Source: Thermorudis peleae (GTDB lineage: Bacteria; Chloroflexota; Chloroflexia; Thermomicrobiales; Thermomicrobiaceae). Taken from it: 64,000 nucleotides of DNA. The stretch's first letter is position 1; each line of letters opens with the position of its first letter. The notes under the pieces are model-generated. The model was not told the DNA's origin, did not search any database, and saw nothing but the letters and a program-made list of their open reading frames with translations. The DNA lies in contig NZ_JQMP01000003.1 in NCBI RefSeq assembly GCF_000744775.1, forward strand, positions 1 through 64,000. Direction: 5' to 3'. The translations under genes were made by a program, and so were the position numbers. Positions 1 through 64,000 of this stretch are shown here, one piece after another.

Positions 1-2
1 CC

Positions 3-1328
3 CGTTATGAACGCGCGGTCCGCGACTTTCCGAGCGGCGTGACCCATGACGCACGCTATCTGCGGCCGTTTCCGCTCTACGTTGAACGTGCGTCAGGGCC
101 GAAAAAGTGGGACGTTGACGGAAATGAGCTCATCGACTATGCGATGGGCCATGGCGCATTGCTCCTTGGCCATGCTCATCCCGCTATTGTCGAAGCCGTC
201 ACCGCCCAGGTACAACGCGGCACCCACTATGGCGCTGGGCATGAGCTTGAGCTGGAGTGGGCCGAGCGCATTCGCTCGCTGATGCCATCCTGTGAGCGCG
301 TCAAATTCACGGCGTCAGGGACCGAAGCGACGCTGCTCGCCATGCGTCTGGCTCGAGCCTTCACCGGGCGACAGAAGATCCTCAAGTTTGCCGGCCACTT
401 CCACGGCTGGCAGGACTATGCTGTGCCAGGTGAGAAGCTGCCGTTCACCGCTCGCTCGTCGCCCGGGATTCCCCAGGCGGTCTTTGACACCGTCATCGTT
501 GCGCCAGTCAACGATCTGGCGTTCGTCGAGCGCCGCTTGTCCGAAGGCGATATTGCCGCGGTTATCCTTGAGCCAAGTGGTGCATCTTGGGCTTCGATCC
601 CCCTGCCCGACGGCTTCCTCCACCGCCTCCGCGAGATTACGCAACGGTACGACACCGTACTGATCTTCGACGAGGTCATCACGGGTTTCCGTTGGTCGCC
701 GGGCGGTGTGCAGGGCCTGCTCGGTATTCGACCTGATCTGACGACAATGGCCAAGATTATGGCAGGTGGACTGCCAGGTGGCGCGGTCGGCGGGCGGGCT
801 GACATTCTGGCCTTGCTCGAGTTCCGTGACGATCCAGCCTGGAACCAAGAGCGCCGCGTCCAGCATCCTGGCACGTTTAATGCCAATCCCCTTTCAGCAG
901 CAGCGGGGTGCGCGTGCCTGCAGATCGTCGCTGATCCAGCCGTGCAGCGCCATGCTGACGCCATGGCCGCCCGGCTGCGGCGTGGCATGAACCAGATCCT
1001 CGTTCGGCGAGGTATTCCCGGCTTTGTCTGGGGCGAGAGTTCCGTGTTCCATATTGTCCTGGGGACGCGCTGCGCCAATCAGCACGGCGAGGACATTCGT
1101 ATACCAGAAGGCGTCGCACCAGAAGTGCTGAAAGCTGGCCTCAGTGGTCGGCTTGGCCACCTCTTGCACCTGGCCATGGTGAACGAAGGCGTTGATCTCT
1201 TCCATGGTGGTGGCCTCGTCAGCGCTGTTCACACCGAAGCAGAAATCGATGCCACGATCGAAGCGTTCGACCGTGCCTTGCAGCGGATGGATGAGGAGGG
1301 GCTGTTCGCGTCGCTTGACTCGAAGTGA
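3..1328 (+). CDS. Glutamate-1-semialdehyde aminomutase-like class III aminotransferase, 5' end cut by the window
   Basis: This is a PLP-dependent fold-type I, class III aminotransferase related to HemL. It probably acts as an aminotransferase or aminomutase on a small amino acid; the substrate cannot be told from sequence. The open frame runs from base 3 and lacks about 22 N-terminal residues. The other arm of the palindrome supplies these, with an ATG at 6594 (minus strand). Family features are the LIFDEVITGFRW motif and the likely PLP lysine in TTMAKIMAGGLPGG (codon 753-755). Unlike the copy at 5205-6594, this copy is unbroken to its stop. It converges on the ilvE-like gene, with a hairpin between them. 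A true hemL is possible, but no other haem genes are nearby. Confidence 0.85.
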   Translation, partial: RYERAVRDFPSGVTHDARYLRPFPLYVERASGPKKWDVDGNELIDYAMGHGALLLGHAHPAIVEAVTAQVQRGTHYGAGHELELEWAERIRSLMPSCERVKFTASGTEATLLAMRLARAFTGRQKILKFAGHFHGWQDYAVPGEKLPFTARSSPGIPQAVFDTVIVAPVNDLAFVERRLSEGDIAAVILEPSGASWASIPLPDGFLHRLREITQRYDTVLIFDEVITGFRWSPGGVQGLLGIRPDLTTMAKIMAGGLPGGAVGGRADILALLEFRDDPAWNQERRVQHPGTFNANPLSAAAGCACLQIVADPAVQRHADAMAARLRRGMNQILVRRGIPGFVWGESSVFHIVLGTRCANQHGEDIRIPEGVAPEVLKAGLSGRLGHLLHLAMVNEGVDLFHGGGLVSAVHTEAEIDATIEAFDRALQRMDEEGLFASLDSK

Positions 1329-1355
1329 GCAGGTCGCGCATACACGGTGGTAGCT

Positions 1356-1397
1356 CCGGCGAGCCAGGATGCTGTTCGTCACGACCTGGCTCGCCGG
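1356..1397. terminator. Hairpin between convergent genes (left arm)
   Basis: A perfect 13-bp stem (1356-1368 with 1385-1397) closes a 16-nt loop between the convergent aminotransferase genes. It has no clear T-run on either side. It probably works as a bidirectional terminator. The same hairpin lies at 5134-5175 in the other arm. Confidence 0.7.
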
Positions 1398-1420
1398 GCC
1401 AATTTCACGCGTGTTCGCTG

Positions 1421-2369
1421 TTAGGCCTTAGTCAACTGGTCATGCCCACCGGCGTGCGCCAGAGTGGACGACGTGGGTCGATGCCACGGACGATGTCGTG
1501 ATAGAGGCGAGCAAGTTGCTGGGTAATCGGCCCCAGGTGCGCCATCGCCAATCTGGTACCGATCAATGCTCGCAATTGGGGTAATCTCGGCGGCTGTGCC
1601 GCACAAGAAGACTTCGTCCGCAAGATAGAGTTCGGTGCGATTCAACCGGTCGCTCTTCCACGAGCAGCCCAAGGTCCTCGCGGGCGAGCGTCAGCAGCGT
1701 GTCGCGAGTAATACTCTCCAAAATGCTGCTGGTCACGTCGGGCGTGATGAGCTTGCCGTTCCGCACCAGCATGAGGCAAGCACCTGGCCCTTCGGCTACT
1801 TTGCCCTGCGTGTTCAGCAGGATTGCCGCGTCATAGCCATCCTGGGAGTGCTTCCATCGTCGCCAGCTGGCTGTTGCGGTAGTTTGAGATATTCTTGACT
1901 CGTGGCGGCATCACATCATCGGCAATCCGTCGCCACGAGCTGACACGGGCATGCACCGCTTTGCCACTGAGCAGTTCTGATGGCATTGGTCGGATCGAAA
2001 TGTAGATTTGCGACTCAGGGCTATACCCGCTCAAACTCTTCGGCCCGCCACTGCGGTAGGCGACTGGCTGGATGTAGGTATCTTCGCGACACCTCATTGG
2101 CACGGAGCAGCGTGGATGACCGCTTCAGTGAGCTCATCCACGCTGTATCGGCGTTCAAGACGCACGAGCTTCATCGAGTGGTGCAATCGCTCCAGGTGAT
2201 CTTGCAGGCGGAACACGAAGCCTTCCCCAGCCTCGGCGTTCCAGTACATGCGAATGCCTTCGAAGACAGCCCCGACGGTCGACCATCCAAGGTCGGTGAC
2301 GTGAACTGTCGCCTCTTCCCACCGCACAAGCTTGCCGTTCCACCAGAGATACGCCGGATGCTCCGCCAC
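1421..2369 (-). pseudogene. Branched-chain aminotransferase-like gene, frameshifted copy A
   Basis: This is a PLP fold-type IV (class IV) aminotransferase resembling IlvE, which transfers amino groups between Glu and branched-chain keto acids. The product would start GTG (2369) behind a strong AAGGAGG site and run about 312 residues. Recognisable pieces are AYLWWNGKLVRWEEAT, VGAVFEGIRMYW and DRTELYLADEVFLCGTAAEI, spread over several frames. Comparison with copy B shows extra bases here near 1516, 1645, 1844, 2090 and 2124 and a missing base near 1438. Because copy B is correct at most of these sites, the breaks look like sequencing errors rather than decay. An intact paralogue lies at 20033-20965. 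Confidence 0.8.
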
Positions 2370-2543
2370 GTCTTGCCTCCTTACTCGCTGCATTCCCGGC
2401 TCTCGCTTGCGCTGCGCGTCACTGTGCGCATCGTGGCGCACCCTTGCACCGGCGGCACAGCGCAGACCCGTTGCCTGTGCCCGCGTGCAGGATGGACGAG
2501 ACCGCACCACTTGTCAACCAGAAGCTGCGCATGGGGCGCGTCG

Positions 2544-3330
2544 CTACCGGTCTGGTAGCCGGATCGCGTTCGGTGGCACGCCGTCACTGACGAGGAACGC
2601 GCGAGCAGCCGCGCCGTACAACCCGACGTTTGGTCCAAGGGATGAGGTCACGATACGCACATGGTCAGCAATATGCGGCATCGCGTAGGTTGGAAGCCAC
2701 TGCTGGAGTGGTGCTGTCAGCAGTCGCCGGCTTCGGCCACACCACCCCCAAGCACGATCACTTCCGGGTTGAAAAGGTTGATGAGACCTGCAAGCCCGAC
2801 CGCCAGCGCTCGTCCGGCCTGGGCGAAGATAGCCCGTGCTGCCGGATCGCCTTGGCGTGCAGCTGCAGTGACGATAATCGGCAGTGACCGGTTGCCCGCC
2901 AGCAAGCTGGGTGATGCTGGGCGACCGGCCAGATTGCACAAGCGCCTCGCCGTCGCGCGCAAGTGCCCATCCGCTTACGAACGCTTCCAGGCAACCGATG
3001 CCTCCGCAGTGGCAGCGCGGCCCGTTGGGGTCAACCGGCACGTGTCCAACTTCGGCACCCAGTCCTGCGACACCCTCGACAAGCAACCCGATGGGTGATG
3101 ATGCCACCCCCGAAGCCCGTGCCAATGACACAGTGCACAATGTGTCGTGCTCACGAGCAGCACCGAAGAGCGCTTCGCCAAGCGCCGCGCCATTCCCATC
3201 GTTGCCGAGCACAATCGGTCGCTTCAGACGACGCACGAGTTCGTCTTTGAGTGGTACGTCGTGCCAGCCGGGGAGGTTTGGCGCCATGTGGATGACGCCG
3301 CGCGACAGGATCGAGCGTGGCGACCGTGTG
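2544..3330 (-). pseudogene. ROK-family sugar kinase/repressor-like protein, truncated and frameshifted copy A
   Basis: This is a ROK-family protein, probably a glucokinase-like sugar kinase. Reading from the palindrome centre leftwards, the spacer supplies GVIHMAPNLPGWHDV and IVLGNDGNGAALGEALFG. The arm then supplies GLGAEVGHVPVDP, the ROK zinc signature CHCGGIGCLEAF, and NLFNPEVIVLGGGVAEAG. The stop is at 2544-2546. The N-terminal ~100 residues, including the ATP phosphate-binding motif, are missing because the palindrome turns back there. Indels break the frame in several places, for example where copy B retains a glycine-rich GFGGGIITHG segment. It lies upstream of the ilvE-like gene on the same strand, about 175 nt away. 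Confidence 0.75.
3223..3319. other. Single-copy spacer at the centre of the palindrome
   Basis: About 97 nt are present once and encode, on the minus strand, part of the ROK protein (around MAPNLPGWHDVPLKDEL). The arms meet it at a shared 7-mer, cggtcgc at 3216-3222 and its complement gcgaccg at 3320-3326. Just outside the 7-mer the arms differ by several bases before perfect pairing resumes at 3206/3332. A short match at the turn-back point is typical of a strand that folded and primed on itself. Confidence 0.75.
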
Positions 3331-3992
3331 TGGCAACGATGGGAATGGCGCGGCGCTTGGCGAAGCGCTCTTCGGTGCTGCTCGTGGAGCACGACACATT
3401 GTGCACTGTGTCATTGGCAGGGCTTCGGGGGTGGCATCATCACCCATGGGTTGCTTGTCGAGGGTGTCGCAGGACTGGGTGCCGAAGTTGGACACGTGCC
3501 GGTTGACCCCAACGGGCCGCGCTGCCACTGCGGAGGCATCGGTTGCCTGGAGCGTTCGTAAGCGGGATGGGCACTTGCGCGCGACGGCGAGGCGCTTGTG
3601 CAATCTGGCCGGTCGCCCAGCATCACCCAGCTTGCTGGCGGGCAACCGGTCACTGCCGATATCGTCACTGCAGCTGCACGCCAAGGCGATCCGGCAGCAC
3701 GGGCTATCTTCGCCCAGGCCGGACGAGCGCTGGCGGTCGGGCTTGCAGGTCTCATCAACCTTTTCAACCCGGAAGTGATCGTGCTTGGGGGTGGTGTGGC
3801 CGAAGCCGGCGAACTGCTGACAGCACCACTCCAGCAGTGGCTTCCAACCTACGCGATGCCGCATATTGCTGACCATGTGCGTATCGTGACCTCATCCCTT
3901 GGACCAAACGTCGGTTGTACGGCGCGGCTGCTCGCGCGTTCCTCGTCAGTGACGGCGTGCCACCGAACGCGATCCGGCTACCAGACCGGTAG
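3327..3992 (+). pseudogene. ROK-family sugar kinase-like protein, truncated and frameshifted copy B
   Basis: Second copy of the ROK gene, now on the plus strand. The C-terminal half is cleaner than in copy A: one frame gives SGRSPSITQLAGGQPVTAD, QGDPAARAIFAQAGRAL and LINLFNPEVIVLGGGVAEAG continuously. The segment around 3420-3460 gives the Gly-rich sugar-binding region FGGGIITHGLLVEG that copy A loses. The stop is TAG at 3990-3992. Merging the two copies yields a near-complete C-terminal ROK domain. The first third of the gene is absent from the window. Confidence 0.75.
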
Positions 3993-4166
3993 CGACGCGC
4001 CCCATGCGCAGCTTCTGGTTGACAAGTGGTGCGGTCTCGTCCATCCTGCACGCGGGCACAGGCAACGGGTCTGCGCTGTGCCGCCGGTGCAAGGGTGCGC
4101 CACGATGCGCACAGTGACGCGCAGCGCAAGCGAGAGCCGGGAATGCAGCGAGTAAGGAGGCAAGAC

Positions 4167-5110
4167 GTGGCGGAGCATCCGGCGTATCTCTGGTGGAACG
4201 GCAAGCTTGTGCGGGTGGGAAGAGGCGACAGTTCACGTCACCGACCTTGGATGGTCGACCGTCGGGGCTGTCTTCGAAGGCATTCGCATGTACTGGAACG
4301 CCGAGGCTGGGGAAGGCTTCGTGTTCCGCCTGCAAGATCACCTGGAGCGATTGCACCACTCGATGAAGCTCGTGCGTCTTGAACGCCGATACAGCGTGGA
4401 TGAGCTCACTGAAGCGGTCATCACGCTGCTCCGTGCCAATGAGTGTCGCGAAGATACCTACATCCAGCCAGTCGCCTACCGCAGTGGCGGGCCGAAGAGT
4501 TTGAGCGGTATAGCCCTGAGTCGCAAATCTACATTTCGATCCGACCAATGCATCAGAACTGCTCAGTGGCAAAGCGGTGCATGCCCGTGTCAGCTCGTGG
4601 CGACGGATTGCCGATGATGTGATGCCGCCACGAGTCAAGAATATCTCAAACTACCGCAACAGCCAGCTGGCGACGATGGAAGCACTCCAGGATGGCTATG
4701 ACGCGGCAATCCTGCTGAAACACGCAGGGCAAAGTAGCCGAAGGGCCAGGTGCTTGCCTCATGCTGGTGCGGAACGGCAAGCTCATCACGCCCGACGTGA
4801 CCAGCAGCATTTTGGAGAGTATTACTCGCGACACGCTGCTGACGCTCGCCCGCGAGGACCTTGGGCTGCTCGTGGAAGAGCGACCGGTTGATCGCACCGA
4901 ACTCTATCTTGCGGACGAAGTCTTCTTGTGCGCACAGCCGCCGAGATTACCCCAATTGCGAGCATTGATCGGTACCAGATTGGCGATGGCGCACCTGGGC
5001 CGATTACCCAGCAACTTGCTCGCCTCTATCACGACATCGTCCGTGGCATCGACCCACGTCGTCCACTCTGGCGCACGCCGGTGGGCATGACCCAGTTGAC
5101 TAAGGCCTAA
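4167..5110 (+). pseudogene. Branched-chain aminotransferase-like gene, frameshifted copy B
   Basis: Second copy of the class IV aminotransferase. It begins GTG (4167) with AAGGAGG six bases upstream and ends at 5110. Relative to copy A it has an extra G after the LVR codons (~4215), single-base losses near 4507 and 4553, an extra A near 4719 and a lost G near 4933. It is correct where copy A is wrong, for example in TLLRANECREDTYIQPV and DRTELYLADEVFLC. A composite of both copies gives one complete ~312-residue protein, so the real gene is probably intact. The 175 nt before it hold no T-box or riboswitch I can recognise. Confidence 0.8.
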
Positions 5111-5133
5111 CAGCGAACACGCGTGAAATTGGC

Positions 5134-5175
5134 CCGGCGAGCCAGGTCGTGACGAACAGCATCCTGGCTCGCCGG
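5134..5175. terminator. Hairpin between convergent genes (right arm)
   Basis: Same 13-bp perfect stem with a 16-nt loop as at 1356-1397, in the inverse orientation (5134-5146 with 5163-5175). The adjoining C/G run is two bases longer here than in the left arm, one of the inter-arm indels. Confidence 0.7.
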
Positions 5176-5204
5176 GGAGCTACCACCGTGTATGCGCGAC
5201 CTGC

Positions 5205-6594
5205 TCACTTCGAGTCAAGCGACGCGAACAGCCCCTCCTCATCCATCCGCTGCAAGGCACGGTCGAACGCTTCGATCGTGGCATCGATTTCTGCTTCGGT
5301 GTGAACAGCGCTGACGAGGCCACCACCATGGAAGAGATCAACGCCTTCGTTCACCATGGCCAGGTGCAAGAGGTGGCCAAGCCGACCACTGAGGCCAGCT
5401 TTCAGCACTTCTGGTGCGACGCCTTCTGGTATACGAATGTCCTCGCCGTGCTGATTGGCGCAGCGCGTCCCCAGGACAATATGGAACACGGAACTCTCGC
5501 CCCAGACAAAGCCGGGAATACCTCGCCGAACGAGGATCTGGTTCATGCCACGCCGCAGCCGGGCGGCCATGGCGTCAGCATGGCGCTGCACGGCTGGATC
5601 AGCGACGATTCTGCAGGCACGCGCACCCCGCTGCTGCTGAAAGGGGATTGGCATTAAACGTGCCAGGATGCTGGACGCGGCGCTCTTGGTTCCAGGCTGG
5701 ATCGTCACGGAACTCGAGCAAGGCCAGAATGTCAGCCCGCCCGCCGACCGCGCCACCTGGCAGTCCACCTGCCATAATCTTGGCCATTGTCGTCAGATCA
5801 GGTCGAATACCGAGCAGGCCCTGCACACCGCCCGGCGACCAACGGAAACCCGTGATGACCTCGTCGAAGATCAGTACGGTGTCGTACCGTTGCGTAATCT
5901 CGCGGAGGCGGTGGAGGAAGCCGTCGGGCAGGGGGATCGAAGCCCAAGATGCACCACTTGGCTCAAGGATAACGCGGCAATATCGCCTTCGGACAAGCGG
6001 CGCTCGACGAACGCCAGATCGTTGACTGGCGCAACGATGACGGTGTCAAAGACCGCCTGGGGAATCCCGGGCGACGAGCGAGCGGTGAACGGCAGCTTCT
6101 CACCTGGCACAGCATAGTCCTGCCAGCCGTGGAAGTGGCCCGGCAAACTTGAGGATCTTCTGTCGCCCGGTGAAGGCTCGAGCCAGACGCATGGCGAGCA
6201 GCGTCGCTTCGGTCCCTGACGCCGTGAATTTGACGCGCTCACAGGATGGCATCAGCGGAGCGAATGCGCTCGGCCCACTCCAGCTCAAGCTCATGCCCAG
6301 CGCCATAGTGGGTGCCGCGTTGTACCTGGGCGGTGACGGCTTCGACAATAGCGGGATGAGCATGGCCAAGGAGCAATGCGCCATGGCCCATCGCATAGTC
6401 GATGAGCTCATTTCCGTCAACGTCCCACTTTTTCGGCCCTGACGCACGTTCAACGTAGAGCGGAAACGGCCGCAGATAGCGTGCGTCATGGGTCACGCCG
6501 CTCGGAAAGTCGCGGACCGCGCGTTCATAACGGCCCGTGAACCAGGATGCTGGGCGATAAACGCCTCTTCAATAGTCAACGTGCTTCGTGCCAT
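5205..6594 (-). pseudogene. HemL-like class III aminotransferase, frameshifted copy B with native start
   Basis: Full-length inverted copy of the gene at 3-1328, including its true start: ATG at 6592-6594 behind GAAAGGAT, giving an N-terminus MARSTLTIEEAFIAQHPGSR. The reading frame is broken by single-base changes relative to the left copy. These are one C lost near 6534, a G gained near 6258, a G gained near 6138, a G lost near 5983 and an A gained near 5610. All restore a continuous protein if corrected to the left copy. The gene is probably functional in the organism. It is divergent from priA. Confidence 0.85.
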
Positions 6595-6731
6595 AATCCT
6601 ATCCTTTCAGTCAGCCGCGCCGCACGCGCAATCAGCCCAGCCTGATTATCCGGACCGCAGGAAGCGCTGTCTATGGGCCACGAGCAGCATGGCATCATTG
6701 AACAGTGCACGGCATGCTGCCTGAAAGGCCG

Positions 6732-9188
6732 ATGATCACGACAATGCACGAGCAAGCGACCCGCTGCGCCGAGGTTGCACTCGACGCGCCGACAACTGAA
6801 CGACGCCAGCTGTTTTCGTACCTTGTTCCAGCTCACCTGGCGGACCAGGTGCAGGAGCGTCAGCTCGTTTGGGCCCCATTGAAGGATGAACTCCGCGTCG
6901 GCATCGTGGTGCGGCTGACGACGGAACTGCCGCCGTTCCCGCTACGGCCGCTGCACGCTGTCGTCGAGCCGACGTTTCGACTCGCGCCGTGGCAGTGGGA
7001 ACTGGTTGAGTGGCTGAGCGAGGAAACGCTCTGCACCCTGTTTGAAGCAGCGTCGCCGTTCTTGCCCCCGGGCATTACCCAACGAACAGCGACGGTACTC
7101 CAGTTGCGCGACTCAGCAACGGTTGACCTTGACACGCTGACGCCATTGCAGCGCCGACTTGTCCAGTTGCTGCAAGAACGCGGCCCGATCACGCTCGAGG
7201 CAGCACGCCGCGCGCTGAACCGCAGCCTGACCACCGTCGTCGAGCGCTTGGTTGCAGCAGGCATCATCGAGCGCACTGCGCGCGTGCAAGCGCAGCCGAG
7301 TGCCGTCCGGCGATATGTTCAGCTCGTCGCCGGTCCGCCACCCAGCGATGGAGCATCCGCCCAGCGGGCACAGGCTGTACTCCGTGACTGGGAGGCTGCT
7401 CACCCTGGACAACCGATGCCTTGGCAAACCTTCCACCAGATGACGCGGTTGACGCTCTCAGCAACACGCGAACTGGCGAAGGCAGGCGTCCTCCGGCTGA
7501 TCGAGCTACCGCCGTTGCCGGTCGGGACGAGCACGCACGTCACAAGTATCCCGACGCTTTCGCCGGCGCAAGCAGAAGCCTGGCGAGCTATCCACGCTGC
7601 TCTCTCTCGCCAGGAGTTCGCCGGGTTTTTGCTCCACGGGGTGACTGGGAGCGGCAAGACAGAGCTTTACTTGCGGGCTACGGCAGAATGCCTGCGCCAG
7701 GGACGGCAAGCGATTATTCTCGTGCCTGAGATTGCCTTAACCAGCCATATTGTCGAACGTTTTGCAAGCCGATTCCCTGGCCACGTTGTCGTCTTCCACA
7801 GTGGGCTGCGCCCGAGCGAACGATGGGCAGCCTGGCACGCTGTCGCCCGTGGCGAAGCACCAATTGTTGTCGGGCCACGCTCAGCGCTCTTTGTTCCCGT
7901 GCAGCAGCTCGGGCTGATTGTGATTGATGAGGAGCATGACGCGGCTTACAAGCAAGAAAGCGTGCCGCGGTACCATGCCCGGGCAGTTGCTCAGCAGTTG
8001 GCGCAACGGCACCATGCTGTCTTGCTTCTTGGAAGTGCCACGCCCGATGTCACAACGCGCTATGCGGCCGAGATTGGCGAACTTCACCTGCTGCGTCTTC
8101 CTGAACGTGTCGGGCCAGTTGTGTTACACCGCCGGCAGGCACAGCCAGTTGCGACATCGCTGCCGCTGCCACAGACGACGATCGTCGACATGCGCTTAGA
8201 GTTACAACGCGGGAATCGCAGTCTGTTTAGCACGCAGCTGCAGCAGGCGATCGCGCGAGCGCTGGCGGCTCACGAGCAAGCGATTGTGCTGCTCAACCGG
8301 CGCGGTCTGGCGACAGTCGTGCAATGCCGCGCGTGCGGTGCTGTCCTGGAATGCCCGGCATGCGAGACCCCCTTGGTTTACCACGCTGACCTTCGTCGTC
8401 TCATCTGCCACCGCTGTGGGTTGCGACGTTCTCCGCTCGGGCGTTGCCCACGCTGCCGCCACGGCACGTTAGGCTACTACGGCGCCGGAACCGAGCGTGT
8501 CGAGCGGGAACTTGCCCGTCTCTTCCCAGCAGCACGCATCCTACGGTGGGATCAGGATGTCGTGCGCCAAGCTGGTGACGTGGAGCGCCTTGTGCGCCTC
8601 GTGCAGCAGCACGCCGTCGACATCGTGGTCGGCACGCAGATGGTCGCCAAAGGGTTTGACTTCCCGCTGGTCTCAACTGTTGGGATTGTGAACGCAGATA
8701 CGCAGCTCTACCTGCCAGATTACCGGGCAGGTGAGCGGACGTTCCAGCTTCTTACGCAAGTGGCCGGTCGAGCTGGCCGGAAGACGCCGGGCGCACACGT
8801 GATTATCCAGACCTATACGCCCGACCACTATGCCATTCAGGCAGCGAGCCAGCATGACTACGAGCGCTTTTACACGGAAGAGCTTGCGTTCCGTAAGCGG
8901 CATCGCTATCCACCGTTCTGCCGCTTGGTCCGGCTGGTCTACCGCCATAGTGACGCACTCGCCTGCCAGCTGTCAGCTGAGGCAGCAGCCGATCGACTAC
9001 GCCAGGCGCAAGCTCAGTTGGGCATCGACGCCGAGGTGCTCGGTCCAACGCCAGCCTTCATTGCCAAGATTCGTGGGCGTTACCAGTGGCAAATCCTCGT
9101 GCGTGGTGCAGCTGCCCGCGAACTCGTCGCTGCGGTGCCGCTCGGACCAGGCTGGCTAATCGACGTCGATCCAATCAGCCTCCTTTAA
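6732..9188 (+). CDS. priA: Primosomal protein N' (replication restart helicase PriA)
   Basis: PriA recognises stalled or repaired forks and reloads the replicative helicase. It is a superfamily 2 3'-5' DNA helicase. Visible features are the N-terminal fork-binding domain, Walker A GVTGSGKTE (7639-7665), the DEEH box in VIDEEHDAAYKQE (~7927) and the zinc-binding insert with CRACG, CPAC, CHRCG and CPRC pairs (~8325-8470). Helicase motifs V-VI (GTQMVAKGFDFP, QVAGRAGR) follow. Length of ~818 residues is usual. The frame stays open to a GTG at 6705, but GAAAGG just before ATG 6732 favours that start; ATG 6744 is an alternative. It is followed by def, a common bacterial neighbour. Confidence 0.95.
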   Translation: MITTMHEQATRCAEVALDAPTTERRQLFSYLVPAHLADQVQERQLVWAPLKDELRVGIVVRLTTELPPFPLRPLHAVVEPTFRLAPWQWELVEWLSEETLCTLFEAASPFLPPGITQRTATVLQLRDSATVDLDTLTPLQRRLVQLLQERGPITLEAARRALNRSLTTVVERLVAAGIIERTARVQAQPSAVRRYVQLVAGPPPSDGASAQRAQAVLRDWEAAHPGQPMPWQTFHQMTRLTLSATRELAKAGVLRLIELPPLPVGTSTHVTSIPTLSPAQAEAWRAIHAALSRQEFAGFLLHGVTGSGKTELYLRATAECLRQGRQAIILVPEIALTSHIVERFASRFPGHVVVFHSGLRPSERWAAWHAVARGEAPIVVGPRSALFVPVQQLGLIVIDEEHDAAYKQESVPRYHARAVAQQLAQRHHAVLLLGSATPDVTTRYAAEIGELHLLRLPERVGPVVLHRRQAQPVATSLPLPQTTIVDMRLELQRGNRSLFSTQLQQAIARALAAHEQAIVLLNRRGLATVVQCRACGAVLECPACETPLVYHADLRRLICHRCGLRRSPLGRCPRCRHGTLGYYGAGTERVERELARLFPAARILRWDQDVVRQAGDVERLVRLVQQHAVDIVVGTQMVAKGFDFPLVSTVGIVNADTQLYLPDYRAGERTFQLLTQVAGRAGRKTPGAHVIIQTYTPDHYAIQAASQHDYERFYTEELAFRKRHRYPPFCRLVRLVYRHSDALACQLSAEAAADRLRQAQAQLGIDAEVLGPTPAFIAKIRGRYQWQILVRGAAARELVAAVPLGPGWLIDVDPISLL

Positions 9189-9267
9189 GGCTATCCAACT
9201 GTCCCATCACGATCGGCTATACTTGTCCGTTAGCAGAGGAACGACACGAGGGACGACTGAGGGAACA

Positions 9268-9825
9268 ATGGCAGTACGACCGATTATCACGGAAGGCGAT
9301 CCACGACTGCGGCAGAAGGCGGTGCGCATCCGAACGATTGACGAGGATATTCGCCGGTTGGCGCAGGACATGTGGGATACCTTGGAAGCCGCCGAAGGGG
9401 TGGGACTGGCAGCACCACAGGTAGGCGTCCTACGCCGGCTCATTATCGTGAGCATCCCAGCTGGTTTTGAGCACGAAGACGACCCTGAGATTAAGCTCAC
9501 CTTAGTCAATCCGGAGATTATCAAGGCGAGCGGGCGGCAAGTTGGCCCAGAAGGCTGCCTCAGCATCCCGAATTGGGTGGGCGATGTGCCACGCGCGATG
9601 AATGTCACGGTGCGTGCCCGTGACTTGCAAGACCGCGAGGTGCGGATCAAAGCCCATGGGTTCCTTGCCCGTGTTTTGCAGCACGAGATCGATCACCTCG
9701 ATGGCATTCTCTTCATCGACCGCGTGGAAGACAAGTCGACGCTCCGCTACGTGCCTGACGAGGGCGAGGAAGCCGAGCCGCGTGTTCCGGTCTCGGCCCC
9801 CGTTGTATCGCCGGCCAACACGTAA
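9268..9825 (+). CDS. def: Peptide deformylase
   Basis: Removes the N-formyl group from nascent proteins. All three family motifs are present: GVGLAAPQVG, EGCLSIP with the metal-binding Cys, and QHEIDHLDG with the two His ligands and catalytic Glu. The product is 185 residues with a short acidic, Pro-rich C-terminal tail. ATG 9268 is preceded by GAGGGA; an upstream in-frame GTG at 9223 would add 15 low-complexity residues and is less likely. A TATACT hexamer at 9218-9223 could serve as a -10 box, but I see no matching -35. Confidence 0.95.
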   Translation: MAVRPIITEGDPRLRQKAVRIRTIDEDIRRLAQDMWDTLEAAEGVGLAAPQVGVLRRLIIVSIPAGFEHEDDPEIKLTLVNPEIIKASGRQVGPEGCLSIPNWVGDVPRAMNVTVRARDLQDREVRIKAHGFLARVLQHEIDHLDGILFIDRVEDKSTLRYVPDEGEEAEPRVPVSAPVVSPANT

Positions 9826-9827
9826 CG

Positions 9828-10487
9828 TTAGACAATCACTTCTGGCTGGTGAACGCGGGCTTGCTCCGCCTCGATAATGGCGCTAATTGTTGCCACCGTC
9901 TCCTCGAGCCGGTCGTGCTCGTTGAAGACGACATAGTCAAAGTCGTAGACGCATTCTAACTCGCGCGAGGCCGTCGCAATCCGCTCCATCAGTGTCGCTG
10001 GGTCGTCCGTCTTGCGCTGGCGGAGTCGCTGCATCAGTTCACTCATTGATGGTGGAGCGAGGAAGATCAAGACAGCCTGCGGCACAAGGCGGCGAATTGA
10101 CGCTGCTCCTTGGACATCAACCTTGACGACCACTGACTTGCCAGCACGCAACGCCCGACGAATCCGCTCCTTGGGCACGCCATAGAGATGGCCATAGACT
10201 TCGGCCGATTCAAGAAATTCGCCGCGCTCACGGGCTTCGAGAAACTCCTCGCGCGACATGAAATAGTAATGGACGCCGTCGATTTCACCGGGTCGACGCG
10301 GCCGCGTCGTCGCCGTAACGGCAAAATGGAAATCGGGGAAGCGCTCGCGCATGCGCTCAATCACGGTATCCTTGCCAACACCGGAGGGCCCTGAGATCAC
10401 AATGAGCTTTGGACGAACACGTTGGCGCAAAGCCTCAAGGAGCTCGTCGGCTTGCGCATTCAGCCCGAGATCGTCCCGCACGCTCAC
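9828..10487 (-). CDS. gmk: Guanylate kinase
   Basis: Phosphorylates GMP to GDP with ATP. The P-loop is SGPSGVGKD, followed by the GMP-binding region TTRPRRPGEIDGVHYYF and the lid segment RQRKTDDPATLMERI. The product is 219 residues, with a ~30-residue N-terminal extension before the P-loop. GTG 10487 is chosen because an AGAGGAAA Shine-Dalgarno site precedes it; the frame stays open to 10625 without a site. It converges on def (stops 3 nt apart) and diverges from the RqcH gene. Confidence 0.94.
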   Translation of the reverse strand: MSVRDDLGLNAQADELLEALRQRVRPKLIVISGPSGVGKDTVIERMRERFPDFHFAVTATTRPRRPGEIDGVHYYFMSREEFLEARERGEFLESAEVYGHLYGVPKERIRRALRAGKSVVVKVDVQGAASIRRLVPQAVLIFLAPPSMSELMQRLRQRKTDDPATLMERIATASRELECVYDFDYVVFNEHDRLEETVATISAIIEAEQARVHQPEVIV

Positions 10488-10606
10488 GTTTCCTCTTCTC
10501 CCGCACGCGCCCGCTCTGCTCCAGGGCGTGACAACTGCCCCGTTGAGGCCATTGTGCCACATGCCTTTGCGTACGTGAACGGCAACAACGAAGGAATGTG
10601 TCACCA

Positions 10607-12379
10607 ATGTTTGATGTGCTGACAATAGCTGCTCTCAGCGACGAACTACGCGCCAAGATTGTCCCAAGCCGGGTGCAGCGTGTCTTTGCCATCGACCGCT
10701 GGACGTTCGGGCTGGAATGCTACGCTGGAAAGCGCTGGTATGTTCTCGTCTCGATCGCCCCACAGGATGCCTGGGTGACACTGCAAACCGAGCCGCCCAC
10801 GCACGACCCGTCGCTCGTTACCCCATTTTTGCTCTTGTTGCGGAAATACGTCCGCGGTGGGCGGCTCACAGCCGTCTCCCAGCCTGACCTTGAGCGCGTG
10901 CTCTTTCTTGATTTCGAGCACTGGCTGGAAGACGATGACGAGGAGGGCAGGCTTGTCCAAACACGGCTCGCACTCGAGGTGATGGGGCGTTACAGCAATG
11001 CGGTGCTGGTCGCTCAGGAGAGCGGCAAGATCCTCGACGCACTCAAGCGCGTGACGCCTGACATGAGCAGCGCTCGCCCAGTTCTACCCGGCCGGCCCTA
11101 CACGTTGCCCCCAAGCCAACTGAAGCACGATCCACGGGGGCTCTCGCCAGCACTGCTTGCTGGGCTGCTGCGCGATCAGCCGCCGCAAGCGCCGCTGTCA
11201 AGTGCGCTCGTGCAGACGTTGCTCGGCTTTAGCCCACAGATGGCGCGCGAAGCAGCCTATCGCGCCTGTGGCGATCCAGCGCTGCCAGTGCACGAGGCAC
11301 TCGAGGATCCAGAGGTAATCGAGCGCCTTGCAGCAGCGATTGCGGCAATCCTTCAGCCACTGGCAGACCACAGCTGGGAGCCGAGTGTCTACCTCAGCCA
11401 GGACGAAGCGGTCGCGTTTGCGGCCATTTCGCTTTCCTATCTCCGCGGAATGGACGTCGAGCGTTACACCTGGATATCTGAAGCGATCAAGCGCTACCGA
11501 CAGGCCCACCAGCAGGCCAAGGGTGTAGCCGAGAGCACGCAGGAACGCTATGCCGCACGCCGACAGCGGTTGCTCGCACGCATCCAAGAGGAACGGGCGC
11601 GACTTGCAGCCCGCATCCACTCGCTCGAGCAAGAGCTTGCGCGGAGTGCCGACGCCGAGCGTTTGCGGGAGATGGGGGAAATGCTCTATGCCTACCTGCA
11701 CACAATCACACCCGGGCAGACGGCACTCGATGTCGACGGCATGACCATCCCGCTTGATCCGCAACGCTCGCCGGTTGAGAATGCCCAGCATTACTTTGAG
11801 CTCTATCGTAAGGCCAAAGCCGCGCTCAGCCAGCTGCCAGAACGGCTGGAGGCAGCGCGAACCGAGCTTGCCTACCTTGAACAGCTTGCGACGCTGGTCG
11901 AGCTCGCTGATACTGCTGAGACGCTTGAGCAGCTTGGGCGAGAACTCGAGGACTACCGCACGCACCGGCAATCGCCGGCACCTGCTGCCAGGCAGCGGCA
12001 GGCGACGAAGCTACGGAGTTGGCGCACACCGAATGGCGACCGCATCTACGTCGGACGCAATGGCGCAGAAAATGAGCGGATTACGTTCGAGATCGCGCGG
12101 CCGCATGACACGTGGTTACACGTGCGCGGCATGCCGGGGGCTCACGTTGTCGTGCGATGGAATAGCCAGCCGAATGAGGAGACGTTGCAGCAGGCGGCAG
12201 CGCTTGCTGCCTGGTTTAGCCGGGGACGAACCGATACGCGCGTCGCCGTCGATGCGACAGAGCGGCGCTTTGTGCAGCGGATTCCGAACGCTGGGCCAGG
12301 TATGGTGCGCTATCGGAATGAGCGCACCCTCAGCGTGCGGCCAAAGCCACCTGAGGAACTTCCCCTTGTACCAGCCTAG
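10607..12379 (+). CDS. rqcH: RqcH/NFACT-family ribosome quality control protein
   Basis: An NFACT (FbpA/Rqc2-like) protein of 590 residues. In bacteria RqcH binds stalled 50S subunits carrying peptidyl-tRNA and directs alanine-tail addition. The N-terminal NFACT-N region shows the family stretches LALEVMGRYSNAVLV and DALKRVTPDMSSARPVLPG. A long charged coiled-coil section (rough residues 300-440, rich in RLLARIQEERARLAARI) follows. The C-terminal NFACT-R (DUF814) domain has GDRIYVGRNGAENERITF and HDTWLHVRGMPGAHVVVR. ATG 10607 is preferred; a GTG nine bases upstream overlaps the AAGGA site. Confidence 0.92.
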   Translation: MFDVLTIAALSDELRAKIVPSRVQRVFAIDRWTFGLECYAGKRWYVLVSIAPQDAWVTLQTEPPTHDPSLVTPFLLLLRKYVRGGRLTAVSQPDLERVLFLDFEHWLEDDDEEGRLVQTRLALEVMGRYSNAVLVAQESGKILDALKRVTPDMSSARPVLPGRPYTLPPSQLKHDPRGLSPALLAGLLRDQPPQAPLSSALVQTLLGFSPQMAREAAYRACGDPALPVHEALEDPEVIERLAAAIAAILQPLADHSWEPSVYLSQDEAVAFAAISLSYLRGMDVERYTWISEAIKRYRQAHQQAKGVAESTQERYAARRQRLLARIQEERARLAARIHSLEQELARSADAERLREMGEMLYAYLHTITPGQTALDVDGMTIPLDPQRSPVENAQHYFELYRKAKAALSQLPERLEAARTELAYLEQLATLVELADTAETLEQLGRELEDYRTHRQSPAPAARQRQATKLRSWRTPNGDRIYVGRNGAENERITFEIARPHDTWLHVRGMPGAHVVVRWNSQPNEETLQQAAALAAWFSRGRTDTRVAVDATERRFVQRIPNAGPGMVRYRNERTLSVRPKPPEELPLVPA

Positions 12380-12386
12380 GAATGGC

Positions 12387-13181
12387 CTAACTGGAGCGCC
12401 GCTCCGGCGGGCGAGCAAAGCGACCGAGCAACAAGCCCAGCTCAAAGAGCAAGTACATCGGCGCAGCGACAAGCATCATGTTGAACGGGTCAGGGGTTGG
12501 CGTAATGATGGCAGCGATGACCATAACGATCACCACCGCAAGGCGGCGGAAGGAAGCTAAGCGCTTCACCGACACGATGCCGAGCCGCACCAGCAGGTAG
12601 ATCACAATCGGCGTCTCAAAGACAACGCCAACCCAGAGCAGCAGCGTAAGGTAGAACGAGATCACTTCTTGCGCGCGGAAGTCGGCCCGAAATACACCAC
12701 TGCCAAAGTGGGAGAGGAAATCCAACGCGCGCGGGACGAGGACGAAGAAGGCAAAGAGCACACCAGCCACAAACATCAAGGTCACAAAGGGCAAGGCACG
12801 GAAAAGGTAATAGCGCTCTTTGCGCGTCAGACCTGGCGCCAGAAAGCGGATCAACTGGTAAATGATCACCGGCATGGCGAAGGCGAAGCCAATATAGAGT
12901 GCGACTTTGGTGTAAACGATGAACGGTTCGGTTGGCGAAATAGCCTGCAAGTTATTCAGGCCCGACATCCGCTCGATCAGATGGAGTGCTGGAAACGCCA
13001 ACGCCAAGCCGATAACGAAACCGACGGCGACCGCAAGGACTGAGTAAATCAGGCGTGTGCGGAGCTCCGCCAGGTGCTCCTGGAGGGTCATTTCTTTATA
13101 AAATTCTTCTGGCTCAGGCTCCGGCTCAGCTGGCCTGGCGACGTTGCCTTGTCCCCGCATCCGGTCGAGCAAGCTTACCAT
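12387..13181 (-). CDS. tatC: Twin-arginine translocase subunit TatC
   Basis: Integral membrane receptor of the Tat pathway, which exports folded proteins with an RR signal. It is 264 residues with six predicted membrane spans. The conserved cytoplasmic N-terminal motif appears as TLQEHLAELRTRL, and SPTEPF matches the conserved periplasmic-loop Pro/Glu region. A 30-residue Glu/Pro-rich N-terminal extension precedes it. No tatA is adjacent. A likely client is encoded in the same window: the binding lipoprotein at 59060 has an RRMFLR signal. It converges on the RqcH gene and lies downstream of a terminator after acpP, so it probably has its own promoter. Confidence 0.95.
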   Translation of the reverse strand: MVSLLDRMRGQGNVARPAEPEPEPEEFYKEMTLQEHLAELRTRLIYSVLAVAVGFVIGLALAFPALHLIERMSGLNNLQAISPTEPFIVYTKVALYIGFAFAMPVIIYQLIRFLAPGLTRKERYYLFRALPFVTLMFVAGVLFAFFVLVPRALDFLSHFGSGVFRADFRAQEVISFYLTLLLWVGVVFETPIVIYLLVRLGIVSVKRLASFRRLAVVIVMVIAAIITPTPDPFNMMLVAAPMYLLFELGLLLGRFARPPERRSS

Positions 13182-13256
13182 CGTCTGCTACCCGTGCTCT
13201 CGCAAGACCCGCACTCCGTTGCCATTAAGCGTAGCAAAAGCGCGCGGAACGACAAA

Positions 13257-13287
13257 GACGGCGCGGAGCCGTGCTGCTCGCGCCGTC
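13257..13287 (-). terminator. Intrinsic terminator after acpP
   Basis: A perfect 9-bp GC stem (13257-13265 with 13279-13287) closes a 13-nt loop. Read on the minus strand it is followed by tttgtcgtt. It ends the fab/acpP transcript before tatC. Confidence 0.75.
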
Positions 13288-13308
13288 CACCGCGGTCTCA
13301 GCACACGC

Positions 13309-13557
13309 CTATTGGTTCAGGTGCTCTTCGATGAACTGGATTGCGTCGCGTACGGTGACGATATTGGATGCCTCTTCGTCAGAAATCTCAATGCCGAACT
13401 CTTCCTCGAGTTGCATGATCAATTCAACAAGATCGAGGGAATCCGCGTTGAGATCCTTGACGAATTCGGCATCGGGCGTCACTTCACTCGGATCAACGCC
13501 AAGCTGCTCGGCGACGACTGCTTGGACGCGCTGAAAAATCGGTGACTCTGTCGACAC
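13309..13557 (-). CDS. acpP: Acyl carrier protein
   Basis: Carries growing acyl chains on a 4'-phosphopantetheine arm. The modified serine sits in the canonical [10 protein letters not shown] motif, and the protein is small (82 residues) and acidic. The GTG at 13557 is preferred because GGAGG lies seven bases upstream; the ATG two codons earlier overlaps that site. It closes the fatty-acid gene block and is followed by a terminator. It is separated from fabG by accC and nusB, an unusual order. Confidence 0.95.
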
Positions 13558-13642
13558 AGTCATACCTCCCCATTCGCCTCACACGCCCGTTTATCGCGCG
13601 TAGTATGCCCAAGGCAACACGATCTCGACAAGGGATGCGGAA

Positions 13643-14068
13643 TTAGCTTGGCGAGGCAAGGTTCGTTGCAATTGTCCCAAGGACGCCGTTGACAAACCGG
13701 CTCGAGTTCTCGCCGCCATACTGCTTTGCGAGCTCGACGGCCTCGTTAATCGCCGCCTTGAGTGGCACATCAGCTTCGTGAAGCAGCTCGTAGATCGCAA
13801 TCCGCAGGATGTTCCGGTCGACTGGCGGCAGTTGCGCAACGGGGAAGGCTGGAGCAGCCGCGGCAATCCGCTGGTCGATATCGTCCCGATGAGCGAGCAC
13901 GCCGCGCACCAGACGCTCAAGGTAACGCCGCACCGGCTGCGCAATTGACACATTCTCAAGATACCGCGCAAGCACGTCTTCAGGATCGTGGCGTGCAACG
14001 TCGATCTCATAGAGGACTTGCAACGCCAGGATTCGCGCCTGCCGGCGTGTTCGGCTGAGCGTCGCCAC
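13643..14068 (-). CDS. nusB: Transcription antitermination factor NusB
   Basis: NusB binds boxA with NusE (S10) in rRNA antitermination complexes. The all-helical family is recognised from [49 protein letters not shown] and [11 protein letters not shown] 14068 is chosen because GGAGG lies five bases upstream, giving 141 residues, the normal NusB length. A start at ATG 14080 would consume part of that site. It lies between accC and acpP on the same strand. Confidence 0.93.
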
Positions 14069-14200
14069 TCGTGCCTCCATATCACAGCACAAACCGCGTG
14101 TCGTCTCGCCCTCCCATGCCCCAGACCACTCAACCACAGTCCAACGGGCTACCCCGTTCGACCTCCATTCGTGATTGTACCCAATGGACATGAGTGCCAG

Positions 14201-15559
14201 TCATGCAGTAAGCGAAGCACCGTTCAGGTACGAGGCCAAGAAGGTCGTTGTTGCGCGGCCTTCCTGCACAACGGGATGCTCGAGCAGTTCGAGATAGAGC
14301 GGAATTGGGGTAGGGACACCGACGATCACGGTCTCGCGCAACGCCCGATGAAGCCGGCGGATGGCGCTCGGTCGATCCGGCCCCCAGGCGATGATCTTAG
14401 CCAGCAAGGAGTCATAGTATGGCGGGATCGTGTAGCCGGGATAGAGGTGGGAATCGACACGAATGCCCGGTCCTGCTGGCAAGAGCAGTTCCGTGACCTG
14501 GCCAACGCGTGGCGTGAACTGCTGCGCCGGGTCCTCGGCTGTCACCCGGACTTCAATCGCGTGTCCACGCGGGCGCCGGTCGTCTTCAGAGAGGGTCAGA
14601 CGCTCGCCGGCAGCAATGGCGAGTTGCCAGTGCACAAGGTCAACGCCGGTAACCATCTCAGTGACCGGATGTTCGACCTGGAGCCGTGCATTTGCCTCCG
14701 TGAAGTAAAACCGGCCGTTGCGATCAACGAGGAATTCGAAGGTGCCTGCGCCGACATACCCGACAGCCTTGGCACCGCGCACTGCCGCTTTGTGCAATGC
14801 CTCGCGCACTTTGGCGGGCAAGTTTGGCGCTGGGGCTTCTTCAATCAGCTTCTGGTACCGGCGCTGGATGGAACAATCGCGTTCGCCCAAGGCAACCACG
14901 TTGCCGTACTGGTCAGCGAGGATTTGCACCTCAACGTGACGTGGGTCTTCAAGGTAGCGTTCGAGGTAGACGGAGCCGTCGCCAAAGGCGGCGTGCGCCT
15001 CCTGCTGAGCGAGTGCCAGTGCTTGGGCAAGCTCACTTTCGTGGCGCACGATGCGCATTCCCCGGCCACCGCCGCCAGCAACAGCTTTAATGAGCAGCGG
15101 ATAGCCGATGGACTTCGCCAGCTTTCGCGCTTCCTGGGGCCCACTGACCGGCTCCTCCGTCCCTGGAATCACCGGGAGACCAGCTTGGCTCATCATGCGG
15201 CGTGCTTCGGCTTTGTCGCCAAGCGCGGAGAGGACCGAGGGAGGAGGCCCGATAAAGGTGATGCGGCACTCCTGGCACACTTCGGCAAAGACTGGATTTT
15301 CGGAGAGAAATCCGTAGCCAGGATGGATGGCATCACAGCCAGTCACCTCAGCGGCACTGATAATCGCCGCAAGGGCGTTATAGCTTCGTTCGGCAGGCGG
15401 CGGGCCGATGCAGATGGCTTCGTCGGCGAGCCGCACCGGCAAGGAGTCGCGGTCGGCCTCAGAGTAAGCCACGACCGCTGGGATGCCAAGCTCCCGGCAG
15501 GCGCGGAGCACCCGCAGGGCAATTTCGCCACGATTCGCAATTAACACTTTCCGAAACAT
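14201..15559 (-). CDS. accC: Biotin carboxylase subunit of acetyl-CoA carboxylase
   Basis: ATP-dependent carboxylation of biotin on the carrier protein, the first half-reaction of malonyl-CoA synthesis. It is 452 residues with IANRGEIALRVLRAC at the N-terminus, the ATP-grasp glycine loop AGGGGRGMR and HPGYGFLSEN. The metal/biotin-binding segment reads TEANARLQVEHPVTEMVTG, keeping the catalytic Glu, Asn and Arg, although flanking residues differ from the usual IEMNTRIQ. VRVTAEDP replaces the common CRINAEDP. No biotin carrier gene (accB) is next to it. It lies 6 nt after fabG in the same operon. A biotin carboxylase of another acyl-CoA carboxylase is possible. Confidence 0.9.
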   Translation of the reverse strand: MFRKVLIANRGEIALRVLRACRELGIPAVVAYSEADRDSLPVRLADEAICIGPPPAERSYNALAAIISAAEVTGCDAIHPGYGFLSENPVFAEVCQECRITFIGPPPSVLSALGDKAEARRMMSQAGLPVIPGTEEPVSGPQEARKLAKSIGYPLLIKAVAGGGGRGMRIVRHESELAQALALAQQEAHAAFGDGSVYLERYLEDPRHVEVQILADQYGNVVALGERDCSIQRRYQKLIEEAPAPNLPAKVREALHKAAVRGAKAVGYVGAGTFEFLVDRNGRFYFTEANARLQVEHPVTEMVTGVDLVHWQLAIAAGERLTLSEDDRRPRGHAIEVRVTAEDPAQQFTPRVGQVTELLLPAGPGIRVDSHLYPGYTIPPYYDSLLAKIIAWGPDRPSAIRRLHRALRETVIVGVPTPIPLYLELLEHPVVQEGRATTTFLASYLNGASLTA

Positions 15560-15565
15560 GGGTCC

Positions 15566-16318
15566 CTACGCTGCCATGAACAAGCCGCCGTCAACACAGA
15601 GCACAGCCCCCGTAATGTAGCGGGCACCCGGCGAAGCGAGGAAGGCGATCGCCTCTGCAACATCTTCGGGGGTGCCGTAATAGCCGAGCGGGATCTGCTT
15701 GAGGAGCTGTTCTTGCAGTTCAGCGGGAATTGCCTCCGTCAGTCGTGTCTCGATGAAACCTGGCACGACGGCATTGACGGTAATGCCTCGTGAGCCAACT
15801 TCACGGGCCAGGGCTTTGGTGAAGCCGATGATGCCAGCCTTGGCCGCGGCGTAGTTCGTTTGCCCAGCGTTACCGACTAAGCCGATAACGGAACTCAGAT
15901 TGATGATGCGCCCGTAGCGTTGGCGCATCATTGGGCGCACCGCCGCGCGCGAGCAGAGGAAGGTGCCCTTCAAGTTCGTGGTGATCACCGCGTCCCAGTC
16001 CTCTTCGCGCATCCGCATGATCAGCATATCCCGGGTGATGCCGGCGTTGTTGACCAAGACATCGAGGCGACCGAAGCGATTGACAACATCAAGGATCATT
16101 TGCCCGACTTGCTCCGCGTTCGTCACGTCGGCCTGGTAGGCAATCGCCTTGCCGCCGTGCGCTTCAATTTCACGGACGACCTCGTCAGCAAGGGCAGGAT
16201 CAGAGCGGTAATTCACCACGACGGGATAGCCATCTCGGGCAAGGCGGAGGGCCGTTGCGCGGCCAATACCCCGAACTGCGCCGGTAACGATCGCGGCGCC
16301 ACGTTCCTCATGACTCAC
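15566..16318 (-). CDS. fabG: 3-oxoacyl-[ACP] reductase
   Basis: NADPH-dependent short-chain dehydrogenase that reduces beta-ketoacyl-ACP in fatty acid elongation. It is 250 residues with the cofactor motif VTGAVRGIGRATA (TGxxxGIG), NNAG, the catalytic Ser in INLSSVIG and YAAAKAG (YxxxK). The C-terminal ITGAVLCVDGGLFMA is typical. GTG 16318 is chosen for the GGAGGAGG site nine bases upstream, which lies inside the end of fabD, so the genes overlap by 11 nt and are probably translationally coupled. Confidence 0.94.
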   Translation of the reverse strand: MSHEERGAAIVTGAVRGIGRATALRLARDGYPVVVNYRSDPALADEVVREIEAHGGKAIAYQADVTNAEQVGQMILDVVNRFGRLDVLVNNAGITRDMLIMRMREEDWDAVITTNLKGTFLCSRAAVRPMMRQRYGRIINLSSVIGLVGNAGQTNYAAAKAGIIGFTKALAREVGSRGITVNAVVPGFIETRLTEAIPAELQEQLLKQIPLGYYGTPEDVAEAIAFLASPGARYITGAVLCVDGGLFMAA

Positions 16319-17264
16319 GGGTGCCAACCTCCTCCCCGCGTGACCGTGTGCGTGGCGTCGGTTTGTCAGCAGCACATTCTGGCAATAATGCTTCGGCGGT
16401 GTGCACTGTTGCGTGCGGCACAATGCGCGGGATCAGCCCGGCCAGCACGCGGCCGGGACCGACTTCGTAGAACGTCTGGGCGCCGAGTGCAACGGCCGCC
16501 TGGACGACATCGATCCACCGGACGGGGGCAGCAATCTGCGCCAAGATTGCCTCACGGATCTCGTCGGGGTCAGTCCGGGGACGAGCATCGACGTTGGCGA
16601 TGAGCGGCGCAATCGGCGGCCGGAGGGCAACGCCTGCAACGAGCGGACGCAACCCCTCGATGACTGGGCGCATGAGCGAGGAATGGAACGCGGCGTTGAC
16701 CGGCAAGGGGACGACGCGGCGTGCGCCACGCTCACGCGCGAGCGTGGTGGCTGCGGCGAGAGCTTCCTGCGTGCCGCTCAGGGTAATCTGTCCCGGTGCG
16801 TTAATGTTCGCCACTTCCGCGCCAGTAGCATGCGCGATCTCTTCGAGCACGGCACGGTCGAGGCCAATGACTGCGATCATGCCACCGGTAGCGTACTGCT
16901 CCATCAGTTCGCCACGCCGGCGAACGATCCGCAGGGCATCGTCGAGCGCAAGACTCTCGGCGACGACCAACGCGGTATATTCGCCCAGACTGTGACCAGC
17001 GATGCAGCACGGTGCAGGGAGCAGCCCTCGTTGTTGGAGGACACGCGCATAGGCGACGCTGACAACCAGCAACGCTGGTTGCTGGTTGCGCGTGGCCTGG
17101 AGTTCTTCAGCCGGCCCTTCAAAGATGATCTGCGAGAGCCGAAAGCCAAGCACGCGGTCAGCCGTTTCAAAGATAAGACGCGCGGCCGGTTCGGCCTGGG
17201 CCAGGGCACGCCCCATGCCGACATACTGGGAGCCCTGTCCCGGGAAGACCCACGCGACGCTCAT
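16308..17264 (-). CDS. fabD: Malonyl-CoA:ACP acyltransferase
   Basis: Transfers malonyl from CoA to ACP. It shows the N-terminal VFPGQGSQYVGMG motif, the nucleophile in GHSLGEYTA, and PLPVNAAFHSSLM with the catalytic His. It is 318 residues. ATG 17264 follows GGGAGG and overlaps the fabH stop as ATGA. The last ~20 residues are low-complexity and charged. Confidence 0.95.
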   Translation of the reverse strand: MSVAWVFPGQGSQYVGMGRALAQAEPAARLIFETADRVLGFRLSQIIFEGPAEELQATRNQQPALLVVSVAYARVLQQRGLLPAPCCIAGHSLGEYTALVVAESLALDDALRIVRRRGELMEQYATGGMIAVIGLDRAVLEEIAHATGAEVANINAPGQITLSGTQEALAAATTLARERGARRVVPLPVNAAFHSSLMRPVIEGLRPLVAGVALRPPIAPLIANVDARPRTDPDEIREAILAQIAAPVRWIDVVQAAVALGAQTFYEVGPGRVLAGLIPRIVPHATVHTAEALLPECAADKPTPRTRSRGEEVGTRES

Positions 17265-18274
17265 CCTGCCTCCCGTCCTGGCACACCCTGCCACCCCCAG
17301 CGCACCACGCTCGCCGCCCAGGCTAAGCCAGCTCCAAAGGCAACGAGCACGACGTTCATGCCAGGCTTCAACGCGCCAGCATCCGCGGCTTCGGCAAGAC
17401 AGATGGGCACAGAGGCAGCAGACGTGTTGCCATAGCGATCGATGTTGACCCAGACCTTCTCCATCGGCAGGCCAAGCCGCTTCGCAGCGGCATCGATGAT
17501 GCGCAGATTGGCCTGGTGCGGAATAAACAGGTCAATGTCCTGAGGCTGGAGGCCAGCTTGCTGAATGGCTTCGAGTGCGGCCTCGCCGAGGACGCGGACA
17601 GAGAAACGGAAGACTTCGCTGCCCTTCATCCGCATGTAGGGGCGCTTGGGTGGCGTTGCTCCATTGGCGCTGAGCAACTCGCGGAAGCCGTCGATGTACA
17701 AGCTCCACGCACCGGTCCCGTCTGAGCCGAGCACGGTCGAGAGGATGCCCTCATCCGCCGTGGTCGCTTGCAGAACGACAGCGCCTGCGCCATCGCCGAA
17801 GAGCACGCACGTGCTCCGATCCGAGAAGTCAACCCAGCGTGTCAGCGCGTCGACGCCGACAACGAGCACGGTTTGCGCCGTGCCAGCGGCGATGAACTGC
17901 GCGCCGACGGCGAGCGCGTAGACGAAGCCAGAACAGGCTGCTGCGAGGTCGAAGGCACCAGCCCGGCTGGCACCGAGTTCGGCCTGGAGGAGCGAAGCTG
18001 TGGACGGCATCAAGGTATCTGGGGTGACGGTTGCGACGATGACGAGGTCGAGCTGGTCTGGGCCAAGCCCGGCCGTTGCCAGCGCTTGGCGAGCAGCCGC
18101 GGCGGCCATTGCTGTCGTCGTCTCGGTTGGCGCAGCAAGGCGACGTTCACGGATACCCGTGCGCGCGACAATCCATTCGTCGGACGTCTCTACCATGTGC
18201 TCAAGGTCATGGTTTGTCAGCACACGATCGGGGAGATACGTACCCCATCCGGTGATCGTCGCCCGCCGCCCCAC
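17261..18274 (-). CDS. fabH: 3-oxoacyl-[ACP] synthase III
   Basis: Starts fatty acid synthesis by condensing acetyl- or branched acyl-CoA with malonyl-ACP. It is 337 residues. The catalytic triad is visible: Cys in AAACSGF, His in FIPHQANLRI and Asn in RYGNTSAAS. The N-terminal ITGWGTYLPDRVLTNHDL is typical. It overlaps fabD by 4 nt. plsX, often placed between rpmF and fabH in other bacteria, is absent here. Confidence 0.95.
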   Translation of the reverse strand: MGRRATITGWGTYLPDRVLTNHDLEHMVETSDEWIVARTGIRERRLAAPTETTTAMAAAAARQALATAGLGPDQLDLVIVATVTPDTLMPSTASLLQAELGASRAGAFDLAAACSGFVYALAVGAQFIAAGTAQTVLVVGVDALTRWVDFSDRSTCVLFGDGAGAVVLQATTADEGILSTVLGSDGTGAWSLYIDGFRELLSANGATPPKRPYMRMKGSEVFRFSVRVLGEAALEAIQQAGLQPQDIDLFIPHQANLRIIDAAAKRLGLPMEKVWVNIDRYGNTSAASVPICLAEAADAGALKPGMNVVLVAFGAGLAWAASVVRWGWQGVPGREAG

Positions 18275-18342
18275 CGCTACCCCTCCTGTTTATCTCGGAC
18301 TGCGCACCCCTGCCTGTCTCGTTGGTCGCTCGTTGCCGCCTC

Positions 18343-18555
18343 TTACTCGCGGTCAGCCCGGCGCTGCCGGCGCGCGCTGGCCGGCTCGATGACCTGCCGA
18401 CCACGATACGTGCCGCAATTTGGGCACACAAGGTGTGTTGGCTTCAGCTCGCCGCAAGCTGGGCAGGTCATAAGCTGCGGTAGCTTCAGGTATTGGTGGC
18501 GCCGGCGGTAGCCTTCGCGCCGCTTGCTTACTTTATGCTTTGGTAGCGCACCCAT
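18343..18555 (-). CDS. rpmF: 50S ribosomal protein L32
   Basis: Small ribosomal protein of 70 residues with the family start MGALPKHKVSKRREGYRR and a zinc ribbon of two CxxC pairs (CPACG and CPNCG). ATG 18555 follows GGGGAGGA. The yceD-rpmF-fab order is conserved in many bacteria. Confidence 0.96.
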   Translation of the reverse strand: MGALPKHKVSKRREGYRRRHQYLKLPQLMTCPACGELKPTHLVCPNCGTYRGRQVIEPASARRQRRADRE

Positions 18556-18590
18556 GGACTGTTCCTCCCCTTTACTCCAAGAAGGCCGCG

Positions 18591-19112
18591 TTAATTCTCC
18601 AGCAAGAGACTCGCCAGTACCGCGAGCCGGTCATCGACGGGCATTGCTTCTGGTGGCAGGAGCGACTCAAAGCCTGGGCAGTCTGGTCCGCAGACGGGGC
18701 GAAGAGGCTGCGCGAGGATCGCTACCTGCCGAAGCAATTCGTTCAAGTCCAGTTGGTGATTCTCATCGATGATGAATGTCTCATCATCCTCTGGGAGCGG
18801 CAACGGGGCACCCGTCTCGACATCGATGCTTGGCCAGAACTCGGCGGAGACCGTCTCGGTGTATGTGCCATCGAATTCTGTTAAGCAGCGGGCACAGACC
18901 TGGTGGCCGGTGACCTGCACATCGCCAGTCACCAAGATGCCGGACGTAATGCGCGTCAGCCGCAGGTGGGCCTCGACACGCTGGGTTGGCAGGTCGACAT
19001 CGAGTTCGAGCGCATCGAGATGGACGTCAATGCGCCGCTCCGCACCGACGCGCGCCTTGAGAAGCTGCGCGACATTCAAGACGGTATCGTTGTAAAGCTG
19101 CTGCGGTTGCAT
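18591..19112 (-). CDS. YceD/DUF177-family protein
   Basis: A 173-residue DUF177 (YceD) protein, a family almost always encoded just before rpmF and linked to 23S rRNA or ribosome assembly in some organisms. The recognisable core is VTGHQVCARCLTEFDGTY, with the conserved CxRC, followed by an acidic stretch and LDLNELLRQVAILAQPLRPVC. The conserved C-terminal Cys cluster is reduced to CGPDC. It is the first gene of the block, with a GGAGGG site before ATG 19112. Confidence 0.85.
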   Translation of the reverse strand: MQPQQLYNDTVLNVAQLLKARVGAERRIDVHLDALELDVDLPTQRVEAHLRLTRITSGILVTGDVQVTGHQVCARCLTEFDGTYTETVSAEFWPSIDVETGAPLPLPEDDETFIIDENHQLDLNELLRQVAILAQPLRPVCGPDCPGFESLLPPEAMPVDDRLAVLASLLLEN

Positions 19113-19161
19113 CGTTCACCCTCCGGGCGAGCGTCCCCACATCACGGGGCGCAACTAGGAT

Positions 19162-19190
19162 ACTATACTGCTCTCCTCCGGCGCTGGCGA
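19162..19190 (-). promoter_or_regulatory. Possible promoter of the yceD-rpmF-fab block
   Basis: On the minus strand TATAGT (19162-19167) is preceded by TCGCCA (19185-19190) with a 17-nt spacer. The -10 is good and the -35 matches four of six consensus bases. It lies 50 nt before the yceD start. Confidence 0.45.
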
Positions 19191-19254
19191 GCCAGGGAGC
19201 GCGCAACGCGGCAGACGGTAGTAGAATGCCGGGCGTAGACGAAGGGATGGCGCC

Positions 19255-20013
19255 GTGCGGGAAAATATGCTCAAGCGGAAACTGGCGGCCGGTGAAGCCG
19301 TCATTGGGTGTTTCGTACCATATCCGTCAGCCGAGCTTGCTGAGTTGGTCGCGCGGCTCGGCTTCGACTTTGTCTTGATCGACTGCGAGCACGGGCCGAC
19401 GTCGATCGAGTCGGCGTATCACATGGTGCTCGCGAGCGAAGCTGGCGGGGCGACCCCGCTGATTCGCGTGCCGCAAAACGTGCAGCAGGTCATTCTCCGC
19501 TATCTCGACATTGGCCCGGGCGGCATTATGGTGCCACAGGTCAACAGCGCCGACGAAGCACGGGCAGTGGTGCGGGCAGCAAAGTACCATCCAGAAGGAC
19601 GGCGTGGCGTCGCTGGGGTACGAGCAGCCGGCTTTGGTGTTGAAGCGCCGCTCTCGGAGTACGTCCGCCAGGCGAACGCTGAGACACTGGTGATTGTCCA
19701 GATCGAGAGTGTTGAGGCGGTCGAGCGCCTGCCCGCGATCCTCGACGTGCCCGGGATTGATCTCTTGTTCGTGGGGCCGAACGACCTTGCACAGTCGATG
19801 GGCTATCCGGGACAACCACTCCATCCTGAAGTCCAGGCCATGGTTGACCGGATTGTCGCCATGGTCGATGGGCGCCTGCCACTGGGCACGACCGCACCAA
19901 CACCGGAGCAAGTCGAGCGTCAGCTTGCGCGCGGGTTCCGACTGCTCGCGGCCAACACGACAAGCCTGCTCGCTGCAGCGGCACGCACACTACTGCAAGC
20001 TGCTGGGCGATAA
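19255..20013 (+). CDS. HpcH/HpaI-family aldolase
   Basis: Class II pyruvate-type aldolase family (HpcH/HpaI, 2,4-dihydroxyhept-2-ene-1,7-dioate aldolase-like), 252 residues. Family features are VIGCFVPYPSAELAELVAR, DFVLIDCEHGP with the metal-binding region, and IDLLFVGPNDLAQSMGYPG. The substrate is not evident; members cleave various 4-hydroxy-2-oxo acids. GTG 19255 follows AAGGGATG. It is transcribed with the aminotransferase gene 19 nt downstream, which gives no clear pathway. Confidence 0.88.
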   Translation: MRENMLKRKLAAGEAVIGCFVPYPSAELAELVARLGFDFVLIDCEHGPTSIESAYHMVLASEAGGATPLIRVPQNVQQVILRYLDIGPGGIMVPQVNSADEARAVVRAAKYHPEGRRGVAGVRAAGFGVEAPLSEYVRQANAETLVIVQIESVEAVERLPAILDVPGIDLLFVGPNDLAQSMGYPGQPLHPEVQAMVDRIVAMVDGRLPLGTTAPTPEQVERQLARGFRLLAANTTSLLAAAARTLLQAAGR

Positions 20014-20032
20014 GGGAAGGAGCACGGAAGGT

Positions 20033-20965
20033 ATGCCACGGAGCGAGTTACTCCCGTACGCCTTTTTTGAAGGGCAGATTGTGCCATCGGACCAAGCCAA
20101 AGTAAGCATCGCGACCCACGCGCTGCAATATGGCACTGGCGTGTTTGGCGGGATTCGCGGCTATTTGACGGCCGATGGCCAAGCGATTAACGTGTTCCGC
20201 CTTCCCGACCACACCCGCCGGCTCATGCAATCAGCCCGCTTTATTCGTGCCACCCTGCCGTACGACGCTGACGGCGTGGCCCAGATCATCGTCGAGTTGA
20301 TCAAGCGCAATGCGCCACGCTTCGACGTCTACATTCGCCCCTTCATCTATAAGGCCGATCTGGAGCTTGGGCCAAAACTGCGCGGCATCCGCGATGAGCT
20401 GGCCATCTATCTCATTCCGCTTCAGGAATACTTGCCAGTGACCAAGCCGATCCGCGTGATGGTCTCATCCTGGCGCCGGGTCGAAGACAACATCATCCCG
20501 AGCCGGGGGAAGGTTTCAGGGGCATACGTCAACTCGGCACTCGCGCACGATCAAGCCGAAGAAGCTGGGTTCGACGATGCCATTATGTTAAACGCTGAGG
20601 GCAAAGTTGCTGAGGCCAGCGGCGCCAATATCTTCATTGTCCGCAACGGCACGCTCATTACCTCGCCGATCACGGCCGACATCCTTGAGGGCATCACCCG
20701 CCGCACGATCATCCAATATGCACACGACCTTGGCATCCCGGTCGAGGAGCGAGAAATCGACCGAACCGAGCTCTATATCTGCGATGAAATCTTCCTCTGC
20801 GGCACGGGTGCGCAAATTTCACCGGTCGGCGTGGTTGATGGGCGTACCGTCGGCAACGGTGAGATCGGGCCAATCACCAAGCGGCTGCAAGAGCTGTTCT
20901 TCGCCGTTGTGCGCGGAGAGGAGCCGCGGTATCAGCACTTCCTGACGCGCGTGCCACTCGAATAA
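20033..20965 (+). CDS. ilvE: Branched-chain amino acid aminotransferase
   Basis: Class IV PLP aminotransferase that makes Val, Ile and Leu from their keto acids with glutamate. It is 310 residues. Typical segments are ALQYGTGVFGGIRGY, RPFIYKADLELG, SSWRRVEDNIIPSRGKVSG with the PLP-binding Lys region nearby, and EIDRTELYICDEIFLCGTG. The start is ATG 20033; the reading frame is open far upstream but that part overlaps the aldolase gene. This is the intact paralogue of the damaged copies in the palindrome. A hairpin follows at 20985. Confidence 0.92.
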   Translation: MPRSELLPYAFFEGQIVPSDQAKVSIATHALQYGTGVFGGIRGYLTADGQAINVFRLPDHTRRLMQSARFIRATLPYDADGVAQIIVELIKRNAPRFDVYIRPFIYKADLELGPKLRGIRDELAIYLIPLQEYLPVTKPIRVMVSSWRRVEDNIIPSRGKVSGAYVNSALAHDQAEEAGFDDAIMLNAEGKVAEASGANIFIVRNGTLITSPITADILEGITRRTIIQYAHDLGIPVEEREIDRTELYICDEIFLCGTGAQISPVGVVDGRTVGNGEIGPITKRLQELFFAVVRGEEPRYQHFLTRVPLE

Positions 20966-20984
20966 GTCATTGGCCATCGGCGTG

Positions 20985-21024
20985 GTGCTTCCCCGGAGTG
21001 TTAGCATTCTGCCCGGGGAAGCAC
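20985..21024 (+). terminator. Hairpin after ilvE
   Basis: A perfect 12-bp stem (20985-20996 with 21013-21024) closes a 16-nt loop, 19 nt after the ilvE stop. There is no T-run. The size and loop resemble the hairpin at 1356. Confidence 0.65.
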
Positions 21025-21046
21025 ACGAGCCGCTGGAGGCGAGTGG

Positions 21047-22762
21047 GTGCGACAGCAGAAACAACACCGGCACGTCTGGATCGGCATTGTGCTCACGCTG
21101 CTGCTCCTCGTGCCGGGCTGCTCCTGGGGAAAGCGGGCAGGATCAACCGCGACGCCAACGCCAGCTACCAGCCAAGCGGTCCAGCAGGCCGCGCCAGCAG
21201 CGGTGACAGTATCGCCGCCAGCAACAGGGCAAACGATGCCAGCTGTTGCGTCCCGGACGCTGGTCGAGGGCGGCCTTGACGAGCCGCGAACGCTGAACCC
21301 GCTGTTTGTCGCCGACCCGCTTTCGGAAGAATTGAGTCATTTGGTCTTTGACGGCCTCGTTTCCGTCGACCCACAGACGGGCGAGCCGACACCGGCATTA
21401 GCCGCATCATGGGACGTGAGCGACGACCGGCAGACCTACACCTTCCATCTGCGACCTGGCGTGCAGTGGCACGACGGACAGCCGCTCACGGCACAAGATG
21501 TCGTCTTCACCTATCAGCGGATGATGGACGAGAACGTGCGCTCGCCGCGCTACTCGCGCTTAGCGGGGCATGTCAAAAGTGTGACGGCGATTGACCAGCA
21601 GACAGTTGCCATTACGCTCTACGCCCCCGACGCAGCATTCCTGACCACGATTGCAACGCTTGGGATTGTCCCGGAGCACCTTCTCGGCAGTATCCAGCCC
21701 GCTCAGCTGATCACTGACCCGTTTGGGATTAGCTCAGCCGTCGGCACTGGGCCGTTTACCCTCAGCCAGTGGGTACGCGGCGAGACGATTGTCTTCACTC
21801 GCAATCCCAACTACTTTCGCGGCGCTCCACAAGTCGAGCAATATATCTACCGCATTTTCCCCTCGCTCGATGATCTTGTTGCCGCGCTCCGCAACGGTCA
21901 GGTGCAGTGGGCAACCGTGAGCGCGTCGTTGGCAACGAACGTGCCGGACATTCCCGGCGTAACCAAGAAGACGCTGCCAGGCTTTGGGCTGACCGTTGTT
22001 GCGTTCCAACTCGATTCGAGTAAGTTCACGCTGTTCCAGGACGCACGGGTACGCAAGGCGCTCTTCCTCGCGCTCGACCGAGCCGCGATGGTCAAAGAGA
22101 TCTACGGCGGGGCGGCGCGCGTCGCCCAGGGGACAATCCCGCCAGCCTCCTGGGCAGCCAGTGCCGTGAACAATGTGCCGGGGCCAAACCGCACGGAAGC
22201 CGGGCAACTACTCGACCAGGCTGGCTGGACGGTGGGCTCTGACGGCTTCCGGCAACATAACGGCAAACGGCTGCAGTTCACCTTGCTGGCAACTGGCGCC
22301 GATCCCGGCGAACGCGCGCTTGCCATCTGGCTCGCGAACCAGTGGCGCACGCTCGGCGTTGATGTCACCATTGACTTCCAGCCCTGGAGCGAGGTGCGCA
22401 AGCGACTCACCGAGACACGCGATTTTCAAGCGGCCTTGCTCACGATCAACTGGGGCATCGACCCAGACCAGAGCGATGTCTGGTCAAGTAATGCGTTCTA
22501 CAGTGGCCTCAACCTCATGCACTACGCAAGCGCAGCAGTCGACAAAGCGCTTGCTGATGGCCTTGCCACCGACGACCGAAGCAAACGCCAAGCGGCCTAC
22601 CAGCAACTGCAACAGACATTGCTCAACGATCTGCCAGTGCTGCCGCTGGCATTCCCCGACCGGGTGGTCCTCTGGTCGACACACCTGCAGGCGCCGTCGC
22701 TTACGCCCCTTGCTTTGCGCCTGCGCCTTGGCGTCGAGCAGTGGCATATGACGGCTTCGTGA
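21047..22762 (+). CDS. ABC transporter substrate-binding lipoprotein, oligopeptide type (SBP family 5)
   Basis: A 571-residue extracellular binding protein of the DppA/OppA type. The N-terminal signal (residues ~10-25) ends in a lipobox LVPGC, followed by a Thr/Ala/Gln-rich linker (~residues 27-65). The fold is recognised from DEPRTLNPLFVADPLSEEL, LAASWDVSDDRQTYTFHLR and FDFxxW-like W-rich lobes. GTG 21047 has GGAGG seven bases upstream. No permease or ATPase genes adjoin, so it works with a transporter encoded elsewhere or acts alone. Ligand unknown. Confidence 0.9.
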   Translation: MRQQKQHRHVWIGIVLTLLLLVPGCSWGKRAGSTATPTPATSQAVQQAAPAAVTVSPPATGQTMPAVASRTLVEGGLDEPRTLNPLFVADPLSEELSHLVFDGLVSVDPQTGEPTPALAASWDVSDDRQTYTFHLRPGVQWHDGQPLTAQDVVFTYQRMMDENVRSPRYSRLAGHVKSVTAIDQQTVAITLYAPDAAFLTTIATLGIVPEHLLGSIQPAQLITDPFGISSAVGTGPFTLSQWVRGETIVFTRNPNYFRGAPQVEQYIYRIFPSLDDLVAALRNGQVQWATVSASLATNVPDIPGVTKKTLPGFGLTVVAFQLDSSKFTLFQDARVRKALFLALDRAAMVKEIYGGAARVAQGTIPPASWAASAVNNVPGPNRTEAGQLLDQAGWTVGSDGFRQHNGKRLQFTLLATGADPGERALAIWLANQWRTLGVDVTIDFQPWSEVRKRLTETRDFQAALLTINWGIDPDQSDVWSSNAFYSGLNLMHYASAAVDKALADGLATDDRSKRQAAYQQLQQTLLNDLPVLPLAFPDRVVLWSTHLQAPSLTPLALRLRLGVEQWHMTAS

Positions 22763-23140
22763 CATCGTGCACAAAAGGGCTTGCATTCTCTTGGGCAAGC
22801 CACTATACTGGTGAGCTAATCGATGATGGCAGGAGGCACGCAACGGCGCGTGTCTCGGTGGGTGAGGAGGCCCAAATGCTGGACGCAACGCTGCGGCCGC
22901 GTGATTGTTTTCCCCACTGTGCACTGACAGTGGTCCATGTCGCTGGGAATCTTCCCGATATCCCCGCGTTACCTCTTCCTTCAGTAAGGCCTTCCGGAAG
23001 AAAATCAAGCGGAACCCCCGCGCGAACACGCTAGGACGTGCACGCCGTCGCCGTTGACGGCGAGTTGCTGATTCCTATCAGCGGAGTCGTACCGGAGCAG
23101 GCTCGCTCCAGATCAACAATACGTAGGGAAGGGAACAGCA
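22763..23140 (+). promoter_or_regulatory. Long gltB leader region with sigma-70 promoter
   Basis: The 378 nt before gltB contain a strong promoter, TTGCAT (22781-22786) and TATACT (22804-22809), 17 nt apart. The inferred leader is ~320 nt, far longer than elsewhere in the window. It includes a short open frame (22876-23034) with its own GAGGAGG site, and a small 7-bp hairpin at 22914-22933. I do not recognise a known glutamine or other riboswitch. Confidence 0.7.
22876..23034 (+). CDS. Possible short leader ORF upstream of gltB
   Basis: ATG 22876 lies five bases after GAGGAGG, inside the gltB leader, and opens a 52-residue frame ending TAG 23034. The peptide begins MLDATLRPRDCFPHC and ends with a basic GRKSSGTPARTR. 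It has no run of Gln or Glu codons, so it does not look like a simple glutamate attenuator. It resembles no family I know. It may be translated or chance. Confidence 0.35.
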   Translation: MLDATLRPRDCFPHCALTVVHVAGNLPDIPALPLPSVRPSGRKSSGTPARTR

Positions 23141-26100
23141 ATGCAGCGCAACGACGCGCATCTGGCAAAGGCGCCACTGTATCGACCAGAGTACGAGCAC
23201 GACGCGTGCGGGACAGGCTTTGTCGCCGACCTCTCCGGCGTACCCAGCCACCGCATTGTCGCCTACGCACTCGAGGCAGTCGTCAATTTGACCCACCGCG
23301 GGGCAGTCGATGCTGACGCGAAGACCGGCGACGGCGCTGGGATCACCATCCAGCTCCCGCGCAAGCTGCTTGCTCGGGAAGTCGCGCGGCTCACCGGACA
23401 GACGATCGACCCGGCCGTGCTGGCAGCGGGGCTCGTCTTCCTCCCCCAGCAACCCGAAGCAGCAGCCGCCCTGCAGGAGGAATGTGCTGCGGCGATCGCG
23501 GCCGAAGGGCTGACCTTCCTCGGCTGGCGTGTTGTGCCGGTGAACCCGGATGTGCTGGGGCAGAAGGCACGTGAGACAATGCCAACAATCCGCCATCTGC
23601 TCGTCGCCCGGCCGGAGCGGATGGAGCCGATGGAGTTCGAACGACGGCTCTACCTGGCCCGTCGCCGTATCGAGCGGTTTGCCAAGGAACGCGGCATTAG
23701 CGACTTCTTTGTCCCCTCATTGTCCTGCCGGACACTCGTCTACAAGGGGCTGTTTGTCGCTCGCGACCTGGCTGGCTTCTACCTGGATCTGCAGGATCCT
23801 GAGCTGGAGAGTGCACTTGCACTCTTCCACCAGCGCTACAGCACCAACACCTTCCCGACCTGGCAACTGGCCCAGCCGTTTCGCCGGTTGGCACACAATG
23901 GCGAGATCAACACGCTGCAAGGCAACCGGAACTGGATGCGTGCCCGCGAGCCGGAACTTTGCTCCGACCTCTGGGGCGAGCGGATTCGCGACCTGCTCCC
24001 GGTGATCGAACCGACGGGGAGCGATTCGCTGAGCCTCGACAACGTCCTGGAGTTGCTGGAACTTTCCGGGCGCGAACTGCTCCACGCCGTCGCAATGCTC
24101 GTCCCGGCAGCGTGGGAACACATGCCACATCTCGACGAGGCACTGCGTGGGTTCTACGCCTATCACGCCTGTCTGATGGAGCCGTGGGATGGTCCGGCGG
24201 CCATCGCATTCACCGACGGCCGCATCGCTGGCGCGGTGCTCGACCGCAACGGCCTACGCCCAGCGCGCTATACCGTGACCGAGGATGGGCTCGTTGTCCT
24301 GGCGAGCGAGACCGGCGTGATCGACCTGCGTGGTCATCCGATCCTCGAGCGCGGTCGTCTCGGACCAGGCCAGATGCTGGCAGTCGATGTCCAGCGTGGG
24401 CTGTTGTGGCATGACGATGAGATCAAGGCCCAACTGGCCACCCAGCGGCCGTATGAGCAATGGGTAAAGACACATACCTATCATCTGAGCGAACAGGTCG
24501 AAACCAACGGGCATACCAGCTACAATGGCCATGAGCTGACAGAGAAGCAGGTACTCGCGCGACAAGTCGCCTTTGGCTTCAGCGCAGAAGATCAGCGCCT
24601 GGTCATCCATCCCATGGCAGTGGAAGCCAAGGAACCGGTCTGGTCGATGGGCGATGACGCGCCACTGGCCGTCCTTTCACGTTTTCCACGACCACTCGCC
24701 CATTTCTTCCGTCAGCGCTTCGCACAGGTGACGAACCCACCGATCGACCCGCTGCGCGAGAAGCTTGTGATGGCGCTCGACGTCTACCTTGGGCCACGCC
24801 AAAGCCTGCTGACCGAGACGCCCGAGCACGCGCGGCTGCTGCACCTGCCCAGCCCAGTGCTGACTGAGCGCGCGCTCCACGCGCTCGTGGCGCTGCAGAC
24901 GCCAGAACTGCGTGCTGTCGTCCTGCCCGCTGTTTTCCCAGTCGCTGACGGCCCAGACGGGCTCATGACCGCGCTTGAGCAACTGCTGCGCGATGCTGAA
25001 GCGGTCGTTGACCACGGAGCAACGATCCTCGTGCTGAGCGACCGCGGTGTGGACGCCGAGCATGCGCCGATCCCGATGCCGTTGGCAGTCGGTGGCTTGC
25101 ATCACCACCTCATCCGGGTCGGCAAGCGGATGCGCGCATCAATCGTCTGCGACACTGGCGATGTCTGGGACGTGCACCAGGCAGCGGTGCTGATCGGCTA
25201 CGGCGCGTCAGCGATTCATCCCTATCTTGCCTTTGAAGTGGCGCGCAGCTTTGCCGGCACACGGGGCTGCGAGGAACTGAGCCCAGAGACCCTCGAGCAG
25301 CGCTATAAGGAGTCGCTGGAGGCAGGGCTGCTCAAGGTGATGTCCAAGATGGGCATCTCAACCCTGGCAAGCTACCAGGGTGCCCAACTGTTCGAGATCA
25401 TCGGCCTGGCAGACACCGTTGTCGAGCGCTACTTCACCGGCACGCCAGCTCGTCTGGGTGGACTCGACCTCCGAGGTATCGGTGAGCGCGTGCTGGAGCG
25501 CCATCGGCTGGCATATGCCGAGCCGATCGAGAAGCTTCCTGACTATGGTATGGCGCGGTTCCGCAAGGACGGTGAATACCATGCCTATAGCCCAATGAAC
25601 GTGCGCGCGCTCCAGCAGGCCGTTCAAACTGGCGACCGGACGCAGTACCGCGCGTTCGTGCAACTGATCGAATCGCGACCGCCGATGGCGTTGCGCGACC
25701 TGCTCACCTTCCGGCCGACAACACCGATTCCCCTGGACGAAGTCGAGCCGATGGAGTCGATCCGCAAGCGCTTCGTGGTGACGGCGATGTCGCTTGGTGC
25801 ACTGAGCCCGGAAGCCTTCCGCACCTTGGCCATCGCGATGAACCGGATTGGCGGACGGAGCAACTCCGGTGAAGGTGGCGAAGATCCCGACTGGTATTAC
25901 GAGCCAGGGCCGGACATCCCCCACAGCCGGATTAAGCAGGTCGCATCAGCCCGGTTTGGCGTGACGACGGAGTATCTGGTGCACGCCGACGAACTGGAGA
26001 TTAAGATCGCCCAGGGCTCGAAGCCTGGCGAGGGTGGCCAGCTGCCAGCGCATAAGGTGACGGCGTTCATCGCCCGCCTTCGCCACGCGATTCCAGGCAT

Positions 26101-27691
26101 TGCGCTGATTTCACCGCCGCCACACCACGACATCTACAGCATTGAAGACCTTGCCCAGTTGATCTACGACCTCAAGCAGGTCAACCCACGAGCGCGAGTC
26201 GGTGTGAAGCTCGTGGCTGAGGCTGGTGTCGGCACGATTGCCGCTGGCGTGGCCAAGGCACACGCTGACTATATCCTGATCAGCGGGCACGCTGGCGGCA
26301 CTGGCGCGTCACCACTGTCCTCGATCAAGTACGCAGGCGTCCCCTGGGAACTCGGGTTGGCTGAGACGCAGCAGACGCTGGTGCTCAATGACCTGCGGAG
26401 CCGTGTCCGGTTGCGCACGGACGGTGGGCTCCAGACCGCACGGGACGTCATCATCGCGGCATTGCTGGGCGCTGAGGAGTTCAGCTTTGGCTCGGCAGCG
26501 ATGGTCTCGATCGGATGCGACATGGCCCGGCAGTGCCATCTTAACACTTGCCCAACTGGGATCGCGACGCAGCGCGAAGACCTGCGGGCGCGCTTTCAGG
26601 GCAAGCCAGAGCACGTGATCAACTACTTCACCATGCTAGCCGAAGAGGTGCGCGAATACCTGGCACGGCTCGGCGCGCGGACGCTGGACGAGATTGTCGG
26701 CCGCGTTGACCTACTGACCCAGGTACCGAATCCCGAAGGCCCTGGGGCGACCCTCGACCTTTCGGCCATCCTTACGCTGCCTGGCGATGCAGAGACGCCA
26801 CGCCGTTGCTTCTGGCTACGGAACGACTTCCAAGACGTGAGCGGCCCGCCGCTGGACGAGACCCTGCTGCCGCAATGCCAGCCAGCGCTTGAACACGGCA
26901 CGCCTGTCCATCTCACAGCCACGGTGCGGAACCATCACCGTGCCGTTGGTGCACGGATTGCTGGCGAACTCGCCCGGCGCTATGGCCGGAATACGCCACC
27001 AGCCGGGCTCATCGAGATCGAACTGACGGGTCAGGCCGGTCAGAGCTTCGGGGCATGGTGCACCAATGGCCTGCGGCTCGTGCTCAACGGCGAAGCTAAC
27101 GACTACGTTGGCAAGGGCATGTCTGGTGGCGAGATCATCGTGCGGCCAATCGATCTGCCGAGCGACGCAAGCCGCCCACAAGTGATCGTTGGGAATACGG
27201 TTCTCTACGGCGCGACCGGTGGCAAGCTGTTCGTGGCTGGCCAGGCAGGTGAGCGGTTCGCCGTGCGTAACTCTGGCGCAACTGCCGTTGTCGAAGGCGT
27301 GGGCGATCACGGCTGCGAGTATATGACGGCTGGCACCGTCGTCGTGCTGGGCGAAACCGGCCGCAACTTCGCTTCGGGCATGACCCACGGCACAGCCTAT
27401 GTCCTTGACCTCACCGGCCAGTTCACGAAGCGCTACAACCCAGCTTATGTGTCGTTGGCCCGTCTTGACGATCCGGCTGAAGCGGAAGCACTGCGCGCGC
27501 TGATTGCTGAGCATGTTGCCTGGACGAACAGTCCACGCGGCCAGGCGATCCTCGACCGGTGGGAGGACTACCTGCCACACTTCTGGAAGGTTGTGCCACA
27601 CCCGCCGGTCGAAGTGCCCAACGAGCCACCGGCGCGGGCCCGTGCTCGCTTGGCTGCGCGCCAAGCCGCGGCAGCTCCGGCGGCTGACTAA
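23141..27691 (+). CDS. gltB: Glutamate synthase large subunit
   Basis: Makes two glutamates from glutamine and 2-oxoglutarate; ammonia from the N-terminal amidotransferase is channelled to the synthase site. It is 1516 residues. The order is the class II amidotransferase domain with the catalytic Cys in DACGTGFVADL (~residue 23), the central domain, the FMN/synthase domain with SNSGEGGEDPDWY and GVKLVAEAGVGTIAAGVAK, the 3Fe-4S cluster cysteines in CDMARQCHLNTCPTGI, and the C-terminal beta-helix. No small subunit (gltD) adjoins, so a ferredoxin-linked form or a distant gltD is possible. It faces the glnB-amtB pair. Confidence 0.96.
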   Translation: MQRNDAHLAKAPLYRPEYEHDACGTGFVADLSGVPSHRIVAYALEAVVNLTHRGAVDADAKTGDGAGITIQLPRKLLAREVARLTGQTIDPAVLAAGLVFLPQQPEAAAALQEECAAAIAAEGLTFLGWRVVPVNPDVLGQKARETMPTIRHLLVARPERMEPMEFERRLYLARRRIERFAKERGISDFFVPSLSCRTLVYKGLFVARDLAGFYLDLQDPELESALALFHQRYSTNTFPTWQLAQPFRRLAHNGEINTLQGNRNWMRAREPELCSDLWGERIRDLLPVIEPTGSDSLSLDNVLELLELSGRELLHAVAMLVPAAWEHMPHLDEALRGFYAYHACLMEPWDGPAAIAFTDGRIAGAVLDRNGLRPARYTVTEDGLVVLASETGVIDLRGHPILERGRLGPGQMLAVDVQRGLLWHDDEIKAQLATQRPYEQWVKTHTYHLSEQVETNGHTSYNGHELTEKQVLARQVAFGFSAEDQRLVIHPMAVEAKEPVWSMGDDAPLAVLSRFPRPLAHFFRQRFAQVTNPPIDPLREKLVMALDVYLGPRQSLLTETPEHARLLHLPSPVLTERALHALVALQTPELRAVVLPAVFPVADGPDGLMTALEQLLRDAEAVVDHGATILVLSDRGVDAEHAPIPMPLAVGGLHHHLIRVGKRMRASIVCDTGDVWDVHQAAVLIGYGASAIHPYLAFEVARSFAGTRGCEELSPETLEQRYKESLEAGLLKVMSKMGISTLASYQGAQLFEIIGLADTVVERYFTGTPARLGGLDLRGIGERVLERHRLAYAEPIEKLPDYGMARFRKDGEYHAYSPMNVRALQQAVQTGDRTQYRAFVQLIESRPPMALRDLLTFRPTTPIPLDEVEPMESIRKRFVVTAMSLGALSPEAFRTLAIAMNRIGGRSNSGEGGEDPDWYYEPGPDIPHSRIKQVASARFGVTTEYLVHADELEIKIAQGSKPGEGGQLPAHKVTAFIARLRHAIPGIALISPPPHHDIYSIEDLAQLIYDLKQVNPRARVGVKLVAEAGVGTIAAGVAKAHADYILISGHAGGTGASPLSSIKYAGVPWELGLAETQQTLVLNDLRSRVRLRTDGGLQTARDVIIAALLGAEEFSFGSAAMVSIGCDMARQCHLNTCPTGIATQREDLRARFQGKPEHVINYFTMLAEEVREYLARLGARTLDEIVGRVDLLTQVPNPEGPGATLDLSAILTLPGDAETPRRCFWLRNDFQDVSGPPLDETLLPQCQPALEHGTPVHLTATVRNHHRAVGARIAGELARRYGRNTPPAGLIEIELTGQAGQSFGAWCTNGLRLVLNGEANDYVGKGMSGGEIIVRPIDLPSDASRPQVIVGNTVLYGATGGKLFVAGQAGERFAVRNSGATAVVEGVGDHGCEYMTAGTVVVLGETGRNFASGMTHGTAYVLDLTGQFTKRYNPAYVSLARLDDPAEAEALRALIAEHVAWTNSPRGQAILDRWEDYLPHFWKVVPHPPVEVPNEPPARARARLAARQAAAAPAAD

Positions 27692-27730
27692 ACTCTTGCC
27701 CACTCCAACTCCCTGTTCCCGGCAGGCTGT

Positions 27731-27765
27731 GTGACGAGGGGTTCGGTTCGCCGGCCCCTCGTCAC
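27731..27765 (+). terminator. Terminator after gltB
   Basis: A perfect 11-bp stem (27731-27741 with 27755-27765) with a 13-nt loop follows the gltB stop by 39 nt. Only a short T-containing stretch, catgttta, follows. Confidence 0.7.
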
Positions 27766-27823
27766 CATGTTTATCACGGACGCACACCGCTCGCGTTCTT
27801 ACCCACGAGTTAGGCCTTCACTG

Positions 27824-27862
27824 TGCCAGGCCAGATAGTATGCGCCGCATCTGGGCCTGGCA
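27824..27862. terminator. Second hairpin between convergent gltB and glnB
   Basis: A ~13-bp stem (27824-27836 with 27849-27862, one bulged base) closes a 12-nt loop. It lies between the gltB and glnB terminators and could back up either. Confidence 0.45.
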
Positions 27863-27869
27863 ACAAAGG

Positions 27870-27900
27870 CTGCCCACCAGGGGGTTAGCCTGGCGGGCAG
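27870..27900 (-). terminator. Terminator after glnB
   Basis: An 11-bp stem with one mismatch (27870-27880 with 27890-27900). On the minus strand it is followed by cctttgttg, an acceptable T-rich tail. It ends the amtB-glnB transcript. Confidence 0.6.
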
Positions 27901-27932
27901 TGGTGGGTGGGAGAGGAGCACCAGTAATGGAA

Positions 27933-28283
27933 TCAGCGAATTGGAGTGACGGCAGCTTCGTCACGTTCACCGGTTCGGATCCGGTAGACCCGTTCAACCG
28001 GCAGGACGAAGATCTTGCCATCGCCGACGTCGCCAGTGCGCGCGGACTGGAGAATCGCGTTGACGGTTGGCTCGACGAAGTGGTCGGACACCCCGATCTC
28101 AAGGCGGATTTTGTGGGAGAGTTCCATCTTGACCGTCGTCCCGCGATAGTTTTCGACCGCTTCCATCTCGCCGCCATGGCCGCGCACCTGGGAGATCGTC
28201 AAGCCACGGACTTCTGCACGGAAGAGTGCTTCTAGGACATCGTTGAGCTTCTCGGGCCGAATGATGGCAACGATCAGCTTCAT
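27933..28283 (-). CDS. glnB: P-II nitrogen regulatory protein
   Basis: Trimeric P-II signal protein that senses ATP/ADP and 2-oxoglutarate and gates Amt channels through its T-loop. It is 116 residues, with the P-II C-terminal signature TGDVGDGKIFVLPVERV and YRIRTGERDE. The T-loop reads NYRGTTVKMEL: Tyr46, Arg47 and Gly48 are kept, but the uridylylated Tyr51 is Val and position 49 is Thr. Regulation by uridylylation at Tyr51 is therefore impossible. It overlaps amtB by ATGA, which supports a GlnK-like role on that transporter. Confidence 0.95.
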   Translation of the reverse strand: MKLIVAIIRPEKLNDVLEALFRAEVRGLTISQVRGHGGEMEAVENYRGTTVKMELSHKIRLEIGVSDHFVEPTVNAILQSARTGDVGDGKIFVLPVERVYRIRTGERDEAAVTPIR

Positions 28284-29569
28284 GCGGCACCTTCCTTCGT
28301 GATCTTCAACGGCGTGGCAACGGGCGCGCTTGTCATGCGCTCGGTCGGCAGCACCAGCACCGCTCCTTCGCCGCTGCCATAGGCTTCTTCACCATGCTCG
28401 CTGACATCAAGGCCAAGACGCTCACTCGCCATGGTGACGCGCAGTGCCATCGCCAGGCTCAAGAGCTTGAGGATCACGACGGTGCCGATCGCGGTGTAGA
28501 GCATGACGGCGATGACGGCGATCGCCTGAATCAGCAACTGACGCGGGTTGCCAAAGAGCAAGCCATCAGCGACGCCGTTCCAGCTCTTCTCGGCAAAGAC
28601 ACCAGTCAGCAGCGCCCCAGTCATGCCACCGATGCCGTGTGCGGAGAAGACATCGAGCGAGTCATCGATAGCAGTCCGTGCCCGCCAGAGCAACGCGAAG
28701 TAGCTTGGGAATGCGGCGAGTGCGCCCAGGACAATGCTCGAGAAGGGGCTGATGAACCCCGCAGCCGGCGTGATGGCAACGAGCCCGACGACAATCGCCG
28801 TCGCCAATCCAACGGCTGTTGCTTTCCCAGTCCGGACGAGGTCGAGGATCATCCAGACGACTGCCGTGGCCATTGGCGCAAGGAACGTGTTGACGAAGGC
28901 GAGCGCCGCAATCTCATTGGACTGGAGCGCGCTTCCAGCGTTAAAGCCGAACCAGCCGATCCAGAGCAGCGCAGCGCCAAGCAAGGTGAAGGGAATGTGA
29001 TGCGGCAAGATTGCTTGCCGTCCGTAGTCACAGCGCTGCTTGAGGATGAGCGCGGCGACGAGGGCGGCAACACCAGCGTTAACGTGGACAACAGTGCCAC
29101 CAGCAAAATCAAGTGCACCAAGTTTGCCAAGCCAGCCTCCACCCCAGACCCAGTGGGCAATTGGCGCGTAGATCACAAGCGACCAGGCCAAGAGGAAGAG
29201 GAGGTATGGGACAAAGCGCATGCGCTCAACGACAGCGCCAGAGACCAGTGCAGCAGTAATAATGGCAAAGGTCGCTTGGAAGGCGAAGAAGAGCACATGC
29301 GGGATCTGCCCTTGTGCAGTCAATCCAACACCACGCAACAGCGCATAGGAGAGGTCACCAATGACTGCATTGCCAGAGGAAAAGGCGATAGTATAGCCGA
29401 GGAGTGCCCAGGCCAGCCCGACGACGCCGATCGCCGCGAAACTCATCATCATAGTGTTGAGGGCGTTCTTGGCCCGAACCAGCCCCCCATAGAAGAAGCC
29501 GAGAGCGGGCGTCATCATTAACACGAGCGCCGTCGCAACAAGCATCCACGCGATGTGCCCTGCATCCAT
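28280..29569 (-). CDS. amtB: Ammonium transporter
   Basis: Amt/MEP/Rh channel for ammonia/ammonium, 429 residues with about eleven membrane helices. The twin-histidine pore pair is visible as GGTVVHVNAGVAALVAAL and DVFSAHGIGGMTGALL. The Amt signature region ALDFAGG is present. ATG 29569 follows AAGGGGG. It is coupled to glnB. The combination with gltB makes this a nitrogen-assimilation neighbourhood. Confidence 0.96.
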   Translation of the reverse strand: MDAGHIAWMLVATALVLMMTPALGFFYGGLVRAKNALNTMMMSFAAIGVVGLAWALLGYTIAFSSGNAVIGDLSYALLRGVGLTAQGQIPHVLFFAFQATFAIITAALVSGAVVERMRFVPYLLFLLAWSLVIYAPIAHWVWGGGWLGKLGALDFAGGTVVHVNAGVAALVAALILKQRCDYGRQAILPHHIPFTLLGAALLWIGWFGFNAGSALQSNEIAALAFVNTFLAPMATAVVWMILDLVRTGKATAVGLATAIVVGLVAITPAAGFISPFSSIVLGALAAFPSYFALLWRARTAIDDSLDVFSAHGIGGMTGALLTGVFAEKSWNGVADGLLFGNPRQLLIQAIAVIAVMLYTAIGTVVILKLLSLAMALRVTMASERLGLDVSEHGEEAYGSGEGAVLVLPTERMTSAPVATPLKITKEGAA

Positions 29570-29924
29570 TGCAGCCCCCTTTCATCGGCGGCACCGTTGC
29601 CGCTCCATCAACTGTCCGGTCGCCTCGGCAGTGAGGCACATGCACCAGCGCTGGCTTCTTGTGCAGGATCACGAACTGTGCGGCGATCGCGTCCTGCCGA
29701 TCTGGAGTCTAGCGGGCTGAGCACGGCCCGTGCTTGCCGAATGTGCCCAATTTGGATTCAGGATTTTGGGCAGGTGCACAAACAGGGATGCGTGCGCTCC
29801 CCGAGGGCGTGGCATCGGCCTGCGCCCGGTGTTCGCGATGGTTGAACAGCAGGCACGCCAGGAGCAGGAAAGGCAGCGTATACTTCCGGCGCTGTCGCTG
29901 ATGATTGGTGGAGAGGAGCGTGCA
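29570..29924. other. Intergenic region between amtB and MFS genes
   Basis: These 355 nt separate divergent genes and must hold their promoters. I find no convincing -35/-10 pair, no tRNA and no gene with a plausible start. The MFS frame remains open here to 29730, but that extension carries no family similarity. A Shine-Dalgarno site for the MFS gene lies at 29914-29918. Confidence 0.5.
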
Positions 29925-31160
29925 GTGGGCACAGCCTCAGTTGCAGAGCGACGCGGTCTGCACCAGCGGCAGCTGCTTCCGCTGCATATTGGGGCAACCG
30001 TCGGGCCACTTGGGTCATGGGGGTTATCGGTCATCTTTCATCAGCTCACTGTTGCCTTTGGCGTTGACCGAGCAGCGCTCTCCTTGGCGATCCCGGCGTA
30101 CATGTTCGCCTTCGCCGGCGCACAACTCTTCTCTGGCAGCATCTCCGATCTGACCTCGCGGCGCACAACAGCACTCCTTGGCTTCTTTGGCTATGGGCTG
30201 GCAACAGCAATCGCGGGACTGTCATGGAACTTGCCGAGTTTCTTGCTCAGCCAAGTGCTGCAGGGGCTCACCAACGCCTTTATGACACCGATTCTCATGG
30301 CGACAATCGGTGATGCTGTCGAGCCGGCCCAGCACGGGAGGGCGATGGGGATCTTCACGAGCCTGAACACGTCGGGAATGCTGCTCGGCCCGTTGCTTGC
30401 TGGCGCCGTTGGCCCGTACAGCTGGCGGGCCTATTACTTCGTCAGCGCGGGCTGGAGTGTTGCCATCGGGCTATGGCTCGCCTGGTGGTTCAGTCGTTAC
30501 GCAATCGGAACGCAGCGGGCGGCCTCACCCGACCGCTTTACTGCGCTGCGGCAACTTAGCGAGGCCTTGCGGCAGCAGACCCGGCTCGTGCTTCTGCTTG
30601 CTGGCGTCGCCTTCTTGACCAACGCTGCTGGAGCAGGAGCAAACTACCTCTTTGGGGAATATCTCCGGGAACGCTGGCAGACGCCTGAGCAAACGATCGG
30701 CATTCTGCTCAGCCTCTACGGGCTCGCCGGACTCCTCGTGGGGCCACTGGCAGGCATGCTCGTTGACCGGCTCGGCATCGTCCAGGCCGGATGGCTTGGC
30801 GAAACCGGCATGGCCCTGGCGCTTGTCCTGCTGGCCCTGGCGCCGACGCCGTGGCTCTTCGGCCTCGGGAACTTTCTGCTGGGCACGCTCACAATTGCAA
30901 GCTGGGCCGCGATCAACACTTTGGCCATCACCGCGCTGCCGGAATACCGCGGCACCCTTTCGGCCTACGTCGGGGTGGCGAAGTTCTTAGCGCAGGGCGT
31001 GGCGCCAAGCTGGTTTACGCCGCTCTACGAGCACCTGACACCCCGGGCCATTTTCCCCGGCGCAGCCTTGCCCGCGTTGCTGACGTTGCCATTGCTCTTC
31101 TGGCTCCAGCAGACACGGCGAGGCGCCGGGCAACCCGTGCCACGACGTCCCGAAGCGTAA
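29925..31160 (+). CDS. Major facilitator superfamily transporter
   Basis: A 411-residue MFS permease with about twelve hydrophobic spans. The loop 2-3 signature appears as GSISDLTSRRTTALLGFFG, and MLVDRLGIVQAG marks the equivalent loop of the second half. The substrate is unknown; the layout resembles bacterial drug or small-metabolite effluxers. GTG 29925 is chosen because AGGAG lies six bases before it. The next gene is convergent, so context is uninformative. Confidence 0.88.
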   Translation: MGTASVAERRGLHQRQLLPLHIGATVGPLGSWGLSVIFHQLTVAFGVDRAALSLAIPAYMFAFAGAQLFSGSISDLTSRRTTALLGFFGYGLATAIAGLSWNLPSFLLSQVLQGLTNAFMTPILMATIGDAVEPAQHGRAMGIFTSLNTSGMLLGPLLAGAVGPYSWRAYYFVSAGWSVAIGLWLAWWFSRYAIGTQRAASPDRFTALRQLSEALRQQTRLVLLLAGVAFLTNAAGAGANYLFGEYLRERWQTPEQTIGILLSLYGLAGLLVGPLAGMLVDRLGIVQAGWLGETGMALALVLLALAPTPWLFGLGNFLLGTLTIASWAAINTLAITALPEYRGTLSAYVGVAKFLAQGVAPSWFTPLYEHLTPRAIFPGAALPALLTLPLLFWLQQTRRGAGQPVPRRPEA

Positions 31161-31174
31161 CGAGCACAGGATAC

Positions 31175-31209
31175 GCGCCAGCCTGCCAGGTGTAAGCGCA
31201 GGCTGGCGC
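31175..31209. terminator. Bidirectional hairpin between MFS and aldehyde dehydrogenase genes
   Basis: A perfect 12-bp stem (31175-31186 with 31198-31209) with an 11-nt loop lies 15 nt after the MFS stop and 26 nt after the stop of the convergent dehydrogenase. No T-run follows on either strand. Confidence 0.7.
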
Positions 31210-31234
31210 GCGATGCAGCTTGCGAGGGCGTAAG

Positions 31235-32737
31235 CTAGCCGTCAACCGGCAGCGATTCGACATCGATCTGCGCGCGCTGGAGCCGGCCACTGTAGTCGAT
31301 GTAGACTGCCTGCCACTCGCTGAAGACATCGAGCGCGGCTTGGCCAGCCTCGCGGTGGCCGTTGCCCGTGCCCTTGGTACCGCCAAACGGCAGGTGGATC
31401 TCCGCGCCGATCGTGCCAGCGTTGACGTAGAAGACACCGGTGTAGACGTCTTCGATTGCCCGGAAGGCCTTGGTAATGTCACGGGTGTAGATCGACGCCG
31501 AGAGACCGTAGCGGACGCCGTTGCAGACCTGGATCGCCTCTTCAAGGCTGCGCACGGTAATAAGGGCCGTGACCGGGCCAAAGATCTCCTCTTGCGCAAT
31601 GCGCATGTCGGGTCGCACATTGATAAAGACAGTCGGCTGGTGGAAGTGACCGCGCGCAAGCTCACCATCGCGGGCAATGCCACCACCACAGAGGATTTCA
31701 GCGCCCTCTTGCTGGCCGATCTCGACGTAACGGTGAACGCGTTCGAGTTGCGAGGCGCTGACAACTGGACCGACGTCGGTCTGCGGATCGAGCCCGTTGC
31801 CCAGACGGAGCGCGCTGACACGGACTTCGAGCTGGTCAGCCAGCTCACGGAAGACGCCTTCATGGACGATAATGCGGCTGGCCGCAGTGCAGCGCTGCCC
31901 AGACGTGCCAAACGCGCTCCAGACGATGCCGTCGAGTGCGAGCTTGAGATCGGCATCGTCCATCACGATGATGGCATTCTTGCCACCCATCTCGAGGCTG
32001 ACGCGCTTGCCCTGCTGTGCGCAGGCGACGGCGACCTGCTGCCCGATCTCATTGGAGCCAGTGAAGGAGATCAAGGCAACATCTGGATGGTTGACGATGG
32101 CGTTGCCGACCGTCTCGCCGCTCCCCAGCACGAGGTTGAGGACCCCCGGCGGCAACCCTGCTTCCTCAAACAACTCGACCAGCCGCACTGCCGAGCGAGC
32201 CGTGTAGCTGGCCGGCTTGAAGACGACGGTGTTGCCACAGATCAGCGCGGGCATGATCTTCCACGAAGGGATGGCGATCGGGAAATTCCACGGCGTGATC
32301 AGGCCAACGACACCGAGCGGCTTGCGCACCGTCATGTTCCACTTGTGGGGCAATTCCGAGGGCGTCGTCTGGCCCCAAAGCCTGCGGCCTTCGCCAGCCA
32401 TATAGAACGTCATGTCAATGGCCTCTTGCACGTCGCCACGGGCCTCGGCCAGCACCTTGCCCATCTCTTCGGTCATCTCCCGCGCCAGCTGCTCCTTGCG
32501 CTCGACCAGCAACTGGCCGACGCGGAAGAGGATCTCACCCCGCTTTGGAGCCGGGGTTTTGCGCCAGCGGTCAAACGCAGCCTTCGCTGCTTGGACGGCC
32601 GCGTCAACATCTTCTGGCCCACTCTGGGCGTAGGTGCCGATGAGCTCGCCAGTGGCCGGGTTACGCCGCTCGTAGGTCGCGCCGCTGCGGGCATCAACCC
32701 ATTCGCCATTGATATAGTTTTTGAACTGTGCGCCCAT
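31235..32737 (-). CDS. NAD(P)-dependent aldehyde dehydrogenase
   Basis: ALDH superfamily enzyme of 500 residues oxidising an aldehyde to the acid. Landmarks are [25 protein letters not shown] in the nucleotide site, the general base in [12 protein letters not shown], the catalytic Cys in [14 protein letters not shown] and [10 protein letters not shown]. The C-terminal [13 protein letters not shown] resembles 2-oxoglutarate-semialdehyde and piperideine-6-carboxylate dehydrogenases, so a sugar-acid or lysine-related semialdehyde is possible. ATG 32737 has GGAGGAG upstream. It is divergent from cinA. Confidence 0.92.
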
Positions 32738-32858
32738 GATGTCTCTCCTCCCTGCTCGGGTCAGGCACACACCACTGGTTGCATCTTAACGCACGTCCTC
32801 CGCCAGCGGCGAGCCTCGTGCTAAGATGCTGGCGCACGGATGGGAGGCACCAGCAGCC

Positions 32859-34070
32859 ATGGACGCCGTGATTCTGTCGATCGGGACGGAGCTTGTCGAC
32901 GGTCACCTGACTGACACAAATGTGACGTTTCTCTGCCAAGAGCTGGTAAGCCTTGGCATCGATGTCCGCTGGTCGAGCCAAGTTGGCGACCGGCTTGCGG
33001 ACATTGTGCGGCAACTGCAGCGAGCATGGGACGATGCGACAGTCATCATCACGACAGGCGGCATTGGCCCAACGGCGGATGATCTGACGCGCGAGGCGAT
33101 TGCGGCGTTGCTCGACGAAACGCCGACTGTCGACCCGGATGCGCTGGAGACGCTGCGCGGGTTCTTCGCGGCCCGCGGGCAGACGATGCCGGAACAGAAC
33201 ATCAAGCAGGCCTGGCGCATTCCCTCGGCGGAATTGCTACCAAACCCACTGGGGACTGCACCGGGCTGGTTCGTCCGACACGACAACCATGTCATCGTGA
33301 CTATGCCAGGTGTGCCGCGCGAGATGATCCGGATGTGGCGTGCTGAAGCGCTGCCTCGGCTCTTGCCCTACTGCAGCGGGCAGACAATCCGGATGCACAC
33401 GCTGAAGACGATTGGGCTCGGTGAATCGGCCGTCGAAGAGCGCCTGATGGACCTCGTTGCGCGTCCCAACCCGATCGTGGCGACCTATGCCAAAGACGAC
33501 GGCGTCCATGTGCGGATTACGGCTCGCGCGGCCAATGCCGATGAGGCAGAACGCCTGCTTGAAGCAACTGCGGAAGAGGTACGACGACGGCTTGGCCGTC
33601 ACGTCTATGGCACCGAGGAGACGTCACTTGCCGGCGCCGCGCTTGAGCCGCTGCGCATGTGCGGCTGGACGCTGGCGGTGGAAGAACACGGGAGTGGCGG
33701 GCGTGTTGCCGCCTTGCTCAGTGACGCACCAGATGCGGCAACGACACTCCGCTGGGCCATCGTGAAGCCAGATATCCAGGAAGTGACGGGCGAGGCGCTT
33801 CAGGCAGTCGCCCACGCGGCGAGTGTCACAGTCCGGCAGACGGCAGGCACAGACTGCGGGCTCGGCGTCGCACTGGCATTTCCAAGCGCCGACCGCGAGG
33901 CACGCGTCCGCGGCAGCGTCGCGCTAGCACTGACGACCCCAGCCGGGGAGTTTCGGCAAGAGCAGAGCATTACGGCCCCGCTGGGCGAGCTTCGCCGGCG
34001 CGCGGGATTGTGGAGCGCTGAACTGTTGCATCTGGCAGGTATTGATCTCCTGGAGCAATCTCAGGAATAG
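32859..34070 (+). CDS. cinA: CinA-family protein with degenerate C-terminal domain
   Basis: The N-terminal MoCF/COG1058 domain (residues ~1-170) has the family signature ILSIGTELVDGHLTDTN and TTGGIGPTADDLTREA, associated with ADP-ribose pyrophosphatase activity in CinA. The C-terminal part (~265-400) aligns in position with the NMN deamidase (PncC) domain. However, the usual ESCTGG active-site motif reads VEEHGSGG, and the later GVAGP-type motif is unrecognisable. The deamidase activity is probably lost. The length of 403 residues is normal. Its last 101 nt overlap the end of the convergent glycosyltransferase gene. Confidence 0.88.
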   Translation: MDAVILSIGTELVDGHLTDTNVTFLCQELVSLGIDVRWSSQVGDRLADIVRQLQRAWDDATVIITTGGIGPTADDLTREAIAALLDETPTVDPDALETLRGFFAARGQTMPEQNIKQAWRIPSAELLPNPLGTAPGWFVRHDNHVIVTMPGVPREMIRMWRAEALPRLLPYCSGQTIRMHTLKTIGLGESAVEERLMDLVARPNPIVATYAKDDGVHVRITARAANADEAERLLEATAEEVRRRLGRHVYGTEETSLAGAALEPLRMCGWTLAVEEHGSGGRVAALLSDAPDAATTLRWAIVKPDIQEVTGEALQAVAHAASVTVRQTAGTDCGLGVALAFPSADREARVRGSVALALTTPAGEFRQEQSITAPLGELRRRAGLWSAELLHLAGIDLLEQSQE

Positions 34071-35058
34071 TGCGCCAGGTGCGTCGCAGCCCGTACCGTC
34101 GGATTCGCCACCAGACGCCGACGGGATAACCAGCCATCTTCGCCACGTCGCCGACGGCGCGTAACACGGGCACGAGCAGAGCTGCCAGCATGCGCTCTCT
34201 CGGACGCAGGGCTGAGCGACGACGCCAGAGCCGCTGCCAGGGTCGGCGGAGGTAACTGAGCGCGGCGAGAAAGACGGCGAGGCGCACGACAGGATGCCGC
34301 CCCCAGATGAGGACTGGCCCGACACTGCCATAGACGGCATAGCGGATCAGGTGACGAAGGGTGAATAGTCCAGCCTTGCCGTCACCCCGCGCATAGTGCC
34401 AGTACTGCCACCAGAACGCGCTGAGCGAGGTACGCGGGCGATAGGCGACGACGGCATCACGCGCAAGCTGAAAACGGGCACCGGCCCGCTTGAGGCGCAG
34501 ATCGAAGACGACATCCTCGCAGTAGTCGAGCCACTCGGGATAGCGCACGCCAGCCAGGAACCAGCTTCGCCGATAGGCGACAGAGCGGCTCGAGGGCAAG
34601 AAGCCTTCAGCCCGAATTTCCTCTGGATCAGGCAGGGTGACGGCAGCCAGGGCATGCTCAAAGAGCGTCTGCGGCGCAGGGCGAAACACGCCAGCGACGA
34701 CATCAGGCTGCTCGGCTGGCGGTGCGGTGAACGGGGCAACGAGGCGCTCGAGCCAGTCGGGCGCGAGCACTACGCCCCCATCGGTGACGGCCACAATGTC
34801 GCCGCGGGCGAGCGCAAGCGCGCGGTTCCTGCCCTGGCTAATGCTGGCACCGGGGAAGACATCGATGACGAGTGGCAGTCGGTCACGCCAGCGCTCGAGG
34901 ATGGCGAGCGTGTCGTCGGTTGAGCCGCCGTCGACGATGACCACTTCATCAGGCAGAACCGTCTGGTCGGCAATTGAGGCCAACAATGCAGGCAACGTCG
35001 CTGCTTCATTCTTAACGGTCAGCACGAGGCTGACGCGTGGACGGGCGTTCCCAAGCAC
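33970..35058 (-). CDS. Glycosyltransferase family 2 protein
   Basis: A 362-residue GT-A fold transferase. The N-terminus RVSLVLTVKNEAATLPALL, VVIVDGGSTDDTL and the likely metal-binding region AVTDGGVVLAPDWL are typical of family 2. Acceptor and sugar are unknown. A hydrophobic segment near residues 255-280 and a basic C-terminus suggest membrane association. GTG 35058 is chosen for the AGGAG site seven bases before it, inside the end of ybeY, with which it overlaps by 47 nt. The last ~33 residues overlap cinA on the other strand and may be a read-through extension. Confidence 0.85.
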   Translation of the reverse strand: MLGNARPRVSLVLTVKNEAATLPALLASIADQTVLPDEVVIVDGGSTDDTLAILERWRDRLPLVIDVFPGASISQGRNRALALARGDIVAVTDGGVVLAPDWLERLVAPFTAPPAEQPDVVAGVFRPAPQTLFEHALAAVTLPDPEEIRAEGFLPSSRSVAYRRSWFLAGVRYPEWLDYCEDVVFDLRLKRAGARFQLARDAVVAYRPRTSLSAFWWQYWHYARGDGKAGLFTLRHLIRYAVYGSVGPVLIWGRHPVVRLAVFLAALSYLRRPWQRLWRRRSALRPRERMLAALLVPVLRAVGDVAKMAGYPVGVWWRIRRYGLRRTWRTIPEIAPGDQYLPDATVQRSTIPRAGEARPAGP

Positions 35059-35479
35059 CGGGCGACTCCTGCTCAAAGGCAGCAAGCAAAGCATCCTGTC
35101 GAGCGAGCATCCGCGCCCGCTCTGCTTCCGTCTGGTCATCATATCCGGCCAGGTGCAAGAGGCCATGGAGGGCAAGATAGGCAATTTCGCGGCCAGGTGA
35201 ATGCCCTGCTTCCGCTGCTTGCACCGCGGCGGTGTCAGCTGAGACAGCAATATCCCCGAGATATGGGGGATCATTGGGAAACGTGAGGACGTCGGTTGGG
35301 CCAGCAATACCCTGGTAACGTTCGTGGAGGGCAGCAATTTCGTCGTCACGGCACACCCAGACACTGAGCGCACCATCGAGCCCTTCCTGCTGTGCGGCAT
35401 ACCGTAAGAGATCGGCTAGCCGCCGGCGATTCACGGGCGTTGCCCCTGGGCTGAGCTGGATCGTCACTCGCAGCGCCAT
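35012..35479 (-). CDS. ybeY: Endoribonuclease YbeY (rRNA maturation factor)
   Basis: Single-strand RNase needed for 16S rRNA 3' processing and ribosome quality control. It is 155 residues. The family motif normally HGxLHLxGYDH reads HGLLHLAGYDDQ: the first two His ligands are present, but the third metal ligand is Asp. The preceding TDVLTFPNDPPYLGDIAVS is conserved. It follows the PgpH gene by 5 nt, the usual order. Confidence 0.93.
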   Translation of the reverse strand: MALRVTIQLSPGATPVNRRRLADLLRYAAQQEGLDGALSVWVCRDDEIAALHERYQGIAGPTDVLTFPNDPPYLGDIAVSADTAAVQAAEAGHSPGREIAYLALHGLLHLAGYDDQTEAERARMLARQDALLAAFEQESPGAWERPSTRQPRADR

Positions 35480-35484
35480 CGTCG

Positions 35485-37677
35485 TCAGGCCGTCTGTCCA
35501 GCGACTGGCGCCGGCGCCAGGTTCCCATCGTCAGCAGCGACTGCCGGACGCGGCGTTTCGGGGTATTCAATGCGCGGATGGTAGATGCCCTCGAGAATTG
35601 TCAGGAAGACGCGGCGAATCTCGCCAAGCTCTCGCAGCGTCAAGTCGCATTCGTCGAGCTGACCATCTTCAAGCCGCTCGTGGATGACGCGGTCGACAAT
35701 CTCTTCGAGCGCAGTGCTGCGTCGGCCATTGGCGTCGCCCTCGTACAACTTGCCAGACTGCGCAGCTGCCCGCACTGCTGCTTCCACGCCATCGGCAAGC
35801 ATGATAATTGCGGCCTCCTTCGTCTGGGGCTTCGGACCAGGATAGCGAAACGCCGCTTCATCGACCGGCTCACCAGCGGCCAACGCTTTGGAGTAGAAGT
35901 ATTTGATCAGCATCGTGCCATGGTGCTGCTCGATCATTTCGACAATTGGCCGGGGCAACCGAGCCTTCTTGGCAAGGCGTACGCCGTCAGTGACGTGCGC
36001 CTTGATGAGCTGCGCACTCGTGAGTGGATCGAGTGTATCGTGGACATTGGCGCGGTTCGCTTGATTTTCGACGAAGAAACTTGGGCGCAAGACTTTGCCA
36101 ATATCATGATAGAGCACGCCGACACGGGTGAGCAGCGGATCGGCGCCAATGGCCTCGGCAGCGGCCTCGGCCAGGTTCCCGACAACGAGGCTGTGATGAT
36201 AGGTACCGGGCGCTTCACGCACGAGGCGGCTCAGCAGCGGCTGGTTGGGGTGGGCAAGCTCGAGCAGTTGCAGATGGGTGGTGATGCCGAGTAAGCGGCC
36301 AAGCAGGCTGAACGACAGGAAGCAGAGGCTTGCTGAGAGGGCGCCGTTGATGCCACCTTCAACGACGAGCATCAGCGCTTGGGAAGGCGTCAACGACCGG
36401 TCAATGAGTGCAAAGAGGATTGACAAGACGGCAGCCGTGCCACCAACGGCGAGCACGCTCCACAGAAACGTGAGTGCACGTTCAGCTCGCCAGATCACGA
36501 GCGCACCGACGAGGCTCGTCAGCGCCGTGAGCAGCACGACCTCGTACGAGAGGCCAGCAATGGCGCCGAGGTAGAGGCCGGTGAAGGTGCCGGTGATCGC
36601 GGCAACGCGGACGTCGAGGAGGATGGCAAGCAGCATAATGGCGCCAGCGGCGGGGAAGAGCGGGCGCACCGCGGGGTTCATGAAGACAAAGCGGCCAACG
36701 GCGACGACGCTGAGCACCATCGCGCCGATGAGGAGGAACTGCCGGGCTTGACGGGTTGGCTGCAGGAAGCGGTAGAGCGTCACGGTAAAGATGGCCGTGA
36801 TGACCACCAGCAATCCGCTCAGTCCAACAAAGCGCTCCCACGTTAGCCGCGGCGCAAGCAGGCCGAAGTACTCAAGCTTCTCCAGTATTTCTGGGGTGAT
36901 GACATCGCCATCACGAACGATGACCTGGCCAGCCTGCACAGTGACGTAGACCGGCTGGACCTGAGCCGCGGCTGCCTCGCGGGCGGCCTTGGTGCGCTCC
37001 TCATCGACCTGGACGTTTGCGCGGATGAACGGCCGTGCCAGGTCGATGGCGAGGCGTGCTTCATTCGGGCTGAGGCTCGGATTGACGCGCAGGAAGAGCG
37101 ATTCTTTGACCGACGCAACGTCTTCAGGTCGTACGGTGTCGGCCATAACGAGCGAAAGCAGCCGCCGCGCCTCAGTTTCGACACGCCCCCACGACTGATC
37201 GTTCATCGTGACGAGGAGTTGCGCATCTTCAGCGCTGAGGCCGTCGAGGGCCGCTTGTGCTTTCTGGGCGGCGACATTCGGCGGCTGGGCATGGTCAGCC
37301 CGGATCGCGTCGAGTTGCGCCAGCAGCCGGTTGAGCGCGTCGAGCTGTGTTGTGCCAACAGCCGGATCGCGCACCAACACGACATTGCGGGCATCGTCGT
37401 AGGCTTCCTTGCGACGCTGAGCGGTCAGCAGCTTGCTCTCAAACGTGGCAGTGCGTGGGGCCTTGATCGTCTTGTCAGCGATCTGCCCAACGCGCCAGTT
37501 GAGGGTATCGGTCGCCCAGGTCAGCGCCAGCAAGGCCAAGAGCCCCGTGCTGAGCGCAACGCCGAAGGCCGTGGGTACCAGTGCCGGACGGTGCCACAGC
37601 CCGGAACGGCGCAGGCGGCCCCACGCCCGCGCGAGCCGTGAGCTCTGTTTCCCTTTTGCGCGGAGTACCCGCCACAT
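35485..37677 (-). CDS. pgpH: 7TM-HD family membrane phosphohydrolase (PgpH-type c-di-AMP phosphodiesterase)
   Basis: A 730-residue protein: N-terminal membrane helix (~residues 38-58), a large extracytoplasmic 7TMR-HDED domain, seven membrane helices (~290-480), then a cytoplasmic HD domain. The HD residues are seen in GTYHHSLVVGNLAEAAAE, VGVLYHDIGKVLRP, IEQHHGTMLIKYFY and IIMLADGVEAAVR. Characterised relatives hydrolyse c-di-AMP to pApA. The ybeY neighbour is standard. A Pro/Ala-rich tail ends the protein. Confidence 0.92.
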   Translation of the reverse strand: MWRVLRAKGKQSSRLARAWGRLRRSGLWHRPALVPTAFGVALSTGLLALLALTWATDTLNWRVGQIADKTIKAPRTATFESKLLTAQRRKEAYDDARNVVLVRDPAVGTTQLDALNRLLAQLDAIRADHAQPPNVAAQKAQAALDGLSAEDAQLLVTMNDQSWGRVETEARRLLSLVMADTVRPEDVASVKESLFLRVNPSLSPNEARLAIDLARPFIRANVQVDEERTKAAREAAAAQVQPVYVTVQAGQVIVRDGDVITPEILEKLEYFGLLAPRLTWERFVGLSGLLVVITAIFTVTLYRFLQPTRQARQFLLIGAMVLSVVAVGRFVFMNPAVRPLFPAAGAIMLLAILLDVRVAAITGTFTGLYLGAIAGLSYEVVLLTALTSLVGALVIWRAERALTFLWSVLAVGGTAAVLSILFALIDRSLTPSQALMLVVEGGINGALSASLCFLSFSLLGRLLGITTHLQLLELAHPNQPLLSRLVREAPGTYHHSLVVGNLAEAAAEAIGADPLLTRVGVLYHDIGKVLRPSFFVENQANRANVHDTLDPLTSAQLIKAHVTDGVRLAKKARLPRPIVEMIEQHHGTMLIKYFYSKALAAGEPVDEAAFRYPGPKPQTKEAAIIMLADGVEAAVRAAAQSGKLYEGDANGRRSTALEEIVDRVIHERLEDGQLDECDLTLRELGEIRRVFLTILEGIYHPRIEYPETPRPAVAADDGNLAPAPVAGQTA

Positions 37678-37712
37678 GAGTCAATCCAACTCGTGCAGCA
37701 CCGATCGGCGGG

Positions 37713-38186
37713 TCATGACGAAGGATGCGCCGTCGCTCGCTCGTTCAGCGCTTGGCGAGCTGCATCAGCAATGGCCTGTCCCTCAGCCCGTGGTCCGACG
37801 CGTGCGCGGAGCACTGGCATAACCTTGCTCATATCCTTCGGCCCAGCTGCGCCGACCTCTTCAACGACCTGCCGGGCAAGCGCAAGGAGTTCATCGGGCG
37901 AAAGCTGAGGCGGCAAGTACTGTTCCAGCACAGCAATCTGTGCTGACTCGCGGTCAACCAGGTCAGTGCGGCCGCCCTGCGCAAACTGCTCAATCGCCTC
38001 ACGCCGCATCTTGATCTGCCGGCGAATGACTTCAATGATTTCATCATCGGTCAAGGGACGGCCCTTCTCAATCTCGACATTTTTGATCTCGGCCCGCAGA
38101 AAGCGGATGACTTCGCGGCGTGTGACATCGCCACTTCGTACGGCTTCCTGCAGGTCAGCTAGCAGGCGCTCTGCCAAACCCGGCAC
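37713..38186 (-). CDS. yqeY: GatB/YqeY domain protein
   Basis: A 157-residue YqeY-type protein, homologous to the tail domain of the GatB amidotransferase subunit, which may bind tRNA. The family core is seen in DVTRREVIRFLRAEIKNVEI, EQYLPPQLSPDELLAL and KDMSKVMPVLRARVGPRAEG. GTG 38186 is chosen for AAGGAG six bases upstream. rpsU, its frequent neighbour, is not present. It has its own sigma-70 promoter at 38281-38309. Confidence 0.9.
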   Translation of the reverse strand: MPGLAERLLADLQEAVRSGDVTRREVIRFLRAEIKNVEIEKGRPLTDDEIIEVIRRQIKMRREAIEQFAQGGRTDLVDRESAQIAVLEQYLPPQLSPDELLALARQVVEEVGAAGPKDMSKVMPVLRARVGPRAEGQAIADAARQALNERATAHPSS

Positions 38187-38280
38187 GTTGTTCTCCTTTT
38201 TCCTTGCCGGAAGGGAGTGAAACCTTCCGCTGCAGCACACGTGGCGTAACGCAGTTCGCGTGCCTGCACGCGGCGAGTAG

Positions 38281-38309
38281 AGTATAAGCGCCCGGCAGCA
38301 TTTCGTCAA
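38281..38309 (-). promoter_or_regulatory. Sigma-70 promoter for yqeY
   Basis: On the minus strand TTGACG (38304-38309) and TATACT (38281-38286) are separated by 17 nt. It lies back-to-back with the lysine operon promoter, with only 21 nt between the two -35 boxes. Confidence 0.8.
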
Positions 38310-38330
38310 TTCCCAACCAGATCCGGGCTC

Positions 38331-38359
38331 TTGACAGGAACGCTGCACGCGGCTATGCT
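38331..38359 (+). promoter_or_regulatory. Sigma-70 promoter of the lysine operon
   Basis: TTGACA (38331-38336) and TATGCT (38354-38359) have a 17-nt spacer, close to consensus. The expected start near 38366 puts the leader peptide ORF about 34 nt downstream and the structural gene ~370 nt downstream. Confidence 0.8.
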
Positions 38360-38399
38360 AATCATGCCCTGATCGATGTGGGGCATGGAGGAGTTGTTC

Positions 38400-38471
38400 G
38401 TGATCGTCACGCGGTGCCTGGCGAAAAAAGCGGTGCAGACACAGCGGAAGCCGGACGGTCGTCCAGGCTAG
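38400..38471 (+). CDS. Putative lysine-operon leader peptide
   Basis: A GTG start six bases after a perfect GGAGGAG opens a 23-codon frame reading MIVTRCLAKKAVQTQRK plus six more residues, ending TAG 38469-38471. It contains tandem Lys codons AAA AAA (38424-38429) and a third Lys codon downstream. It sits between a strong promoter and an intrinsic terminator, upstream of homocitrate synthase. This matches a translation-coupled attenuator sensing charged tRNA-Lys. Leader-peptide attenuation has been reported for the lysine genes of Thermus thermophilus; here it is inferred. Confidence 0.7.
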   Translation: MIVTRCLAKKAVQTQRKPDGRPG

Positions 38472-38496
38472 CGTGACGCACTTGCATGCGCGAACG

Positions 38497-38536
38497 GCCC
38501 CAGGCGACTGATCCGGCGCCTGGGGCTCTTGCTTTT
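38497..38536 (+). terminator. Attenuator terminator in the lysine operon leader
   Basis: A perfect 10-bp GC stem (38497-38506 with 38517-38526) with a 10-nt loop is followed by tcttgctttt. It lies 25 nt after the leader peptide stop and ~200 nt before the homocitrate synthase gene. A hexamer gcctgg at 38416-38421, just before the Lys codons, can pair with ccaggc at 38463-38468 or with the terminator's 5' arm. The copy of ccaggc ends at the leader stop codon and can also pair with the terminator's 3' arm, so competing structures are available. Confidence 0.8.
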
Positions 38537-38539
38537 CTC

Positions 38540-38732
38540 AGCGTGTTGATCTGGATAGGATACGCAGGCGGTATGGAACGAGACGCGACAAGGGATGCAT
38601 GTCCACCGATTGGCCTGAGTCCCGTGCTACCCTGGCTCACCCCACACCGCGCGCTTGCCAAACGCGGGAAACGCCGTTGGTGTGCGTTGCCGCGTGTGCT
38701 GGTGTGGTCTGTGAGGAGAAAGGAGCACGGCC
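38540..38732 (+). other. Remaining lysine-operon leader
   Basis: The ~190 nt between the attenuator terminator and the structural gene hold no recognisable gene or hairpin terminator. An AGGAG site at 38721-38725 serves the TTG start at 38733. Confidence 0.5.
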
Positions 38733-39899
38733 TTGTCGCTACCACCGTTTGCCCTCATCGATACGACGCTGCGTGAAGGGGAACAGTTCGCCTACGCGCA
38801 CTTTACGCGCGAGCAGAAGATTCGGATTGCCACTGCGCTTGATGCCTTTGGGATCGACTACCTTGAAGTCACCAACCCCGCTGCCTCGCCGGGCAGTTTC
38901 GCGGACTGCCGAGCCCTGACGCAACTGGGTTTGCGCTGCAAGATTCTTGCCCACATCCGCTGCAATCTCGACGACGCTGCGCGTGCACTCGAAGCGGGGG
39001 TGGATGGACTGAACATCGTGATTGGCGCGTCACCCTACTTGCAGGCCTATAGCCACGGCCTCGATGTCGACGCGATTATCGAGCGGGCAACCCATGTTTT
39101 AACTGAAATCCGGCGCCAAGCGCCAACCATCGCGTTGCGCTTCTCGCTCGAGGACGCGTTCCGCAGCCGTCTCGCTGACCTCCTGCGTATCTACCTCGCC
39201 GTTGACCATCTCGGGATCGTCGACCGGCTCGGGATTGCCGACACGGTCGGCGTGGCGACCCCGACGGACGTAGCCTGGCTTGTCGGCTTGCTTCGCCGGA
39301 TCACGACGCGTGACATCGAATTCCACGGGCACAACGATACTGGATGCGCCATTGCCAACGCCGCGGCCGCGCTCGAGGCGGGCGCAACCCACATCGACGT
39401 TAGTGTGCTGGGCATCGGCGAGCGGAACGGGATTACCCCGCTCGGCGGGCTCCTGGCACGGCTCTATACGCGCGATCCAGCAGCACTGCGCCAGCGCTAT
39501 GCACTGCATCAGCTCGGCGAACTCGAGCAACTGGTGGCCGAAAGCGTTGGCGTGACCATCCCGTTCAACAATCCGATCACCGGCGCGACCGCGTTCACCC
39601 ACAAGGCCGGCATCCACACCAAGGCAGTCTTGAACCAGCCGGTCAGCTACGAGGCGATCGACCCTGCCGACTTTGGCCGGACGCGTACCATCGCGATTGC
39701 CCATCGTTTAACCGGCTGGCATGCTGTGCAAGCGCGGGCAGCCGAGCTTGGTCTGCAGCTTGATGATGCACGGATCCGCGCAGTCGCGGCGCATGTCAAG
39801 GCGCTGGCGGACACCCGTCCGGTGACCCTCGACGATGTCGACGCGCTGCTACGGGCCGAGGCCGAGCGCTCCACGGCGCTGAGTTCGTCATCCCGGTGA
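38733..39899 (+). CDS. lysS: Homocitrate synthase (alpha-aminoadipate lysine pathway)
   Basis: Condenses acetyl-CoA with 2-oxoglutarate to homocitrate, the first step of lysine synthesis through alpha-aminoadipate. It is 388 residues and belongs to the HMGL/DRE-TIM family. Visible motifs are [44 protein letters not shown] with the metal-binding His, and [21 protein letters not shown]. These segments match the Thermus homocitrate synthase type better than isopropylmalate synthase, and the short C-terminus lacks the LeuA regulatory domain. The TTG start has a GAAAGGAG site. Expression is probably attenuated by lysine. Confidence 0.88.
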
Positions 39900-39913
39900 A
39901 GGGAGGGAGCACG

Positions 39914-41236
39914 ATGCCGGGGAAGACCTTTGCCGAAAAGGCACTAGCGCGCGCCAGCGGGCAACCAACGGTCACAGCGGGAGCGATCGTCGACGTACGA
40001 CCGGACCGCATCCTCAGCCACGACAATACTGCAGCGATCGCCCGAGCCTTTGCCCAACTCGGCTTTACGCGCGTTGTTGATCCTGAACGGCTGGCGATCA
40101 CGCTCGACCATGCTGTACCGCCGCCGACTGTGCGTCACGCACAAAATCATGCTGAAATTCGTCGCTTTGTGACCGAGCAAGGGATCCGCCACTTCTACGA
40201 GGCAGGACGTGGCATTTGCCACCAGGTGCTGAGCGAAGAGGCGCTGGTACTGCCGGGCCAGCTGATTCTGGGAGCCGACAGCCACACGACGCACTTCGGG
40301 TGGCTTGGCGCGTTCGGCGCTGGCGTTGGGCGGAGCGAGGTGCTTGCGCTGTGGGCCACCGGCGAGCTTTGGCTCCGTGTCCCCGAGAGCATTCGGGTCG
40401 AACTGCGCGGCACACTGCCGCCTGGCGTGACAACGAAAGACCTGTGCCTGCGCATCATCGGTGACTGTGGCGCCGATGGGGGCATCTACCGCTCAGTCGA
40501 GTTCGTCGGCGAGGGGCTGCGACACCTCTCGATCGATAGCCGGATGACGATTGCGAACATGATGGCCGAGTTTGGCGTCAAGAACGCCTATCTTGAGCCG
40601 GACGATCAGGTCATGGACTGGCTTGCCCCACGGCTTGCTCGCCGGACGGGCCGCGATCTCGCGGACTGCCGCGCCGAGATCGCCGCTGGCGCGCTCTACC
40701 CTGATCCTGACGCGGTCTACGAGCGAGTCCTTTCCTACGACCTCAGCCAACTTGAGCCGGTCGTGGCGTGCCCCCACACCGTCGACAACGTGCGGCCGAT
40801 CAGCGAGGTTGCCGGCACGCGCATCGACTACGCCTTCATCGGCACGTGCACCAACGGCCGGCTCGAAGACCTGGAAGCAGCAGCCCAGGTGCTGGCTGGG
40901 CGGCGTATTGCCCCACACGTCCACCTCGTCGTGATCCCCGCGTCCGCTGAAGTCCTGCGCGAGGCGATGGCGCGCGGCATCGCCCAGCAACTGGTCGAGG
41001 CTGGCGCGATGCTTGGGGTACCCGGCTGCGGGCCGTGCATGGGAAACCATTTCGGCATTCCAGCGCCGGGGGAAGTGGTGATCTCCTCGGGGAATCGCAA
41101 CTTCCGCGGGCGGATGGGCTCACCTGAAGCGGCGATCTATTTGGCTAGCCCGGTTGCCGTCGCCGCGAGCGCGCTGCGGGGGCAGATTACTGATCCACGC
41201 GAGGTGCTGGCCACAACAGCAACAGGAGGACGATGA
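39914..41236 (+). CDS. lysT: Homoaconitase large subunit (LysT/LeuC-like)
   Basis: Aconitase-superfamily large subunit, 440 residues, for isomerising homocitrate via homoaconitate. The 4Fe-4S cysteines lie in [11 protein letters not shown] and [14 protein letters not shown]. Other family segments are [18 protein letters not shown] and [14 protein letters not shown] 39914 follows GGGAGGGAG. Placement straight after homocitrate synthase argues for LysT over LeuC, though dual use in leucine synthesis cannot be excluded. Confidence 0.87.
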
Positions 41237-41757
41237 TGCGGTGGACTGGACGAGCCTGGGTCTATGGCGACAACGTAAGCACCGATGTCCTTTTCCCCGG
41301 CAAGTACACGTATACGATCGTTGATCCAGCTGAGATGGCTCGCCATGCCCTCGAAGACCTTGACCCGACGTTCGTCGAGGGGGTACAGCCAGGCGACATC
41401 GTGGTTGGTGGCCGCAACTTCGGCTGTGGCAGCTCGAGGGAGCAGGCAGTGCTGGCACTGCGGGCAGCCGGGGTGCGGGCCATCATCGCGGCATCGTTCG
41501 CCCGCATCTACTTTCGCAACGCGGTCAACCACGGTGTGCTGCCGATCCAGTGTCCGGAGGCTGCCGCAGTGATCCAGCACGGCGAGCGGGTCACGATCGA
41601 TACGGAGGCTCGCACCATCACGTGCGCCGCTGGCACGTTCACCTTTCCGCCGTTGTCGCCGTCAGTGCAAGCGATTCTTGATGCCGGCGGACTCATCCCG
41701 ATGCTCTGCCAGCGGTTTGGCCGCCCGGTACCACCGAATTTCCAGCTGCCTGGCTAG
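41236..41757 (+). CDS. lysU: Homoaconitase small subunit (LysU/LeuD-like)
   Basis: Swivel-domain partner of LysT, 173 residues. Signature regions are [53 protein letters not shown] and FTFPPLSP. The loop after GKY (YTYTIVD), which helps set substrate choice in this family, differs from the common LeuD form. There are two adjacent ATG codons; 41236 is six bases after AGGAGG and overlaps the lysT stop. The stop overlaps that of the convergent acyltransferase. The remaining lysine genes are outside the window. Confidence 0.85.
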
Positions 41758-43826
41758 TGCACACCGGCCTGCGCAAGGCGCTGGGCCGCGGCCTGCACCT
41801 GCGCGACAACAAGATGCGCATAGGCCTGCGCGCCCTCTGGACGGAGGTGGATGCCGTCGTCCCAGAAGTATTCTGGATGCCCGGTGCTGGCGGCGTGCCA
41901 GTCGATCAACGTTGCGTTCGGATGGCGCTGGCTGACGCGGGCGAGCACGGCGTTGTTGTTCGCCTCCCACTGGCGCGGCACTTTCACATTCACGAGAATC
42001 ACCTGGCGGGTATCGCCGATGATGTCGAAGAGTTGCTCGACCTCGTCCTCGGTCATCCAGCCGTTGTTGCCGACGTGAATGACGACAATCTGGCCAAGTT
42101 GGCCGGCCTTTGCTCGGCTCTGGAGCAACGACAGCGCTCGTGGCAGTGAGAGGCCGACTTCCGCATCGATGCCCAGGTTCGGCAGTGCGTCCTGGAGCGG
42201 TTGCAAGGCTCCGAGCATGACGGAGTCGCCGATCGCCGTCACGTGATAGCGCGCAAGGAGTGAGGCTGGCGCGGTGGGCGTGGGCACTGGTGTGGGCGTC
42301 GGCGGCACCAGTGTGGGGGAAGGAGCGCTGGTTGGTGTCACTTGCGGCGTCTCGGCTGGCGATGCCGTCACGGGCACGGGTATCGAAGTCGGCGTCGGCA
42401 ACAGTGTCGGGGTCGGCGGCAGCGTCGGTGTCGCAGCCACCGCAGCAGCGCCATTGCCGATCGTATGCACCGCGGTGACTGTGAGGTAGGTAGGAGGCGC
42501 AGACGGCTTGGCCCGTGCTGCGCTAATCATCACCGCGGCAACAAACACGATGCCGCACGAGACGACTGTCATCCCGAGCATACCTGTCCGCTGCCGCAGC
42601 GCTGCGACTTGTTCACGACGCCAGGTCTGCCAGAGGCGCCCGACCAGGCCAGTGCGGAAGGGTTGCTCAATGAACCGGTACGATAGCTCTGCCAGGATGG
42701 CCGTCACGAGGCAGCGGAGGACAAAGAGCGGCAATCCCTGCAGCGGCACGTCGAGCTGGGGACGGGTCAGCATGATCACCGGCCAGTGCCAGAGGTAGAT
42801 GCTATATGAACGCAAGCCAACCCATTGCACTGGACGCAGGGTGAGCACGGCTGGCAGGCTCCGCGACAGGGGATGAGTGACAAGGACAAGCACAGCGGCG
42901 CTGGCCAGTGCTGTCACCGCGAAGCCGCCGCGATAGAGGGCGGGATGGGCTTCGTTCAGCATCACCAGGCAGAAGACGAGAACACCAAGGCTCAGCCAAC
43001 TCGCGACTTCCGCCAGCCAACGCCGGTCGGTGCTGGCTGTGGCAGCGGACGCCGGGCGCGCACGTAGCGGCCAGAGCCAGGCGAGCAGCGCACCGATGAG
43101 CAACTCGGCCGCGCGGGTATCGGTGCCGTAATAGGCTCGGGGATTCTCCCCAATGCCGCGAGCAAGCACCGCCATCAGCAGAGCAGAGACGACAATGCCT
43201 ATGCCGACGGTAGCGACCGCGCGGCGCTTGGGCCACCGGGCCAGCCATACTGCACAGATGACCGGCCAGACAAGGTAGAACTGTTCCTCGACCGCGAGCG
43301 ACCAGAGATGTTGCACAAGCGGCGGGCGCCCCATGACCACAAAATAGGGTTGGTGACGAAAGACAAACGCCCAGTTGGTGACGTAGAAGAAAGCTGCGAG
43401 CACGTCACCACGGAGGCGAGCGACCTCGGCGGGGTCAGTGAGCTCGACGTAGGCGAGCAGCAACACGAGCATTGCGTAGAGGGCTGGGAGGAGTCGCCGG
43501 GCCCGGCGGAGCCAGAACCGCGGCAGGTCGATACGCCCCTGGGTCGCCTGCTCAGCAAGCAGCAGACTCGTGATTAAGTAGCCGCTGATGACGAAGAAGA
43601 CAGTGACGCCAAGAAACCCGCCAGGCAACCACGATGGCGCGGCATGGTAGATGACAACAGCGGCAACGGCGAGCGCTCGCAACCCGTCGATTGCAGGCAC
43701 ATGCGGCAAACGCGGCGAACGCCGCCGCTGGACGACCGGCGTATCGACTGCGTGCGCTGCATCGAGCGCCCGATAGCGCTCCCAGAAGGCTGCGTGAACC
43801 CGCGCTCTTCCCGCTTCGTCCGCCAT
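41754..43826 (-). CDS. OafA-like membrane acyltransferase with C-terminal SGNH domain
   Basis: A 690-residue acyltransferase-3 family protein that probably O-acylates a cell-surface glycan. The N-terminal part (~55-440) has about ten membrane helices with [32 protein letters not shown] and [14 protein letters not shown] Pro/Thr-rich linker (~475-535) leads to an SGNH-hydrolase-like domain with [23 protein letters not shown] and [15 protein letters not shown], which supplies the Ser and Asp/His catalytic residues. ATG 43826 follows GGGAGG. Taxonomically similar proteins are common in envelope polysaccharide regions, in line with the glycan genes at 45-51 kb. Confidence 0.92.
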
Positions 43827-44009
43827 CGCCCCTCCCACGAACCCGCGACGTTGCGAGCGCAGGGGCACTCCCGCCATTCTCGCGTTTTACTAGTGTATAC
43901 TGCGCGCAGCTCTGCAGGCATCCAACTCATCGTCAGCGCCCGCGACGTTGATCGGCACGGCGAGCAGCGCTAAGAGCGGCACGGCTGGCGAACGGGCGCG
44001 CCGGCATGC

Positions 44010-44015
44010 TATACT
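44010..44015 (+). promoter_or_regulatory. Extended -10 element upstream of tRNA-Glu
   Basis: TATACT preceded by TGC forms an extended -10 motif 17 nt before the tRNA gene. A -35 match is weak. Another TATACT lies at ~43892 with no evident downstream gene of its own. Confidence 0.5.
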
Positions 44016-44031
44016 CTTCTCCGTTGTAGAG

Positions 44032-44105
44032 GGCGCATTCGTCTAGCGGCCAAGGACACCGCCCTCTCAAGGCGGAGATCACGGGTTCGAATCCCGTATG
44101 CGCCA
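44032..44105 (+). tRNA. tRNA-Glu (anticodon CTC)
   Basis: The 74-nt cloverleaf has acceptor pairs GGCGCAT/ATGCGCC, a D-arm with GTCTAGCGGCC, anticodon stem CCGCC/GGCGG with loop CTCTCAA (anticodon CTC, reading GAG) and a T-arm with GGTTCGAATCC. The discriminator base is A. CCA is not encoded and must be added. Confidence 0.96.
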
Positions 44106-44113
44106 CACGCGCT

Positions 44114-44147
44114 GCCCTGCCAGGCTTTCTGGCAGGGCGTTCTTGTT
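44114..44147 (+). terminator. Terminator after tRNA-Glu
   Basis: A perfect 10-bp GC stem (44114-44123 with 44129-44138) with a 5-nt loop, followed by gttcttgtt, lies 8 nt after the tRNA. Confidence 0.9.
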
Positions 44148-44189
44148 GCCCCGTCAGGCGACGCCAGGCCCGCGTGCCTCGCTTACCGA

Positions 44190-45821
44190 CTAGAAGCCGA
44201 GTGCGAGCCCCTCGGCGCGTGGGTCGCTTGCCGCTGTCAACACGCCGGTGACAGGATCGCGCGCGATCACTTGCATTGCCCCACCAGATCCCCAGGGGCC
44301 AAGCAACTCGAGCCGGTGACCGCGCTCAGCCAGCGCCTGGCGTGTCGCTTCGGGATAGCGCGTCTCGATGCGCAAGGCAAAGGGGTTGGGCAAGTTGATG
44401 GGATCAGTGCCAGGAAAACTCTGCCAGCGCGGCCATTCGACGACGTCCTGCACTGGTCGCTGGTAGTCGATCAGCTGGACAAGTGCCTGCAGGTTCCACT
44501 GCGGTTGCTGGTCGCCGCCTGGTGTGCCGCCAACCCAGCGAAGCGCGCCATCGCGCATGACCATCCAGCAGTTGAGGGTGTGCATGGTGCGCTTGCCGGG
44601 CGCGATCACGTTGGGATGCTCGGCTTCGAGCGTGAACCCCCGGCCAGCCCGGTTGTTGAGCAACACGCCTGTCCGGCCGGCGACAACATGGCTGCCGAAG
44701 GGAGCAGAGAGGCTGTGAATGAAGGAGACCGCGTTGCCCCACCGGTCGACGACGCAGAGGTAGGTTGTCTCGCCAGGGCGAGGATTGATCGCGCCGGGTG
44801 GAACGTCATCCTGCGCGCGCTGGCGATCGAGCTGGGCAAAGCGCTGACGCGCGTACTCCTTGTCGAGCAGGGTTGCGAGTGGGACATCGACAAAGCGCGG
44901 GTCGCCGCAGTAGGCAAGGCGGTCAGCGAACGCCAGCTTCTTGGCCTCAACAAGGAGATGGACGAGATCGGGACCGAGCGGGTCAAGCGCGGCGAGATCC
45001 ACCTGTTCGATGATGTTGAGCGCTTCAAGCACGATCACACCTTGCGTGGGCAAGCCAGTCTCGAAGACGGTGTAGCCGCGATAGGTAGTTTGGATTGGCT
45101 CGCCGACGTCACAGGCGTAGCCGGCAAGGTCACTGGCAGTCAAGAGGCCGCCGTTTTGCTCGATGAACTGGCCAATCTCCTGGCCAATGTCACCCCGGTA
45201 GAATACCTCAGGGCCATGCTGCGCAACGGCGCGGAGCGTCCGCGCGAGGTCAGGCTGGCGAAAGATGGTGCCAGGAGGCGGCACATCACCATCCGGGAGG
45301 AAGATGGCCCGCGAGGTTGGATACTTGGCGAGTTCCGCTGCATGGGCCGCGATCGTCGCACTGCCATCTGGCGTCAAGGGGAAGCCCTCTTCAGCGTACT
45401 GGATAGCTCGCTCGAAGAGTGCTGAAGGCCGCCAGGAGCCGAAGCGTTCCAGCGCCGTGAAGTAGACGGAGACAGCGCCGGGAACGGAGATCGATAACGG
45501 GCCGTAATAGGGCATCTTCTGGTAGCCGCGGCTGACGAAGTACTCACGCGTGGCTCGGGCTGGCGCACCACCCGAGCCGTAGAAGGCTGTAATGCGTCCT
45601 GTGGCAGCGTGGTAGTAGAGCGCAAAGGCATCGCCGCCAAGGCCGCACATAGCCGGCAGCACGACGCCCGTGACGAGCGCGGCGGCAATCGCGGCGTCCA
45701 TGGCGTTGCCACCAGCCTGGAGGACTTCCAGACCGGCGGCCGTCGCCAGCGGATGCGCTGTCGCGACGACGCCATTGCGGGCAAGGACCGGCGGGCGGTG
45801 CAGTGGCTCTTGCTCAAGCAT
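44190..45821 (-). CDS. Gamma-glutamyltransferase family protein
   Basis: Ntn-hydrolase of the gamma-glutamyltranspeptidase family, 543 residues. The self-cleavage site and nucleophilic Thr are in RPGETTYLCVVDRWGNAVS. Also typical are AGGNAMDAAIAAALV, LPAMCGLGGDAFAL and NNRAGRGF. No signal peptide is visible, so it is probably cytoplasmic and may act on an unusual gamma-glutamyl or acylated substrate rather than glutathione. ATG 45821 has AAAGGAGGG upstream. It lies 26 nt after the methyltransferase gene and may share the envelope operon transcript. Confidence 0.92.
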   Translation of the reverse strand: MLEQEPLHRPPVLARNGVVATAHPLATAAGLEVLQAGGNAMDAAIAAALVTGVVLPAMCGLGGDAFALYYHAATGRITAFYGSGGAPARATREYFVSRGYQKMPYYGPLSISVPGAVSVYFTALERFGSWRPSALFERAIQYAEEGFPLTPDGSATIAAHAAELAKYPTSRAIFLPDGDVPPPGTIFRQPDLARTLRAVAQHGPEVFYRGDIGQEIGQFIEQNGGLLTASDLAGYACDVGEPIQTTYRGYTVFETGLPTQGVIVLEALNIIEQVDLAALDPLGPDLVHLLVEAKKLAFADRLAYCGDPRFVDVPLATLLDKEYARQRFAQLDRQRAQDDVPPGAINPRPGETTYLCVVDRWGNAVSFIHSLSAPFGSHVVAGRTGVLLNNRAGRGFTLEAEHPNVIAPGKRTMHTLNCWMVMRDGALRWVGGTPGGDQQPQWNLQALVQLIDYQRPVQDVVEWPRWQSFPGTDPINLPNPFALRIETRYPEATRQALAERGHRLELLGPWGSGGAMQVIARDPVTGVLTAASDPRAEGLALGF

Positions 45822-45847
45822 CGTTCCCTCCTTTGCAGGACAGCAGG

Positions 45848-46648
45848 TTACCGGCGTTGCGCGACAACTTCAAGATGTGGCCGGAGCCAAACCGGCAATG
45901 CGCGCACTGGCAGGTGGCGAGCCAACGCACGGAGCACCGGCGACGGGAGCTTGCGAAGTTGGGCTGGCGTTAGCGCTGGCTGTGGCACGAAACGGCAGGA
46001 GAATCCCCATGCCCGCAGCAACCGTGCGAGCGACCCCGGCGTGAAGAGGGAGGGATGCCAGAACGGGTAGTCGTACAGCCCAGCGAGGCGGTAATACGGC
46101 TCACCGAGGAGGCGATTGGGTGTCTTGATGAGGTAGTAGCCGCCGGGGCGAAGCACGCGTACAACCTCGCGCACATGCTCAGCCGGGTCAGGCAGGTGCT
46201 CGAGTAGATCACAGGCGATGACGACATCGAACGCAGCTGTGGCGAGGGGAAGGCGCTCGGCGTCGCCGCCGATGACGCGGGCCACTGGCACGCGCTCGTG
46301 GATTGCCCGCAGCGCCGTCCGGGCGAGATCGACCGCGGTGAGGTCACGGAACCCCCACGCAGCCAACTCCTGCAGCAAGAAGCCACCGCCTGCACCGAGT
46401 TCCACCACGCGTGCCGACCGCGGCTGCTGGCGGAGCCACGCAAGCAGGCCGAGTGGGGCGTTGTAGGCACCGTACGTGTTTGCCCACTGGGGGTAAACCT
46501 CGTCAACCCGCTCGTAAAACAGCTGCCGCACTGCCGTCGTTGGAGGCACCGCAGCGTAGCGAGCGGCGCAGGCGCGGCAGAGAAACGCGCGGCCAGTAAA
46601 CCGCTGCCCGCAGAGCAAGCAGGGCCGTGTTGACCGCTCAACGACCAC
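45848..46648 (-). CDS. SAM-dependent methyltransferase with N-terminal zinc-finger-like motif
   Basis: A 266-residue class I methyltransferase. The N-terminus has paired cysteines RPCLLCGQRF and FLCRACAARY, a small metal-binding knuckle. The SAM-binding motif is VVELGAGGGFLLQEL, followed by the acidic TAVDLARTAL, and VIACDLLEHLPDP and LRPGGYYLIKTPN complete the core. Such proteins often modify sugars or lipids in glycan clusters. GTG 46648 has GGGAGG six bases upstream, within the end of the previous gene. Confidence 0.88.
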   Translation of the reverse strand: MVVERSTRPCLLCGQRFTGRAFLCRACAARYAAVPPTTAVRQLFYERVDEVYPQWANTYGAYNAPLGLLAWLRQQPRSARVVELGAGGGFLLQELAAWGFRDLTAVDLARTALRAIHERVPVARVIGGDAERLPLATAAFDVVIACDLLEHLPDPAEHVREVVRVLRPGGYYLIKTPNRLLGEPYYRLAGLYDYPFWHPSLFTPGSLARLLRAWGFSCRFVPQPALTPAQLRKLPSPVLRALARHLPVRALPVWLRPHLEVVAQRR

Positions 46649-47987
46649 GGCGTGCCTCCCACCAGGCGAACACGTCACGCCGATGCGTCACTGCCCACCA
46701 GCCAAGCGCAACGACGACAAGCAGCGCCTCGAGGGTGATCAGGACGGGATCGCCAAGGACGCGGCGGGCATAAGTGCTTGCCATGCCGTGGAGAATCGAG
46801 CCAAGCGGAACGGTGTCAGTATAGTGGGCATTGAAGACGAGACCACCAGCCGGTGCACCAGGGTTGTCCGCACTTTCAAACGGCAGCCCGCCTGGCGGGC
46901 GCGTCCATGACCAGCGCACGAAGAGCGACCGCGTGCCAGCACGCACGGTGAGGCGCAGGTAGCAGTCGCGCGTCGGGTGGGCGGGCGGTAGATGCAGCTC
47001 GATGGTGTTAGTCAAGCCTGACCAATGGCCGTCGTCGAGCGCCCCGCTGGTCAACACGGTTGGGGCAAAGGTCGGGCGGAAGATCAAATCACCGCCGGCT
47101 GGCGTGTCGCCTTCGTAGCGCATGCCCTCGGGGTAGACGTCCGCCGGGGCATACCGCAGGGTCACCGCATGGCCGGGTGTTGATCCACGAGCGGTAATGG
47201 TGAACCGGTAGAGCCGCTGGTAAGAGTCTGGCAGTGGGTCGAACGAGAAGGTGACATGGCTTTCGTCGTGCAAGTCAGCGACGTTGAGCTGCGCTTCGCG
47301 GAGCAGGGCGCCGGTCTGGTCGTCATAGAGTCGCAAGATCAGCACGCCAGTGTTGTGGCGTGTCGCCGGTGGCAGCGAAGCGAAGCGTGCCTCGTCGATG
47401 TAGCCGCTGCGGCCGTCAGGCAGACGGACATGCGCCCAGCCCTCGCGCGCCCCGTCAACCGCGACCTGCACGCCACCGGGCAAGACGGTGATCTCGTTGC
47501 CAGCAATCGGCGCTTCACGCACGGCGACCGGGCCATCGTTGCGGAGCGTGCCAGTGCCTGGGGCGAAATCGGCGCCATAGGTGCTGACGCGCACGGTGAT
47601 GCCGTTCAGCCCAGGATAGCGCGAGAGGAACGATTGCCCCACCACCCGGCCGTCAACCAGCTCCCCGAGCCAATCCTCACTTGACGGCCAGGCATAGAAA
47701 TCCCGGTCGGGATAGCGAGGATCGAGCTCAGGCGCATAGCTTACCTCGACGCGCGCGCCGTTGGTGAGCGCGGGTTGGGTACCGGGCGTAAAGGAGGTCG
47801 GAATGTTCAGGCCAATGGTAATGCCATCGAGACCATCCGCAGCCGAATAGAACGGCTGGCTAATGGTTGTGGACACCGTAACCGTGCTGGACGTTGGCGG
47901 CAAGTCAGCAACAAGCGCGAGGGGTGCACGACAACCGGCGATGAGCAGTCCGGAGGCGAGCAGCAGCCAGGTCAGAGGTCGCTTCAT
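46638..47987 (-). CDS. SH3-like domain lipoprotein with C-terminal membrane anchor, function unknown
   Basis: A 449-residue exported protein I cannot assign to a characterised family. A signal peptide ends in lipobox LIAGC. A bacterial SH3-like segment lies near residues 165-210 (NEITVLPGGVQVAVDGA, GWAHVRLPDGRSGYID). The rest is beta-rich and ends in one membrane helix and a basic tail (~415-449). It may bind cell-wall material or assemble an envelope glycan. ATG 47987 has GAGGGG upstream and overlaps the previous stop as ATGA. Confidence 0.75.
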   Translation of the reverse strand: MKRPLTWLLLASGLLIAGCRAPLALVADLPPTSSTVTVSTTISQPFYSAADGLDGITIGLNIPTSFTPGTQPALTNGARVEVSYAPELDPRYPDRDFYAWPSSEDWLGELVDGRVVGQSFLSRYPGLNGITVRVSTYGADFAPGTGTLRNDGPVAVREAPIAGNEITVLPGGVQVAVDGAREGWAHVRLPDGRSGYIDEARFASLPPATRHNTGVLILRLYDDQTGALLREAQLNVADLHDESHVTFSFDPLPDSYQRLYRFTITARGSTPGHAVTLRYAPADVYPEGMRYEGDTPAGGDLIFRPTFAPTVLTSGALDDGHWSGLTNTIELHLPPAHPTRDCYLRLTVRAGTRSLFVRWSWTRPPGGLPFESADNPGAPAGGLVFNAHYTDTVPLGSILHGMASTYARRVLGDPVLITLEALLVVVALGWWAVTHRRDVFAWWEARRGR

Positions 47988-49315
47988 TGCCACCCCTCTT
48001 CTTCAACAGACACGGAGCGCGCAGCATCACACGCTACCGCCCAGTGGTAGGCCTCCCACGCCAGCCAGAGCGATGCACCAACAAAGAGCGCGCGCACGGT
48101 CGGTTGCCAGACCGTGGTCGGCAGCAGTGCAGCGGCGAGGAGCTGGGGATCGGGCAATTGCTGGACAAGCGCAGGGCCAAGCGGCGCGAAGAGGCTCCAG
48201 GTAGCGCTACTACCCCAGCGCGCAAGCCAGAGGAGAAAGAGCCCAACTTGGGCGGCGTGGGCGAGCAGTCGCCGGAGGTCGGTGGCAACGATCAGACTGA
48301 GGAGCGGCACTGTCCAGATCACATACTGTGGATTGAAGGGGGTCAGTGCGATCAGCAGCAGGAGCGTCGCGGCGCTGCCCCCAACTGCCGCCCGTATCCC
48401 GCGACCATCACGGCGAATCCAACTAAGGAGCATGGCAAGGTAGACAACGGGGAAGATGGGCAATGGATCGCCATTGGCATCGACGACCGCGATCGCAAGC
48501 AGATAGCGGACATGCGGGTAATCATTGAGCAGCGTCAACGTCGGGCTTGCGCCGGTGCGCATCAGCACCAAGGTATCCAGCCCAAGCCACACACAGCCAG
48601 CCAGGATCAGCAAGCCAAGCACCTCACGCCACGAGCGGCGGAAGGCGAGAATGTAGTAGGGCAAGATAAAGAGCGGGAAAAAGCGCACCAGGCCGCCGAG
48701 CACGACGGGAATGAGGCCGAGGAGCGGCCGCCTACGCTGGGCAAGCACCAGACCGAGGACAACGAGTGCGATAGCGATGGCGTCATGGCGGCCGAAGACG
48801 GCGCTGGTGTAGATCGTGATCGGGTTCAACCACCAGAGCGCAAGCACACGCGTGCGCCAGCGTGGCGCAGCGAGTTGCTGCAGTAATAGCGCGATAGTGG
48901 CATCAGCGGCAAGATAGGGCAGCTTTAAGAGGAACAGTGCGCGAGGCAAGTCAGGATAGGCCAGGAAACGGCTCAGATCCTGCGGCTGCGCGCCGATCCC
49001 GGCCACGCCGGAGTAAGGTGACCAGATGCCATCGCTGCCGGGCAACAGCCAGCGGATGGCAGCAAGCCAGAGCGTGTGCAGCAGCTGCACCATCACCTGG
49101 CCGCTCCAACTGAACCATCCACCCTGCTCCAGCATCATGGCGCTGCGCGAATAGATCTGATAGAGGTCAGAATGGAAGCTGATCGGCATCAGCAGTAAAC
49201 GGACGGCCAGGCCAAGCGCCCACACTGCAGCAGGAGAGACGAGCCAGCGACGCCAGGATCGGCGTTGGCGCAGCGGTTGCACCGTCGTGGTGGTGCGCTC
49301 AGTCACCTCAATCAT
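47984..49315 (-). CDS. Polytopic membrane glycosyltransferase-like protein (GT-C type)
   Basis: A 443-residue protein with about eleven hydrophobic helices. The pattern resembles GT-C/GT87 polyprenyl-phosphate-sugar-dependent transferases. An acidic pair lies in the first loop (ISFHSDLYQIYSRSAMML), and NPITIYTSAVFGRHDAIAI is a typical mid-protein loop. The donor is probably a lipid-linked mannose or similar sugar; this is inferred. GGAGG precedes ATG 49315. It overlaps genes on both sides. Confidence 0.78.
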   Translation of the reverse strand: MIEVTERTTTTVQPLRQRRSWRRWLVSPAAVWALGLAVRLLLMPISFHSDLYQIYSRSAMMLEQGGWFSWSGQVMVQLLHTLWLAAIRWLLPGSDGIWSPYSGVAGIGAQPQDLSRFLAYPDLPRALFLLKLPYLAADATIALLLQQLAAPRWRTRVLALWWLNPITIYTSAVFGRHDAIAIALVVLGLVLAQRRRPLLGLIPVVLGGLVRFFPLFILPYYILAFRRSWREVLGLLILAGCVWLGLDTLVLMRTGASPTLTLLNDYPHVRYLLAIAVVDANGDPLPIFPVVYLAMLLSWIRRDGRGIRAAVGGSAATLLLLIALTPFNPQYVIWTVPLLSLIVATDLRRLLAHAAQVGLFLLWLARWGSSATWSLFAPLGPALVQQLPDPQLLAAALLPTTVWQPTVRALFVGASLWLAWEAYHWAVACDAARSVSVEEEGWQ

Positions 49316-50222
49316 TGCCCGCCTCCTGCCAGGGCTGGCAGACGAGCGCAGCCAGGCCCAGCCCGGCAAGCGCGATCCCACGGGCAAGCACAGCGAGCGT
49401 CGCGATCAGACCAGTCGGATACCCAAGGACATAGCCAAGGCCGACCATGCTCGCCTCACGCACACCGAGTCCACCCGGGATCGGCACGAGCATGCCAGCG
49501 ACAACCGGCGCGCCAGCGAGCAACAACGCCGCTGGAACGGAAAGCGCGAGGTGCAACGCTGCTGCAGCGAGCCAGACGCTGAGGATATCCACTGTCCAGC
49601 GCATGAGCGAGAGTCCAAACGCCCAGCCATAGCTTTCCGGCGAGCGGAGGAGCGTGCGTGTGGCCTGGTACGCTTCGCTCAGCCACGCCTGCAGTCGCGT
49701 GCTCCACCGCCACGCGAGCCAGCCCGCTAGCGCAAGGATGCCAACCGCCACCACAAGCAGCGCCGCGACAGCAGCGGACGGCGTCGCGAGCGAGATGCGC
49801 CGAGCTTGGGGGAGCAGCGCGAGCCCGGCCAGGCCAGCGAGCAGCGGCCCGAGCACATCAAGCGCTTGCTCAAGGAGGAGAGTTGGAACGGCGCGCGCGA
49901 GACGCACACCGTAGATCTGACGCGCTACCACGCCCTTGACTGGAGCCCAGGCATAGCCGGGGATCAGGTAGTTCGAGAGCGTGGCCCAGGTCGTCACGTG
50001 GACCGCAACGCTGAGGGAAAGAGGCTGGCGGATGACGCGCAACAGCCGCTGCCACCGCCACGCGTGCAGCACTGGCGAGAGGGTAGCGCAGGCGAGCGCG
50101 CCGAGCGCTGGCAGCCAGCGGATCGTGCTCAGGGCGGTGCGCGTTGCCGTTTGCGTCATGCCCCAGCCGAGCAGCAGGATAAACACACTGATTCCGGCGA
50201 ACATGCTGGCCCAGCGCTTCAT
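49308..50222 (-). CDS. Lysylphosphatidylglycerol synthase TM region/UPF0104-family membrane protein
   Basis: A 304-residue membrane protein with about eight helices, resembling the flippase-like N-terminal domain of MprF (UPF0104). Family stretches are LSNYLIPGYAWAPVKGVVARQ, LLLEQALDVLGPLLAGL and VPIPGGLGVREASMVGLG. Stand-alone versions sit beside glycosyltransferases and may move lipids or lipid-linked sugars. It overlaps the preceding gene by ATGA. Confidence 0.85.
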   Translation of the reverse strand: MKRWASMFAGISVFILLLGWGMTQTATRTALSTIRWLPALGALACATLSPVLHAWRWQRLLRVIRQPLSLSVAVHVTTWATLSNYLIPGYAWAPVKGVVARQIYGVRLARAVPTLLLEQALDVLGPLLAGLAGLALLPQARRISLATPSAAVAALLVVAVGILALAGWLAWRWSTRLQAWLSEAYQATRTLLRSPESYGWAFGLSLMRWTVDILSVWLAAAALHLALSVPAALLLAGAPVVAGMLVPIPGGLGVREASMVGLGYVLGYPTGLIATLAVLARGIALAGLGLAALVCQPWQEAGND

Positions 50223-51514
50223 CGCCCGCCGTCTCCCCGTACACGCGCGCAGGCCATCTCAAGCGCCTGCTGCAGCAGACGCTGGCGCACGGGCGCACTC
50301 GCTTGCTGGAGAAACGTCTCGCGGGCCGCCGCGCCGAGCCTCGCCCGGAATGCCGGGTCACGCAGGCGGCGGATCGCGGCCGCGAGCGCAGCGGGGTCAG
50401 CTGGTGGGACGAGCACGGCGGTGCGATCATGTTGCAGCAGGGAGCGCACGGCTGGGCTCTCGCGCGTCACGAGCGCCGCACCCATGGCCATGGCTTGATA
50501 GACCTTGTTTGGCACAACCTGCGCAGCCTTTGCGGTATCGCCAAAGATGCCGAGCACGACGTCGGCCGCGGCAATCCAGTGTGGCAGTTCATCGGCCGGC
50601 ACCGGCGGCCGAAAGCGCATGTGCCGCAGGGCAGCGTCGGCCGCGAGGTTGTAGGCCTGCTCCCAACACTGCCCTGCACCGATCATCACGCAACTGACTT
50701 CTGAAGCGCTCAGCTGCGCAATTGCCTGCACGATCGTCGCTGTGCCATGCAAGGGGATGAAGGAACCGTAGAAGAGTACGCGCAACGGCTCGGCGTCAGC
50801 ATTGGGCCACTGGCGGCGATAGGCGGCGCGTTGCGCTGGGCTGACACGTTCGGGATCGAAGAGCGTGTCATCGGCGCCAACGGGTACGATTGCGAAGCGA
50901 GACGGCGGCAGCCCACTGAGCGCTTGCATCGCCCGAGCATGCTCGGGGGTGTCAGCGATGACAACCGTTGCCGCGCGCAATGCAGCGCGGTCGAGCCAGC
51001 GCAACAGGCGGGCACGCGGGCTGTTCGGCGGCACGACGGCGCGGTCCTCAACGAGCGTCTCGCTCAGCGTCACAAGCGGGGCATAGACCAGCGGCTTGCC
51101 GGACGCGCGCGCCAGGCGGCCAAAGAGCAGGGCATCGAGCTGTCCAGGATAGCCGATGAAGAGAACGTCGTGCGTGGCGACAAGGCGACGAGACGCGCGC
51201 CACAGCAGTTGTGCTTCAGCACATGCCACGCGGAAGCCGAGGCTGCCTAGCCTGAGCAGGTTGTGAAAGGGAGAGAGCCGATCAGTGAGCTGAGCGAGCA
51301 CGGGCGTCGTGACTTCGGTTACCGAGCAGCCGAGGGCGCGGGCCGCTGCAAGCAAGAGCGCGTTACTGGGATAGTCGCGAAAATAAGTGCCGATGGCGAG
51401 GAGACGCGGCGGCGTTGACCACGCTGCTGGCTGGCGGTCACGGTGGGTGACAGAATGAACCAACGCTGGTTGCACAGTCACGACTGGGCGGCCCCTCACG
51501 GCATCGTCACACAC
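50219..51514 (-). CDS. Glycosyltransferase (GT-B fold, family 4-like)
   Basis: A protein of up to 431 residues; the true start may be the GTG near 51482, behind GAGGGG. The GT-B core is seen as PLRVLFYGSFIPLHGTATI and the nucleotide-sugar region VPNKVYQAMAMGAALVTRESPAVRSLL. The C-terminal Rossmann half ends in DPAALAAAIRRLRDPAFRARLG, typical of family 4. It is the first gene of a run of five overlapping genes that appear to build or export a surface glycan. Confidence 0.85.
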   Translation of the reverse strand: MCDDAVRGRPVVTVQPALVHSVTHRDRQPAAWSTPPRLLAIGTYFRDYPSNALLLAAARALGCSVTEVTTPVLAQLTDRLSPFHNLLRLGSLGFRVACAEAQLLWRASRRLVATHDVLFIGYPGQLDALLFGRLARASGKPLVYAPLVTLSETLVEDRAVVPPNSPRARLLRWLDRAALRAATVVIADTPEHARAMQALSGLPPSRFAIVPVGADDTLFDPERVSPAQRAAYRRQWPNADAEPLRVLFYGSFIPLHGTATIVQAIAQLSASEVSCVMIGAGQCWEQAYNLAADAALRHMRFRPPVPADELPHWIAAADVVLGIFGDTAKAAQVVPNKVYQAMAMGAALVTRESPAVRSLLQHDRTAVLVPPADPAALAAAIRRLRDPAFRARLGAAARETFLQQASAPVRQRLLQQALEMACARVRGDGGR

Positions 51515-51633
51515 GCATCTGCCCCTCTTTCGGTTTAACGAACGACTGCGCCGTCGGTTGCGTTCCGCGCCGCCGCGCCGCTAGGGAGTCTACGCCAGCC
51601 AGCCGATGTCGTCAGCCTCCGGCACAAAACAAA

Positions 51634-51661
51634 CACCCCCGCTGGGTAGCCAGCGGGGGTG
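51634..51661 (-). terminator. Terminator after groEL
   Basis: A perfect 12-bp stem (51634-51645 with 51650-51661) with a 4-nt loop is followed on the minus strand by gtttgttttgtg. This strong intrinsic terminator ends the groESL transcript. Confidence 0.92.
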
Positions 51662-51680
51662 CGTCAAGACGCGCGAGGGT

Positions 51681-53321
<1,641 letters not shown>

Positions 53322-53373
53322 TCATCCCTGTTGCCTCAACGACTGCAGCCGATAAAAACGGCGGCTCACGTCG

Positions 53374-53679
53374 TTACTCCGACAGAACCGCCAGGATGTC
53401 TTTCTCGCTCAGAATCAGGTACTCTTCGTCATCGATCTTGAGCTCGGTGCCGGCGTATTTCGCGAACAGCACCTCATCGCCGACTTTCACTTCCATCTCC
53501 AGCCGGCGGCCATCGTCCGTCAGCCGGCCCGGCCCAACGGCGATCACCTCACCACGCTGCGGCTTCTCCTTCGCCGTATCGGGCAGCACAATCCCGCTCT
53601 TGGTGACTTCCTCCCGCTGGATCGGCTTGACCACCACTCGATCACCCAGCGGCCGGATCTTGGTGCTCGTTAGAACCAT
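53374..53679 (-). CDS. groES: Co-chaperonin GroES (10 kDa)
   Basis: Heptameric lid of GroEL, 101 residues. It has [13 protein letters not shown], the mobile-loop region [20 protein letters not shown] and [16 protein letters not shown]. First gene of the operon, behind CIRCE. Confidence 0.98.
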
Positions 53680-53728
53680 CTCCGACCAACCTCCCTGTAG
53701 CTAGACGCCCGTGACGACCACTCACCCG

Positions 53729-53755
53729 ATTAGCACTCGAGCATTTCGAGTGCTA
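53729..53755 (-). promoter_or_regulatory. CIRCE operator of groESL
   Basis: TTAGCACTC (53729-53737), nine bases, GAGTGCTAA (53747-53755): a perfect CIRCE. The HrcA repressor is expected to bind here and release on heat shock. It lies just downstream of the promoter and 50 nt before groES. Confidence 0.97.
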
Positions 53756-53767
53756 ATCCACTTGCAA

Positions 53768-53796
53768 ATACTACTCATCACGAGCGCGCAATGCAA
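53768..53796 (-). promoter_or_regulatory. groESL promoter
   Basis: On the minus strand TTGCAT (53791-53796) and TAGTAT (53768-53773) are separated by 17 nt. The start point would fall at or just before the CIRCE element. Confidence 0.75.
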
Positions 53797-53916
53797 GAGG
53801 AAGGTGCATCCTTATTGCGTTCGCCTGGATCAATGTTGTCCCAGGCGTGCACACCTGGCCCTGATCAGGCATAATCCCGCGGAGGAGAGATAGGCCTTTC
53901 ACCAAGGAGGTCGCGC

Positions 53917-55086
53917 GTGGAGTATGTCGTTGCCGACCGTGTTCGCCAGCTTCGCCCTTCGGCCACCCTTGCCGTAAGCGATCGCGCCCGCGCACTGCGC
54001 GCTCAGGGCATTGACGTCATCGACCTGGGCGGCGGCGATCCCGATTTCCCCACCCCAGCCCATATCTGCCAGGCTGCGGCCGACGCCCTCTTCAAAGGCG
54101 AGACACATTATGTCGATTCAGCTGGCATTCCACCCTTGCGCCGGGCGATCGCACGCAAGCTGGCCACCGAGAACGGCATCCAGGTGGAACCAGACCAGAT
54201 CATCGTCACTCCTGGCGGCAAGGCGGCACTCTTCGTCAGCATTCTCGCGCTCGTCGGCCCGGGCGACGACGTGTTGATGTTTGACCCGGGCTGGGTCTCG
54301 TATGAGCCGATGGTGGTCATGGCAGGTGCTAGCTGCCGTCATGTCTCGCTCTCGATCCACGACAACTACCGGATCACGCGCGAAGCGATTGAGGCTGCGC
54401 TGACCCCACAGACCCGCGTTGTCATCTTGAACAGCCCGAATAACCCGACGGGGCGGGTGGCAACCCGCGAGGAGCTTGAGGCACTGGCAGCTGTTGCCCA
54501 GGAACGAAACCTGATCGTCATTTCAGACGAGATTTACGAGAAACTGGTCTATGACGGCCGCGAGCACATCAGCATCGCCACGCTGCCGGGCATGGCGGAG
54601 CGAACGCTGGTTGTCAACGGCTTCTCCAAAGCCTATGCCATGACCGGCTGGCGCTTGGGCTACGTCGCTGGGCCGATGCCGCTGATCCGCCAGATCATGA
54701 AGGTGCACAGCCACTCGGCGACCTGCGCCACCTCATTCGCACAGTGGGGCGCAGTGACCGCGCTCGAGGGGCCACAGGACAGCATCGCCGCGATGGTCGC
54801 TGCCTGGGATCGACGGCGTCGCCTCGTCACGGAATGGCTGAATGCGGTGCCAGGATTCCACTGCCCCTTGCCGGAGGGCGCGTTCTACGTTTTCCCCGAT
54901 GTCAGCGGCACTGGGCTGAGCGGCGATGAGGTGGCAACACGGCTGATCGAGCAAGCCCACGTCGCGGTGACGCCGGGGAGCGCGTTCGGCACATCGGGCA
55001 GCAATTGCATTCGGCTCAGCGTTGCGACCGCCGATGCGTTGCTGGAGGAAGCGGTCAAACGGATCGCCCGCGTCTTCGGTGGCTAG
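53917..55086 (+). CDS. Class I/II PLP aminotransferase (aspartate aminotransferase-like)
   Basis: Fold-type I aminotransferase of 389 residues, subgroup of thermophilic aspartate/aromatic aminotransferases. It shows LGGGDPDFPTPAHI, NSPNNPTGRVATREEL, VISDEIYEKLVYD and the PLP lysine in NGFSKAYAMTGWRLGY. Asp or another amino acid as donor is likely. GTG 53917 follows AAGGAGG by six bases. It converges on the Nif3-like gene with a 4-nt overlap. Confidence 0.92.
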   Translation: MEYVVADRVRQLRPSATLAVSDRARALRAQGIDVIDLGGGDPDFPTPAHICQAAADALFKGETHYVDSAGIPPLRRAIARKLATENGIQVEPDQIIVTPGGKAALFVSILALVGPGDDVLMFDPGWVSYEPMVVMAGASCRHVSLSIHDNYRITREAIEAALTPQTRVVILNSPNNPTGRVATREELEALAAVAQERNLIVISDEIYEKLVYDGREHISIATLPGMAERTLVVNGFSKAYAMTGWRLGYVAGPMPLIRQIMKVHSHSATCATSFAQWGAVTALEGPQDSIAAMVAAWDRRRRLVTEWLNAVPGFHCPLPEGAFYVFPDVSGTGLSGDEVATRLIEQAHVAVTPGSAFGTSGSNCIRLSVATADALLEEAVKRIARVFGG

Positions 55087-55940
55087 TGGGCTGGCACCTG
55101 CGGCGCACTTGTGCCCGCTTCGACGCCGATTAACCGCACGATCTCGACGTCATACTCGGCGAGGACGGTAAGATAGCGATTGATGCCGACGAGGTCGCCG
55201 GGCAGGTGCCCCATCACCACGACGTTGCCCCGGGCATCACGGAGTGCTTCAAGCTCAGCCGGCGCAAGGTGCAGGTAGAGCACGGTGCCGACGCCGTGGG
55301 CGAAATAGGCCCGGGCGACCGCTGCGCCGCCGTTGGTTCCTGCACCGTGGACAACGGCAATCCGTCCAGCCGGACGATCGACTGCGCCGACGGGCACCAT
55401 CGGCGGCATTGGTGCTGTGGCGAACTCCGGAATCGTTAGCAGCGCATCGAGCACGTCCTGGACAAGCGGCTCGCGACCAAGCGAGGCACAGTGCCGCTCG
55501 ATTGTTTCCGCGATGACCCGCCGACCAACCTCGTCGAGCGGAAGATGCAGATTGAGGAACGGCAAGCCGAGCAAACGGGCAACAGCCGGCGTTTGCTCGT
55601 AGTTCTGGGCATGGTGCTGGAGCGTCAGCCGCCGCACGAGCGGCGCGATCGCCGCTTTCGCTTCCTCGCGCGGCACGCCGTGCTCAACCATCAGGTCGAC
55701 ATGTCGCGCGAGAACGTCGACAAAGTGGACGACCGCGTCACCACCAGCCGGATGGTGCGCCAGCACGCCGTCGCAGCCGAGCTCGCGTGCAAGCAGCAAC
55801 TCGGCAGGCCCAACATCAAGGGCAACCAGGAGACGGCGGATCCCATCTCCTGGGACGTAAACCGCGCTATCGCCCGGCAACTGGCGCATCCCAGCCATAT
55901 CGAGCGCGCACTGAACCATCACATCAGTACTGACTGGCAT
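55083..55940 (-). CDS. Nif3-like dinuclear metal centre protein
   Basis: A 285-residue member of the NIF3/GTP cyclohydrolase I type 2-like family, with two-metal sites of unclear activity. Metal-binding stretches are DGVLAHHPAGG and the C-terminal VVHGAGTNGG and VVMGHLPGDLVG. ATG 55940 has GGAGGAGGGG seven bases upstream; the open frame beyond it is spurious. Confidence 0.8.
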   Translation of the reverse strand: MPVSTDVMVQCALDMAGMRQLPGDSAVYVPGDGIRRLLVALDVGPAELLLARELGCDGVLAHHPAGGDAVVHFVDVLARHVDLMVEHGVPREEAKAAIAPLVRRLTLQHHAQNYEQTPAVARLLGLPFLNLHLPLDEVGRRVIAETIERHCASLGREPLVQDVLDALLTIPEFATAPMPPMVPVGAVDRPAGRIAVVHGAGTNGGAAVARAYFAHGVGTVLYLHLAPAELEALRDARGNVVVMGHLPGDLVGINRYLTVLAEYDVEIVRLIGVEAGTSAPQVPAH

Positions 55941-56052
55941 GCAACGTCCCCTCCTCCATGGTTGTGGCTCGCCATCGCTTTCAATCACGAAGTATGCTTG
56001 AGCGGCAGACGGCCGCATGCCGGATCGCGGCCCTGGAGGAGTGTCTGCACTG

Positions 56053-57117
56053 ATGGATAAGCGCGACATTGTGCGTCTGACGACACTCGCCCACTGTGCT
56101 GGGTGAGCGGGCAAGCTCGGGCCCGAGGCATTGGCGCAGGTCCTGCGCCCGCTCGAGCGCTATCATGATCCGCACGTCCTGGTCGGTCTGCAGACCAGCG
56201 ACGATGCGGCTGTCTACGCCGTGCGCGATGACCTGGCGCTTGTCCAGACGCTCGACTTCTTCCCCCCGATCGTTGATGATCCCTTCACGTTTGGGGCGAT
56301 CGCTGCGGCTAATGCGCTGAGTGATGTGTACGCGATGGGCGCGATGCCGATCCTTGCGCTCAACATTGCAGCCTGGCCTGACAGCCTGCCGCTCGAGCAA
56401 CTGGCCGACATTCTGGCCGGGGGTGCGAGCAAGGCCGCCGAGGCCGGTATTGTCGTTGCCGGAGGACACACCGTCACCGACGACGAGCCGAAGTACGGCA
56501 TGGTGGTCACCGGCGTAGCACACCCGCAGCAGATTTGGACGAAAGCTGGGGCACAGCCCGGTGATGTGCTCTTCCTCACCAAGCCGATTGGCACAGGCGC
56601 GATCAGCACGGCGTTGAAGGCCGGCACCGTCGCCCCGGAGCACCTAGATCAAGCGGTTGCCTCGATGTTACGCCTCAATAAACGTGCAGCCGAGCTCCTG
56701 CACGATTTTCCGGTGCACGCCTGCACTGACATTACTGGCTATGGGCTGATCGGCCACGCGATGGAAGTAGCACAGAAGAGCGGCGTTCGCCTCGTGATTG
56801 TGGCCGAGGCAGTGCCGCTGCTCGACGGTGCCGTAACGTACGCCCAGGCCGGCTACCTCCCCGGCGGCATGCGCCGCAACCGGGCCTATTACGCCGAAGG
56901 GCCGGGCAACCTGGTGGACTGGGACAGCGCCATTCCACCAGTGCTCTGGGACCTGTTCTTCGACCCTGTCACATCGGGCGGGTTGCTGTTCACGCTACCG
57001 CCGACGGCCGCCGAAGCAGCCGAGCGCGCGTTTGCCCACGCAGGCGAACCGCTCTGGCGCATTGGCTGGGTCGAGCCCGGTCTTGGCATCCAGGTTGTGA
57101 CCCGCGACCGCCCCTAG
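56053..57117 (+). CDS. selD: Selenide,water dikinase (selenophosphate synthetase) with in-frame TGA selenocysteine
   Basis: Makes selenophosphate from selenide and ATP for selenocysteine or selenouridine synthesis. ATG 56053 opens LTTLAHCAG, then TGA (56104-56106, codon 18), then AGKLGPEALAQVLRPL. The TGA sits exactly where SelD has its catalytic Cys/Sec (E. coli Cys17), and Lys21 matches the essential Lys20. Downstream are TSDDAAVYAVRDD, VAGGHTVTDDEPKYG and ACTDITGYGLIGHAMEV. With Sec the protein is 354 residues, normal length. A naive call would begin at TTG 56131 and lose the active site. GGAGGAG precedes the ATG. Confidence 0.92.
56133..56149 (+). promoter_or_regulatory. Candidate bacterial SECIS hairpin in selD
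   Basis: A 7-bp stem (56133-56139 with 56143-56149) with apical GTC starts 26 nt after the TGA. The top reads GCAGGTCCTGC in RNA-like form, strikingly like the apical GCAGGUCUGC of the E. coli fdhF SECIS. The TGA-to-loop distance of ~33 nt is in the bacterial range. SelB would bind here to deliver Sec-tRNA. Confidence 0.7.
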
Positions 57118-57128
57118 CCTATCGCCCG

Positions 57129-57983
57129 ATGGTCGACCGACCGGCACGCATCCGCGACCAACTGAGCCAGCTTGGCCTTCGTCCTCGCAAGGCACTCGGC
57201 CAGCACTTCCTACATGACCGCGGTATTGTGCAGCGGATCGTCACGACTGCGCAGCTCATGCCCGGCCAGCTCGTCGTCGAGATCGGCCCAGGACTTGGCA
57301 TGCTTACCGCGGCGCTGGTTGAGCGAGGCGCGCAGGTTATTGCAATCGAGCTCGATGCTGATCTTGCTCAGTACCTCACCGAGCACTTCGCTGGCCAGCC
57401 AGTCACCATTGTGCACGCCGACGCACTAACCGTCGACTACGCGGCACTGACCGGCGGCCAGCCGTACGTCGTCGTCGCGAATCTACCCTATAACGTTGCG
57501 ACCGCGATTCTTGAACGACTGCTCACCGGTCAGCATCCGCCGGAGCGACTGGTCGTGATGGTGCAACGCGAAGTTGCCGAGCGGCTCGCTGCCCGTCCGC
57601 CACAGATGAGCCTGTTGAGTGTCCTCGCCCAGACATTCACTGAGCCCCGAATTGTCTTTCGGATTGGGCCGGGCGCATTCGTGCCTCCGCCAAAGGTCGA
57701 ATCGGCGGTTGTGACGCTAGATCGGCGGGCCGAGCCGCTCGTGCCGCAAGCTGAACAGTCCGACTTCTTCCGCGTCGTTCAGGCAGGATTTCAGCAGCGC
57801 CGCAAGCAACTCGTCAACGCACTCGCGCATGGTCTTGGCCTGCCGAAGCCAGCGGTTCACGCGGCCCTGCAGGCAGCGGCCATTGCGCCAACACGCCGTG
57901 CTGAGACACTGACGATTGCAGAATGGCTCACCCTCAGTCGCACGCTGCGCGAGCAAGGAACAGCGCATGACGTGGCAGGTTGA
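57129..57983 (+). CDS. rsmA: 16S rRNA dimethyladenosine transferase (KsgA/RsmA)
   Basis: Dimethylates two adenosines near the 3' end of 16S rRNA during late 30S assembly. It is 284 residues. RPRKALGQHFLHD, the SAM motif VVEIGPGLGMLTAAL, the catalytic VANLPYNVAT and VPPPKVESAVV are all typical. It is 11 nt after selD and overlaps ispE by 17 nt, a conserved rsmA-ispE pairing. Confidence 0.95.
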   Translation: MVDRPARIRDQLSQLGLRPRKALGQHFLHDRGIVQRIVTTAQLMPGQLVVEIGPGLGMLTAALVERGAQVIAIELDADLAQYLTEHFAGQPVTIVHADALTVDYAALTGGQPYVVVANLPYNVATAILERLLTGQHPPERLVVMVQREVAERLAARPPQMSLLSVLAQTFTEPRIVFRIGPGAFVPPPKVESAVVTLDRRAEPLVPQAEQSDFFRVVQAGFQQRRKQLVNALAHGLGLPKPAVHAALQAAAIAPTRRAETLTIAEWLTLSRTLREQGTAHDVAG

Positions 57984-58863
57984 ACTGCGCCGCCCACTTG
58001 TGCTTGTTGCACCAGCGAAAGTGAACCTTGGGCTCGAAGTCCTGGGCCGCCGCCCTGACGGCTACCACGACGTCGTGACCATCCTGCAGACGATCAGTTG
58101 CTTCGACCGGATCGTGCTCCGCCCAGCCCCGACACTGCGCTATACGCCACCGCCCGACATCGGTAGCGATGACCTTGTGCAGCGTGCGCTTGACCTGCTC
58201 GCGGCCGCCGGTGTTCGGCTCCAGGCCGCGATTCACCTCACCAAAGTGATCCCCATTGCAGCCGGGCTTGGGGGCGGAAGCAGCGACGCTGGCACGCTGC
58301 TCGGCGCGCTCCAGTACGCTGGTGTCCCACGCACGCTGCTCGACGAGATCGCCAGGACGCTCGGGAGCGATGTGCCGTTCTTCCTCGCGGGCGGCACCGC
58401 GCTGGCTCGCGGACGAGGCACGGAACTGGAGCCGCTGCCGACGCCATCACGCTGGCTTGTGGTCGCTGTGCCGCCGCTCAGCCTGCCAGCCAAGACGGCA
58501 ACGCTGTACGGTCGGTTGTCCCCAGCTGACTACAGCGATGGCCATTCGACGCTCGCGCAAGCCGAACGCCTGCGACGTGGGCAGGGACTTGAGCCGACGC
58601 ACCTGCGCAACGCTTTCGCCCGGACGCTGCTCGAATGGCCAGCCTGCCGCGCGCTCGTCGACCAGCTTGCGGCGGCGGGGGCAACGACCTGCTGGCCGAG
58701 CGGCGCAGGGCCGGCGTGGTTCACCGTGACTGAACAGTGGTGTGCTGCGTGGCGGCTCACCTGGCTGCTTCGCCAGCAGGGCATTACCGCATTCTCCTGC
58801 CATACGGTTGGGGCGGACATGAACCGCCCGCGTGCGCAGGCAGCGTTTGCCCAGCACTCCTAA
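57967..58863 (+). CDS. ispE: 4-diphosphocytidyl-2-C-methyl-D-erythritol kinase
   Basis: GHMP kinase of the MEP isoprenoid pathway, 298 residues. The ATP-binding PIAAGLGGGSSDAG motif and N-terminal PAKVNLGLEVLGRRPDGYHD are diagnostic. LGSDVPFFLAGGTALARGRG is also conserved. ATG 57967 lies inside the end of rsmA behind AAGGA. Confidence 0.95.
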   Translation: MTWQVELRRPLVLVAPAKVNLGLEVLGRRPDGYHDVVTILQTISCFDRIVLRPAPTLRYTPPPDIGSDDLVQRALDLLAAAGVRLQAAIHLTKVIPIAAGLGGGSSDAGTLLGALQYAGVPRTLLDEIARTLGSDVPFFLAGGTALARGRGTELEPLPTPSRWLVVAVPPLSLPAKTATLYGRLSPADYSDGHSTLAQAERLRRGQGLEPTHLRNAFARTLLEWPACRALVDQLAAAGATTCWPSGAGPAWFTVTEQWCAAWRLTWLLRQQGITAFSCHTVGADMNRPRAQAAFAQHS

Positions 58864-58976
58864 GTGGTCATTCGCTCACCAATTCTTACCTGTTCCACCC
58901 TCCCTGCAGAGCAGGCATCTACTGGGGGAGCGGGCAGGGAAAGGGCACGTTTCGTTCTGAAAGTGTTGCAGAGATA

Positions 58977-59005
58977 TTGACAAGCGAAACCTTTCATGTT
59001 ACGAT
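58977..59005 (+). promoter_or_regulatory. Promoter of the sugar ABC transporter operon
   Basis: TTGACA (58977-58982) and TACGAT (59000-59005) with a 17-nt spacer lie 55 nt before the binding-protein gene. A short inverted GAAA/TTTC element at 58986-58995 sits in the spacer and may hold a repressor, but it is too short to name. Confidence 0.7.
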
Positions 59006-59059
59006 ACGATCAAAACCAGCGAGGGGCGAGACAAGACGCGCAACACGAGGAGGGATGCA

Positions 59060-60541
59060 ATGCACGCCCACCGAGTCACCCGCCGAATGTTTCTCAGGAC
59101 ACTTGCGCTTGGGCTTGGGGCATCGGGAGCGGCCGGGCTCTTGAGCGCCTGCGGTGGTGGCGCAACGCCAACAGCAACGCCAACCACGGGCATGGCAGCT
59201 GCCCAAGCCAGCCCGGCGGCTACAGCGACATCAGCTGCGCCAGCCGCGACGCAGGCGGCTGCGACCCCGACACGAGCCGCAACGACCAGCCAGCCGGTGA
59301 AACTCACGCTGCTTGAGCACCAGAAGCCACGCGTTGATCTGCTCAAGTCACTCCTGCCGAAGTTTGAAGACGCGATGAAGAGCCAGGGCAAGAACATTAC
59401 GGTTGAATTACAAGAAGGCCCGGCAGAAGACTCCGAGTTCTATAGCAAGCTCACACTGGACTTTAGTGCTGGGACGGCGGCCGACGTCACGTCCTTCGGA
59501 TACGATCGCGTTGCCCAGTTTGCCTCCAGTGGCTACCTGCTTGATCTGACCCAGTACGTGAACGCGTGGCCAGATTGGAAGGCACACTTCTACGAGAAGC
59601 TCCGCCAGCAAGTAACCCAGTCGGACGGCAAGGTCTATGCCATCCCGCGCGAAGCGACCATCATGGAGCTGTTTTACCGCAAGGATATCTTGACCCAACT
59701 CAACATACCGACAACCCAGCCCCAGAGTTGGAAAGAGCTGCTCGACCGCATGACGCAGGCGACCAAGGCGACGGGCAAGCCCTCGCTGCTGTTCCCAGCA
59801 GGAGAGTCATGGGGTGGGGGCACGTTTGCCGAAGGCTTTATTCACTTGATGCTCGGCACCGATAGCTCACTCTACCAGAATGGCAAGTGGGTCGTGCGCA
59901 GTCCGGGGCTAACGGCAGTCTTCACGTTCTATCAGCAAATGGTTGAGGCCGGTGTGCTGCCGGTGCAACCGCTCTTGAATCCAGAGCCGTGGGTGCCGAC
60001 AAAGTATCAGGCATTCCCGAAGGGTGATTTGCTCTGCACCACCGGTGGTACCTGGAGTTGGATCTTCGACTGGGGGCCGAAGGGAGCTGCACCGATCGAC
60101 GGGCTGTTCGACAAGGTTGCGACCTGGCAGTTCCCGACGCAAAACGGGAACGGCACATTCGTTTACGGCGCAGTCGGTTGGGTCTGGGCAGCCTCAGCGA
60201 AGACGAAGTATCCGGATGCCGCGTGGGAGCTGATTAAGTGGCTGGCCAGTGGTGAAGCGATGGCCCAGAATGCTGTCACCATCGGTGCGGCGGCGCCGCG
60301 CGATGACATCCAGTCGATTGCGCCCTACAGCCAGATGCCGTTCCTGATTGATGCCGAGAAACAGCTCACGAACTCGCGATCCTTCTCCTATCCGCCGGGT
60401 ACCGATAAAATTGAACAAGCAGTGGGCGAGGCAACCCAAGCGGTGATCACCAAGGCCAAGAACGGCCAGCAGGCAGCTGATCAGTTTGCCCAGCAGGCGA
60501 CGCAGCTCCTGGGGTCGAGTAACGTCACGACGATGTCATAA
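59060..60541 (+). CDS. Sugar ABC transporter substrate-binding lipoprotein with Tat signal (SBP family 1)
   Basis: A 493-residue extracellular carbohydrate-binding protein. The N-terminus carries a twin-arginine signal TRRMFLRTLALGLG and a lipobox LLSAC, so it is exported folded and lipid-anchored. A Thr/Ala-rich linker (~35-75) follows. The SBP-1 fold is recognised from the VKLTLLEHQKPRVDLLKSLL start, the EGPAEDSEFYSKLTLDF region and ELIKWLASGEAMAQNA. It uses the Tat route, which matches tatC in this window. ATG 59060 follows GGAGGG. First gene of the operon; the sugar is unknown, and ThuA-like neighbours hint at trehalose-type disaccharides. Confidence 0.92.
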   Translation: MHAHRVTRRMFLRTLALGLGASGAAGLLSACGGGATPTATPTTGMAAAQASPAATATSAAPAATQAAATPTRAATTSQPVKLTLLEHQKPRVDLLKSLLPKFEDAMKSQGKNITVELQEGPAEDSEFYSKLTLDFSAGTAADVTSFGYDRVAQFASSGYLLDLTQYVNAWPDWKAHFYEKLRQQVTQSDGKVYAIPREATIMELFYRKDILTQLNIPTTQPQSWKELLDRMTQATKATGKPSLLFPAGESWGGGTFAEGFIHLMLGTDSSLYQNGKWVVRSPGLTAVFTFYQQMVEAGVLPVQPLLNPEPWVPTKYQAFPKGDLLCTTGGTWSWIFDWGPKGAAPIDGLFDKVATWQFPTQNGNGTFVYGAVGWVWAASAKTKYPDAAWELIKWLASGEAMAQNAVTIGAAAPRDDIQSIAPYSQMPFLIDAEKQLTNSRSFSYPPGTDKIEQAVGEATQAVITKAKNGQQAADQFAQQATQLLGSSNVTTMS

Positions 60542-60583
60542 CGTGTGGCCGGCCGAGCGGCGTCGGCAGCGAGGAGCGGAGCG

Positions 60584-61480
60584 ATGCAGCCAGTTCGCAC
60601 GTGGCGTGATGCCGTTTTTGTCATCGCATTCTTATTCCCGGCGCTGGCGCTGCTCGGCCTGTTCATTGTCTGGCCGGCCATCTGGGCATTCGCCCAGAGC
60701 CTCACGAACCGGTCGTTAACTGGGCCGGCAGCGCTTCATCCCCAGTTTGTTGGACTTGAGAACTACCGTCGATTGCTGCAGGACAGCGAGTTTCATGCTT
60801 CGCTCGGCAAATCGGTCCTCTTTGTCCTGCTCTCAGCAATTATTGGGCAGACCGTTGCCGGGTTTTTCATTGCGTATCTCATGGCCCGGCGCCCGGGCTG
60901 GCAGTTGCGCTTTACCCCAGTGTTCGCAGCCATCTTCGTCCTGCCCCTGGCTGCTCCCGAGACTGTGGCGGCGCTGGCATGGGCAAGTCTCACGACCGGG
61001 ACGCCTGAAGGGCTGCTGAACCGCGCACTCAGTCTGGTTGGGGCTGGGCCGGTGCAATGGCTGCAACAGTATGCGTTCCCGGTCATCATCGTGGTCAATA
61101 TCTGGCGGGGAATCACCTTTGCCATGGTCTTCTTTGCCGCTGCCATTGAAAGTCTGCCGACATCGGCACTGGAGGCGGCCATGATCGATGGGGCGACCGC
61201 TGGCCAGCGGCTCTTCCGGATCGTCATTCCGATGCTTCGCCCACAGATCCTCATCTTCTTGATGCTCACGACGATTACCACTTTCGGCATCTTTGGGTTG
61301 GTCTACTTTCTGACGCGTGGTGGTCCCCAGAATGCGACCGAGATCATCGGTATCTACGTCTACAAGCGAGCGTTCCAGTACTTTGACATCGGCCTTGGGA
61401 GCGCGGCGAGCGTTGTGCTCCTCTGCTTGCTGCTCGTTCTTGGTCTCTATTACGTCCGCCTCATGAAGGAGCAGGTATGA
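60584..61480 (+). CDS. Sugar ABC transporter permease (MalF/UgpA type)
   Basis: A 298-residue inner-membrane subunit with six helices. The EAA loop that contacts the ATPase reads LEAAMIDGATAGQRLFRIVIP. ATG 60584 follows GAGGAG; the open frame upstream adds 13 unrelated residues. It is 42 nt after the binding protein and overlaps the next permease by ATGA. Confidence 0.93.
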   Translation: MQPVRTWRDAVFVIAFLFPALALLGLFIVWPAIWAFAQSLTNRSLTGPAALHPQFVGLENYRRLLQDSEFHASLGKSVLFVLLSAIIGQTVAGFFIAYLMARRPGWQLRFTPVFAAIFVLPLAAPETVAALAWASLTTGTPEGLLNRALSLVGAGPVQWLQQYAFPVIIVVNIWRGITFAMVFFAAAIESLPTSALEAAMIDGATAGQRLFRIVIPMLRPQILIFLMLTTITTFGIFGLVYFLTRGGPQNATEIIGIYVYKRAFQYFDIGLGSAASVVLLCLLLVLGLYYVRLMKEQV

Positions 61481-62361
61481 GTCGCGAACTGTCTGCATCG
61501 CGTGCGCACGCGACCGTTGCACCGGCAACCCAGCGTCGCCTTGGCGCGCAAAACCTCGCCCAGTTCGGTGCCTATGGCCTCTTAGTGCTCCTCGCGATTT
61601 TCTCCCTCGTGCCATTCGCCTGGGTTGTGCTGGCGGCATTCGATGCCCACGCGACGATCTACTTTCAGATTCCCCGATCATGGACATTGCAGCACGTGAT
61701 CGATCTCTTTACCGAAGCCGACGGTGTGCGCTTGATTATCAACAGTCTGATCTATACCCTGGGCGCAACGGTGGTTACGATTATCGTTTGCACGATGGGT
61801 GGGTATGTGCTCTCGCGTTTTGCCTTCCCAGGCTCGCGAGTGCTGCTGTTGGGCATCCTGTTGCTCCGCATTGTTCCGCCGACGGCAACCATTGTCCCGC
61901 TCTACCTCCTTGCCACGAGCCTGGGCTTTCGTGACACCTACCATGGCGTCATCCTCGTGCTGGCTGCACTGCAGACGCCGCTTGCACTCTGGATGCTGAA
62001 AGGCTTCTTTGACGCAGTGCCTATTGCCATTGAGGAGGCGGCGCTGGTCGATGGGGCAAGCCGGCTCCGCGCCGCTTTCCAGGTCGTGCTGCCGCTTGCT
62101 GGCCAGGGGGTGGCTGCGGCAGGGCTGATTGGCTTCATCGGCGCGTGGAGCGAATTCCTTATCCCGCTCGTCTTGATTTCTGACCAGGACAAGATGCCGA
62201 TCTCGATCGGGATGTTCCGGGCATGGATTTCCTACACGCAGGTTGACTGGGGATTGCTCGCTGCCTTGTCGATAACCTACATGATCCCGGCTGTCGTGTT
62301 CTACGTCATTGCCCGACGCGCCTTACAAAGCTCGATTGCTGGTGGGCTGTCGGGTGTCTAG
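61477..62361 (+). CDS. Sugar ABC transporter permease (MalG/UgpE type)
   Basis: Partner permease of 294 residues with six helices. The EAA loop is IEEAALVDGASRLRAAFQVVLP. The proteins match the usual CUT1 importer layout. The ATPase subunit is not in the window, as often happens when a shared MsmK/UgpC-type ATPase is used. Confidence 0.93.
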   Translation: MSRELSASRAHATVAPATQRRLGAQNLAQFGAYGLLVLLAIFSLVPFAWVVLAAFDAHATIYFQIPRSWTLQHVIDLFTEADGVRLIINSLIYTLGATVVTIIVCTMGGYVLSRFAFPGSRVLLLGILLLRIVPPTATIVPLYLLATSLGFRDTYHGVILVLAALQTPLALWMLKGFFDAVPIAIEEAALVDGASRLRAAFQVVLPLAGQGVAAAGLIGFIGAWSEFLIPLVLISDQDKMPISIGMFRAWISYTQVDWGLLAALSITYMIPAVVFYVIARRALQSSIAGGLSGV

Positions 62362-62413
62362 GCCCACAGCGGTACTGTTTCACCACGGCTCGGCCAGATG
62401 ATGGGAGGAGAGT

Positions 62414-63463
62414 GTGCAACCGATCGGTGTGGATGCGCGTGCGGCTGAGCCGCCGTTGCGCGTTGCGGTTTTTGGTTGTGGAGTGATGGCTCGAGAGCAT
62501 GTCAAGGCTGCCCTGCAACGGCCTGGACGCGTCACCGTCGTGGCCGTTTGTGATCCGTCGCCGCAGGCGTATGCGGCAATGGCCGCGTTGTTTGAGGCAG
62601 TTGGGCAACCCGCGCCGCCGAACGTGCCCGACCTGGCTCTCCTGCTTGCGCGTTACCATGATCAGCTTGACCTGGTGCTGATTGCTACGCCGCATGCCGT
62701 CCATTTTGCGCAGGCGAGTGCGGTACTCGCCGCTGGGCTGCCAGTTATCCTAGAAAAGCCCATGGTCACCACGGTGGAAGAGGCGAGGGCATTGGTTGCG
62801 GCGCAGCATCGCGCTGGGCGCGAACTGATCGTGGCGTTTAATGGCAGCCTCTCACCACGCATTCGGGAGGCGGCACGGCTGCTCCAGCAGGGCGAGCTTG
62901 GAGATATCCTGCTCATTGCAGGAACCATCTGGGAGGGATGGCGCACTGCCTATCGCGGCCACTGGAAGCAAGATCCAGCGGTATCGGGCGGAGGGTTCTT
63001 CTTCGATACCGGAGCGCACCTGCTGAACACAGTCGCTGATCTCGCTGGACAGCCGATCATTGAGGTGGCCGCGTGGCTTGACGAGCGGGGTGGCCCTCCC
63101 GGCCTCGAAATCCTTGGGACCGTGATGGCACGGCTCCAGCGTGGTGGGCTGGTCTCGCTGGCAGCCTGCGGAGACACGATTCGTGTCTGTGCTTCGGAAA
63201 TTACAGTGTTTTGTACCCAGGGCATCGTTCGGACCGATGCGTGGGGGCGGAGCCTCGCTGTCCAGCGGAACGGTGAGGAGACAGCGTATGACATTACGCA
63301 GGACGAGCCACATGACGTATGGGACGTTGCCCAGGCCGTGCTGCGCCACGGTCAGCCCAATCCCTGCCCACCGGAAGCAGGACTGCGGATGGCACTGTTC
63401 TGGGAAGCAATCCAGCGTTCGGCGAAGCAGGGTGGGCAACCAGTTGTCATACAGCCTGACTGA
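62414..63463 (+). CDS. Gfo/Idh/MocA-family oxidoreductase
   Basis: NAD(P)-dependent sugar oxidoreductase of 349 residues. The Rossmann motif is VAVFGCGVMAREHVKAAL, the conserved EKP motif is in PVILEKPMVTT, and the catalytic-type His lies in FFDTGAHLLNTVADL. It probably oxidises the imported sugar or a derivative, as in thu-type operons where ThuB plays this role. GTG 62414 follows GGGAGGAGA. It is 52 nt after the permease. Confidence 0.9.
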   Translation: MQPIGVDARAAEPPLRVAVFGCGVMAREHVKAALQRPGRVTVVAVCDPSPQAYAAMAALFEAVGQPAPPNVPDLALLLARYHDQLDLVLIATPHAVHFAQASAVLAAGLPVILEKPMVTTVEEARALVAAQHRAGRELIVAFNGSLSPRIREAARLLQQGELGDILLIAGTIWEGWRTAYRGHWKQDPAVSGGGFFFDTGAHLLNTVADLAGQPIIEVAAWLDERGGPPGLEILGTVMARLQRGGLVSLAACGDTIRVCASEITVFCTQGIVRTDAWGRSLAVQRNGEETAYDITQDEPHDVWDVAQAVLRHGQPNPCPPEAGLRMALFWEAIQRSAKQGGQPVVIQPD

Positions 63464-63478
63464 AAGGGGTGCAGCGCG

Positions 63479-64000
63479 ATGACGGTGAAGCCGGTGCGGG
63501 TGACGATCTGGAACGAATACCGGCACGAGCGACAGGATCCCGCGGTGCGTGCCCACTATCCGGCAGGCATCCACGCGGTGCTGGCCGCAGCCCTGGAGGC
63601 GGCTGGCTGCACGGTGCGCGTGGCCACGCTGGACGAGCCGGAGCACGGGTTGGACGCGGCCACGCTGGCGGCGACCGATGTGCTGGTCTGGTGGGGCCAC
63701 CTGGCACACGAGGCCGTCGCCGACACCGTCGTCGACCGGGTGCAGCAGCGTGTGCTCGATGGCATGGGACTGGTGGTGCTGCACTCCGCCCACGAGTCGA
63801 AGATCTTCCGGCGGCTGATGGGCACGACCTGCAAGGTGATGTGGCGCGAGCGTGGGGAACGGGAGCGGGTGTGGGTGGTGCAGCCGGCCCACCCGGTCGC
63901 GGCTGGGTTGCCGGAATACTTCGAGCTGCCGCAGTCGGAGATGTATGGCGAGCCGACGGACATCCCGGCGCCCGACGAGCTCGTCTTCATCAGCTGGTTC
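63479..64000 (+). CDS. ThuA-like trehalose utilisation protein, cut by window end
   Basis: The first 174 codons of a ThuA-family protein (class I glutamine-amidotransferase-like fold). Typical stretches are [48 protein letters not shown] and [21 protein letters not shown]. Members act on disaccharides such as trehalose, often through 3-keto derivatives. ATG 63479 follows AAAGGGG, 15 nt after the oxidoreductase. The gene continues past the window. Confidence 0.88.

Follow-up and report, generated by a model that had tools for sequence, protein, structure and literature searches.

The window examined here, the 64,000 nucleotides at positions 1 to 64,000 of contig NZ_JQMP01000003.1 of Thermorudis peleae (assembly GCF_000744775.1), carries a homocitrate synthase gene followed by genes for the large and small subunits of a homoaconitase-family enzyme, and the region upstream of these genes contains the elements listed in Table 1. 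As the sequence-only reading had claimed, a promoter, a leader open reading frame (ORF) with a Shine-Dalgarno site and tandem AAA codons, and an intrinsic terminator stand in this order before the lysine genes. The features expected of a leader-peptide attenuator are thus present: a promoter, ribosome site and short ORF precede the structural gene, codons for the end product stand in tandem within the ORF and are joined by an AAG codon, the pathway being that of lysine, and a terminator lies between leader and gene. An antiterminator that excludes the terminator, is favoured by a stalled ribosome and is masked by a ribosome at the stop codon was also found in silico, although its significance against shuffled sequences is moderate for the window. 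The scan for promoter-like sites returned four in 1601 bases, against 0.3 expected, and the leader ORF, read from its GTG to its TAG, translates as VIVTRCLAKKAVQTQRKPDGRPG.

Table 1. Features of the leader and of the operon that follows it (positions within the window)
Feature	Position	Strand	Basis or remark
Sigma-70-type promoter, TTGACA-17-TATGCT	38331..38359	+	Promoter scan; 10/12 matches
Leader Shine-Dalgarno site, GGAGGAG	38387..38393	+	Read from sequence
Leader peptide ORF, GTG start 38400, stop TAG 38469-38471	38400..38471	+	Translation MIVTRCLAKKAVQTQRKPDGRPG, then stop
Tandem AAA AAA Lys codons, proposed sensor	38424..38429	+	Sequence; ribosome-masked folds
Third Lys codon, AAG	38448..38450	+	Placed where relatives have their conserved Lys codons
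1:2 hairpin, 38405-38412 with 38473-38480 and GCCUGG with CCAGGC	38405..38480	+	Ribosome-free fold
Antiterminator 5' arm, GCCGGACGGUCGUC	38450..38463	+	Minimum free energy (MFE) fold, stalled transcripts ending 38517-38523
Antiterminator 3' arm, GGCGACUGAUCCGGC (terminator 5' arm and loop)	38503..38517	+	Stalled-transcript folds
Intrinsic terminator hairpin	38496..38527	+	Folding; U-rich tail 38528-38536
Homocitrate synthase, TTG start	38733..39899	+	TIGR02146, 418.5 bits (cut-off 413.55)
Homoaconitase-family large subunit	39896..41236	+	Profile match
Homoaconitase-family small subunit	41233..41757	+	Profile match

Assignment of the operon to the lysine pathway is reasonable, because the homocitrate synthase and homoaconitase subunits are accompanied elsewhere in the genome by two LysX-family genes above the cut-off, one of which adjoins a gene resembling lysK and a small lysW-like ORF, both named by their motifs. 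Upstream of the lysW-like ORF (L206, C4:376000-384000 of the same genome, minus strand) lies a strong terminator-like hairpin (AGCGGCGGTGAGC..CACCGCCG) accompanied by an Arg-containing short ORF (MVRARTRTVQ..); the hairpin is also found in genomes of the same family (L210, L211, L213-L216), and hairpin and ORF together are possibly a separate attenuator. Near the leader itself, a stable hairpin of 10 pairs is predicted at what is presumably the transcript's 5' end (38362-38388), where it touches the Shine-Dalgarno site. A second consensus promoter on the minus strand (TTGACG-17-TATACT, 38309-38281) faces a divergent gene, an ORF within 37713-38348. The window also contains, at 35485-37677 on the minus strand, a gene for a seven-transmembrane receptor with an HD hydrolase domain (PF07697, PF07698, PF01966) and, at 44032-44105, a tRNA gene (Rfam RF00005).

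Folding of the leader region, which the sequence-only reading had proposed, gave for 38365-38545 a structure more stable than those of shuffled sequences (z -2.49; 3 of 200 shuffles as stable). A simple scan for terminators recovered the terminator of the window only in part and gave no excess over shuffles. When a ribosome is placed at either AAA codon, with its leading edge set 12-13 bases beyond the codon as an assumed footprint, transcripts ending at 38519 or 38523 fold with 38450-38463 paired to 38503-38517 (the 2:3 helix), a pairing that is absent when the ribosome is placed at the leader stop. This antiterminator is the MFE structure for stalled transcripts of the window ending at 38517-38523. 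These folds, together with the sequence, support the earlier proposals that the leader is a lysine attenuator with its sensor at the tandem AAA codons and that a ribosome at the stop codon lets the terminator form. A stall at the AAG codon would mask the 5' arm of the antiterminator, so that the tandem AAA codons are the likely sensor.

Constrained energies, calculated with 38440 as the first free base, favour the antiterminator over the local 1:2 hairpin when the transcript ends at 38519 (-35.6 versus -26.6 kcal/mol) and over the terminator when it ends at 38523 (-38.4 versus -34.2 kcal/mol), whereas the terminator is favoured at 38525 (-40.7 versus -38.4 kcal/mol) and at 38535 (-47.5 versus -41.1 kcal/mol). 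Because the terminator is the stabler fold from about 38525 onward, even with the stalled ribosome included, antitermination must be kinetic, with the antiterminator forming first and then holding. The antiterminator of the window stands out moderately from shuffled sequences (14 of 2000), and in a second control, with 1000 shuffles, the counts were 72 by pair number and 31 by energy.

A close orthologue of the homocitrate synthase is absent from 60 near relatives (61 genomes including that of T. peleae), among which the best match in another genome has an E value of 3e-46 and 35% identity, and the wider Chloroflexota were therefore taken for comparison. The comparison set joined 80 loci from genome records to 86 upstream regions from Chloroflexota genomes; these 166 regions include the window, exclude one region of less than 150 bases, contain some genomes twice (from two collections), and draw on 86 of the 96 further genomes in which the search had a hit. 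Under a strict rule, which demanded a short ORF with at least four of one residue within 10 and a terminator-like hairpin within 110 bases, Lys was the commonest class of the 20 amino acids with 33 regions, followed by Ala (15), Arg (14), Leu (11) and Ser (10), the others reaching at most 3. A Lys-rich leader with a terminator thus recurs before homocitrate synthase in Chloroflexota. The window passes only a looser rule (three Lys within 10), which 40 of the 166 regions satisfy in total. Leader endings are shared, for example ..SKQVKRAKKPAGRSG-stop, ..KKPDERSG-stop and ..KKPAQRPG-stop. Many upstream regions have no leader, in many cases because homocitrate synthase is internal to a longer operon; in the closest protein relatives, those of Thermoflexus (67-69%), the scans found no such leader, and in most of these homocitrate synthase closely follows another ORF. 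Two loci (L071, L084) carry two tandem Lys leaders before homocitrate synthase, each with its own terminator. At L170-L179, several leaders have TATATT near the ATG in place of a Shine-Dalgarno site, as if their mRNAs were leaderless.

In the relatives the leader ends with GGUCUGG, which faces CCAGACC in the terminator, in its loop and the upper part of its 5' arm. In an alignment of 28 sequences including the window (A1), 92.8% of the cells of this 2:3 helix are paired, against 17-46% when the arms are slid, and two-sided changes occur in 3 of its 7 pairs; the terminator is 81.7% paired, against 31-43% when slid. The RNAalifold consensus of an alignment of mixed specificities (A2) is likewise the antiterminator. 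Among 14 group representatives, arm 2 binds the terminator of its own locus with a mean of -21.5 kcal/mol and those of other loci with -15.5 kcal/mol, a difference attained in none of 20,000 permutations. Ranks by locus are mixed: the locus's own pair ranks first in 10 of 26, that of the window among them (1 of 26), and 16th or lower at L106, L148, L152 and L050; on our reading, the low ranks are partly due to a boundary of arm 3 that clips bases before the hairpin. In masked folds, each of 40 elements forms 2:3 pairs (5-23) when the ribosome occupies the selected Lys site and 0-6 when it occupies the stop codon, the latter low count being partly made by the mask itself; at least eight 2:3 pairs also form in 23 of the 40 ribosome-free folds.

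The core is not confined to lysine operons. A search with model R1 at E 0.01 matched 63 of 400 Chloroflexota genomes, and beyond its training sequences it reached Lys leaders before homoaconitase and before lysW/lysX genes and, unexpectedly, Arg-rich leaders at argG and argC and Gln-rich leaders at a LysE-type transporter gene. Pro-rich leaders before proS were reached through a loose pattern search; as a detector, the DNA pattern GTCTGG..CCAGAC was rejected as too loose, since it occurs in 387 of 400 genomes and the reversed pattern is also common. Model R2, trained on 28 cores representing all four kinds, matched 70 of 400 genomes; it gave no match in six genomes titled Cyanobacteria (five) or Acidobacteria (one), and it matched both Chloroflexota control genomes, of which one had its core in the training set (L105) and the other did not (L094). 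Loci were classed by the densest of Lys, Arg, Pro and Gln in the leader, and the downstream gene by tblastn to reference families; 47 of 54 could be classed, the other 7 being dropped for want of a readable leader or a recognized gene. The densest residue was Pro at 21 of 22 proS loci, Arg at 8 of 8 argG/argC loci, Gln at 7 of 8 LysE-type loci and Lys at 4 of 5 lysine loci, a correspondence that characterizes the family but does not test it independently, some of the loci having been in the training of R2. The exceptions were one proS locus with Arg (a tie), one transporter locus with Arg and one lysine locus with Gln, and the remaining 4 of the 47 were Arg loci with no reference gene in reach. 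The modelled core leaves out most of the sensor codons, and two specificities can occur in a single genome (for example, Lys and Arg in that of L105). At L258, L272, L351, L353, L354, L355 and L380, a LysE-type (PF01810) transporter gene follows a Gln-rich leader that has the same core, and a similar transporter gene lies within a Lys-leader operon at L378, L379 and L382.

Whether the leader of the window belongs to this family, defined in this analysis as the Chloroflexota GGUCUGG/CCAGACC attenuators, can be judged from several matches. Its C-terminus, KPDGRPG-stop, agrees with the family ending KP[DA]x[RW][SP]G-stop and, under a profile of the last seven residues built without the window, ranks first among 2242 stops (16.2 bits, the next 10.4). 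A 24-nt profile also places the block of the window first among 127,952 positions, with a small lead (14.3 versus 13.3 bits). As in the family, the arm at the leader end pairs with the 5' arm and loop of the terminator, in bases unlike the family hexamers. R1 finds the element, but the window was in its training; R3, built from 27 Lys leaders with the window excluded, gave no plus-strand match there, all it returned being antisense (13.3 bits), and R2 gave none at the element and none in the T. peleae genome at E 0.01. Because the leader-end profiles match and R2 and R3 fail, the window is called a likely yet diverged relative.

The leader of the window is thus most probably a ribosome-mediated transcription attenuator by which the alpha-aminoadipate lysine genes would be switched on when charged tRNA-Lys is short. 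With lysine short, the ribosome translating the leader would stall at the tandem AAA codons, leaving the RNA from 38440 onward free; the 5' arm of the antiterminator would pair with the 3' arm once the latter has been transcribed, and the 5' arm of the terminator would thereby be consumed, so that RNA polymerase reads on. With lysine present, the ribosome would reach the stop codon and cover the antiterminator arm, and the terminator would form. Without translation, the 1:2 hairpin would likewise permit termination.

The sequence-only reading had offered a different antiterminator, in which ccaggc (38463-38468) pairs either with gcctgg (38416-38421) or with the 3' arm of the terminator. Both segments stand where it had placed them and are complementary as it claimed, and the pairing of ccaggc with gcctgg was recovered in the ribosome-free fold, within the competing 1:2 hairpin. 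The 3' arm of the terminator, however, does not hold as the other partner: that pairing yields -8.4 kcal/mol, whereas the adjacent terminator stem yields -25.5 and the 2:3 helix, taken alone, -15.9; it occurs in none of the reported MFE folds of the stalled transcript, which up to 38523 contain the 2:3 helix, and arm 2 of the relatives pairs with the 5' arm of the terminator instead. This 2:4 pairing was discarded on these energies and on the usage of the relatives, and an antiterminator of that kind is very unlikely.

A ligand-binding riboswitch or T-box that controls the operon, with the short ORF incidental, would be in keeping with the frequent control of lysine genes by such elements in other phyla; but at gathering score Rfam finds nothing in the whole window except a tRNA, and no family is matched at 38320-38760 up to E 10. 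A lysine riboswitch or T-box was rejected for lack of a covariance model match, and since a Lys-dense ORF and a terminator also recur together in the relatives, such control is extremely improbable. The small number of Lys codons (two in tandem and one more), the failure of models built without the window to detect it, and the lack of excess in the terminator scan would all suit an ordinary terminator following a chance ORF, in a 5' untranslated region that does not sense lysine. Against this stand the consensus promoter and Shine-Dalgarno site before the ORF, its family-like end, the first rank of the window in complementarity to its own terminator, and the recurrence of leader and terminator upstream of the same gene, and this reading as a whole is very improbable. 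Attenuation by a leader ribosome that stalls at the tandem AAA codons remains the preferred explanation.

Leader-peptide attenuators are usually described one operon at a time, and the classical ones, those of trp, his and ilv, are found in Proteobacteria and Actinobacteria. The leaders described here resemble these in their 1:2, 2:3 and 3:4 hairpins and in the predicted stalling at codons for the end product and termination when the ribosome is at the stop, but in Chloroflexota operons for different amino acids share the 2:3 core and the C-terminus of the leader. The lysine (hcs) cluster of Thermus thermophilus is reportedly also under transcription attenuation by a leader peptide (Tsubouchi et al., J Biol Chem, 2005), and there too a short leader with Lys codons precedes the homocitrate synthase gene of this pathway; it belongs to another phylum, and the likeness is one of description rather than of compared RNA cores. 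The lysine riboswitch (L-box) also controls lysine genes in response to lysine, but the window has no Rfam match to it. Like T-box riboswitches, the Chloroflexota leaders use a single RNA layout, with a codon specificity that can be exchanged, before biosynthetic and tRNA synthetase genes, although their sensor would be a translating ribosome rather than directly bound tRNA, and they match neither the T-box nor any other family in Rfam. Searches of the literature for leader attenuation with lysine, Thermus, Chloroflexi/Chloroflexus and proline found no description of them, the likeliest survey (Lopatovskaya et al., 2010) lying outside their scope, and the available parts of PMC9413887 and PMC4833913 describe no such elements in Chloroflexi. 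The new part seems to be the shared core with exchanged codons.

That one core is shared by Lys, Arg, Pro and Gln leaders suggests an attenuator that is portable and can change its codons, and whose predicted specificities are Lys (homocitrate synthase, homoaconitase, lysW/lysX), Arg (argG, argC), Pro (proS) and Gln (LysE-type transporter). We lean towards common descent of these elements, by which a fixed core would have been copied before different amino-acid operons with only the sensor codons exchanged, and the window would carry a lysine copy that has diverged, its arms having drifted while its logic was kept; the alternative is convergence on a good core. If the attenuator is portable in this way, pairing of the GGUCUGG leader end with CCAGACC would oblige the leader to end in R/W-S/P-G-stop. 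A family that keeps one antiterminator core with swapped codons would be the equivalent of the T-box based on a ribosome, and a real family in which the spread of attenuators and their changes of specificity could be studied. For many uncharacterized Chloroflexota operons, the sequence would then reveal which amino acid is regulated, and a glutamine-linked signal would be predicted for the LysE-type transporter.

Follow-up and report, generated by a model that had tools for sequence, protein, structure and literature searches.

Selenophosphate synthetase (selenide, water dikinase; SelD) uses a cysteine as its catalytic residue in most characterised enzymes. In E. coli SelD (PDB 3u0o), Cys17 and Lys20 are the residues needed for activity, and the Aquifex aeolicus enzyme (PDB 2yye, 2zod and 2zau) is itself a selenocysteine (Sec) protein. 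Of the SelD genes detected, 19% encode Sec, in every case at this position (PMC4561486). As to the RNA signal, the SECIS of E. coli fdhF has the stem GCA-GGUC-UGC with a bulged U, and its loop lies 18 nt from the UGA. The general bacterial SECIS model (the bSECISearch consensus) is wider: it describes an apical loop of 3–9 nt on an upper stem of 4–16 bp, a G at loop position 1 or 2 in the pattern N1-G-[G/U]-N-N2 with N1-N2 pairing, a distance of 16–37 nt from UGA to the apical loop, and a free energy of at most -7.5 kcal/mol (PMC13188914). The selD gene of Thermorudis peleae described here is of a known kind; the part worth specialist attention is the placement of its SECIS together with a tandem helix. 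The SECIS lies farther from the UGA than usual and behind a second hairpin, which is less expected than Sec itself.

A selD gene with an in-frame UGA

The window, that is, the whole stretch of 64,000 nucleotides analysed, comprises bases 1–64000 of contig 3 of a 2.93 Mb genome. On its plus strand, selD occupies 56053–57117: the frame starts with ATG at 56053, reads MDKRDIVRLTTLAHCAG-UGA-AGKLGPEALAQVLRPL..., and closes with a TAG stop ending at 57117. The single in-frame TGA of this frame is codon 18 (56104–56106); translated with TGA as Sec (U), the product has 354 residues. A GGAGGAG at 56035–56041, 11 nt before the ATG, is the likely ribosome-binding site, as read from the sequence.

The read-through protein scored 381.8 bits against the TIGR00476 selD profile (cut-off 125), covering positions 1–310 of 311, and contains the Pfam domains AIRS and AIRS_C. 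Its alignment with E. coli SelD (3u0o) ran over the whole length (E = 1.9e-75) and placed U18 and K21 on C17 and K20; the positions that follow the catalytic residue are AG here and GC in E. coli. A. aeolicus SelD belongs to the same family, has Sec at the same column and differs from this SelD by sequence divergence only (2yye alignment, 1.2e-63). The nearest titled relative, a Thermomicrobiaceae MAG, is 70% identical in SelD. This selD is a typical representative of the large, well-described family of Sec-containing SelD, and the first-pass annotation, which had put the TGA of codon 18 at the catalytic Cys of SelD, was right on this point. A plain ORF search returned only a 328-aa frame from TTG 56131, without U18 and K21; calling selD with Sec hence corrects standard ORF finding, which yields this frame minus the catalytic residue. 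Divergent from selD, on the minus strand at 55083–55940, lies a gene (MPVSTDVMVQCALDMAG...) that resembles the Nif3 family and had no Pfam match at 0.001.

The UGA codon is shared by relatives

A SelD match was present in 115 of 158 genomes of the class, almost always with a TGA inside. The alignment with Cys- and Sec-containing relatives that the first-pass annotation had called for showed TGA at the UGA column in 105 of the 110 SelD loci read in the class, and TGC in the other five. At this column, TGA also occurs beyond the class, in Clostridia, Coriobacteriia, Eremiobacterota, Deltaproteobacteria (Desulfuromonadales) and others. Wherever the codon was not TGA, within or beyond the class, it was TGC or TGT, i.e. 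Cys (5/110 class loci and 16 distinct outside rows). SelB was found in 105/115 class genomes with a SelD match versus 11/43 without one, the two lists having been compared by hand.

These counts bear on two other explanations of the interrupted frame. A sequencing error, a frameshifted pseudogene or a nonsense mutation, with a SelD that is broken or begins at TTG 56131, would agree with the standard ORF list, in which the 328-aa frame from that TTG is the only one. However, over 100 different genomes share the same TGA, the peptide that precedes it (RLTTLAHCAG) is conserved, and a start at TTG 56131 would lose both the catalytic residue and the nearby essential lysine; a full Sec machinery in the genome (below) speaks against a broken SelD as well. 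Since 105 of 110 class loci share the TGA, it is neither an error nor the mark of a pseudogene, and we regard this explanation, refuted by the relatives, as having practically no chance of being correct. Reading of the UGA as Trp or Cys, through suppression or a changed code and without Sec, would account for the open frame and for nothing further. The presence of tRNA-Sec(UCA), SelA and SelB, the membership of the UGA genes in known selenoprotein families, and Cys as the only substitute at the UGA column among relatives make it very improbable; a changed genetic code was rejected given the Sec machinery and the sole substitute.

The five class relatives with TGC in selD are G028, G133, G142, G147 and G150. 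Four of the five have kept selB, indicating that a genome can go on using Sec after SelD itself has lost it.

Selenocysteine machinery and further UGA genes

The expectation that selA, selB and tRNA-Sec would be encoded was confirmed by a genome search, and the absence of selB or tRNA-Sec, named beforehand as the observation that would count against Sec, was not what we found. The gene for SelA lies at C3:1243721 (559 bits) and that for SelB at C4:557957 (333 bits), the latter with the C-terminal winged-helix domains SelB-wing_2 and SelB-wing_3; tRNA-Sec, with anticodon UCA, is at C3:1479230 (73 bits; gathering score 47). A genome-wide family search gave no second SelD above the family cut-off, hence the single SelD encoded requires Sec.

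Further UGA genes were sought via families and two short sequence patterns. Two genes for the formate dehydrogenase alpha subunit, L094 (C1:627068-628240) and L095 (C3:418299-419498), contain one in-frame TGA each. Both read NQARI-U-HSSTVPGLGARLG and share an identical SECIS core (CCCGGUCUGGG), CCC-GGUCU-GGG, with the loop 18 nt past the UGA. They have the fdhF-type spacing and loop and are likely truncated in the standard annotation, as had been suspected of other UGA genes from the window alone. The 11-mer of this core, CCCGGTCTGGG, does not occur again in the genome. A second genome match of GCGCAGGTNCTGCG, at C1:252588, was dismissed as chance: it lies close to the 3' terminus of an unremarkable frame (RAAQVLRLRLSA*) and has no in-frame TGA at the right distance. 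Directly upstream of the formate dehydrogenase in L095, we noted a long frame (L095:907-2600) with a zinc motif of four cysteines (CPTCSTARN...CPTCGTAEDHDRRV) at its end; it had no Pfam match and resembles TnpB-type transposon proteins.

Taken together, it is very probable, on comparative grounds, that selD encodes a selenoprotein in which a SelB-bound hairpin directs Sec to the UGA, and that the only SelD of this organism needs its own product. SelB carrying Sec-tRNA(Sec) would bind the GGUCC loop of a hairpin at 56133–56149 as the ribosome reaches the UGA at 56104–56106, and Sec would be inserted at residue 18, the place of the catalytic cysteine in most characterised SelD. The enzyme would then make the selenophosphate that SelA needs for more Sec-tRNA(Sec), which would close a feedback on SelD itself. 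Sequence comparison establishes the reading frame and its family, the conservation of the UGA, a hairpin that is conserved and covaries, the whole machinery and two other UGA genes with a similar loop; from these we infer Sec insertion, binding of SelB to the hairpin and the feedback. How such self-dependence is started would have a simple answer, the inheritance of SelD through division. Dependence on a SelD that requires its own product would hold for the class as a whole.

A SECIS hairpin 32 nt past the UGA

A hairpin about 33 nt from the TGA had been predicted from the letters, and one is present at 56133–56149 on the plus strand: GGCGCAG-GUC-CUGCGCC, with the loop GGUCC at 56139–56143 beginning 32 nt past the UGA. 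Compared with the general model (PMC13188914), the loop has 5 nt on a 6-bp stem (or GUC on 7 bp), it follows the pattern as G-G-U-C-C with G56139 and C56143 able to pair, and both the 32-nt spacing and the free energy of -12.1 kcal/mol are within range. All four constraints of the model thus hold for this hairpin; the model has no spacer helix, a point to which we return below. The likeness to the fdhF SECIS claimed at first pass holds for the loop and fails for placement and stem. Here, the sequence is GCA-GGUCC-UGC as against GCA-GGUC-UGC in fdhF, the loop lies at 32 nt instead of 18, and the 7-bp stem is perfect, lacking the bulged U; the fdhF type, taken as a GGUC loop at 18 nt with a bulged U, does not describe it. 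The formate dehydrogenase SECIS of the same genome (L094, L095) resembles that of selD in having GGUCU on a G+C-rich stem, but has its loop at 18 nt.

We compared the stability of the hairpin region with synonymous recodings of the same peptide, drawn with each row's own codon usage. The window's -12.1 kcal/mol gave z = -3.2 (p = 0.015). Within the window's order, the mean z was -2.3 and 21 of 34 rows fell below 0.05, whereas the four rows with Cys (mean z -0.3) were not more stable than their recodings. The 57-nt stretch as a whole was unremarkable (z -1.5), and its unconstrained minimum free energy (MFE) structure has a different pairing; the hairpin appears in the fold once the first few nucleotides are omitted, as if they were under the ribosome. 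The case for the hairpin therefore rests on comparative evidence. Searching the Rfam covariance models with this part of selD gave no match up to E = 1.

Because free folding of the whole stretch was uninformative for SECIS classes, we analysed ungapped columns with synonymous recoding. Across 39 diverse Sec rows, 96% of the cells of the distal helix were paired and five of its seven pairs showed compensatory changes. In 19 Cys rows, pairing was 43.6%, no better than in slid or shuffled controls. As an example of compensation, GGCGCAG/CUGCGCC of the window corresponds to UUGCUCAA/UUGAGCAA in Sedimentibacter. Judged by these comparisons, the distal hairpin is real: its helix covaries across phyla among the Sec rows containing it, and pairs at chance level in Cys rows. 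Moreover, the residue coded by the loop is Val (GTN) in 69/69 rows with the distal hairpin and varies elsewhere. The RNA hairpin thus seems to constrain the protein here, fixing the residue at the loop.

Two SECIS placements and an upstream helix

We detected the distal hairpin, with a GGUNC loop at 32 nt, in 69 of the 146 distinct Sec rows. This distal class was picked by its hairpin, which makes its pairing score circular in that comparison; the taxon groups and the Cys control above are free of this circularity. The remaining rows nearly all form a helix from nt 12–16 and 22–26 past the UGA, with a CGGGN loop at 16 nt. In 27 such proximal rows, the proximal helix was paired in 100% of cells, with compensatory changes in one pair, and the distal helix in 39%. 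Placement also tracks third codon positions: most proximal rows encode Gly-Pro as GGG CCG, and the distal rows are mixed in these codons. By family, f1–f5 (the window's order) and f10–f14 are mainly distal, and f6–f9 mainly proximal.

The formate dehydrogenases do not divide in this way. All 30 loci read, from distinct class genomes and from both SelD-SECIS groups, have a GGUCU loop at a spacing of 18 nt, as does E. coli fdhF in spacing. With the same formate dehydrogenase SECIS in both groups, what looks like one type of SelB would read the SelD signal at 16 nt in one group and at 32 nt in the other. We found no description of the two SelD placements in the openly readable literature. They bear on the question of what distance from the UGA a bacterial SECIS tolerates, and why.

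A composite SECIS might answer this question. We tentatively propose that in the long-spaced genes a helix of ~14 nt folds up ahead of the SelB hairpin and shortens its effective distance from the UGA to the 18 nt that the formate dehydrogenases of both groups use. With the helix subtracted, the effective spacing was 17–20 nt in 57 of 69 distal rows (mode 18), a range that was set after the distribution had been seen, the reading itself having been formed on the same data. An upstream helix with an effective spacing in this range and an energy of -4 or lower was present in 56/69 distal rows compared with 21 ± 3 in synonymous recodings; among representatives below 70% identity, 11 of 18 had such a helix compared with 4.5 ± 1.7 after recoding (maximum 9 in 300 runs). 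Furthermore, a G at either of the first two upstream-loop positions is kept by 72 of 77 rows with short spacing versus 18 of 69 with long spacing, suggesting that the helix stays while the SelB signal moves.

By these comparisons, the upstream helix is under RNA-level selection in the distal group, but it is weak in this window. Here, CUCG[GGCC]CGAG at 56116–56127 (plus strand; -4.2 kcal/mol), at the site of the relatives' spacer helix, is not above synonymous recodings (p = 0.515). The helix is likewise weak in Dehalococcoidia rows (-1.4), its register varies, and the published model admits 16–37 nt without any spacer helix (PMC13188914). The helix might instead be a remnant of the proximal placement, or it might slow the ribosome. 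The broader picture, which we would put somewhat short of an even chance, is that Sec-SelD genes of many phyla carry tandem hairpins, namely a spacer helix from ~10–12 nt past the UGA whose loop has lost the SelB signal, followed by the GGUN hairpin at 32 nt; a sister group would signal from the loop of the first helix, the signal having moved between helices in evolution. A spacer hairpin is a plausible refinement of the SECIS model, suggested by sequence comparison, and we found no description of a spacer helix in a SECIS in the openly readable literature. If true, SECIS prediction and Sec-site engineering would gain a rule of effective, not linear, distance.

We also noted a variant of the distal hairpin in four members of the window's family (L112, L113, L114 and L125), GGC-GCAG-GUN-CUGC-A-GCC, in which one A is bulged on the 3' side of the stem, the mirror of the bulged U in E. 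coli fdhF.
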